The notes under the pieces are model-generated. The model did no database searches and was not told the DNA's origin. It saw nothing but the letters and a program-made list of their open reading frames with translations. Positions 1 to 33,039 of a stretch of DNA of 33,039 nucleotides are shown one piece after another. Source of the DNA: a virus; the IMG/VR virus record IMGVR_UViG_3300021403_000037, positions 1-33,039 of that record; one strand, 5' to 3'. The translations under genes were made by a program, and so were the position numbers. How positions within the stretch are numbered: position 1 is the stretch's first letter; each line of letters starts with the position of its first letter.

Positions 1-220
<220 letters not shown>

Positions 221-224
<4 letters not shown>

Positions 225-553
225 GTAAGCTAGACCAGATCAAAGCATTGGGGGCGGCTAAGGCCGCTTCCCGCAATAGTTCTGACGGCATCGCGGAAGG
301 ACGCGAAGGCCAAGATGGCAAAGTCGCGACGCGAGTGGGATTGCGTCGTCCCGAGCTTGAGGCCGGTTCTGTAGCTCAGCCAGAGCGGGGTCCCACCCAG
401 GGGCTTAGGGCGCGGGTTAAAATCCCGTCAGAGTCAGTTGGTATCAAGGCCAGCTCGTCGGAAGCCAAACCGAAGTTTGACCGCACTGAGTATCATCGAG
501 CATACATGAAGGAATACATGCGCAAGCGCCGGCAGAAGGAGAGCAAGACATGA
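221..553 (+). CDS. Small basic phage protein with embedded tRNA-like sequence
   Basis: A 110-residue protein starting at ATG 221, which overlaps the preceding stop (ATGA) and has GAGG 4 nt upstream. An in-frame GTG at 197 is possible but lies inside the previous gene. The N-terminus (MSKLDQIKALGAAKAAS) and the highly basic C-terminus (EYHRAYMKEYMRKRRQKE) look like a small nucleic-acid-binding phage protein. The middle (GSVAQPERGPTQGLRARVK) is what results from translating a tRNA, and the DNA there (365-436) folds like one. Either the protein absorbed a tRNA remnant in frame or the middle is not under protein-level selection. Function unknown. Confidence 0.55.
365..436 (+). other. Degenerate tRNA-like sequence
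   Basis: The 7-bp acceptor stem pairs fully (365-371 with 429-435, two G-U pairs). It is followed by TA, a GCTC/GAGC D-stem (374-377 with 383-386) and a 5-bp T-stem (412-416 with 424-428) closing a TTAAAAT loop, close to the canonical TTCAAAT. The D-loop has only 5 bases and the anticodon loop (394-400, CACCCAG) lacks U33. No CCA follows base 436. It is therefore more likely a decayed tRNA or tRNA mimic than a working tRNA; a formal anticodon would be CCC. It lies inside the 221-553 reading frame. Confidence 0.45.
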
Positions 554-666
554 GCGTGCGCGATCTAGGTTGGCTTCTGATAGGCATATCGGTTGGATAT
601 GGCGTGCCGCTCTGGTGTTCAATCGGCATTGAATTTAGGAAACGACAGCAGGAACAGCGTAAATGA
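550..666 (+). CDS. Tiny single-span membrane protein (38 aa)
   Basis: ATG 550 overlaps the previous stop (ATGA) and the gene ends at TGA 664-666, itself overlapping the next ATG at 663. The protein begins MSVRDLGWLLIGISVGYG, has one hydrophobic stretch (about residues 7-25) and a basic tail (FRKRQQEQRK), giving an N-out/C-in single-span topology. No family is recognised. The tight overlaps on both sides are the main reason to accept so short a gene. Confidence 0.5.
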   Translation: MSVRDLGWLLIGISVGYGVPLWCSIGIEFRKRQQEQRK

Positions 667-899
667 ACATCAAACACGCCATCGTTTTCTCATGGTTTGT
701 AGTGTTCACCTTTGGGTTTATGGCTGGTGGTTGGTATGTCGGTTTTCTTCAGGATGTACCATTGAACCGGTCTCAAGCTGCGGTTGATGCCGATTGGATC
801 CGAGGATTTTGCTATGCGGCTGCGACTCCTCTGAGCAAGCGGCCAAATCTTGCCAATGCCGGAGTTGATGACTACTGCGATCGGAATGCTCATCCATGA
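663..899 (+). CDS. Small membrane-anchored protein
   Basis: A 78-residue protein with an N-terminal hydrophobic segment (residues 6-28, IVFSWFVVFTFGFMAGGWYV), then a polar domain with two cysteines (GFCYAAATP and DDYCDRNAHP) that could form a disulphide outside the membrane. The start overlaps the previous stop (ATGA) and the stop overlaps the next start at 896. The segment may be a signal anchor; no signal-peptidase site is convincing. Function unknown; spanin or superinfection roles would be guesses. Confidence 0.6.
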   Translation: MNIKHAIVFSWFVVFTFGFMAGGWYVGFLQDVPLNRSQAAVDADWIRGFCYAAATPLSKRPNLANAGVDDYCDRNAHP

Positions 900-1027
900 T
901 CAATTTCTTTGCACTGATAGGCGGGATCACGCTCGCGACCGCGGCCTTCCGCGCTGTGCGTTGGTTTCGGAAAACACGCAACTGGAAGCCGACGCCATGG
1001 CTGATGCAGAGGTCGTCCCTCCGATGA
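896..1027 (+). CDS. Tiny membrane protein (43 aa)
   Basis: ATG 896 overlaps the previous stop as ATGA and the frame ends at TGA 1025-1027. The protein starts MINFFALIGGITLATAAFRA, one short membrane segment, followed by a strongly basic tail (RWFRKTRNWKPTPW). It is the third tiny membrane protein in a row. No family recognised. Confidence 0.45.
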   Translation: MINFFALIGGITLATAAFRAVRWFRKTRNWKPTPWLMQRSSLR

Positions 1028-1197
1028 GACACCACGCATGCGACCACGAACCAGCCTCTGCAAGACAGCGCCTCGCTGATCTGAGCGTCGCCCTAGATGC
1101 TGCAGTTCTGGCGATTGACGAATACTACAACGGAGACCGAGCTTGGGCAGAGGAATGGCTCCTCAAGGCGGCGGAAGCAAATGGAGAACGGAAATGA
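1024..1197 (+). CDS. Small acidic helical protein, hypothetical
   Basis: A 57-residue protein from ATG 1024, which overlaps the previous stop (ATGA). An alternative start is ATG 997 with GGAAG 8 nt upstream, adding nine residues. The body (RQRLADLSVALDAAVLAIDE) is an amphipathic helix followed by YYNGDRAWAEEWLLKAAEA, all helical in character. Function unknown. It belongs to the overlapping chain of small genes. Confidence 0.55.
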   Translation: MRHHACDHEPASARQRLADLSVALDAAVLAIDEYYNGDRAWAEEWLLKAAEANGERK

Positions 1198-1475
1198 TGT
1201 TCAGGGTGGGGCAGAAAATGGTTTGTGTGGAGATTGACCACTATGGTTACCTCAACAAGGGGCAAGTCTATATTATCTCCGCTAGATGCCCAGCCTGTCC
1301 CCCGGAGGATTTACCAGCATTCCCTTTCCTCAGCATAGATTTACTGGGCAATCCTCATCCTTGCGGATGGAGATGCAATGCTTGGCCCGCGCGACTTTTC
1401 CGCCCTGTCGTTGAGCGCAAGACCGATATTTCCGTCTTCACGAATATGCTGACAAATACGAAGGTTCGGGCATGA
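1194..1475 (+). CDS. Conserved small phage protein (MxFRVGQKMVCV type)
   Basis: A 93-residue protein starting at ATG 1194 with GGAGA 6 nt upstream; its start overlaps the previous stop. The layout (N-terminal FRVGQKMVCVE, then GQVYIISA, then PHPCGW, then LFRPVVERKTDISVFTNML) is one I know from many proteobacterial phages, where such proteins have a small SH3-like beta fold of unknown role. That family memory is not checked here. The four cysteines of the middle part (ARCPACPPED and HPCGWRCNA) might bind metal. Confidence 0.7.
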   Translation: MMFRVGQKMVCVEIDHYGYLNKGQVYIISARCPACPPEDLPAFPFLSIDLLGNPHPCGWRCNAWPARLFRPVVERKTDISVFTNMLTNTKVRA

Positions 1476-1555
1476 CCCTCCTGCGATACCAAGCCCTTAC
1501 CGTGGTGATCCATGCTGCATTCTGGGCTGTGGTTGCATGGGAGTTGTTCGCATGA
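1472..1555 (+). CDS. Tiny membrane peptide (27 aa)
   Basis: ATG 1472 overlaps the previous stop (ATGA) and the stop at 1553-1555 overlaps the next ATG at 1552. The peptide is almost entirely one membrane span (VVIHAAFWAVVAWELFA). It is very short, but it exactly fills the gap between two overlapping neighbours and continues the pattern of the region. Confidence 0.4.
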   Translation: MTLLRYQALTVVIHAAFWAVVAWELFA

Positions 1556-1803
1556 AGGAGATGGTTGAGCGGGTGGCGAGCGCACTGTCACTTGCGCAGC
1601 AGGTTCGGTTATATGGTCGAATTTTGACCCATTGGCGCAGCCCAGAGATGTCAAAAACCCATATCGAGGAGCGCCTGAGCGATGCCCAGACCGCTATTGA
1701 AGCCTTGAGGGTGCCAACGGTGGAAATGCTTGCTACCGCTTTTTCGATTGAGGATGATTTAACGCGGTGGCAGGCCATGATTGACGAGGCTCTAAAGCCA
1801 TGA
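1552..1803 (+). CDS. Hypothetical helical protein
   Basis: An 83-residue protein from ATG 1552 (overlapping the previous stop). The sequence is predicted mostly alpha-helical: MKEMVERVASALSLAQQVRL at the start, EERLSDAQTAIEALRVPT in the middle and a helical end (DLTRWQAMIDEALKP). No cysteine or catalytic motif stands out. No family recognised with certainty. Its stop overlaps the HTH gene at 1800. Confidence 0.6.
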   Translation: MKEMVERVASALSLAQQVRLYGRILTHWRSPEMSKTHIEERLSDAQTAIEALRVPTVEMLATAFSIEDDLTRWQAMIDEALKP

Positions 1804-1976
1804 GCCCTCCCAAGCCAAACAACGTGCCAAAGTGCGATCGCGCCCTAGCGCTGCACGAGAAGGGCATGCCCAACTGGGCCATTGCCGAGCGGCTGAGCAT
1901 CAGCCCCAGCCACGTCAATGCAGCAATCAGGCAGGCGCTGGCGCGGCGCAAGAAGGCAAGAACTGATGAGCGATGA
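1800..1976 (+). CDS. Small helix-turn-helix protein
   Basis: A 58-residue protein starting at ATG 1800 (ATGA overlap). Residues about 15-45 (ALALHEKGMPNWAIAERLSI, then SPSHVNAAIRQAL) form a classic tri-helical HTH with the recognition helix at SPSHVNAAI, followed by a basic tail (ARRKKARTDER). Such HTH proteins bind DNA; directly before the large terminase it could be a regulator or a reduced terminase small subunit, but a small subunit is usually longer and has an oligomerisation domain not seen here. Confidence 0.6.
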   Translation: MSPPKPNNVPKCDRALALHEKGMPNWAIAERLSISPSHVNAAIRQALARRKKARTDER

Positions 1977-2196
1977 ATGGCGCGACGAACAAAACATTAG
2001 AGTTGCCATGGAATTGATGGATCTTGCCCAACGGCAAGAGAGCAAGGGAAATCTCGATGAGGCCTTGCGTTTGGCTGAGAAGTCCATGGAAACAATCAGA
2101 GATATTGATTATCCACGAGGTCAAGCTACCGGCAGCCGTGTCATTGAGCACATCAAAAGTCTCATTGTCGCCAAAGCCATCCGTACAGAGCCGTGA
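1966..2196 (+). CDS. Hypothetical helical (TPR-like) protein
   Basis: A 76-residue protein from ATG 1966, with GAAGG 9 nt upstream, overlapping the HTH gene by 11 nt. The region ELMDLAQRQESKGNLDEALR followed by LAEKSMETI has the spacing of a single tetratricopeptide-type helix pair, though one repeat cannot be diagnostic. Its stop overlaps the GTG start of the terminase (GTGA at 2193), so it is likely translated together with it. A terminase small subunit role is conceivable from position only. Confidence 0.55.
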   Translation: MSDEWRDEQNIRVAMELMDLAQRQESKGNLDEALRLAEKSMETIRDIDYPRGQATGSRVIEHIKSLIVAKAIRTEP

Positions 2197-4781
2197 ACCG
2201 CCCCATCCCTCGTGCCGATCTTGAGCGCTTCAACGCAGCCTTAGCCGAGAAGCGCCGCAGGATAGCCAAGGTCGAGCACCAGACCAGAGGTTACCGGGAT
2301 GAGGATGGGGTATGGCAGGGCGGCCTGCTGAGCTTCGTGCGGTACTTCTGGCATGTGCTGGAGCCTGGCACGCCATTCGTGGATGGGTGGGTCCTGGAGG
2401 CAATCTGTGAGCACCTTGAGGCGGTGACTTACGGCGAGATAACCAATCTCCTGATCAATGTGTTCCCTGGAGCGATGAAGTCGCTGTTGACCAATGTGTT
2501 TTGGCCAGCATGGGAATGGGGGGCGATGGACCTCGCCCATCTTCGATATGTGACGTTCTCGTATAGCTCAAGCAATACCGAGCGCGACAATCAGAGATTC
2601 GGTGATCTGGTGTCGTCGCCCGATTATCAGGCCATGTATCCTCATGTCGCGATCCGCCAGAACGGCATGACGATGGTTTCCAACCGAAAGCATGGCTGGA
2701 AGCTCGCGAGCTCGGTTACAGGCTCGGTCACTGGCAAACGCGGCAATCGAGCGATCTGTGATGATTTAAATAACGTGAAAGAGAGCGAATCCAAGGCGGT
2801 CATGGATGAGACAAACCGATGGTTTCGGGAATCGCTGTCGTCTCGGCTCAACAACATGGAAACCGATGCCAAAATCGTCATATCGCAACGGGTGGGTGAG
2901 GCGGATGTGTCGGGCGAGATCCTGCGATTGAACCTGCCATATACCCATCTCTGCATACCAATGGAGTTTGTTTGGCAGGCTGACGAGAACGGCGACCCAT
3001 ATACGACATCGATCGGCTGGGTTGATCCGCGGTGGCGACCGAATCAGGAGGATTGCGAAGGGGAATTGGCTTGGTCTGAGCGGTTTTCCGAGAGATCGGT
3101 TCAGAGCCTGAAAATTGAACTTGGCCCATTCGCAACAGCTTCGCAGCTCCAGCAAACCCCCGAGGCCCGCGGCGGCGGCCTGATCAAGCGTGAATGGTGG
3201 ATGCCGGCTGAGGTCTACATGACCAATGATGGGCAGAAGTTCCCGCCGTTTGAGTACATCGTGGCGAGCTTGGACGGTGCCTACACCGAGGAAGAAAAGA
3301 ATGATCCGAGCGCATTGGTTATCCTTGGCGTGTTCCAGAATGAACACGGCTATAACCGTGCCATGCTTGTGCACGCTTGGGAGAAGCGGCTGGAGTTCTC
3401 CGGGCCTCGGATGGACGTTGATCCCAACGAACATGAATCGATGTACCGGCGCCGCTGTATGCCCCACTGGGGACTGATTGAATGGGTCGCGGATACGTGC
3501 AAGCGGTTCAAGGCGGATAAGCTACTGATCGAGAGTAAGGCGTCAGGGATCTCTGCAGCTCAATCATTGCGCAATTCGCATGGTCGAGAGGGATGGACTA
3601 TTCAGCTCGTGGAACCAAAGGGCGATAAGTACGCCCGTGTCTTGGCAGTTCAGGCTTCGTTCTCACAGGAGATGATCTATGCGCCTGATCGGGAGTGGGC
3701 GACCCGTGTAATTGATAATATGGCTATTTTCCCGTATGGGGCGCATGACGATTTGTGTTTTGCTGCTGGCACTATGATTGCTACATTGCGCGGTAATGTC
3801 CCGATTGAAAACATTCGATTAGAAGACAAAGTTTTAACTCCAATTGGATGGCATAAAGTAACCGCTACGGGCATGACTGGAATGCGTAGCATCATTGAAA
3901 GACATGGGTTATTGGCTACGCCGAATCACCCAATTTTTACATTTGACTTTGGTTTTGTCGCAATTGATAGTACCACTCAGGCTACGAAGCTTTCGAAGGT
4001 AAATCTATGCGATATGATGAACACAGCGCGCCGGATGAGATCGAATTTAACGGGGTCGTTTATCGAAGGATGGGCGGAAAGAGAAGATATTATCTCTCGC
4101 AATCATCCAGAAATGTTGGACGCAAAAAAGCAAAAGGGCTTCATGTCGCGATCTGGGAACATCACCACTCCTGTTTGGTTCCAAAAGGCCACGATGTTCA
4201 TCATATCGATTACAATACTTTCAATTTCGAGCCTTCTAATCTTGAGTGTTTACCGATGGGCGTGCATCGAAGGATGCCTAAAAAGAATGGTCTTGAGCGC
4301 TTACGCAAACACATCGAAGATATTAGGCCGATGGCAGCGGCGTGGCACAGATCCGAGGAAGGCAGAGAATGGCACCGGAAGCATGCTTTCGAAAGTCTGC
4401 ATCAGTCTGGAAAGGTTTTTGATAACCACCCCGTTGTTGGTAGGGGGAACTGCATTATCTGTGGAGCGGAGTACGATATTAGAAACCGCCGCCGAATATT
4501 TTGTTCGCCGATTTGTCAAAATGTCGACTCCAATAGGAAAAAGAAGGACCGAAGACATGCAGCCCGTATACAATCTCACAGTTGAAGGTGCGCATTGTTA
4601 TTACGCCAATGGAATTTTGGTTCATAATTGTGATGCAATGACGCAGGCAATCAAGCATCTCCGTGACACCGGCCTGATTCGCAGCGATGAGGAGCGCCGG
4701 GCACAGGAGTTGGATGCAGTGAGGCATCGTGGGGCACCTAAAAAGCCCATGTATCCGGGTTTCAGCAGGAGGTCAGCATGA
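2193..4781 (+). CDS. terL: Large terminase subunit with in-frame intein
   Basis: The ATPase and nuclease that packages DNA into the prohead. Starting at GTG 2193 (GTGA overlap) the precursor is 862 residues; removing the 291-residue intein leaves 571, a normal length. ATPase motifs: Walker A-like FPGAMKSLL (about residues 91-99), Walker B AICDDLNNV (about 187-195) and coupling motif VISQRVGEA (about 230). Nuclease motifs: VASLDGAY (about 356), LLIESKASG (about 445) and HDDL (518-521). The intein separates HDDL from CDAMTQAI; joined, they give the usual acidic HDDxxDA motif of the RuvC-like nuclease. Packaging should therefore depend on protein splicing. The middle of the intein is overprinted by an HNH gene in another frame. 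Confidence 0.95.
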   Translation: MNRPIPRADLERFNAALAEKRRRIAKVEHQTRGYRDEDGVWQGGLLSFVRYFWHVLEPGTPFVDGWVLEAICEHLEAVTYGEITNLLINVFPGAMKSLLTNVFWPAWEWGAMDLAHLRYVTFSYSSSNTERDNQRFGDLVSSPDYQAMYPHVAIRQNGMTMVSNRKHGWKLASSVTGSVTGKRGNRAICDDLNNVKESESKAVMDETNRWFRESLSSRLNNMETDAKIVISQRVGEADVSGEILRLNLPYTHLCIPMEFVWQADENGDPYTTSIGWVDPRWRPNQEDCEGELAWSERFSERSVQSLKIELGPFATASQLQQTPEARGGGLIKREWWMPAEVYMTNDGQKFPPFEYIVASLDGAYTEEEKNDPSALVILGVFQNEHGYNRAMLVHAWEKRLEFSGPRMDVDPNEHESMYRRRCMPHWGLIEWVADTCKRFKADKLLIESKASGISAAQSLRNSHGREGWTIQLVEPKGDKYARVLAVQASFSQEMIYAPDREWATRVIDNMAIFPYGAHDDLCFAAGTMIATLRGNVPIENIRLEDKVLTPIGWHKVTATGMTGMRSIIERHGLLATPNHPIFTFDFGFVAIDSTTQATKLSKVNLCDMMNTARRMRSNLTGSFIEGWAEREDIISRNHPEMLDAKKQKGFMSRSGNITTPVWFQKATMFIISITILSISSLLILSVYRWACIEGCLKRMVLSAYANTSKILGRWQRRGTDPRKAENGTGSMLSKVCISLERFLITTPLLVGGTALSVERSTILETAAEYFVRRFVKMSTPIGKRRTEDMQPVYNLTVEGAHCYYANGILVHNCDAMTQAIKHLRDTGLIRSDEERRAQELDAVRHRGAPKKPMYPGFSRRSA
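3995..3999 (+). promoter_or_regulatory. Internal ribosome binding site of the nested HNH gene
   Basis: GAAGG lies 7 nt before ATG 4007, inside the terminase/intein coding sequence. It is a good Shine-Dalgarno match at normal spacing and supports independent translation of the nested endonuclease from the terminase message. Confidence 0.6.
4007..4585 (+). CDS. HNH homing endonuclease nested out of frame in the intein
   Basis: A 192-residue protein read in a different frame from the terminase. It starts at ATG 4007 with GAAGG 7 nt upstream. Motifs run the full length of a free-standing phage HNH family: N-terminal IEFNGVVYRRMGGKRRYYLS, LHVAIWEHHH, the HNH core KGHDVHHIDYNTF then EPSNLECLPMGVH, a WH-repeat segment (AAAWHRSEEGREWHRKH) and a C-terminal four-cysteine knuckle (CIICGAEY and FCSPICQN). 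It should cut intein-less terminase alleles and spread the intein by homing. Its last codons overlap the start of intein block F. A double sequencing frameshift could mimic this layout, but the gene's own ribosome site and complete N-terminus argue against it. Confidence 0.88.
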   Translation: MRYDEHSAPDEIEFNGVVYRRMGGKRRYYLSQSSRNVGRKKAKGLHVAIWEHHHSCLVPKGHDVHHIDYNTFNFEPSNLECLPMGVHRRMPKKNGLERLRKHIEDIRPMAAAWHRSEEGREWHRKHAFESLHQSGKVFDNHPVVGRGNCIICGAEYDIRNRRRIFCSPICQNVDSNRKKKDRRHAARIQSHS

Positions 4782-5008
4782 CCGAGATCAAATCCAGCAC
4801 GATTGCTGCGGTAGACCATGACGGCAAGCAGCTAACCGTGAAATTCCGTAGTAGCGCAACCTATGACTACCCGGACGTACCGAAGGAACTGCATGACCGG
4901 ATGATGGCTGCGCATGATGCTGGAGAGAGCATCGGCAAGTTTTTCCACGAGCATGTGAAGAACGGTGGGTTTTCATTTACGAAACGAGAGGATGAGACCA
5001 ATGAATGA
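4778..5008 (+). CDS. KTSC domain protein
   Basis: A 76-residue protein starting at ATG 4778, overlapping the terminase stop (ATGA), with AGGAGG upstream. It follows the KTSC family pattern: SSTIAAVDHDGKQLTVKFRS, then a YDYPDVP segment, and SIGKFFHEHVKNG at the end. This small beta-rich family is frequent in phages and bacteria; some members are fused to lysyl-tRNA synthetase, hence the name, but the role of stand-alone phage members is not known to me. Confidence 0.8.
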   Translation: MTEIKSSTIAAVDHDGKQLTVKFRSSATYDYPDVPKELHDRMMAAHDAGESIGKFFHEHVKNGGFSFTKREDETNE

Positions 5009-5165
5009 GACTGAGGTGACAAAACTTGAATGCTTGCGTGCTGTTCCTCGGACGAAGTTTGCGAATGGAATGACGGAAGTTCCGGTTACAAACGATGAGC
5101 TTTTGGCCGATGCCCAGAAGCTGTATGCGTGGGTAAGCGGCGAAAAATCAGAGGATCCCAAATGA
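5001..5165 (+). CDS. Hypothetical protein (54 aa)
   Basis: Start at ATG 5001, overlapping the KTSC gene by 8 nt; stop overlaps the next start (ATGA at 5162). The sequence (MNETEVTKLECLRAVPRTKF ...) is acidic and mostly helical at the end (ELLADAQKLYAWVSGEK). No family recognised. Its place in the overlapping chain supports it. Confidence 0.55.
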   Translation: MNETEVTKLECLRAVPRTKFANGMTEVPVTNDELLADAQKLYAWVSGEKSEDPK

Positions 5166-5563
5166 TGGACATCACGAGGAAGCTTGAACTGGTCGCGAAT
5201 CTTAAGCCGGGCCAGATGTGGCCTGCCGAGCTTGGGCCTGAATTGGGATCAACCAACAATTGGGGAACGGCTATATCGGCTATCTGCGCTGAGGCGCTGG
5301 CTGAGATCCATAAGTTGCGAACTCATGAGCGCGAGCGCGGCGTATATTTTATTGAGACGCCGGAGAATTGGCTATCCATTGTACATCCGCCAAAGACTGT
5401 TGAATGGTCACCTATCATGCCAGACAATTGGACAGGCATTGTACACAAGCCAAAAATCGTTGAATGGTCTGTGGTGAATGATCCTGAGCGCGAGCAAGCA
5501 GAGAAGACCCTCATTGAAGCGTGGGGCAGCCCCTTTGCGATGAACACGGAGAACTGGAAATGA
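5162..5563 (+). CDS. Hypothetical protein with internal duplication
   Basis: A 133-residue protein from ATG 5162 (ATGA overlap). The N-terminal part (MMDITRKLELVANLKPGQMW, then TAISAICAEALAEIHKLR) looks helical. The second half contains two adjacent 20-residue units with the shared pattern NWxxIVHxPKxVEWS, 5363-5422 and 5423-5482. The duplication looks recent, since 12 of the 15 core positions are identical. Function unknown. Confidence 0.6.
   Translation: MMDITRKLELVANLKPGQMWPAELGPELGSTNNWGTAISAICAEALAEIHKLRTHERERGVYFIETPENWLSIVHPPKTVEWSPIMPDNWTGIVHKPKIVEWSVVNDPEREQAEKTLIEAWGSPFAMNTENWK
5363..5482 (+). repeat. Tandem 60-nt coding duplication
   Basis: Two head-to-tail 60-base units, 5363-5422 and 5423-5482, encode ENWLSIVHPPKTVEWS and DNWTGIVHKPKIVEWS with differing last four residues. 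The unit boundary keeps the reading frame. Confidence 0.75.
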
Positions 5564-5781
5564 CGGATATTGTTGAAAAACTCAGGGCATGGCATGGCAC
5601 TGACGATGAGGAAGATTTTGAGGTAATCAAAGAGGCGATCGATGAGATTGAACGTCTCCGCAATACGATCTCCCAACTCCGCGCGGTAGCCGGCGCCGTC
5701 TCGGTTGAGGGGCACAGCTACGCGGATATCCGAGCAAATTCCAAGCGAGCGGGAACTGCTGGGCCTGGAGAGCCGTCTTGA
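5560..5781 (+). CDS. Hypothetical helical protein
   Basis: A 73-residue protein from ATG 5560 (ATGA overlap), with GGAGAA upstream. Residues 1-45 (MTDIVEKLRAWHGTDDEEDF, then IKEAIDEIERLRNTISQLR) suggest a coiled-coil helix, typical of small phage proteins with an IERLR-type coiled coil. The C-terminus is loose. Function unknown. Confidence 0.55.
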   Translation: MTDIVEKLRAWHGTDDEEDFEVIKEAIDEIERLRNTISQLRAVAGAVSVEGHSYADIRANSKRAGTAGPGEPS

Positions 5782-6035
5782 AAAATCCCAGAATTATCTC
5801 AGGCCAAGGCCCTCTGATTGTCCCCAAGACCATGCCAGCGGGTGGGGACGACTGTGTAAAGTTGCTGGAGGGAATGTTGGAGAGCGCCAAGAACGGAGAT
5901 ATGTCTTGGCTGGTGGTCATTGCTGGCGGCCCCAGCGACTACGGCATGGCGATGGCAGGCAGCAATGCTGCGCAGATGAATCTGGGCATTGATGTTGCCA
6001 AGCAGGAAATTATGGGAAGGGTGAAGGCGAGATGA
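5778..6035 (+). CDS. Hypothetical protein, TTG start
   Basis: An 85-residue protein beginning at TTG 5778, which overlaps the previous stop and has GGAG 7 nt upstream; no ATG fits before residue 19. Central features are LLEGMLESAKNGDMSWLVVI followed by a glycine-rich turn AGGPSDYGMAMAG. This pattern of a hydrophobic beta strand followed by a small-residue loop is common in small phage proteins of unknown function. The stop overlaps the next ATG. Confidence 0.6.
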   Translation: MKNPRIISGQGPLIVPKTMPAGGDDCVKLLEGMLESAKNGDMSWLVVIAGGPSDYGMAMAGSNAAQMNLGIDVAKQEIMGRVKAR

Positions 6036-6232
6036 GCTTACCCGAGTGGCAGGATATCCCGGAAAAATACAAGGAAATGCTTCTGCGGCTCGCTGGTTCA
6101 TTTGGAGCGTCTGGCCCTAAAGTTGATGAACATACCTTCCCTACGGAGCATGAAACAAAATCCATCGCCATTGAAATGTATCACTTTTCGAAGATGGTAA
6201 TAGAAGATTGTATAAAAGAGAAAATTCAATGA
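6032..6232 (+). CDS. Hypothetical protein (66 aa)
   Basis: Start at ATG 6032, overlapping the previous stop (ATGA). The sequence (MSLPEWQDIPEKYKEMLLRL ... IEMYHFSKMVIEDCIKEKIQ) is a charged helical protein. No family recognised. The stop overlaps an ATG at 6229. Confidence 0.55.
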   Translation: MSLPEWQDIPEKYKEMLLRLAGSFGASGPKVDEHTFPTEHETKSIAIEMYHFSKMVIEDCIKEKIQ

Positions 6233-6396
6233 CACTAGCTCCGCTATGGTATCGTCGTCTTCATGGGCTCAATGTCTGGTTTCTTTATCATGGTCGCTGG
6301 TGGTATCCTGGATCAATTGGGGATTTTGGAAGTGGGCCTGATGGTTGTTTTACCCATCTATTCGCCTTTCGTCGCGTGAAGCGTAGGCGTGCGTAA
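6229..6396 (+). CDS. Doubtful short ORF overlapping a membrane-protein frame
   Basis: ATG 6229 overlaps the previous stop as ATGA, which favours it. The 55-residue product (MTLAPLWYRRLHGLNVWFLY ... HLFAFRRVKRRRA) is rich in Trp, Tyr, Arg and Gly and looks like an out-of-frame reading. The frame one base later (6263-6379) gives a more natural membrane peptide, so at most one of them may be a gene. Confidence 0.25.
   Translation: MTLAPLWYRRLHGLNVWFLYHGRWWYPGSIGDFGSGPDGCFTHLFAFRRVKRRRA
6263..6379 (+). CDS. Tiny membrane protein (38 aa), alternative frame
   Basis: From ATG 6263 the frame reads MGSMSGFFIMVAGGILDQLG followed by ILEVGLMVVLPIYSPFVA and a TGA at 6377-6379: two hydrophobic stretches around a short polar turn, like other tiny phage membrane proteins. 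The frame is open back to a TAG about 25 nt upstream, so the true start may be a rare codon. No good ribosome site is seen. Confidence 0.4.
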   Translation: MGSMSGFFIMVAGGILDQLGILEVGLMVVLPIYSPFVA

Positions 6397-6583
6397 CGCC
6401 AACACATGCCAATGCGGGCGACCGATCAAGGTATTTCGGCGCGGTGGCGCTCATAATCCAGCATTGGACCATGATTTATGCCAGCAGTGCTGGAGAGCGG
6501 CGCAGAACAGCAATCGGATGAAGCCAAATGTACCGAGGAAGGAAGCGGATGAGCCGAAATTATGGATTGGGCTCGAAACCTGA
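6389..6583 (+). CDS. Small zinc-ribbon protein
   Basis: A 64-residue protein from GTG 6389. Two cysteine pairs (CQCG near residue 7 and CQQC near residue 31) with LDHDLCQQCWRAA between them form a zinc-ribbon-like unit; the LDHD segment recalls HNH or EndoVII folds but is too short to be a nuclease. The C-terminus is polar. The ribosome site is weak, so the start is uncertain. Role unknown. Confidence 0.55.
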   Translation: MRNANTCQCGRPIKVFRRGGAHNPALDHDLCQQCWRAAQNSNRMKPNVPRKEADEPKLWIGLET

Positions 6584-6677
6584 CAAATGCCGATTTTCGC
6601 CTCTATCTCACGTTCCTTTTGCGATTGTGGGCTCTTGTGTGGTAATGCTCGGCCTCTGGTTCCTCTTTGGAGGCTGA
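6549..6677 (+). CDS. Tiny membrane protein (42 aa)
   Basis: ATG 6549 is preceded by AGGAAGG-type purines at short spacing. The peptide has a basic N-terminal half (MSRNYGLGSKPDKCRFSP) and a single membrane span (VPFAIVGSCVVMLGLWFLF) ending GG. It overlaps the zinc-ribbon gene by 35 nt in another frame and ends 1 nt before the next start. The clean basic-then-hydrophobic layout supports it. Confidence 0.45.
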   Translation: MSRNYGLGSKPDKCRFSPLSHVPFAIVGSCVVMLGLWFLFGG

Positions 6678-6678
6678 A

Positions 6679-6933
6679 ATGACTACATCAATTACCAATT
6701 GCCGCTTTTGTGGCATGTCCCATGGGATCCGCTGCCCCTCCGTTAAAGCCATCGAATATTTTGAGGATGGAATTACCGTTAAGCGCGTCGAGTTCATGAC
6801 GGCATCGGATTATTATCATCCTTTACCGTCGTGGCCGCAGCCTCCTCTTAACCCCACATTCGGCCATGCCAATTCATGGGGTAAGGAGCACTTTACGACC
6901 GTTACAATTCAGCCGAAGGCAGGTCCCTGCTGA
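6679..6933 (+). CDS. Conserved small phage protein with zinc-knuckle N-terminus
   Basis: An 84-residue protein from ATG 6679 with a GGAGG 5 nt upstream. The N-terminus CRFCGMSHGIRCPSVKAIEY followed by DGITVKRVEF is a pattern known to me from many proteobacterial phages, usually next to the portal gene; the three cysteines and a histidine probably bind zinc. The proline-rich tail (PLPSWPQPPLNPTFG) is also typical. Role unknown. The stop overlaps the portal start (TGATG). Confidence 0.7.
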   Translation: MTTSITNCRFCGMSHGIRCPSVKAIEYFEDGITVKRVEFMTASDYYHPLPSWPQPPLNPTFGHANSWGKEHFTTVTIQPKAGPC

Positions 6934-9110
6934 TGGCTGATCCAGCCCAAGACATACACGTAGTCATCGAAGATGACCCAGACGACAGCGTTCGAGTTGT
7001 GGACGGCAACATCGAAATTTCGCAGCCGGACGGTGGCGTCGTCATCCAGTTCAATCCAACGCCGGATTCGGATCTGGAAACCGAAAACCCAGCCGATTTT
7101 TACAAGAACATCGCCGGTAAACTGAGTGAAAGTGAGCGGTTGACGATCGCCAACGAACTCATTGAAGCGATTCAGGCTGATGATTTATCCCGGCAGCCGT
7201 CATTAGCCAACCGCACCAAGGGCATGGACATGCTCGGGCTGCAGATTGCCGATCCGCGGTCTGGGGATGGTGCTGCGGTGATGGATGGTATGTCAGTTGT
7301 AACCAATCCTCTGCTCTTGGAAGCCATCCTCAAGGATTGGGCGAACGCACAGGCTGAGTTTCTGCCGGCGGGCGGTCCATGCAAGGTTGAGGACTTCGGC
7401 GACGATCCTGAGGCGACCAGAGACGAACTCGCCGACGCTTTCGAGCGGGACATGAACTACTTTCTGACCTCGATTGACACCAGTTATGCGCCTGAGACCT
7501 CGCATATGCTTTTGTGGGGGCGTGCTTTTGGCGGTGCCGGGTTCAAAAAAGTCTACATGCACCCGATGAAAAAGCGTCCCACCACTGAATCGGTGGATCA
7601 GAAAGACCTGATCGTTTCGGACGCCACCAAGGATTTCAAATCCTGCGAGCGGATCACCCATCAGATCCCCATGCGCCAGTCGGTCATGAAGCGCATGCAG
7701 AAGAAGGGCCTTTATCTCAACACTGCGCTGACGCCTCCGACGCAAACCGCGAATATGGTTGACGAGAAAACTGCGGCAATCCAAGGTATTGCTGCGGTGC
7801 AATCGCGTCCTGAGGATCAGCCATATACGCTGTATGAGACACAATGCGAGCTTGAGCTTGATCAATTCTCCCCGAAGGACATGCAAGGCCTTGCGTTACC
7901 GTATCTGGTAACGATCGACAAAGATTCGCAGCAGATGCTGGCGCTGCGCCGGGATTGGAAACCTGAGGATGAGGAGTGCCAGCGCAAGCGGATGTACGTC
8001 AAATATCCATACGTGCCGGGGCCTGGTTTCTTCGGCACTGGATTGCTGCATATCCTCGGCAACTCGGCTGATGCGTTAACAGCAGCATGGCGGCTATCGC
8101 TGGATGCCGGTTTCCTTGCCAACTTCCCTGCATTCCTCATTGCAGCGCTCGGTGGGCGCCAGAAAACCTCGGATTTGGTGCTTCAACCTGGCACCGGCAC
8201 GCCGATAGAGACCAATGGCCAGCCAATCTCGGATATCGTTGCCAACCTGCCATACCGTGAGGCTGGCCCTGGTTTGATGGCTCTGATTGATAAGATAACC
8301 GCTCAAGCCAAGAGCGTCGGACTTGCTGCGGAAATCCCAGTAGGCGAGGGAATCAAGGATATCCCAGTTGGGACCATGCTCGCGCATATCGAGATGGCTA
8401 CGAAGTTACAAGCTGCCACACATAAATTAGCGCACGAAGCCCAAGCCGAAGAAATCGGACTAATCGCAGACCTATTACGAGAAAACCCAGAATCGTTCTG
8501 GAAGGGCAATAAGACCAAATTTGCTCAGAAATTTGGTTGGACAGAAGAAAAATTACTTCAGGCATTGGATAACGTTACGTTGGTGCCGAAAAGTGATCCG
8601 AATATACCTTCCCATATCCATAGACAGATGAGGGCCGTGGCTCTGGTTGAGCTAAAGTCTGGTCCGCTTGGTTCTCTGTTGGAGGATAGCGAGGTTCTTA
8701 AACGAGTTCTCCGCGCCATGCGGGAAGATCCCAAGGGCCTTGTTAAGATGCCTCCTCCACCTTCTACGCAACCATCTCCTGAGGAAATGGCCGCTCAAGC
8801 GAAACTTCTCGATTCTCAGACTAAGAGCAAAAAAGTTGATGTTGATGCCGCAGCCAACGCGCAAAAAGCGCAGCTTGATGCCGCGGATCATGATGCAGAT
8901 ATCAAGGAAAAGACGTTGGATCTTGCCAAGGAAGAAATAATTCACAAAGCTGATCAGCAGAAAGCCGCCCATCAACAAGGGATGGATGTTGCTAAGCATA
9001 ATTTGGATGTAGGCGTTGCGGCGCACAAGTCTAAACTTGACACACATAAAGCCGTATTGGATACTCATGAGGCGTTAAAGCCACCTGAGCCATCCACGGA
9101 GACGACATGA
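6933..9110 (+). CDS. Portal protein
   Basis: A 725-residue protein directly after the terminase region, as expected of the dodecameric ring through which DNA enters the head. Features typical of large portals: an N-terminal acidic arm, a region ERDMNYFLTSIDTSYAPETS leading to MLLWGRAFGGAGFKKVYM, a long helical stretch after FFGTGLLHILGNSADALTAA, and a C-terminal coiled coil (about residues 630-710) of repeated AHxxxLD/KxxLD units (KHNLDVGVAAHKSKLDTHK). The long Ala/Lys/Asp-rich barrel-like tail is as in P22-type portals. I assign it by size, order and these local matches; no single motif is diagnostic. The stop overlaps the next ATG. Confidence 0.85.
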   Translation: MADPAQDIHVVIEDDPDDSVRVVDGNIEISQPDGGVVIQFNPTPDSDLETENPADFYKNIAGKLSESERLTIANELIEAIQADDLSRQPSLANRTKGMDMLGLQIADPRSGDGAAVMDGMSVVTNPLLLEAILKDWANAQAEFLPAGGPCKVEDFGDDPEATRDELADAFERDMNYFLTSIDTSYAPETSHMLLWGRAFGGAGFKKVYMHPMKKRPTTESVDQKDLIVSDATKDFKSCERITHQIPMRQSVMKRMQKKGLYLNTALTPPTQTANMVDEKTAAIQGIAAVQSRPEDQPYTLYETQCELELDQFSPKDMQGLALPYLVTIDKDSQQMLALRRDWKPEDEECQRKRMYVKYPYVPGPGFFGTGLLHILGNSADALTAAWRLSLDAGFLANFPAFLIAALGGRQKTSDLVLQPGTGTPIETNGQPISDIVANLPYREAGPGLMALIDKITAQAKSVGLAAEIPVGEGIKDIPVGTMLAHIEMATKLQAATHKLAHEAQAEEIGLIADLLRENPESFWKGNKTKFAQKFGWTEEKLLQALDNVTLVPKSDPNIPSHIHRQMRAVALVELKSGPLGSLLEDSEVLKRVLRAMREDPKGLVKMPPPPSTQPSPEEMAAQAKLLDSQTKSKKVDVDAAANAQKAQLDAADHDADIKEKTLDLAKEEIIHKADQQKAAHQQGMDVAKHNLDVGVAAHKSKLDTHKAVLDTHEALKPPEPSTETT

Positions 9111-9844
9111 TTGATGCCAACGAGGTAAGTGAATATTTAACATACAACTCCGAAACTGGAATACTTCGGAGAGCTAAAACAACCGGAAGGACTGGACAGC
9201 ATAAAAAAGGCGAACGTGCTGGCCATCTGGCCAAAGACGGTTATTGGACCATCAGTATAAACGGAAAGGCATACAAGTCTCATCGATTAGCATTCGCCTT
9301 GATGACCGGAAGATGGCCCAAAGAGCAACTTGACCATATTAACGGCGATAAGTCGGATAATCGCTGGATTAACTTAAGAGAAGCTACCCAGTCGCAAAAC
9401 CAATGGAATGTTGGAAAGAAAAGGAAAAATACTTCGGGTTATACTGGAGTGTTGCCGTGCAACGGAAAATGGCGAGCATGCATTAGTCACAATAAGCAGC
9501 GTGTTCATATTGGATTATTCCCTACGGCTGAACTCGCCCATGCGGCTTATTTGAAGAAGAGATCCGAACTTCACGGTAATTTTGCTAAGATTGATGATGA
9601 AGAAATGAAGCGGCTTAGAAGGTTAAACCTGCTAGATTCCGGTCTAGATGTTGAATGGCAGTCATGGCCATTGGATATGGAAAGGCCTGAATTATGGGCG
9701 TGCGGTCGGGTTACCGCTGAAGCCGAATTTTTTGACCAGATTGCTCAATGGTATCCTGATTTCACGGTTAAGATTTGCCAAGACCAGCCTGAAGCAGTCT
9801 TGAAAGGGCGTCCATTGATTGAAGTTCTGGAAAATTATGTCTAG
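9107..9844 (+). CDS. HNH-AP2 endonuclease with extra C-terminal domain
   Basis: A 245-residue protein from ATG 9107 (ATGA overlap with the portal stop). Residues about 5-100 are an HNH nuclease of the AP2-linked homing type: YNSETGILRRA, SHRLAFALMTG, then the core LDHINGDKSDNRWINLREAT. Residues about 105-155 are an AP2 DNA-binding domain (TSGYTGVLPCNGKWRACISH, then HIGLFPTAELAHAAY, ending ELHGNFA). The last 70 residues (from about LDVEWQSWPLDMERPELW) do not belong to this family and look like a separate small phage protein fused in frame. The gene is more A+T-rich than the portal, which supports it being a mobile insert. Confidence 0.85.
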   Translation: MIDANEVSEYLTYNSETGILRRAKTTGRTGQHKKGERAGHLAKDGYWTISINGKAYKSHRLAFALMTGRWPKEQLDHINGDKSDNRWINLREATQSQNQWNVGKKRKNTSGYTGVLPCNGKWRACISHNKQRVHIGLFPTAELAHAAYLKKRSELHGNFAKIDDEEMKRLRRLNLLDSGLDVEWQSWPLDMERPELWACGRVTAEAEFFDQIAQWYPDFTVKICQDQPEAVLKGRPLIEVLENYV

Positions 9845-9900
9845 TTGCCGAAACAGCCGATTGGTGCGATATAAGACTTGACAGCCGCTAGGAGCGCAAA

Positions 9901-11118
9901 ATGGGTCACCCTTACGCAGAGCACCGGCAAACCAAGAAAGAACACTCAAGGGTGGGCCATATCACCCGAGGTTATAAGTCAGGCGGTGCCGTGCATGGCG
10001 CAAAGGCCATCGGCAAGAAAGCCTTGGCGCTTCACCGTGAAGAACATGCCGAACTGCACGCTGAGGGCGGCAAATCCAAGCATCGGATGGACCGTCCGAA
10101 ACGAGCGAAGGGTGGCAAGGTCAAGGGCAAGCACAACGAGCGCACCGTCATCAACGTAATCGCTGGCGGTCACCCTGCGGGCGGTGCTATCCCGGCTGGC
10201 CCGCCAATGGCTCCTCCAGGACCGCCTATGGGCATTGCGCCGGCAGCTATGGCGCCGCCTCCGATGGCCGCAAAGCCGCCTATGATGCCTCCTGGCGCTG
10301 GCGCACCGTCTCCGATGCCGATGAGGGCGAAAGGTGGCAAGGTTAAACACCGGGCTGATGGAGGTGCCAGCGATTCGCTTCAGAATCCGTTCATGCCATC
10401 TGGAAGGCCCCCGCCGTCTCAAGACGATTTTACGAATATCCTAAAAAGCAATCCGAAGTTGCTCCGCATTCTTCAGAACGCCTCCAAGCCACCGAAGGTT
10501 TCTGGCGGTAAGGTTCGCCATCGTGCGGAGGGCGGCGGGTTAGATGACGACAGCGCTGCGTTCATGTCAAAATCGATAAGCGATCCAGCCACTAAGGTTC
10601 CCGGAAAGCTTCGTAATCCATTTGGATACGGTAAAATCAAGCCGCGATCGCCGCTTAATGTGAGTGGTCCAACTCCTATACCAACTAACCAATATGCCCG
10701 CGGCGGCAAAGTCACCAAGGGAACGAAGGTTTTCGAGGAAGGCCAGCGCAATGGGACGCCTGTGCAACATATGCGAGGCAAGGGCGATCTTGAGCAGATG
10801 GGGCGCGGTAAGCAAATTACATTCGAATCGGGCGGTCGCGTTCGGTCGTTCTATGCCAAGGGCGGTTCTGTGAAGAACATTGCGGATCCTGGTGTTTCCG
10901 ATCGATTGCACATGGGCGAGAAGTTCAAAGCCACGCCGAAGGAAATCCGGGACAACAATTCCAATACTACGAATGACCCGACTATCGGACGGCCAAGCCG
11001 AGCTCGTGGCGGGATGTGCCGGGCCAATGGTGGGATGGCTGATAAGGTGGCATCAGCGACGAAGCTTCCAGGAGGGAGCGGCGGCGGCGAGGCCCGTCTA
11101 GCCAAGGCGCGGCGCTAA
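9901..11118 (+). CDS. GGK-repeat protein of unknown function
   Basis: A 405-residue low-complexity basic protein from ATG 9901, with AGGAG 7 nt upstream. At least seven copies of a (R/K)AxGGKV(K/R)HRA-like unit are spread along it (for example RAKGGKVKHRADGG, VSGGKVRHRAEGG, YARGGKVTKG, ESGGRVRSFYAKGGSV), separated by polar linkers; residues about 95-145 are a Pro/Met/Ala-rich stretch (PPMAPPGPPMGIAP). Similar glycine-pair repeat proteins occur in marine phages near head genes, with no known role that I can name. A segment (HRMDRPKRAKGGK) reappears in the protein at 22560-22940. It may be an internal virion or DNA-binding protein; this is inference from charge and place. Confidence 0.75.
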   Translation: MGHPYAEHRQTKKEHSRVGHITRGYKSGGAVHGAKAIGKKALALHREEHAELHAEGGKSKHRMDRPKRAKGGKVKGKHNERTVINVIAGGHPAGGAIPAGPPMAPPGPPMGIAPAAMAPPPMAAKPPMMPPGAGAPSPMPMRAKGGKVKHRADGGASDSLQNPFMPSGRPPPSQDDFTNILKSNPKLLRILQNASKPPKVSGGKVRHRAEGGGLDDDSAAFMSKSISDPATKVPGKLRNPFGYGKIKPRSPLNVSGPTPIPTNQYARGGKVTKGTKVFEEGQRNGTPVQHMRGKGDLEQMGRGKQITFESGGRVRSFYAKGGSVKNIADPGVSDRLHMGEKFKATPKEIRDNNSNTTNDPTIGRPSRARGGMCRANGGMADKVASATKLPGGSGGGEARLAKARR

Positions 11119-11357
11119 TGGCATCAAATACGACGTTTCGGAAGCAAGACGGCTCAGTTGTTTTGATAGAGCGTGATGACCATCCAAATCTCGCTCGAAA
11201 TCTTGAGCGGGAGCTGCAGGCAGCCAAAGCAGCGTATATTGAAGGCCTGACTGCCTCGAAAGACTGGGGCGATTTCCAGAAGCGCCGCGGTCAGATAGAA
11301 GGTTTGGATATTGCAATTTCCCTTTGCCAAAGGGCGAGAGAGAAATTGGAGGCTTGA
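11118..11357 (+). CDS. Hypothetical helical protein
   Basis: A 79-residue protein from ATG 11118 (TAATG overlap). Residues 25-75 form a long amphipathic helix (LARNLERELQAAKAAYIEG, then IEGLDIAISLCQRAREKLEA). This helical-hairpin layout is typical of small head-module proteins in phages, but no function is known to me. The stop overlaps the next ATG (TGATG). Confidence 0.65.
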   Translation: MASNTTFRKQDGSVVLIERDDHPNLARNLERELQAAKAAYIEGLTASKDWGDFQKRRGQIEGLDIAISLCQRAREKLEA

Positions 11358-11572
11358 TGGAATTTTCAAGTATCACTGATTATACTTATATGGTGATGCC
11401 TCCCATCGTTCCTGAGGCAAGAAATATTTTTGTGGTGTGCATGATTGTATTTGCTATTTATTTCTTTGTCAGTCTGCATTATCGAGTTTACGTATCTCGT
11501 CATCTTATGCCGCCACCGTATATGTTTTGGATCTACGAGAAATGGCGTAAGTTCAGAAAGCCTGACGCATAA
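11357..11572 (+). CDS. Small membrane protein
   Basis: A 71-residue protein from ATG 11357 (TGATG overlap) with GGAGG upstream. One membrane span (about residues 24-42, IFVVCMIVFAIYFFVSLHY) is followed by a basic, aromatic tail (FWIYEKWRKFRKPDA). Nothing identifies it as a holin. Function unknown. Confidence 0.55.
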   Translation: MEFSSITDYTYMVMPPIVPEARNIFVVCMIVFAIYFFVSLHYRVYVSRHLMPPPYMFWIYEKWRKFRKPDA

Positions 11573-11575
11573 ACC

Positions 11576-11607
11576 GTGCCAGCATGGCACATAACGGGAT
11601 GCATCCC
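11576..11607 (+). promoter_or_regulatory. Paired inverted repeats before the 11610 gene
   Basis: Two perfect inverted repeats lie in the only gap here. GTGCCA-GCA-TGGCAC (11576-11590) is a 6-bp stem with a 3-base loop, and GGGATGCATCCC (11596-11607) is a 12-base palindrome ending 2 nt before ATG 11610. The second covers the place where a ribosome site would sit, so it could act as an RNA switch or as an operator. No T-run follows, so a terminator is unlikely. Confidence 0.4.
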
Positions 11608-11609
11608 AT

Positions 11610-12029
11610 ATGGACGACAACCAGCAAGCATTAAATGATGCTGTCAAAGAATTTGAAGGCCTGTTCAACGAAGTTATGATCGGCTTGCCTCAGTATCTTT
11701 CCCAAACCGGCGAGCCGTATATTGAGGTTACCAATGACGGCCCATTTCATGAAGGTCAGGGATGGTTAGTTGACGACTTCATTACTGGGAAACGTGTTTC
11801 AGGTTGCACCATTCATTTTTCAGCTTGGTCAGCCATTAATCAATGGCTCATAAGCGCTAAAGCAATCGCTTCTCGACTTGCACTGAGCAAACCAGCACTT
11901 TATTGGCGCATCAAACCGGAAGTTGATTTCGGTAGCATAGATATTCATGCCGAGAATGGTTTGTTTCGCATGCCTACGTGGAAGGTTTACTCTCGTTTTC
12001 TCATCTCCGACAAACCAAGGAAGTCATAA
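11610..12029 (+). CDS. Hypothetical protein (139 aa)
   Basis: A 139-residue mixed alpha/beta protein starting at ATG 11610 (no clear ribosome site; a palindrome sits just upstream). The sequence includes LVDDFITGKRVSGCTIHFSA, INQWLISAKAIASRLA and a C-terminal beta-rich part (ALYWRIKPEVDFGSIDIHAE). No family recognised. Its stop overlaps the GroES-like start (TAATG). Confidence 0.6.
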   Translation: MDDNQQALNDAVKEFEGLFNEVMIGLPQYLSQTGEPYIEVTNDGPFHEGQGWLVDDFITGKRVSGCTIHFSAWSAINQWLISAKAIASRLALSKPALYWRIKPEVDFGSIDIHAENGLFRMPTWKVYSRFLISDKPRKS

Positions 12030-12445
12030 TGGCCAAATCCAACCACAAGATGACGGAGATCGCTGAGACCATTGGGCCTCGCGATCAGGTTCTCTTGGCC
12101 GCATTGGGCGAAGACTACAAGAAGCAGTTTACCGTCTTGCACAGTCAGGTGTTGGTCGCTGGATACATCCCGTCAAGTAGAACAAAGGGCGGCATCATCA
12201 AGATTGACAAGACGATTGAGGAAGACCGATGGCAGGGCAACATTGGCCTAGTTATCGGTCTTGGGAAAGGTGCATTCAAAGATGACGGCGTTGCGCATTT
12301 TCACGGAGATAAGTTGAAAATTGGCGACTGGGTCATGTTTTTGCCAGCGGACGGTTTAGCGCTGTACATCAATCAGGTGCCGTGCCGGTTGTTTCAGGAC
12401 ACCCGCATTCTGATGAAGGTCACCAACCCGGAGATATATTACTGA
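12029..12445 (+). CDS. GroES-like co-chaperonin
   Basis: A 138-residue protein from ATG 12029 (TAATG). Residues about 40-138 match the GroES fold as seen in phages: VLVAGYIPSSRTKGGIIKID (beta strand plus mobile-loop position), a middle GNIGLVIGLGKGAFKD, then KIGDWVMFLPADG and a C-terminal VPCRLFQDTRILMKV. GroES closes the GroEL chamber; phage versions can replace host GroES to fold large capsid proteins. The N-terminal 35 residues (KSNHKMTEIAETIGPRDQVL) are an addition. It lies just before the scaffold gene, fitting a role in capsid assembly. Confidence 0.7.
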   Translation: MAKSNHKMTEIAETIGPRDQVLLAALGEDYKKQFTVLHSQVLVAGYIPSSRTKGGIIKIDKTIEEDRWQGNIGLVIGLGKGAFKDDGVAHFHGDKLKIGDWVMFLPADGLALYINQVPCRLFQDTRILMKVTNPEIYY

Positions 12446-12747
12446 TGCGACCGATCGCCGATATTTTGGTAGACGCTGAGCGCGGCATTCGCGGCGAAGA
12501 AGGTGGATATCTTGCGGAAACAATGAGGGAAATTGTACCGTTCCTTCGCTCTATTGCTTCGCAAGATAGCTCGCCAGCACAAGTCGTTCTTGATGTGATG
12601 TTCGAGATTCTTTCGCGGTGCCATGCGGGCGAATATGCATCTTCGGAGCGAGATGATGTGATGTCGTATGCGCGCGCCCAACTGATTAAAATGGGCATTA
12701 ATGTTATTCCGATGGGCATGTCGCATGCTGTCATTGTGAGGAAATAA
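12445..12747 (+). CDS. Hypothetical protein (100 aa)
   Basis: ATG 12445 overlaps the stop of the GroES-like gene (TGATG). The protein is mostly helical (IADILVDAERGIRGEEGGYL, LDVMFEILSRCHAG, MSYARAQLIKMG). No catalytic motif. It lies directly before the scaffold-like gene, and no function can be named. Confidence 0.6.
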   Translation: MRPIADILVDAERGIRGEEGGYLAETMREIVPFLRSIASQDSSPAQVVLDVMFEILSRCHAGEYASSERDDVMSYARAQLIKMGINVIPMGMSHAVIVRK

Positions 12748-12749
12748 CC

Positions 12750-13730
12750 ATGGCTGACCTAGACGACGACGCAATTGTAGTAACGCTGCCAGCGGATGGT
12801 GACGGCATAGTTACCAAGATCGAAGGCGATACACAGAAGGTAACGGTTACCGCAGATCCGCTGGAGGATCTGAAAGACCAATTCACGCAACAGAAGCAGC
12901 GAGCGACAGCGGCCGAATTGGCGCAGCAGCAAACAGCGCGGCGCCTTGAGGAAGTCACCCAAGAGCTGCAAACCACTAAGACGGCGGTAACCGAAAGCCA
13001 GCTTGATACGGTGCTGAGCGGCATCCAAGCGGCGGAAGCTGAGGCCACAGCGGCCGAACAGGCATATATCGCTGCGGCTGAATCTGGGGATTTCGCCGCT
13101 CAAGCCAGAGCACAGCGCAAGATCAGCGCGGCAGAGGCGCGCATCCAGCGGCTTAACGAGGCCAAGGGTGACCTTGAGGAAGCCAAGTCAGCAAAGCCCG
13201 CTCCTCGCGTAGAAGCCCGCCCAGATCCTCGCCAGCAGCCCACAGATAGGGTAGAGCAGTTCGCCGCGAATATGTCCCCGCGTAGCGCGGCTTGGATCAG
13301 GGCTCATCCTGACTGCATTACGGACGACAAGAAGAACAAGCGCATGTTGGCGGCGCACAACGATTGCCTTGCGGATGATATCGCGATCGATAGTGACGAA
13401 TATTTTGCGCGGATCGAGGCGCGAATTGCTGGCAGTGTCGCGAAGGTTGAGCCGAAAGTTGAGCCAAAGCCCGACACGTCAGGCAAGCGGCCAATCAGCG
13501 CAGCGGCATCAGGAGCAAATACAGGTGGCGGAATGAATGGTGGCGGAACTGAAGTCAGGTTGAGCCAGCGCGAAGTATTGGCCGCGACTGATGGCACCAT
13601 AACTTGGAACAGAGATGATCCTAATGGTAAATTCAAGCGGGATGACCCGATCGGAGTCCAGGAATTCGCACGTCGAAAGGCGATTATGAAGCGAGATGGC
13701 GTATATGACCGAGGGATAATCGATTCATGA
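12750..13730 (+). CDS. Scaffold-like head assembly protein
   Basis: A 326-residue protein from ATG 12750. The N-terminus is acidic (MADLDDDAIVVTLPADGDGI) and residues about 40-150 are an uninterrupted coiled coil (QQKQRATAAELAQQQTARRL, AEAEATAAEQAYIAAAES, RKISAAEARIQRLNEAKGDL). A Pro/Ala-rich linker and a compact C-terminal region (QFAANMSPRSAAWIRAHPDC ... EFARRKAIMKRDGVY) follow. Acidic, long coiled coil and basic C-terminus is the usual build of capsid scaffold proteins, which bind the capsid shell through their basic end. The position between portal and capsid genes agrees. No protease partner is visible. Confidence 0.65.
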   Translation: MADLDDDAIVVTLPADGDGIVTKIEGDTQKVTVTADPLEDLKDQFTQQKQRATAAELAQQQTARRLEEVTQELQTTKTAVTESQLDTVLSGIQAAEAEATAAEQAYIAAAESGDFAAQARAQRKISAAEARIQRLNEAKGDLEEAKSAKPAPRVEARPDPRQQPTDRVEQFAANMSPRSAAWIRAHPDCITDDKKNKRMLAAHNDCLADDIAIDSDEYFARIEARIAGSVAKVEPKVEPKPDTSGKRPISAAASGANTGGGMNGGGTEVRLSQREVLAATDGTITWNRDDPNGKFKRDDPIGVQEFARRKAIMKRDGVYDRGIIDS

Positions 13731-14440
13731 AACCAGTCCGTGAGATAGTTTCCCGAGAAATCATTGATGATCTGTGGGGCGCTGGCTATACGATCCTAGC
13801 GCGCGCTAGGCATCCAGATCCGTTTTTTGTGCCGCCTGAGATGGTGCCGCAGAGCCGATCGTATCAGTGGTTTGATCTGAAGCATGACAAATTCCATTAT
13901 GAGCATGGCGGATGGGCGCCGGTTTCAGCATCGCGTCATGACGGCTACTTCATGCCAGCCGGTTTCGTCGGCGATATCGAGGTCAATGGCCTCGGTCTAT
14001 TCGAAAAGCCGAAGTTCGAGGTTGATGCCGAACGCGCTGAACAGACTGCCAAAGCCAAAAAGATGGTTGACGACTGGGCCAAGAACACTGGCGCGTTGTT
14101 TGAGGGCGAGTTCAAGATCGGCAATGAGCGTACTGCGATCGGTGCCACCAAGACGATTGAAGATACGACCAAGATACCGCGCGAGTTGACGCCGTACATC
14201 GCTCAGATATTCGAGGAGCGCGATCGACTTGGGAAGCAATATTCAATGGAAATGGAATATGATATTTCCATCCAGTCATCTCGTGAAATGACTGAGATAG
14301 ATAACGAATTTCAGCGTCGTCTATCAATTGATCCAGAATCTCCGAAATGGCCAACCTTGAACGCCATCATTCTTCCCTACGCCATCGAAAACATCCGCAA
14401 ACGCATTGCCGAGGAGGCTACCAGTGGCCAAGCATCTTAA
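13727..14440 (+). CDS. Head-module protein with W-P-V-x-A-S-R-H domain (copy 1)
   Basis: A 237-residue protein from ATG 13727 (ATGA overlap). Its first 110 residues contain YQWFDLKHDKFHYEHGGWAP followed by VSASRHDGYFMPAGFVGDIE and LGLFEKP. This domain also forms the core of the next protein (FQWNAISALG ... GWRPVPASRYPGMYTAPG ... LRLEERP). It is a pattern seen in many phages near capsid genes, with no assigned role that I know. The C-terminal part (about 120-237) is helical and charged and differs from the next protein. Confidence 0.65.
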   Translation: MKPVREIVSREIIDDLWGAGYTILARARHPDPFFVPPEMVPQSRSYQWFDLKHDKFHYEHGGWAPVSASRHDGYFMPAGFVGDIEVNGLGLFEKPKFEVDAERAEQTAKAKKMVDDWAKNTGALFEGEFKIGNERTAIGATKTIEDTTKIPRELTPYIAQIFEERDRLGKQYSMEMEYDISIQSSREMTEIDNEFQRRLSIDPESPKWPTLNAIILPYAIENIRKRIAEEATSGQAS

Positions 14441-15161
14441 CATCGACGACGGAGACGATGGAGGGGAAACCGGGGGGATTTCGGCTCAGCCGAATCCGGC
14501 ACCTTATGGCTATCTTAAGGACGGTGTAACAGCGCGGAAACCTCCTGGCCGGCCAAGCAAGCCGCCGGTCCAGACGACACCGCCGCATGCCGCTCAAGCA
14601 GGGCCTCCGCTGCGCCGGAACAACCCTCGCCCTGTACCAAGGGAGCAGCCCCGCGAGATGGCGCGCGAGCCCAGCCGTAGCAACGCTCGTGTGATGGGTC
14701 GTGACGGCGAGGAGCTTGTGCGTATGCGGCCGGAATCCGGTGGCGATTTGTATGAGAAGGTCAAGGCACCTCCGGGATGGACTTTTCAGTGGAATGCTAT
14801 TTCTGCTCTTGGCAAAGAAATGGATGAGCAGCAATTGCAGATGTGGGCGAACGGTTGGCGCCCAGTCCCGGCTTCGCGATATCCCGGCATGTACACTGCT
14901 CCAGGCTATGAAGGCCAGATCGTGGTGAAAGGATTGCGCCTTGAGGAGCGTCCTGAGACATTGACGCAGGAAGCTCAGTATGAGGACCACATGCGAGCTC
15001 AGAAGCAGACCAGAGATCAGACAGATGCGCTACGGCTCACACAAGCGAAGCTTCCCGGCGCTGAGGTTGGTGCCCGTGGCAATAGAATCGCTTTGAAAAT
15101 AGACAAATCTTTCACTGCCGACATACCCCGGCCCCAGCATATGATTGAAGGTGATGAATGA
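14424..15161 (+). CDS. Head-module protein with W-P-V-x-A-S-R domain (copy 2)
   Basis: A 245-residue protein. The start is GTG 14424, because a perfect GAGGAGG lies 6 nt upstream, inside the end of the previous gene (17-nt overlap). The N-terminal 100 residues are Pro/Arg-rich and probably unfolded (KPPGRPSKPPVQTTPPHAAQ). Residues about 110-185 carry the same domain as copy 1: PPGWTFQWNAISALGKEMDE, GWRPVPASRYPGMYTAPGYE and LRLEERPETLTQEA. The C-terminus is a helical, charged tail. The two adjacent copies suggest a duplication followed by divergence. Confidence 0.65.
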   Translation: MAKHLNIDDGDDGGETGGISAQPNPAPYGYLKDGVTARKPPGRPSKPPVQTTPPHAAQAGPPLRRNNPRPVPREQPREMAREPSRSNARVMGRDGEELVRMRPESGGDLYEKVKAPPGWTFQWNAISALGKEMDEQQLQMWANGWRPVPASRYPGMYTAPGYEGQIVVKGLRLEERPETLTQEAQYEDHMRAQKQTRDQTDALRLTQAKLPGAEVGARGNRIALKIDKSFTADIPRPQHMIEGDE

Positions 15162-15310
15162 CCAACGATAGAGAATTAAGAGAACGATGCATTTTGATGG
15201 CAATACAGGCCGCTGCTGGCATCAGTGACGGCAAAACCATTTTGCGAGAAGCTAAAATATACTACGATTTTATCATTGGCGATGATTCGAAATCGGAAGT
15301 TGAGAAATGA
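15158..15310 (+). CDS. Hypothetical protein (50 aa)
   Basis: ATG 15158 overlaps the previous stop (ATGA) and the stop overlaps the next ATG at 15307. The peptide (MTNDRELRERCILMAIQAAA ... YYDFIIGDDSKSEVEK) is one helix followed by an acidic tail. It exactly bridges its neighbours, which supports it. No family recognised. Confidence 0.5.
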   Translation: MTNDRELRERCILMAIQAAAGISDGKTILREAKIYYDFIIGDDSKSEVEK

Positions 15311-16059
15311 CACCGAATATCCTCGTATGCATTCCAAGTTATGGCAACGTTGTCTCAGTTCCAACGCTCAACACCACTCACGCGTTAATACAGATGTTTT
15401 CCTCACGAAACATCCGGGGTGGCATTGCTGCGTTCAGCTATCCCGATGTGAGTGAAGCACGGAATATCATGCTGACAGGCTGGTATGACGGATGTCCCGA
15501 TGCGACCCACATGCTGTTCATCGATTCGGACATGAGCTTTGGGCCTCAGGTCGTGCTTGACATGGTTTTGCTCAATGAGCCGATGGTGGGCGCGATCTAT
15601 CCAAAAAAGACGATGCCGATTCAGTGGGCGGCATCTGGCCTAGCCGAAAAGGATGTGAAGCGTAACGGCAACTTCATGACAGTGGCCGGGCTCGGCATGG
15701 GATGTTTCCTGATCCGCCGCGATGCAGTTGATATCATGCTGAAACAGATGCCTGAGGTGATCGATACCCGGATGACGTATCACGCTGCAAAGGACATGCT
15801 CGGCGGACGTATTCTGCGGCTATTTGATACGTTCGATAACCCGGACGACAATCAGGCTGGCAAGCTGTCCGAGGATCTTGCGTTCTGTCAGCGTTGGCGA
15901 ACCTGCGGCGGAGATGTATGGGCCTCGCTTGAGCATGACATTGAGCATGTCGGGCAGTATTCGTACAAGGGAAACTACATCCAGTTCATTGCAGAGCGAG
16001 AGCAGAACGCGTCGCCTCTGACGCTGGTTGATGCCGTCAAGCAGATGGCAGCAGAATGA
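15307..16059 (+). CDS. Glycosyltransferase-like protein (GT-A fold)
   Basis: A 250-residue protein from ATG 15307 (ATGA overlap). It begins with a strand-loop segment (ILVCIPSYGNVVSVPT), followed by SEARNIMLTGWY and the metal- and nucleotide-sugar-binding DSD in THMLFIDSDMSF (about residues 73-77). A glycine-rich strand (VAGLGMGCFLIRRDAVDIML) and the late acidic ED motif (LSEDLAFCQRWRTCGGDVWA, about residue 195) complete the GT-A layout. Such enzymes transfer a sugar from a nucleotide sugar. The target is not visible; in phages it may be virion protein, DNA base or host surface. It is paired with the next gene. Confidence 0.75.
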   Translation: MTPNILVCIPSYGNVVSVPTLNTTHALIQMFSSRNIRGGIAAFSYPDVSEARNIMLTGWYDGCPDATHMLFIDSDMSFGPQVVLDMVLLNEPMVGAIYPKKTMPIQWAASGLAEKDVKRNGNFMTVAGLGMGCFLIRRDAVDIMLKQMPEVIDTRMTYHAAKDMLGGRILRLFDTFDNPDDNQAGKLSEDLAFCQRWRTCGGDVWASLEHDIEHVGQYSYKGNYIQFIAEREQNASPLTLVDAVKQMAAE

Positions 16060-16916
16060 GCCTCAGCATCCTCCTGACAGCCCGCAGCCGCCCCGAACTA
16101 CTGAAATGGACGGTTGAGACGACGATGCCGAATATCCGAGATTCGGATACGAAGCTAGTAATCGCAATTGATGACGACGACACGGAGACGATTTCGGCAG
16201 CTCGTGAATTATCCGATAATGATTCTTGTGTTGGATATTCGGTAAGGCCTCGTGAGGAAACGCTTGGTGCCAAAGTCAACCGCATCCTCACGATCGCGCC
16301 GGCCGATGTCTACTTGCACATGGTGGACTACCGGCCGCACCTGACACCGGGTTTTGATACCAAGATCCTTGAGGCTGCCAGCCTATTTCCTGATGGAATC
16401 GGCGTGGTCTACAGCCATATGGCAAATCTGTCGTTTCCAGAGATCAATGCGGTAACGGCTGGTTTGGTCAAGCACATGGGATATTTCTACCCGCCGTATT
16501 TCCCGTATTGGTTCGTGGATCACTGGCTTGACGATATCGCGCGGCTGATTGGGCGAATTGCCGTTGCTGATGTCCAGACAGATGGCAGTCGTCGGCCTGG
16601 CACGATGGATCGCCGAGACGTGGCATGGTGGGCGACGTTTTACGATGCCGCGGTTATCCATCGCCGGAAAATGGCTCATGCGATAATTAATTCTCCCGAA
16701 TTCCAAGAGCCGGAATGGCGTAAAAAGCTGCTTCTCAGCCATCATCCATTGATCGAGGAACGGTCAAAAATGATCAACGACAGCGCCCGGACGACGCGAT
16801 GGCAGATGCCTCCTGAACCTGTGGACGATCGCTACCGGAGAGCCAAGGCCGCCGCACAGGTAGCGCTACGCGAATGGCTTCCCGATCTTGAGGCTGAGAT
16901 AGGGAGTGCGGCATGA
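16056..16916 (+). CDS. Second glycosyltransferase-like protein
   Basis: A 286-residue protein from ATG 16056 (ATGA overlap). It starts SLSILLTARSRPELLKWTVE, then LVIAIDDDDTE (about residue 35-45), and YLHMVDYRPHLTPGFD where DYR replaces the usual DDD metal site. A conserved-looking segment YFPYWFVDHWLDDIARLIGR (about 150-170) carries DHWLDD, a likely catalytic or binding region. This matches the phage GT2-like pattern I know, but the changed metal motif leaves activity uncertain. It probably works with the preceding enzyme. Confidence 0.65.
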   Translation: MSLSILLTARSRPELLKWTVETTMPNIRDSDTKLVIAIDDDDTETISAARELSDNDSCVGYSVRPREETLGAKVNRILTIAPADVYLHMVDYRPHLTPGFDTKILEAASLFPDGIGVVYSHMANLSFPEINAVTAGLVKHMGYFYPPYFPYWFVDHWLDDIARLIGRIAVADVQTDGSRRPGTMDRRDVAWWATFYDAAVIHRRKMAHAIINSPEFQEPEWRKKLLLSHHPLIEERSKMINDSARTTRWQMPPEPVDDRYRRAKAAAQVALREWLPDLEAEIGSAA

Positions 16917-17197
16917 GCGGAGATTTTGATCATTTCGGCCTAAAAAGCCCACTTTGGTCTGAGCGCGGCCCAACTGTTGGCGAGATCTGGCAGAAAGAAG
17001 AGATGATTAGGAAGGCTGAAGAAGCGCGAATGGTCGAAAATGCCAAGGCAGATGCGAAAGCTGTATGGCCTCTGGCAGACTACTATATGCCTTCAGATGT
17101 GAGGGAAATGGCCGATCGCTGGGGAATGAAGGAAACACTGATTGAGATGTGGCGTGGCGCCTTTATTGAAGGATGGCGCGCGGCCAATCGAAGATAG
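16913..17197 (+). CDS. Hypothetical protein (94 aa)
   Basis: ATG 16913 overlaps the previous stop (ATGA). The middle is a charged coiled-coil-like helix (EEMIRKAEEARMVENAKADA) and the end is Trp-rich (ADRWGMKETLIEMWRGAFIE). No family recognised. After it comes a 55-nt gap. Confidence 0.6.
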   Translation: MSGDFDHFGLKSPLWSERGPTVGEIWQKEEMIRKAEEARMVENAKADAKAVWPLADYYMPSDVREMADRWGMKETLIEMWRGAFIEGWRAANRR

Positions 17198-17252
17198 TTC
17201 GGAACTAATCAGCCGTTAGAAGATTGTCGCTTGTTCACCGGAGGCGAATGCC

Positions 17253-17477
17253 ATGGTCGGACTTGCAATCTCTATACTTTGGCTTGCGATTGGTATAATC
17301 TGCGTCTGCGGATGTATTTGGCTGCTGATGTATGCGATTGGTTTGTTCATCCCAATCCCCGGTCGCATCGTGCAATTGGTGTGGGTTATCGTGCTCATTC
17401 TCTGCCTGATTGCTGGTCTAACATTGCTGGCTGGCGGTGGAGGATCGGGAGGAAATCCCTTTCACCTCCAGAGGTAG
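17253..17477 (+). CDS. Small two-span membrane protein
   Basis: A 74-residue protein from ATG 17253 with GGAGG 8 nt upstream. Two hydrophobic stretches (about residues 3-33 and 40-60) flank a short loop (IPIPGRIVQ), and the tail is Gly-rich (AGGGGSGGNPFH). A hairpin of two spans with a short polar tail is the build of some holins, but similar proteins occur in phage head regions without a lysis role, and no endolysin is next to it. Confidence 0.5.
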   Translation: MVGLAISILWLAIGIICVCGCIWLLMYAIGLFIPIPGRIVQLVWVIVLILCLIAGLTLLAGGGGSGGNPFHLQR

Positions 17478-17547
17478 CCAAGTTGATGATTTGCCACCAG
17501 AACCACCGGCCCCGGCACCTATTTGCCGCCACTGCTAGGAGACAAAG

Positions 17548-17955
17548 ATGACCCTTGACCAGCTAATCGCGGAAGTCGCTAAGGCCCCAACTCAGATTGA
17601 GGCGTTTACCGTTCTGATGAAATGCCTTGAAATCGAGATGAAGGACGCTTCGGCCGGTGACAGCGCGCCGCCCTCGGTCCAGACGAAATACGACGCGGTA
17701 TTTTCCTCAGCTACCGGGAAAGCTCATGAAATCCTTGCGGCGATCGAAACCGGCAAACCCGCTCTTGACCCCGTTCCGGTCAAGGAAGTCCCGGCAAGTG
17801 ACCCAAGAGGCCCGGTTACCCCGATTCCTCCGTCCGCTGTATTCGTGGATAAGCCCGCAACGGCGGTGCCGTCCACCAAAGCGGAGGAGAAGGCATCCAA
17901 TGACCCGAGCCCAAAGCTGTTCGATCCAAATCCAAAACCCGAGCCGGTTGTTTGA
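17548..17955 (+). CDS. Hypothetical protein with Pro-rich tail
   Basis: A 135-residue protein from ATG 17548, with AGGAG 8 nt upstream. The first 80 residues are helical (MTLDQLIAEVAKAPTQIEAF, TKYDAVFSSATGKAHEILAA), and the rest is a Pro/Val/Lys-rich linker (ALDPVPVKEVPASDPRGPV, FDPNPKPEPVV). The gene is followed 10 nt later by an intrinsic terminator, so it is the last gene of this transcription unit. Function unknown. Confidence 0.6.
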   Translation: MTLDQLIAEVAKAPTQIEAFTVLMKCLEIEMKDASAGDSAPPSVQTKYDAVFSSATGKAHEILAAIETGKPALDPVPVKEVPASDPRGPVTPIPPSAVFVDKPATAVPSTKAEEKASNDPSPKLFDPNPKPEPVV

Positions 17956-17965
17956 ATTTCCCCAG

Positions 17966-17991
17966 CCCCCGCCAAATTGCGGGGGTTTTTC
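17966..17991 (+). terminator. Intrinsic (rho-independent) terminator
   Basis: CCCCCGC (17966-17972) pairs perfectly with GCGGGGG (17979-17985) around a 6-base loop, followed at once by TTTTTC. This is a strong terminator closing the unit that ends at 17955, and it separates it from the capsid genes. Confidence 0.92.
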
Positions 17992-17994
17992 TTA

Positions 17995-18023
17995 TTGACG
18001 GCAATTATATTTCCATGTATTGC
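17995..18023 (+). promoter_or_regulatory. Possible promoter for the capsid genes
   Basis: TTGACG (17995-18000) matches a sigma-70 -35 box in 5 of 6 positions, and TATTGC lies 17 nt later, a weak -10 match. It follows the terminator and precedes the highly expressed capsid genes, where a new promoter is expected. A phage-specific promoter elsewhere in 17992-18193 is equally possible. Confidence 0.25.
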
Positions 18024-18104
18024 GGGAACTAGCACCAAATCGGCACCAGCATTTCGCCGATAATTCATCTGAAGTTGAGACGCGCAGGGCGCATTTCCTC
18101 CAGA

Positions 18105-18124
18105 TCCGTTTCAGCAGAAACGGA
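18105..18124 (+). promoter_or_regulatory. Perfect hairpin in the capsid-operon leader
   Basis: TCCGTTTC (18105-18112) and GAAACGGA (18117-18124) form an 8-bp stem with an AGCA tetraloop, followed by ATTTTCC. It could be a weak terminator or an mRNA-stabilising leader hairpin. A second smaller one, CTGCA-GGCAT-TGCAG, lies at 18146-18160. The rest of the 17956-18193 gap holds only the terminator, the promoter candidate and the ribosome site AGGAG at 18178. Confidence 0.45.
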
Positions 18125-18193
18125 ATTTTCCCCAAGGCACTATACCTGCAGGCATTGCAGTACAGCCTCCCTTAACTAGGAGCGGTACCGGCT

Positions 18194-18784
18194 ATGGCCA
18201 ACGTTCAAGCAGCTTTTGGATTTCGGCATATTGGCTTTCTGCCGGGTTATGCTCCCGACTACCAGCAGCTCACCCGACAGATTCAATCGAGCAACGCGAC
18301 CAAGATTTTCAACGGGGATCCAGTCGTTAAGAGCCAATCCGCCACGAGCTATATCATACAGGGCTCGAACAACACGACCATCTTGGAAGGCATCTTCGTC
18401 GGATGCAATTACGTTCCGACCGGTGGCCAACTGACCCTCCAGCCGAGCCCATTTTGGGTTGGTTCTGCGGCCTCAGATGCCACTGGGTATCTGATCAATG
18501 CGCCCGGTGCGCTTTTCCTTGCAGCCGCGCTCAACACTGCGATCGTTACTTCCAATATCGGCGCCAACATCGGATATTCGATCGGCACTGGGTCAACTGT
18601 CGGCGGTGGTTTCTCTGGTGCCACTCTGGACCAGAGCACGATCAACACCACTAATACCCTCCCATTCCAGATCGTGTCTCTTTATCAGGGCGTCGGAAAC
18701 GGTGCCGATTCTTCGACCCCCTTTAATTGGGCGGTTGTGACCTTCGTGAATCAACGGTTCAGGACTCTGACGGGGGTTCCATAG
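18194..18784 (+). CDS. Probable head decoration or capsid-associated protein
   Basis: A 196-residue protein from ATG 18194, first gene after the terminator and leader, directly before the capsid gene. It is beta-rich and has few charges (FGFRHIGFLPGYAPDYQQL, PVVKSQSATSYIIQGSNNTT, ending NWAVVTFVNQRFRTLTG). Gly/Ser/Thr-rich segments (GYSIGTGSTVGGGFSGATLD) suggest surface loops. Position and composition suit a decoration protein made in many copies with the major capsid protein, but no diagnostic motif exists. The antisense HNH gene overlaps its last 26 nt. Confidence 0.55.
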   Translation: MANVQAAFGFRHIGFLPGYAPDYQQLTRQIQSSNATKIFNGDPVVKSQSATSYIIQGSNNTTILEGIFVGCNYVPTGGQLTLQPSPFWVGSAASDATGYLINAPGALFLAAALNTAIVTSNIGANIGYSIGTGSTVGGGFSGATLDQSTINTTNTLPFQIVSLYQGVGNGADSSTPFNWAVVTFVNQRFRTLTGVP

Positions 18785-19304
18785 GCCGATGTTTCCCACT
18801 CGCAATGATGCTTATCAATGTGTGGCTGATATCGAAAACCTTGGCTATGTCCGAGTTTTTGATACCAACGGCACACATGCGCCGGATCAAGAGAACATCG
18901 TGGTCAGTCAATTTGGTTTGGAGGGGCGGCGGACTAAGTCGGCCGAGTTTCTGAGCGTGTCTCGAATTTTCACGGGGTGTGCACCATTCAAGGTTAGTGA
19001 AGGCATTATTGGTTTTGATCGAATCAATATGGTTGACAAATGGGAGACCTTTAGGATTTGGGACGAATGCGATCGCGACGAGCCTATGAACATTGAAGGC
19101 AGATCCTTTCCCGCCCTTGGTCAAAACTACTCGCGGATATCGCTGGATTTGGATCAGCATTATTCGTCCGATCCGACACTGTGTATGCCCATCGGAGTGA
19201 ATGATCTCACGAGAAACACTTCTGACGCGGCCAAGGTTGCTAACTTCGTAGAACCCTTCGTATCCAACGACGGGTCGCCATTCTTCAGTGATAGTGATAT
19301 TCAT
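18759..19304 (-). CDS. NUMOD4-HNH homing endonuclease, antisense
   Basis: The only well-supported minus-strand gene. From ATG at 19304 it gives 181 residues: NUMOD4 (EEWRPVVGYEGFYEVSNLG, then RVRSVSR), the HNH core (NVHRLVAIAFVPNPKG, then VNHIDSIKTNNAFTNLEWCT, then RENSRHA), and a C-terminal helix-turn-helix (RRMCAVGIKNSDIAKVFDIS, then HTLISIIASGKH). An upstream GTG at 19358 is possible, but NUMOD4 starts naturally at the ATG; GGAAGGA lies about 11 nt before it. It makes a DNA-binding double-strand nuclease that spreads its own gene. The + strand is also open here, but that reading shows no recognisable domain. Confidence 0.88.
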   Translation of the reverse strand: MNITITEEWRPVVGYEGFYEVSNLGRVRSVSREIIHSDGHTQCRIGRIMLIQIQRYPRVVLTKGGKGSAFNVHRLVAIAFVPNPKGLPFVNHIDSIKTNNAFTNLEWCTPRENSRHAQKLGRLSPPPLQTKLTDHDVLLIRRMCAVGIKNSDIAKVFDISHTLISIIASGKHRPMEPPSES

Positions 19305-19345
19305 GTGACGGGTTATCCTTCCGAGTACGACGGATCGATGATCAA

Positions 19346-19379
19346 GGACCCGTCGCACGCTCCAACGTCCGACGGGTCC
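19346..19379. repeat. Perfect 10-bp inverted repeat between HNH and capsid genes
   Basis: GGACCCGTCG (19346-19355) and CGACGGGTCC (19370-19379) form a 10-bp GC-rich stem around a 14-base loop. No T-run follows on either strand, so a terminator is doubtful. It lies in the leader of both the antisense HNH gene and the capsid gene, and its arm is similar to a stretch inside the start of the HNH gene (19263-19282). Confidence 0.5.
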
Positions 19380-19423
19380 GCCATTATGGCATCGACCTCA
19401 ATTACTTACAATAGGAGGCTCCG

Positions 19424-20338
19424 ATTCCGATAGCCCTCGCAAATATTCGATCCGAGCTTCTTCCCGGACTTTTCGACGTTCGGGGTAGCTACGATATGAT
19501 ACCCCGTCAGTGGGACAAAGTATTCAAAACCCATAAGTCCGCAATGGCGGTTGAGCGCTCAACGCAGATGGCGTTCGTTGCGCTGCCGTTCCTGAAGGAT
19601 GAAGGCGCCGCAACTCAGTTCGACAACAATGCTGGCGAGCGCTTTACGTGGGCATTCGTACATATCGAGGTGGCGCTTGGTTACGCGATCACACGCAAGG
19701 CCATTGACGACAATCTGTACAAGGCTCAGTTCAATCCGACGAACCTCAAGCTTCAGGAAGCGTTTGCACAGTTCAAGGAAATCCAGGCAGCGAACGTCCT
19801 GAATCTCGGCAACGTCTACAACACGTCGATCATCGGTGACGGCGTTGCTCTGTTTTCCACGGCGCATCCGTTCGATAACGGCACTTGGGCCAACACTTCA
19901 GCCACGCCGAAGTCGCTGAACGAAGCCGCCCTGCTCGCCGACATGACCAACGTGCGAACTCAGTTCGTCAACGAGCGCGGCCTGCGCATCATGGCACGAG
20001 CTCGCCGGCTGATCGTGCCGCCGAATCTGGAGCAAGTCGCAATCCGGCTGATGAAGACCGAGCTGCGCCCTGGCACGGCGGACAACGACGTAAACGCCAT
20101 CCTCACACTGTCCGGCGGTCTCCCCGAGGGCCATCTCGTGATGGACTTCCTCACCAGCAACTTCGCTTGGTTCCTCACGACCAACATCGAGGGACTGATC
20201 TATATGCTCCGCATTCCGTATGAGTCGGACATGTGGGTTGATAATGTCACCGACAATTTACTTGTCAAGGCATATGAAAGATACAGTTTCGGGTACAATG
20301 ATCCGCGCTGCGCGTGGGCCGAATTCGCTACCAGTTAG
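19424..20338 (+). CDS. Major capsid protein (probable ATT start)
   Basis: The shell protein. From ATG 19496 the frame is 280 residues, but it stays open upstream to 19415 and reads IPIALANIRSELLPGLFDVR before that ATG, a natural capsid N-terminus. A perfect AGGAGG (19413-19418) lies 5 nt before ATT 19424, so I place the start there (304 residues). ATA 19430 and ATG 19496 are alternatives. Internal matches to Mu-gpT-like capsid proteins include VERSTQMAFVALPFLKDEG, ALFSTAHPFDNGTW, RARRLIVPPNLEQVAIRL, FLTTNIEGLIYMLRIP and the C-terminal AYERYSFGYNDPRCAWAEFA. It probably has the HK97 fold. It is flanked by two HNH genes. Confidence 0.85.
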   Translation: MPIALANIRSELLPGLFDVRGSYDMIPRQWDKVFKTHKSAMAVERSTQMAFVALPFLKDEGAATQFDNNAGERFTWAFVHIEVALGYAITRKAIDDNLYKAQFNPTNLKLQEAFAQFKEIQAANVLNLGNVYNTSIIGDGVALFSTAHPFDNGTWANTSATPKSLNEAALLADMTNVRTQFVNERGLRIMARARRLIVPPNLEQVAIRLMKTELRPGTADNDVNAILTLSGGLPEGHLVMDFLTSNFAWFLTTNIEGLIYMLRIPYESDMWVDNVTDNLLVKAYERYSFGYNDPRCAWAEFATS

Positions 20339-20341
20339 AAT

Positions 20342-20360
20342 GACTTACATTGGGTAAGTC
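20342..20360 (+). promoter_or_regulatory. Hairpin directly after the capsid gene
   Basis: GACTTAC (20342-20348) pairs perfectly with GTAAGTC (20354-20360) around ATTGG, starting 4 nt after the capsid stop. No T-run follows. It may stabilise the 3' end of the capsid message or attenuate transcription into the HNH gene. The rest of 20339-20460 has only the ribosome site GGAGA (20449). Confidence 0.45.
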
Positions 20361-20460
20361 TGGAGAAAATCCAAAAGTGTATTTCTCATACGCCAACAAA
20401 TTTGTTGACAGTCTCGGTGGTTATGCCAATATTGAGGCATTCAACCACGGAGAAACTGTC

Positions 20461-21255
20461 ATGGCGTCTAAGAAAGAACTTTCCTTCACTCATCAATGGC
20501 TGAAGGAAAATATGGATTTTGATCAAGCGACTGGTGTTTTCAGTTGGGCAAAGCCCGGCTACGGCCGCACTGTTGGTAAGCCGATTGGCGAAAAGCCTCG
20601 TGCCGATGGTACTCAATATTTAATGATGCGTATCAACGGTCAGTTGCTGTACGCCCACCGATTGGCTTGGTTTTACGTTACGGGAGACTGGCCATCCGGC
20701 GTTATCGATCATATCGATGGCAATAAAACCAATAATGCCATTTCAAATCTTCGTCCGGCGACTCATGCTCAAAATGCTGCACGTCGCAAGACTACTCGAT
20801 TGATCGGACCATCTCGGGGTGTGGTTCCTCATCAAGGCGGCTATGTAGCTCGTATCCACCATGCTGGAAAGCGCCACTATCTGGGTTATTTTCTTGACCC
20901 GGAGAAGGCTAAAGAGGCCTATGAAGCAAAGGCTAAGGAATTGCATGGTGAATTCGCTCATGCTCCAGAACCAAAGCGAGTTCGTGGCGACTACATGAAC
21001 GCCAAGGAATGCGAAATTTGCCAATCAACTAATGGAATCCGATATCACACCACAACGCTAGGAACGCCGCGCGGAATGTTGTGCTTGGATTGCTGGAGTT
21101 TTATGCTTACTCATGGTGACGACGTTCATCATATCCGTGAGTATGCCAAAAAGGTTATCGATTACGTTCAGCAATTGGACGTTCCTGAAGATGACATTCC
21201 TGCATTGCGCGCTCAGATGAATGCGAACGCCTCTCCCGGCTTGGAGCCTGACTGA
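20461..21255 (+). CDS. HNH-AP2 endonuclease with EndoVII-like zinc finger C-terminus
   Basis: From ATG 20461 (GGAGA 7 nt upstream) the protein has 264 residues; an earlier TTG at 20350 has no comparable support. Residues about 5-110 are the AP2-linked HNH type: LTH-like start SFTHQWLKENMDFDQATGVF, AHRLAWFYVTGDWPS, core IDHIDGNKTNNAISNLRPAT. The AP2 domain follows (SRGVVPHQGGYVARIHHAGK, LGYFLDPEKAKEAY, ELHGEFA). The last 86 residues start MNAKECEICQSTNGIRYHTT and contain CxxC, RGMLCLDC and GDDVHH, which recalls the zinc part of recombination endonuclease VII but lacks its DHDH site. It may be a phage protein fused to the homing enzyme. Confidence 0.85.
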   Translation: MASKKELSFTHQWLKENMDFDQATGVFSWAKPGYGRTVGKPIGEKPRADGTQYLMMRINGQLLYAHRLAWFYVTGDWPSGVIDHIDGNKTNNAISNLRPATHAQNAARRKTTRLIGPSRGVVPHQGGYVARIHHAGKRHYLGYFLDPEKAKEAYEAKAKELHGEFAHAPEPKRVRGDYMNAKECEICQSTNGIRYHTTTLGTPRGMLCLDCWSFMLTHGDDVHHIREYAKKVIDYVQQLDVPEDDIPALRAQMNANASPGLEPD

Positions 21256-22505
21256 TGACGGATACGAACTTTAGAGGCCCGGCCAACTCCATTGGCGCGA
21301 TGCTTGATGGCACGGTGGCACCGACTGATGGGCCGAACTATGTGTATCAGGGCACGGTTTTTCCGGCGCTTCGGGCTGGGTTCTTTCAGAAAGATGGCAC
21401 TGGTGCAGCGCGTGTTCCTGGATTTTTGGACAATCCGTCGATCGTGACGGTGGACAATATTCCATCTGCTACGACCACGGCGAATGTGGTGGCGGTGGCG
21501 ACGGGTATCGTGTCTGGCACGGTTCTTACGTTGGTAACGGTTGCGCCTGGCAATACGACGGCCGGCGTACCTTCGTTGGCTACTGGTGTTCCGTTCATTC
21601 CGTTCGGCGGTACTGCCGTTCAGAACGTGATGGCGTTGGATTTCGGGTTCACGACGGGAACGACCACGGCGGCTAGCTCGGCTGTGGTTGTGGTGGATAC
21701 CACCTTGTTCACGGTTGGTCAGTGGCTCTGCATCGGCGGTGCCGGCAACGCGGGAAAAACGCTGAGCTTATTGACGCAGGTCACCGTGATCACCGGAACA
21801 ACCTCAATCAATGTGTTTCCAGTTCCAACTGGTTCGTTGAGCAACGCGCCGATCGGCAATGCGAATCAGTTCAACCAGTTCCTTCCGCCGGCAACTCAGT
21901 TTGGGCCAGGTGCTCCGGTTGCCACTGCTCAGTCGATTGAGTGGGCGGCGGGGCTGTTCCGATTGTTCAATCCGGTAGCAGCACTCTCGCGCAATCTTTC
22001 CATCACGACAACGGCTGCTGCGGTAACCGGCACGATTACGGCGCGTGGATTTGACGTGCACGCTCAGGCGATGAGCGAAACGATCAACATCACGACGACG
22101 ACTGCCGGAACATTCTACGGCAAGAAGGCCTTCAAGTATGTGGCCTCGGTCACGCCGAACTATACCGATTCGACCGGCAGCTATTCGGTTGGGGTGGGTG
22201 ATACGTTCGGGCTTCCGATGAGGCAGGATCGTTATGAATATCTGAACTATTCATGGAACGGCATCAACAACATTAACCAGACCGGATTCCTTGCAGCCGT
22301 GACAACCAATCCGGCGACGGCGACTACAGGTGATGTGCGTGGTACGGTTCAAGTTGGTTCAGGCGGAGCGCTAACGGCTATTACAAACAGCGCGACGGCC
22401 AATGGCATTGCGCGTTTTATGGTTGTACAGACAATGCCTGTGTTCAACTGTATCGCTGGAACTCCGAACAACCCTGCGCCATTCTATGGGATAACTCAGG
22501 CCTAA
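21255..22505 (+). CDS. Virion structural protein, beta-rich
   Basis: A 416-residue protein from ATG 21255 (TGATG overlap). It is low in charge and rich in Thr, Val, Gly and Ala (TTTANVVAVATGIVSGTVLT, FTTGTTTAASSAVVVVDT), as in capsid-decorating or tail-associated proteins. A segment ITARGFDVHAQAMSETINIT followed by KKAFKYVASVTPNYTDSTGS resembles the second half of the protein at 23162, so the two may share a fold. Exact role unknown; abundant virion protein is likely from composition and position. Confidence 0.65.
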   Translation: MTDTNFRGPANSIGAMLDGTVAPTDGPNYVYQGTVFPALRAGFFQKDGTGAARVPGFLDNPSIVTVDNIPSATTTANVVAVATGIVSGTVLTLVTVAPGNTTAGVPSLATGVPFIPFGGTAVQNVMALDFGFTTGTTTAASSAVVVVDTTLFTVGQWLCIGGAGNAGKTLSLLTQVTVITGTTSINVFPVPTGSLSNAPIGNANQFNQFLPPATQFGPGAPVATAQSIEWAAGLFRLFNPVAALSRNLSITTTAAAVTGTITARGFDVHAQAMSETINITTTTAGTFYGKKAFKYVASVTPNYTDSTGSYSVGVGDTFGLPMRQDRYEYLNYSWNGINNINQTGFLAAVTTNPATATTGDVRGTVQVGSGGALTAITNSATANGIARFMVVQTMPVFNCIAGTPNNPAPFYGITQA

Positions 22506-22559
22506 TCTTGCGGTTAGCCGCACCGAGCCCACGGATCCGGGCAGAGAAGGAAGAACGAT

Positions 22560-22940
22560 ATGAGCAGAGCTCGCCACAAAGAGCACCACAGAGCCTCAGG
22601 AGGCGGCATTGGTGGCCGTAAGGGTGAATGGGTTTCCGGCAACGAGGATGTCAAGAAAGAGGCCGAAGGCAAGGAACCTTATGACGAGGGTGACGAGCGC
22701 AAGCGCGGCGGCAAGGTCAAGAAGAAAAAGCATGAGATCCATGCTGAGGGCGAGAAGGCTCGTCATCGGATGGACCGTCCGAAGCGGGCTCATGGTGGCC
22801 GTGTAGGCTCTGACCGCAATCCGTTCAGCTCGGCGAAGAACCCATCGAAGGCGCCAGAACCTGATGTGGAGGATCGTCGGGGTTACAAGACGAGTCGCAT
22901 CAAGGACGAACGCGACAACAGCAAGGGTAATCAGAATTGA
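22560..22940 (+). CDS. Short GGK-repeat basic protein
   Basis: A 126-residue, highly charged protein from ATG 22560 (AGAAGGAAG upstream). It carries RKRGGKVKKKKHEIHAEGEK and HRMDRPKRAHGGRVGSDRNP, close relatives of units in the 405-residue protein at 9901; 9 of 10 residues of the shared core HRMDRPKRA-GG match. The rest is polar and probably unfolded. Role unknown; it may bind nucleic acid or pack inside the head. A 54-nt gap upstream holds only a small stem (22509-22522). Confidence 0.65.
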   Translation: MSRARHKEHHRASGGGIGGRKGEWVSGNEDVKKEAEGKEPYDEGDERKRGGKVKKKKHEIHAEGEKARHRMDRPKRAHGGRVGSDRNPFSSAKNPSKAPEPDVEDRRGYKTSRIKDERDNSKGNQN

Positions 22941-22943
22941 GCC

Positions 22944-23141
22944 ATGGCTAAGCTCACCAGCAAAGAACGAAATGCTCTGCCAGCGAAGGATTTCGGCGGA
23001 CCACATAGAAGTTTTCCGCTGAACGATAAAAATCATGCCAGAAATGCGTTGGCGCGAGCAAGCCAGTTTCACCCGGAATTGAAGGCTCAAATCCGAGCCA
23101 AAGTACACCGCAAGTTCCCGGATATTAAGCTGGAAGACTAG
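22944..23141 (+). CDS. DUF6582-like small protein
   Basis: A 65-residue protein from ATG 22944. The run KLTSKERNALPAKDFGGPHR followed by FPLNDKNHARNALARASQF and KVHRKFPDI follows a widespread family of short proteins (SKERxxLPxxxFxxPxx, HAxNALAR, VxxKxPxI) seen in phages and bacteria, which I believe is DUF6582. No activity is known to me. Confidence 0.75.
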   Translation: MAKLTSKERNALPAKDFGGPHRSFPLNDKNHARNALARASQFHPELKAQIRAKVHRKFPDIKLED

Positions 23142-23161
23142 CGGTCTGAACGAGGATCGCT

Positions 23162-23827
23162 ATGGGACTTCCGATCGTATTCACCCGCACGTTGGCCGCA
23201 GCGTCCGCAAATAACATTTCCGTATCTCAAAGCCCTGGAACGGCGGCCATAACGATCACCGGATCGGCTGCGACGGGTGGTGTTGCTACGCTGGACACTC
23301 AGCGCCGGGTGATCATCACTTCAGGCGGCAACGATAGCGGCATCAACTTCACGGTGACCGGGACCAATCAGGCAGGATTTCCTATCTCGGATACGTTTGC
23401 TGGGGCAAACGTCGGCGCTGCACAATCCAATCTTGATTTTCTGACGGTCACGAAGATTGTTCAATCTGGATCTGTTGCTTCCACGATCACAGTTGGAACC
23501 AATGGCGTCGGTTCTTCGCTTTGGCAGATCATCAACTGGAATGCGGATCCTTCAAGCATTGGGTTTGTGGTTGAACTTCGTTCTGGGGCGGCAAACTTTA
23601 CGCTTCAATACACGTTTGATGATCCAAACATCCTGCCTATGACAGGTGGTCTCAATGCGGCTGGATTAGCGTTTCCTTTGGCGCTCAATCTGGCGACGGT
23701 GACAAACTCCACAGCAACAGTGGATTCCGCGTTTTCGACGCCGATTTTGGCATTTCGTCTTCTGACTAATTCTGGAACTGGAACGCTTGTTTTCCGAGGC
23801 CTGCAAGCTGGGTTGGGCTCGCCATGA
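23162..23827 (+). CDS. Virion structural protein, beta-sandwich type
   Basis: A 221-residue protein from ATG 23162 with GAGGA upstream. It is Thr/Ser/Gly/Val-rich; the pattern TLDTQRRVIITSGGNDSGIN, FTVTGTNQAGFPISDTFAGA and ITVGTNGVGSSLWQIINWN is one I know from many phage virion proteins of unknown exact place. No Cys. It ends with ATGA overlapping the next gene. Confidence 0.65.
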   Translation: MGLPIVFTRTLAAASANNISVSQSPGTAAITITGSAATGGVATLDTQRRVIITSGGNDSGINFTVTGTNQAGFPISDTFAGANVGAAQSNLDFLTVTKIVQSGSVASTITVGTNGVGSSLWQIINWNADPSSIGFVVELRSGAANFTLQYTFDDPNILPMTGGLNAAGLAFPLALNLATVTNSTATVDSAFSTPILAFRLLTNSGTGTLVFRGLQAGLGSP

Positions 23828-25227
23828 AAAAACTATCTGGGTTTCTTGGATTTTGTCTGGCGCTGCTATTGCCTGTTGTGGCTTTTGCACAAGGTGCAAC
23901 ACCGTCTGTTCAGATCATAACCGGAAAAGGAACAACTGGGCCTCTCAATCCATTTCCCACGTCATCAATTGGCCCGAGTGGCTATGTGCAAGGCGTGACG
24001 ATCGCCAATGGTGGCGCGCGTGTTGCCCAAGATCCAACGCAATTGCTTTGGGACGACTTCCGAGGTGGTGGTGGGTCAGTTCCGACTGGTACATTGGACA
24101 CAGTGTTCAACTGGCAAACTCCGACCACGGGAGGCACCGGCACGCCAACAGCGGCGAATAACCAGTTTGGTGCCACGTCGCTAGGTTCGGGTACCGGAAC
24201 TGGCTTCTCTATTCTGAAAAGCCAAGAGGCATTCAAAGGCGTAAATCCTGGCTGGCTATACTTTCAGGAAAACAACAACTTTGAATTTCCGGTCTTGTTG
24301 AATGCGGTTCGTTTCTGGGGATTTGGTGTTTTTCCAACCACGCCAACTACTGCCGCGCCTTATACGGATGCCGAAGGATTTGAGCTAGGAACCGATGGTC
24401 ATCTTCGCGCCGTGACTGCCACCAGCGCGGACGGCGTGTCTGCCGGAACTAGAACAGTAATTAACGATTTATCCCTGCCGTGCCCTTCGACCGTAACGGC
24501 AACTGGGAATGTGGTGTCCGGTTCTCCAACTTTGACACTCTCGCCTGTGGTTGTGGTCTCTCAATACGAGTTGGTGACGGGGCCAAACATTCCATTTGCC
24601 ACAACCGTTACAGCAGTGGCTGGCGCAGCCGTTACGCTCAGCAGCAATGCGACGGCAACAAGTAACCAGGGCGTTTATACGTTCACCGGGCAATGTGCGC
24701 CCGGTCTTGTGGGACAAGTTGCTCAGCCGCAGGATGCAAATGTCCATGCCTATGTCATGTACCCTCGTGGAGATCGCATATTCTGGACGATTGACGGAAT
24801 TGATAACGTTGTTGCGCAGACTTACAGCGGCGCTCCAGGACCCACCAACAATGTCATGAATGCCGCTCATTTGGCGGTGGGTAATACTCCGCTGTCGTCG
24901 GCTCTTATCAACATCAATGCGAGTGTGGTTGCTGACGCTGCTCGAAACCCGATTTACAACGGGTTCATTAGGGACCGCACCATCACATCGGCCTCTGGAG
25001 CGTCACAGCAATTATTCGCAGCTAATTTTCAGCGTCATTCGCTGACTATCGTCAACACCGGGAATGCAAGCTGCGGCGTCAATCCGACAGGTGGAACAGC
25101 CGCGATCGGAGGTGCCGGAACATTTACCCTTGCGGCTCTTGGTTCATATACGCCCCGCATTCCTGGTCGCCAAGCGGTAACTGTGATTTGCACTGCCGGC
25201 CAACCGATCTATGGGGATGAGAATTGA
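23824..25227 (+). CDS. Secreted-type virion protein with signal peptide (467 aa)
   Basis: From ATG 23824 (ATGA overlap). The N-terminus is a textbook Sec signal peptide: MKK, a hydrophobic core (LSGFLGFCLALLLPVV) and an AFA-Q cleavage site near residue 22. The mature part is Thr/Gly/Ala-rich and beta-like with an apparent lectin-type strand pattern (LLWDDFRGGGGSVPTGTLDT, WLYFQENNNFEFPV, FWGFGVFPTTP) and a C-terminal part with three cysteines (GNASCGVNPTGG, VTVICTAGQP). It lies within the tail gene run. The signal is odd for a cytoplasmically assembled virion. Confidence 0.65.
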   Translation: MKKLSGFLGFCLALLLPVVAFAQGATPSVQIITGKGTTGPLNPFPTSSIGPSGYVQGVTIANGGARVAQDPTQLLWDDFRGGGGSVPTGTLDTVFNWQTPTTGGTGTPTAANNQFGATSLGSGTGTGFSILKSQEAFKGVNPGWLYFQENNNFEFPVLLNAVRFWGFGVFPTTPTTAAPYTDAEGFELGTDGHLRAVTATSADGVSAGTRTVINDLSLPCPSTVTATGNVVSGSPTLTLSPVVVVSQYELVTGPNIPFATTVTAVAGAAVTLSSNATATSNQGVYTFTGQCAPGLVGQVAQPQDANVHAYVMYPRGDRIFWTIDGIDNVVAQTYSGAPGPTNNVMNAAHLAVGNTPLSSALININASVVADAARNPIYNGFIRDRTITSASGASQQLFAANFQRHSLTIVNTGNASCGVNPTGGTAAIGGAGTFTLAALGSYTPRIPGRQAVTVICTAGQPIYGDEN

Positions 25228-25670
25228 AAAAGATCGCATCGATTCTATTGCTGCTATGGACTTCGGTAGCCATGGCTGCGGATGTAACAAATCCGCAAAG
25301 CGTTGCCGGCACTCAGCGTGTTATCGGAACGCTTCGCGGCGCTAATTTCAATGTGGCGACAGATCAAGCCATCCCTATGGCAGTGGCCGTCTATCAGATT
25401 ACGGGTATTGTTGTCACAAATTGTTCGGCATCATTGACTCTCGCTGTGGGTGGTTTTTATCCCACAACGGCCAAAGGAGGAACGCCTATCGTTGCCGCTA
25501 CACAGATTTACAGCGCTCTAACTTCCGCTAGTGTTTTGCTCAATGCCACAGTTGCCGCTACTCCATTGGTTACCCGATTTGCGGTAACGCCGGTTTATTT
25601 ATCTCTCACTACCGCACAAGGCAGCGCGGCTACTTGTGACGTTTACGTTATCGGCGTGGATCTGACATAG
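25224..25670 (+). CDS. Signal-peptide-bearing small virion-region protein
   Basis: A 148-residue protein. The start is TTG 25224, overlapping the previous stop (TTGA). The N-terminus MKKIASILLLLWTSVAMAAD is a signal peptide with cleavage near AMA-A. The mature part is beta-rich (LRGANFNVATDQAIPMAVAV, YQITGIVVTNCSASLTLAVG, QGSAATCDVYVIGVDLT), with two Cys that could pair. It may have a partner in the 467-residue neighbour, which has the same kind of signal. Function unknown. Confidence 0.6.
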   Translation: MKKIASILLLLWTSVAMAADVTNPQSVAGTQRVIGTLRGANFNVATDQAIPMAVAVYQITGIVVTNCSASLTLAVGGFYPTTAKGGTPIVAATQIYSALTSASVLLNATVAATPLVTRFAVTPVYLSLTTAQGSAATCDVYVIGVDLT

Positions 25671-25676
25671 GTAAAA

Positions 25677-26375
25677 ATGGCATCAAGCGGCACGTATAAC
25701 TTTGCGCTAACGACTGGCCAAAGCGTAATTACCGCTTTTCGTCGGTGCCGAGTTTTTGCGCCTTCCTTCCGCCAAGACCACATGATGGCAGCTCGGGAGG
25801 AAATGAACCTTCTGTTTGTTGAATGGTCCAACAAGCAGGTTAACCTTTTCAAGGTAGTTCTGAACTCGATTCCGATGGTCCCTGGAACGCTGACCTATCC
25901 TATTCCGTCCAACGTGATAATGATCCTTGATGCCGTGATCTCGACCAATCAAGGTCAGACGACGCAACAGGACATTACCGTTACGCCGCTGAGCCGAACC
26001 GAGTACATGACGCTGGCGAGCAAGCAAATCCGTGGCAAGCCGACCAGCTTTTGGTTCAACCGGACGCCGCCGTCACAGACCGTGACCATGTATCCGGCAC
26101 CGGATTCTAGCGGACCATTTTTCTTCAATTACTATGCCTGCCTTCAGATGCAGGACGCTAATCTTCCGGGAGGCGAGACACCGGATATCCCCTATAGGTG
26201 GCTGGACGCTTACATAAGTGGCCTTGCGCATAGGTTGGCTAGAATATACGCCCCCGATCTTGAGGATAAGCGCGCGAAAGATGCTATAGAAGCATGGCGA
26301 GTGGCAGCAACCCAAGATACGGAAAACGTCGCTCTATCACTCGCACCCTCAATCAAAACGTACTACCGGAGATGA
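25677..26375 (+). CDS. Head-tail adaptor-like protein (P22 gp4/SU10 type)
   Basis: A 232-residue protein from ATG 25677. The N-terminal helices (VITAFRRCRVFAPSFRQDHM, EEMNLLFVEWSNKQVNLFKV), a beta insertion (YPIPSNVIMILDAVISTNQG), and later LSRTEYMTLASKQIRGKPTS, TVTMYPAPD and a C-terminal helical region (YRWLDAYISGLAHRLARIYA) follow the ring-forming adaptors that dock under the portal. Small tail tubular proteins and P22 gp4 share this fold. A second adaptor-like gene occurs at 30609. Confidence 0.65.
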   Translation: MASSGTYNFALTTGQSVITAFRRCRVFAPSFRQDHMMAAREEMNLLFVEWSNKQVNLFKVVLNSIPMVPGTLTYPIPSNVIMILDAVISTNQGQTTQQDITVTPLSRTEYMTLASKQIRGKPTSFWFNRTPPSQTVTMYPAPDSSGPFFFNYYACLQMQDANLPGGETPDIPYRWLDAYISGLAHRLARIYAPDLEDKRAKDAIEAWRVAATQDTENVALSLAPSIKTYYRR

Positions 26376-26376
26376 C

Positions 26377-26745
26377 ATGAGAAAGCATCCCAAATACGCC
26401 AGAGTTGATTCGAACTCGCCCAGAGGATGGGCTACCTGCATGCGATCAGGTTTTGTGGGCCAAGAGCAAGACTTGATTGAGCAAGTCGAGTGGCGCGGCC
26501 TCAAGCTGATGCCGACCGGCATTCGAGCTCTTGAGCAATACATTGACAAACCGCAACGCCAGCTCGGAACGATCATTCTTTCGCCGGATTCGATTGGATT
26601 GGCTAATGCGCGGCCTGAGCAATATCCGATTGACGAGATTTGGCCTCGATTGTTGCAGGGCGGGCAGCCGCGATATCTGCAGCGCTCGGAATGCTCGCGA
26701 TCGCTACAATCAAATCTGTATTTCAAAACGTCAGGAAATTTCTAG
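26377..26745 (+). CDS. Small phage protein, zinc-ribbon family with lost cysteines
   Basis: A 122-residue protein from ATG 26377. It follows a phage family I recall (KxPKYARVDxxxPxxWxxCxRCGF ... VEWRGxxL ... PQPQLxTIILxPD). The family usually has CDRCG and a later CxxC; here they read CMRSG and ALEQYID, so only one cysteine remains at the zinc positions. TIILSPDSIGLANARPEQYP at 67-86 is well kept. Either it folds without zinc or it is decaying. It is assigned from memory of the family, so moderate confidence. Confidence 0.6.
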   Translation: MRKHPKYARVDSNSPRGWATCMRSGFVGQEQDLIEQVEWRGLKLMPTGIRALEQYIDKPQRQLGTIILSPDSIGLANARPEQYPIDEIWPRLLQGGQPRYLQRSECSRSLQSNLYFKTSGNF

Positions 26746-27225
26746 GTGGCTGCTGGCAATCCACAGCTAGGCGTATTCCAGGGCGGTCAGATGACCGATC
26801 TTCCGGCTTATTCCGGAGCCTTGGACGTGACGGCCTTGATGGAGATTGTCTCGCCGGGGAATGTTCTGAATGGGGTTAACTACAAGATCACGATCGCTCA
26901 ACTGGCTCTGATTGTTGGAAGTGGTAGCAGCGCAGCACTTACGATTATCACGTCTGGAGCGTCCTATAATTCGGTTCAGACCGATACGCGGATTCTGGTC
27001 AATAAGACGGTTGGGTCTCCGACTACGGTAGCCTTGCTGGCTGGTTCAAGCTATTTCCAGCCTGTGTTAGTCAAGGATCTCAAGGGAGATGCCGGGACCA
27101 ACAACATCACGGTGACGTTTCCGGGAACGTTTGATGGGATAGCATCACCACTGACGATCAGTACAAATTACGGGTGGATTTGGCTTAATCCTCTGCCAAC
27201 TGGGAATTTTTATGATGCGGGTTAA
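26746..27225 (+). CDS. Virion protein, tail-fibre-associated
   Basis: A 159-residue protein from GTG 26746, directly after the previous stop codon. The sequence (GVFQGGQMTDLPAYSGALDV, TALMEIVSPGNVLNGVNYKI, LVKDLKGDAGTNNITVTFPG) resembles N-terminal or connector domains of phage fibres. Its 3' end overlaps the next gene by 14 nt. It may anchor the large fibre that follows. Confidence 0.6.
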   Translation: MAAGNPQLGVFQGGQMTDLPAYSGALDVTALMEIVSPGNVLNGVNYKITIAQLALIVGSGSSAALTIITSGASYNSVQTDTRILVNKTVGSPTTVALLAGSSYFQPVLVKDLKGDAGTNNITVTFPGTFDGIASPLTISTNYGWIWLNPLPTGNFYDAG

Positions 27226-30200
27226 GGCGCTTGTTCTCGGATTATTGCTGTCGCTAGGTGCCTCAGGCGCATGGGCACAGACGGGTTGCCAAGGTCAGCC
27301 AGCGGCGGGTGGAACATGCGGCAATCCCAATGCGACGGCTGGGCTACCCTCATGGGCAACCATGACAGCTCTCTTGGATCGCAATTTTGGCGGTCCGTCC
27401 GTTCAAGGCACGATGCTCAACCGCGGTGCATCAGTCTGGTCCGCAACTGCTACTCCCACACTTGGGTTAAACGGCGGTACCGGCGGTTCGCTTACCCTGA
27501 ATGGGGCCACGTCCGGCTCAGCACTCATCAGCGTTCAAGCTGCGGCAGGAACTGGAACCATATTTCAGCTTCCAAATACCAATGGCATTGGCGGCCAGCA
27601 GTTGATTACGGATGGAGCGGGACATCTGTCCTGGAGCTCGGCGGGTGCTGGTACTGTCACAAGCGTTGGCCTCGCGTTGCCGGTAGCAATCTTCACCATT
27701 AGCAATAGCCCTGTCACGAATACCGGAACCTTGACCGGAACTCTGGCCACGCAAACTGCCAACACGGTTTGGGCTGGCCCGACTACGGGGGCCGCAGCAA
27801 GCCCGACCTTCCGGGCTTTGGTCGGTGCTGACCTTCCCAATCCCTCAGCAAGCACTCTTGGAGGCGTTCAATCTTTCGCTGCGGTCGGAAGCCAATGGAT
27901 CCGGCAAATCTCAACCAGCGGCGTTCCTACGGCCTCCCAGCCTGCCTTTATAGACATCTCAGGGTCTGTTGCTGCGGCGCAGTTGCCAAATCCGACCGCT
28001 TCGACGTTGGGCGGTATCGAGAGTTTGGCCGCTGTCACATCGAAATGGATCAACACCATTTCAACGTCTGGCGTCCCCAGCGCGACGCAACCGGCGTTTT
28101 CCGATATTTCGGGTAATGCTTCGCTTGCCCAATTGCCATCGGTGGGTAACGGCACGCTGATCTCAAACATCTCTGGAAGCACGTCCACGCCTCTGGCGAA
28201 TTCTCTGACATCAATCATTGATAGCGTGATCGGGGCCACTCAAGGGCAGGTTCTGTATCGGTCTGGAACTGTTTGGACTGCTCTGAGCCCTGGCACTGCT
28301 GGACAGGTTTTGACTACTGCTGGTGCTGCGGCAAATCCGTCTTGGACCTCAGTCGGTGGTACCGGCACGGTGACCAATGTGGCAACCAACAATGGTGTCA
28401 CGGGTGGTCCGATCACGACCACCGGAACGATTGGCCTAGCCTCGATTTCAACCGGAAACGTTCTGGCCAATACATCGGGTATCTCGGCAGCTCCAAGCGC
28501 TACTACTCCGACCTCTGTTTTGGATGTGATTGGATCCACTCAGGGTAGTGTTCTTTACCGAGGTGCCTCAGTCTGGACGGCTTTGACGCCGGGAACGAAT
28601 GGGCAATTCCTGCAGACGACCGGGGCGGGTTCTACGCCACAATGGAATACGGCGGTTACCGGGCCTGGGTCCGCTGTTTCAGGGCATATCGCCACGTTCA
28701 ATGGAACGAGCGGATCAATCATTCAGGATGGAGGAATTCCTAATACAGGGGTTCGTGAGGCTATTTTAGCCGGTAGTGTTGACACTACAGGATTTCCAAA
28801 TTTTTCCGTCATTGGATCCGGCCTCAACGTCAATCTGACTGCTACGGCTACACCTCTAACGATGTCATTCGCTGCTGGGTTTAATGCCGTGGTGGGGCCG
28901 GTTGATTTTGTCGGACAACTCGCGGCCGATACAACCAGCTATTGGGCGTCATTGCCATCTAACCAATATTCATTCTTGTCTGTTGATCGAAACGCAAGCA
29001 CTGGTGCGCTTACCGCAACGCAAACGCTGATGCCTCCACAGCGAGGAGCAGTATTCTATTCTCCTCGGCAAGCTCTCTTGCACTTCGACGCATCGACCTT
29101 TGCTGATGACTGGGGCAATACTTGGGTTGGGGTTGGTGCCGGGCTGACGTTCACCGCGCCTTGCGCAAAATTTGGAGCATTAGGCATCAATATAACTGGT
29201 ACGAGTACATACGTTCAGACCACGAGCATATTCAATCCAGGCCTTGGCAACTGGACCATGGATGTCTGGGCAAACATCAACAGCAATGTTTCACAGAGTA
29301 TATTCTCGGTTGGCAATTCTTTTGGGGTGTATCTAGCCACCAATGCCAGCGGCAAATTGATCTTGTTTTTGAGTAGCGGTGGCGCGTCTTGGGACATTTC
29401 CCCCGGTACATCCCCAGGTGCGACCACGGTTACGACAGGAGCTTTCCATCACTTCGCACTCGTTTTTAATGGAGCATCCTACGTCGCTTATCTTGACGGG
29501 GTGGCGCAGCTAACGGTCTCCAGTTCGACAAGGGTGTGGCCTGATGGTGTGGCCATGGCGGTGGCGGGCCAAGTTGGTGTGGGTGCCGGAACGGCCGGAT
29601 GTTTTGATGAGTTTGATTTCGTACCCTTTGCCCGCTGGGTAGCAAACTTCACGCCCCCCGTCGCGGCCTATACGGTCTCTGGGGATTGGTTTGACAGCAA
29701 CAAAATGGTTATGAATACCGCAACTGGGGCCGGTCCTACATGGTCAACGGTGCAGCGGCTCTATGTGGCCGAGGCCCAGGCAGGAGCATCTACCATAACC
29801 GCTGTTTATGATTATAGCGCCTCTCATCAATATACGGGGTCTGATTTTGCGGTCAGTGGAGCGGGCAAATTACGCATTGGTAATCACGTCATATATGCAG
29901 AAGGAACTCCGCAGTTCATAACTGGAAGTACGCCTGGAACAGCATGCACGACAGTTCCTGCCTGCACTATTGGATCACCTGTGACGTGGGTAATGACTCC
30001 CTCTCAGGTGCCTCCTGATGCCAAGTGGTTCGACATTCAGATCAATGTTTTCCATGCGGCTATTGGAGGCACAAATCCTGGAAATTCCGATTGCACACTT
30101 CAAAGTCGTATTCCCATCGGAACTGTCCAAGGATACATAGCGCTTGGTGCTGAATACAACAATTACTCGGGATTTGGAGCGGTAACCAACACATCCGCCT

Positions 30201-30355
30201 TCAACGAGAGCGCTGGCACTATTGCTAGATTTCCGGTTCTGAATGGAGTGGCTGCGTTCGAGACATCAATCGGGGGCGGCACATGCACAACTGGTGGTAC
30301 CAACAATCAGGCACGGATTGTGACCGGCATTCTAATCGGCTATGAAATGCCATGA
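27212..30355 (+). CDS. Large tail fibre with signal peptide and LamG-like domain
   Basis: A 1047-residue protein from ATG 27212. Residues 1-22 are a Sec-type signal (MRVKALVLGLLLSLGASGAW, cut after AWA). Residues about 50-510 are fibre repeats: two copies of TLGGxxSxAAVxSxWIxxIST (about 213 and 264), two of TQGxVLYRxxxVWTALxPGT (about 343 and 442). Residues about 622-810 form a LamG/concanavalin-like jelly roll (LLHFDASTFADDWGN, TMDVWANIN, FHHFALVFNGASYVAYLDGV), which would bind sugars. The last 230 residues are a C-terminal domain ending ILIGYEMP. It is the likely host-receptor protein. The signal peptide is unexpected. Confidence 0.8.
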   Translation: MMRVKALVLGLLLSLGASGAWAQTGCQGQPAAGGTCGNPNATAGLPSWATMTALLDRNFGGPSVQGTMLNRGASVWSATATPTLGLNGGTGGSLTLNGATSGSALISVQAAAGTGTIFQLPNTNGIGGQQLITDGAGHLSWSSAGAGTVTSVGLALPVAIFTISNSPVTNTGTLTGTLATQTANTVWAGPTTGAAASPTFRALVGADLPNPSASTLGGVQSFAAVGSQWIRQISTSGVPTASQPAFIDISGSVAAAQLPNPTASTLGGIESLAAVTSKWINTISTSGVPSATQPAFSDISGNASLAQLPSVGNGTLISNISGSTSTPLANSLTSIIDSVIGATQGQVLYRSGTVWTALSPGTAGQVLTTAGAAANPSWTSVGGTGTVTNVATNNGVTGGPITTTGTIGLASISTGNVLANTSGISAAPSATTPTSVLDVIGSTQGSVLYRGASVWTALTPGTNGQFLQTTGAGSTPQWNTAVTGPGSAVSGHIATFNGTSGSIIQDGGIPNTGVREAILAGSVDTTGFPNFSVIGSGLNVNLTATATPLTMSFAAGFNAVVGPVDFVGQLAADTTSYWASLPSNQYSFLSVDRNASTGALTATQTLMPPQRGAVFYSPRQALLHFDASTFADDWGNTWVGVGAGLTFTAPCAKFGALGINITGTSTYVQTTSIFNPGLGNWTMDVWANINSNVSQSIFSVGNSFGVYLATNASGKLILFLSSGGASWDISPGTSPGATTVTTGAFHHFALVFNGASYVAYLDGVAQLTVSSSTRVWPDGVAMAVAGQVGVGAGTAGCFDEFDFVPFARWVANFTPPVAAYTVSGDWFDSNKMVMNTATGAGPTWSTVQRLYVAEAQAGASTITAVYDYSASHQYTGSDFAVSGAGKLRIGNHVIYAEGTPQFITGSTPGTACTTVPACTIGSPVTWVMTPSQVPPDAKWFDIQINVFHAAIGGTNPGNSDCTLQSRIPIGTVQGYIALGAEYNNYSGFGAVTNTSAFNESAGTIARFPVLNGVAAFETSIGGGTCTTGGTNNQARIVTGILIGYEMP

Positions 30356-30370
30356 ATGGAGGTTGATACT

Positions 30371-30586
30371 ATGCAAGTATACGCTCTTGTTTTCCTGATT
30401 TTTGGTACCGATGCACAGACTGGATTGCCTCCCGCTTGTAACTTGAGCTTGGGAGACGCTACCCAGCGGGCAAGCCAACAACTCGCTGCCGTTCGATCGG
30501 AAGCGGCGGCGCCTGGAGCGGCGGCAAAAGATCGTGTGTATGCCGTAGTCGCCCCACAATATCGCGTGCCGCAATGCATGCCATAA
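30371..30586 (+). CDS. Small hypothetical protein after the tail fibre
   Basis: Start at ATG 30371, with GGAGG (30358-30362) 8 nt upstream; an earlier ATG at 30356 lacks a ribosome site. The 71 residues begin MQVYALVFLIFGTDAQTGLP, a short hydrophobic start, then helical Ala-rich sequence (ATQRASQQLAAVRSEAAAPG) and YAVVAPQYRVPQCMP. It appears to have been placed between the fibre gene and the adaptor by recombination (see the remnant at 30583-30612). Function unknown. Confidence 0.5.
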   Translation: MQVYALVFLIFGTDAQTGLPPACNLSLGDATQRASQQLAAVRSEAAAPGAAAKDRVYAVVAPQYRVPQCMP

Positions 30587-30612
30587 TCCTGATCGGGTAC
30601 GACATGCCATGA
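30583..30612 (+). pseudogene. Remnant of a tail-fibre 3' end (IILIGYDMP stop)
   Basis: In the frame one base ahead of the 30371 gene, bases 30583-30612 read IILIGYDMP and a stop. The tail fibre ends GILIGYEMP and a stop at 30355. Seven of the last eight residues match, and the stop overlaps the adaptor start as ATGA. This looks like the old end of a fibre gene, displaced by the present fibre end and the 30371 gene. Confidence 0.55.
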
Positions 30613-31331
30613 GTTTAACTTGGTCTCAATTCACAACGCAGCTAGCCAATTTTCTGGTTGTGCCGGTCAATGACCCGAATTTCATTACAGCGTTGCCATC
30701 AATTATTGATGACGCAGAGCAAATGTCATACCGCGATCTTGATTTGCTCAATACCGTGTTTCGGGATTCATCGGCTAGTTTGACCGCAGGAAATCGCAAC
30801 TTCGCTGAGAATGCCTCTGGCACAAACGGTCCTTTTTTGGTTACCCAGCAGTTGAACGTGATTACGCCTTCAGGAACATCAAATCCAGATAGCGGGACGC
30901 GCAATCCATTGCTGCCGGCCAGCAAGGAAATGCTGGATGTGCTGTATCCAAGCAATACTGGCGCTGGAGTCCCGGTCTATTTTGCTCCGATCAACCAGAA
31001 CAACTTCATCGTGGCCCCATGGCCCGATCAGAACTACACGGTTGAGGTCGTCGGGACACAGCGACCGGCCCCGCTGAGCGCGTCGAATACGACTACTCTG
31101 CTTTCAACATATTTCCCGGATGTTTTTCTGAATGCGGCGCTCGTTATGGGCGCGGGGTACCTCAAGAACTTTGGTGCTGCGGCGGATGATCCTCAATCCG
31201 GTGTTACGTGGCAATCGAAGTATGACAAGTCGCTGAAATCGGCTACGATCGAGGAGATGCGAAAAAAGTTCCAATCCGAGGCGTGGTCATCGAGTTCGCC
31301 AACTCCATTAGCGACGCCACCAAGGACATGA
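30609..31331 (+). CDS. Phage adaptor protein (SU10 type)
   Basis: A 240-residue protein from ATG 30609. The N-terminus SLTWSQFTTQLANFLVVPVN, LPSIIDDAEQMSYRDLDLLN, and later KEMLDVLYPSNTGAGVPVYF, FIVAPWPDQNYTVEVVGTQR and a C-terminal helix (LNAALVMGAGYLKNFGAAAD) match the phage SU10-type adaptor pattern, a ring between portal and tail. With 25677 there are two adaptor-like genes; each could form one ring layer, or one is a nozzle/fibre dock. Stop and next start are 1 nt apart. Confidence 0.75.
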   Translation: MSLTWSQFTTQLANFLVVPVNDPNFITALPSIIDDAEQMSYRDLDLLNTVFRDSSASLTAGNRNFAENASGTNGPFLVTQQLNVITPSGTSNPDSGTRNPLLPASKEMLDVLYPSNTGAGVPVYFAPINQNNFIVAPWPDQNYTVEVVGTQRPAPLSASNTTTLLSTYFPDVFLNAALVMGAGYLKNFGAAADDPQSGVTWQSKYDKSLKSATIEEMRKKFQSEAWSSSSPTPLATPPRT

Positions 31332-31332
31332 A

Positions 31333-32277
31333 ATGGTAGATCCGGTAACGGTTAATCGTGGTCTTGCTCAACCAACCCGAGGCTCGGATGTTGGAACGTG
31401 GGATGTTCCAAATAATGGAAACTTCGGGCTGCTTGATACGATATTGGGCGGGGTCTCATCGATTGCGGTATCGGCTGGTGGAAATGCTCTTACGCCAACG
31501 CAACTCGCCAATGGCACGCTGAGCATAACCGGAACTCTATCAAGTCCGACCAGCATAAATTTTCCTGCAAACATTCAAGGCTGGTGGTCTATTTACAATT
31601 TGACCCAAGGTACCTTTCCTCTGCTTGTGGCGGCCGGGACTGGTACCAATGTTATATCGGTCCCTCCCGCTGAGATCACCGATATTCAGGTAAACGGTAA
31701 TAGTGTTTTTTTCCGAAATCTCGGTCGTATCGGGTCGTATCTGGATTATGCCGGGACTGCTGTTCCGTCGTGGGTATCTAATTGCACGGTGCCACCTTAT
31801 CTAAATTGCGACGGCTCAACGTTCAGTGGCGGAACATACCCGTATTTGGTCGGAATTCTTGGAGGAACCACGCTTCCTGACTTGCGCGGCCGAGCCCGAT
31901 TCTATCTCAACGGAGGGACTGGGCGTATCACCACGGCAGTATCCGGCATTAACGGCGACGTTGTTTTATCAACGGGTGGAGATCAGAATCTTTTTACTCA
32001 CTCTCACAGTGTGGTTGGAGTTTCTGGCGCAGATAATCAACCTCACGACCACGGTCTACCTAGTGTTATAGTAGGTAGTGGATCTGCAACTGGGACAAGC
32101 GGAGCCTCGTTTACTACCCCTTCAAGTGCTATTAACCTAAACACGCAAGTAACCGGATTCCCACTTCAACAGCATAACCACAACATCAATTTTGCCAGCC
32201 AGACGGCGGGTGCGGGCAATTCGCAAAACATGCCTCCTACGCAAATCTCTGGGATCTGCATGATCCGGGCTGGGTGA
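31333..32277 (+). CDS. Tail collar-domain fibre protein
   Basis: A 314-residue protein from ATG 31333. The N-terminus is typical of phage fibre plus virion attachment (VNRGLAQPTRGSDVGTWDVP). The C-terminal 160 residues are a collar domain: YLNCDGSTFSGGTYPYLVGI, LGGTTLPDLRGRARFYLNGG, then a His-rich metal-lined needle (FTHSHS, QPHDHG, QQHNHNINF) and the end MPPTQISGICMIRAG. Collar domains form trimeric fibre tips that touch the host. It is the second fibre next to the 1047-residue one. Confidence 0.85.
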   Translation: MVDPVTVNRGLAQPTRGSDVGTWDVPNNGNFGLLDTILGGVSSIAVSAGGNALTPTQLANGTLSITGTLSSPTSINFPANIQGWWSIYNLTQGTFPLLVAAGTGTNVISVPPAEITDIQVNGNSVFFRNLGRIGSYLDYAGTAVPSWVSNCTVPPYLNCDGSTFSGGTYPYLVGILGGTTLPDLRGRARFYLNGGTGRITTAVSGINGDVVLSTGGDQNLFTHSHSVVGVSGADNQPHDHGLPSVIVGSGSATGTSGASFTTPSSAINLNTQVTGFPLQQHNHNINFASQTAGAGNSQNMPPTQISGICMIRAG

Positions 32278-32278
32278 A

Positions 32279-33039
32279 ATGCCCTTCGGCTCAGTAAAAC
32301 TCATTCCCGGCATTAATGTTGAGCGTACACCGACGCTCCTAGAGGCAGGCTATGCCCAATCACAACTGATCCGCTTTAGAGATTCGCTGGCGCAGAAGCT
32401 AGGTGGCTGGCTGCAGTTCTTCGTATCGGCCGTTTCTGGAGTTCCACGCGATCTACACGCATGGGCGGATCTCAACGCGGTCAATCATCTGCTTGTGGGC
32501 ACCACGACAAGTTTGGATGTGATCACGAGTGGTTCACTTCAGGACATTACACCACAGACGCTAAAATCAGATTTTGCGCCGAACTTCACGACGATCATCA
32601 ACACGCCAACCGTCACGGTGATTGATCCCAACATTTCCAACGTCACGATAAACGATTCGGTTCTATTCAATACGCCGATTTCAATTGGCGGGTTGATCCT
32701 GTCGGGTATCTATTCGATTACGACGGTCGTAGGGATTCACTCCTACACAATCACCGCAAAGAAAAATGCCACGGCTAGCGTCAACAACGCCGGCATGGTG
32801 CCATTGTTCACCACCACGAATGGAAGTTCAATCGTCACGGTGGCGCTTACCGCTCATGGCATAGCAGCGGCTGGCGTAACGGTCGTGTTTCCGATTGCAA
32901 CGAGTGGAAACAATGTCACCATTTTGGGAGCCTATACCGTCAGTTCGGTAATCGATGTAAATCAATTCACGATTACGGCTTCTACTCGTGCGAATGCTGG
33001 CAGTTCGTTTTCTATGAACGGTGGCAATGCGGAGTTACT
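32279..33039 (+). CDS. P22 gp10-like tail hub / DNA stabilization protein (cut by window end)
   Basis: ATG 32279 follows the previous stop by 1 nt, and the frame is open to the window end (about 254 residues seen). The N-terminus MPFGSVKLIPGINVERTPTL followed by EAGYAQSQLIRFRDSLAQKL and GGWLQFF is a pattern of phage packaged-DNA stabilization (P22 gp10-like) or tail-nozzle proteins, and DLHAWADLNAVNHLLVGTTT fits the same family. The later part has Thr/Val-rich beta repeats (ITTVVGIHSYTITAKKNATA). P22 gp10 forms the tail hub under the gp4 ring, which fits the adaptor genes upstream. Confidence 0.75.
   Translation, partial: MPFGSVKLIPGINVERTPTLLEAGYAQSQLIRFRDSLAQKLGGWLQFFVSAVSGVPRDLHAWADLNAVNHLLVGTTTSLDVITSGSLQDITPQTLKSDFAPNFTTIINTPTVTVIDPNISNVTINDSVLFNTPISIGGLILSGIYSITTVVGIHSYTITAKKNATASVNNAGMVPLFTTTNGSSIVTVALTAHGIAAAGVTVVFPIATSGNNVTILGAYTVSSVIDVNQFTITASTRANAGSSFSMNGGNAEL

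Follow-up and report, generated by a model that had tools for sequence, protein, structure and literature searches.

In canonical inteins such as PI-SceI, the endonuclease domain is fused in frame with the intein. Fractured genes, reportedly described by Dassa et al. in 2009, are split inteins in which a free-standing endonuclease gene lies between the two halves. The window in this study, the whole 33,039-nucleotide stretch of viral DNA that was analyzed (IMG/VR record IMGVR_UViG_3300021403_000037), holds an intein that resembles both systems and differs from both. As in the canonical inteins, a Hint domain is combined with an endonuclease at the point between blocks B and F, and the intein sits in a conserved motif of an essential gene; however, the endonuclease of the window is a separate overlapping gene in another reading frame. 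The halves of a fractured gene are separate ORFs that splice in trans, whereas the intein of the window is one contiguous polypeptide overlapped by an HNH gene. This HNH gene belongs to the HNH_3 superfamily together with the free-standing HNH genes and I-HmuI. The free HNH genes do not overlap an intein and contain many stops in the frame that is used here, and the free relatives of the window HNH directly adjoin terL or the terminase module.

The nearest published case is ShiLan, in which an out-of-frame HNH gene is located within an insertion that is open in the frame of the host methylase; this insertion is without a splicing domain and is thought to remain in the methylase (PMC11855218). 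The two loci are alike in that the HNH gene is hidden in an insertion open in the host frame and is placed at -1 relative to that frame, and in that a sporadic distribution suggests homing. The window differs by a complete Hint domain that flanks the HNH gene and by its host gene, the large terminase. The domain order of the ShiLan HNH differs, and its similarity to the window HNH is remote (35.6 bits). A preprint by Gosselin et al. on actinobacteriophage inteins of non-canonical architecture (bioRxiv 10.1101/2025.01.02.630785) is cited with regard to overlapping frames in PMC11855218 and may describe out-of-frame endonucleases in inteins. The combination of a contiguous intein with an out-of-frame HNH gene was not found described in the literature searched, which included ShiLan and the methylase of phage Applejack (PMC12613952), though the Gosselin et al. 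preprint may overlap with it.

The terL gene of the window is one uninterrupted ORF of 862 aa at 2193-4781 on the plus strand. The features of this gene are listed below by position, strand and supporting evidence.

2193..3755, plus strand: TerL N-extein with the ATPase and most of the nuclease domain (phrog_38; empty-site relative L367)
3756..4628, plus strand: intein of 291 aa, in frame with terL (Cys1, TxxH, LVHN and +1 Cys; TIGR01443; Hint fold; empty site in L367)
3756..4010, plus strand: Hint-N half with blocks A and B, intein residues 1-85 (pLDDT >90 over most of it)
3995..3999, plus strand: Shine-Dalgarno-like GAAGG at a spacing of 7 nt from the start codon of the HNH gene
4007..4585, plus strand: HNH endonuclease gene of 192 aa with an ATG start, in the -1 frame of terL and the intein (PF13392, phrog_15471, AlphaFold2)
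4011..4556, plus strand: linker, the intein-frame reading of the HNH gene, stop-free and mostly disordered (0 stops vs 2.6 expected; pLDDT)
4136..4258, plus strand: HNH_3 catalytic domain, HNH residues 44-84 (PF13392 match)
4451..4516, plus strand: C-terminal zinc-finger-like CxxC...CxxxC, formed by C149, C152, C166 and C170 (invariant in 46 relatives)
4557..4628, plus strand: Hint-C half with blocks F and G (TIGR01443; pLDDT >90)
4629..4781, plus strand: TerL C-extein, starting with the +1 Cys (continues the sequence of the intein-free relative, ...DSMTQAIKHLRDTGLIRSDEERRA)

The identity of terL as a large terminase gene is given by the match to phrog_38 (E=6.6e-67), and no close DNA relatives of terL were found among cultured phages. 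The intein is inserted in a conserved nuclease motif of TerL, between HDDL and CDAM. Cys1 is found at 3756 and block B reads TPNH; the intein closes at 4628 with VYNLTVEGAHCYYANGILVHN, after which comes the +1 Cys. Domain matches in the terL frame are the intein C-terminal profile TIGR01443 (E=1.7e-8) and Hint_2 (3.6e-5), and the intein profile matches gp41-1 with E=7e-18. These coordinates agree with the earlier note on this DNA, which had read an intein with complete splicing blocks at 3756-4628 in the terminase frame. Since the intein has 291 residues, the spliced TerL is predicted to be 571 aa.

The structure of the intein was predicted via AlphaFold2 with 46 sequences of the window and its relatives. 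The two Hint halves (residues 1-85 and 268-291) were modeled with confidence, and the intein model matched the gp41-1, BIL and DnaB inteins in Foldseek. Most of residues 97-134 and 200-259 in the linker fall below a pLDDT of 50. A single helix with mixed confidence is predicted at residues 138-195, probably as a side effect of the DNA that codes for the HNH. The sequence blocks, the Hint fold and a precise in-frame insertion with intein-free homologues were thus all found in the window. IntN and IntC are on the single ORF 2193-4781 and not on separate ORFs as in a split intein. It was also considered whether the insert is a group I intron that carries the HNH ORF and is removed from the RNA, as HNH genes often reside in such introns. 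This explanation is highly improbable, because no Rfam match was obtained at E up to 1 and the insert has complete Hint blocks with catalytic residues in an open frame.

The HNH gene ends with a stop codon at 4583-4585, and the first 29 nt of the Hint-C half double as the end of this gene. The predicted free protein is 22-kDa. It matches PF13392 HNH_3 (E=1.2e-9) and phrog_15471 (E=3.7e-18), and the AlphaFold2 model has a pLDDT of 87. The conserved His/Asn and the zinc-binding Cys of the HNH_3 motif are present; G61, H65 and H66 are unchanged across 46 relatives. The HNH profile matches the homing enzyme I-HmuI (1u3e) with E=0.007. Foldseek matches of the HNH model were weak throughout, and I-HmuI came first with E=0.6. 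The earlier note had correctly located the 192-residue HNH, its ATG at 4007 and the GAAGG at 7 nt in a frame other than that of the terminase.

The HNH was searched against cultured phages via tblastn, and 15 records were found. The match falls within the terminase ORF in four distinct phages: Acinetobacter phage Highwayman, Tetrasphaera phage TJE1, Rhodobacteraceae phage LS06 and an unannotated gut phage. All four have the HNH at -1 and an open intein frame. The HNH gene is missing from the annotation of Highwayman, TJE1 and LS06. In the loci L058/L003, L002 and L004, the GenBank terminase annotations conceal an unannotated HNH gene of ~160-215 codons.

IMG/VR and GTDB genomes were then scanned with HNH queries that are blind to frame. 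The scans relied on narrow alignments, since the profile A1 of nine HNH proteins had proved too diverse for this purpose. The 338 loci gave 238 clusters at 95% DNA identity; the counts are lower bounds taken from the best 80 loci per scan. Among the matches listed, 152 of the 238 clusters have the nested form, with Hint-N and Hint-C in one contiguous ORF and the HNH in the -1 frame, and 33 have the split form, with Hint blocks that flank the HNH on separate ORFs, although these proportions depend on the scan queries, and nested members went into several of those. Examples of the split form are Lactobacillus phage CL2 and Vibrio phage 1.245.O. In another 44 of the 238 listed clusters, no Hint blocks adjoin the HNH and stops interrupt that frame (the flank is long enough for a judgment in 38 of the 44), and 9 are incomplete or unclassified. 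An HNH in frame with the intein, or in the third frame, was found in none of the 238 clusters listed. The nested form is the commonest of the three forms of this HNH family among the matches listed, and the window is not unique.

The N-block profile was matched upstream in all nested loci with enough sequence, and Cys1 is present in 60 of the 60 nested loci that were aligned. Of 52 host proteins scanned, 48 match the TerL family phrog_2, and the window best matches phrog_38. The insertions share a short TerL nuclease motif (D-N-H/C-x-D-A-x-R-Y, with the slash at the insertion point) in a few registers. As far as genome comparison can tell, the recurrence shows that the nested arrangement is a real and repeated way for a selfish gene to occupy an essential gene. 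The earlier note had proposed the overlap of an intein with an out-of-frame, free-standing-type HNH gene and a search of phage genomes for further cases; the 152 nested clusters listed, always at -1, bear this out together with the stop avoidance, purifying selection and empty sites given below.

The same note had named two compensating indels in the reads as the finding that would overturn its reading. Such a sequencing or assembly artefact, in which the indels mask an HNH domain that is really in frame, has a negligible probability. A second and longer contig, of 56,337 bp, agrees over 8,576 bp at 100% identity, and this frame relation is repeated in 151 other distinct phage and prophage loci listed, including independently sequenced cultured phages.

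A phylogenetic tree of the HNH was built via FastTree. The nested, split and free states are clustered yet interchange repeatedly, and the nested state has at least 4 changes on well supported branches by this method only. Several individual loci are of separate interest. The terL of Vibrio phage 1.245.O (L015, 661-4389) appears to hold two inteins, one in frame near the N-terminal ATPase part and one fractured with an out-of-frame HNH at the nuclease motif. A contig labelled as a Thermoplasmatales archaeon (L098, CP070724.1) has the nested form, so archaeal viruses may also carry it unless this MAG contig is misbinned. The contigs L023 and L024 are near-identical, but in L024 the Hint-C half is cut short and some of the C-extein is missing, which may be a non-splicing deletion or an assembly slip.

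The openness of the intein frame was compared with chance by shuffling the HNH genes among their own synonymous codons. The window alone has 0 stops in the intein frame vs 2.6 expected (P=0.03). The 152 nested HNH genes have 0 stops vs 2.39 expected on average, and chance alone would leave 13.4 of the 152 open. As openness is part of the definition of the nested class, a fairer figure is 152 of 160, the number of open clusters among those with both Hint blocks in the -1-related frame. Where the two Hint blocks fall in the third frame, none of 10 clusters is open. Neither the split genes (6.9 stops vs 6.8 expected) nor the free genes (8.3 vs 7.9) are depleted, and the third frame has ~20 stops in every class and is not clearly depleted.

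The intein frame could be open merely because the HNH has few stops there, with no selection for the co-occurrence. The family does have few stops in that frame: free copies hold ~8 per 600 nt in the intein-equivalent frame vs ~20 in the other frame, and some GC-rich free copies (L008, L011 and L013) have just 1-4. This explanation is nevertheless very unlikely. The excess of open genes over the shuffled expectation is seen in the nested class and is absent from the free and split homologues, and the flanking Hint blocks define a class independently of stops.

To determine which frame is under selection, 26 disjoint pairs of nested loci were compared. The differences in the overlap at HNH codon positions 1/2/3 are 1295/1020/2254. 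HNH position 3 is intein position 2, so selection on the intein residues would predict the opposite pattern. All 26 pairs are more alike in the amino acids of the HNH frame than in those of the intein frame (mean identity 68% vs 46%). Upstream of the overlap, the Hint-N part has a normal coding pattern in the intein frame (598/446/1070). The window and its nearest relative L406 follow the same trend, with 52% identity in the HNH and 26% in the intein frame of the overlap. The codon position and identity data indicate that the coding constraint passes from one frame to the other where the HNH gene begins or ends, and that the intein frame of the overlap is only kept stop-free.

A sequence constraint on the intein-frame linker was considered and rejected, because the HNH-synonymous changes do not exceed expectation in how conservative they are in the intein frame (BLOSUM62 -1.27 vs -1.39 expected, P=0.12). 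The linker residues thus appear to be free except for stops. By these sequence comparisons, selection is seen in both frames: the HNH frame is under purifying selection, and the intein frame of the overlap is kept merely open. The suggestion that the insert is constrained in two frames at once, with the accompanying proposal to compare substitutions in both, therefore holds for the HNH amino acids and for the absence of stops in the intein frame, but not for conservation of the intein-frame sequence, as the linker residues appear to be unconstrained.

The purifying selection also bears on whether the HNH is a decaying passenger of an intein that is now vertically inherited. The window HNH is shorter than most relatives, with one zinc finger vs two, and broken frames are found around the HNH in some relatives. 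Decay is unlikely all the same, since the codon positions show purifying selection on the HNH frame in every one of the 26 pairs, 46 relatives have kept the catalytic residues and the Cys residues without change, and near-identical alleles without the intein exist.

These intein-free alleles mark the insertion precisely. The nearest terL relative, L367, is 85% identical over residues 189-521. Its empty site reads HDDL followed directly by FDSMTQAIKHLRD, and the window reads HDDL, the intein, and CDAMTQAIKHLRD. The HNH was unmatched anywhere on the 60-kb contig of L367. A Hint-N profile match is present elsewhere on the L367 locus, and a different gene may carry an intein there. A second empty site is that of Acinetobacter phage Acba_21, which shares 432 of 434 extein residues with Highwayman; Highwayman carries 981 nt extra, exactly between the splice points.

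A start codon was found for the HNH in 149 of 152 nested loci, and 130 of these are ATG. Shine-Dalgarno matches of at least 5 nt are present in 30% of the nested loci vs 11% of the matched controls. The window itself has a modest match of 4-5 nt, and a match of at least 4 is missing in 41% of the nested loci. The mRNA at the HNH start of the window is less structured than shuffles (z +1.4). An internal promoter-like site at 3943-3971 was no better than chance. Internal initiation on the terL message would be the simplest reading, and both proteins would then be made from one message.

Programmed -1 ribosomal frameshifting could instead produce the HNH as a TerL-IntN-HNH fusion and without internal initiation. 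The frame is -1 in every nested locus listed, and 33 of 149 nested loci have a canonical slippery heptamer in the phase that would be needed, compared with 42 of 298 for the remaining phases. However, 78% of the nested loci have no slippery site and no slippery heptamer is conserved among them; the start codons are nearly always present and mostly ATG, the Shine-Dalgarno motifs are enriched, the overlap of the two frames ahead of the start is usually just a few codons long, and the mRNA at the start in the window has less structure than its shuffles. Frameshifting is unlikely, and internal initiation is preferred.

Taken with the alternatives above, the locus is very probably a mini-intein colonised by a complete -1 HNH homing gene that is translated by internal initiation, with the Hint halves tethered by an open linker. 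A cis-splicing mini-intein in the terminase nuclease motif would have been invaded by a complete HNH gene with its own start and stop, which entered between Hint blocks B and F, the usual site of the endonuclease domain. The ribosome on terL would traverse the HNH DNA in a stop-free frame and produce a meaningless and mostly disordered linker. The Hint halves would fold together and splice out the 291 residues. A second ribosome would initiate at the internal ATG 4007 and produce the free 22-kDa HNH protein. This protein would cut intein-free terL alleles, and repair would copy in the whole insert. An open alternative frame would be the one way to carry an intact gene, since an in-frame stop codon would truncate the host protein, and the -1 frame would be used because the HNH genes of this family have far fewer stops there than in the other frame.

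The chances are about even that out-of-frame nesting is general and stable, that the HNH persists in no frame but -1, with its few stops, and that nesting is the missing step to fractured genes, in which a later break of the host frame would give a trans-splicing split intein around a free HNH gene. The locus suggests in this way how contiguous inteins could become split ones. It shows that an intein need not be the single fused polypeptide of the textbooks, since its homing enzyme can be encoded by an independent gene that overlaps it. This would explain how a complete selfish gene is housed in an essential gene without loss of that gene. The nested loci also form a large natural collection of overlapping coding sequences under asymmetric constraint, and many annotated phage terminases, such as those of TJE1, Highwayman and LS06, conceal an unannotated nuclease gene.

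Other homing-type genes are present in the window. A NUMOD4-HNH gene lies at 18759-19358 on the minus strand beside a capsid gene (PF07463, 5e-13). Opposite to it, an ORF of 214-aa without a family match is found at 18789-19433 on the plus strand, a second overlap with a homing-type gene. Two further HNH_3 genes are on the plus strand: one at 9107-9844, which immediately follows the portal gene and also matches AP2 weakly, and one at 20350-21255, immediately after the major-capsid gene. The 33 kb window thus has at least four HNH genes.
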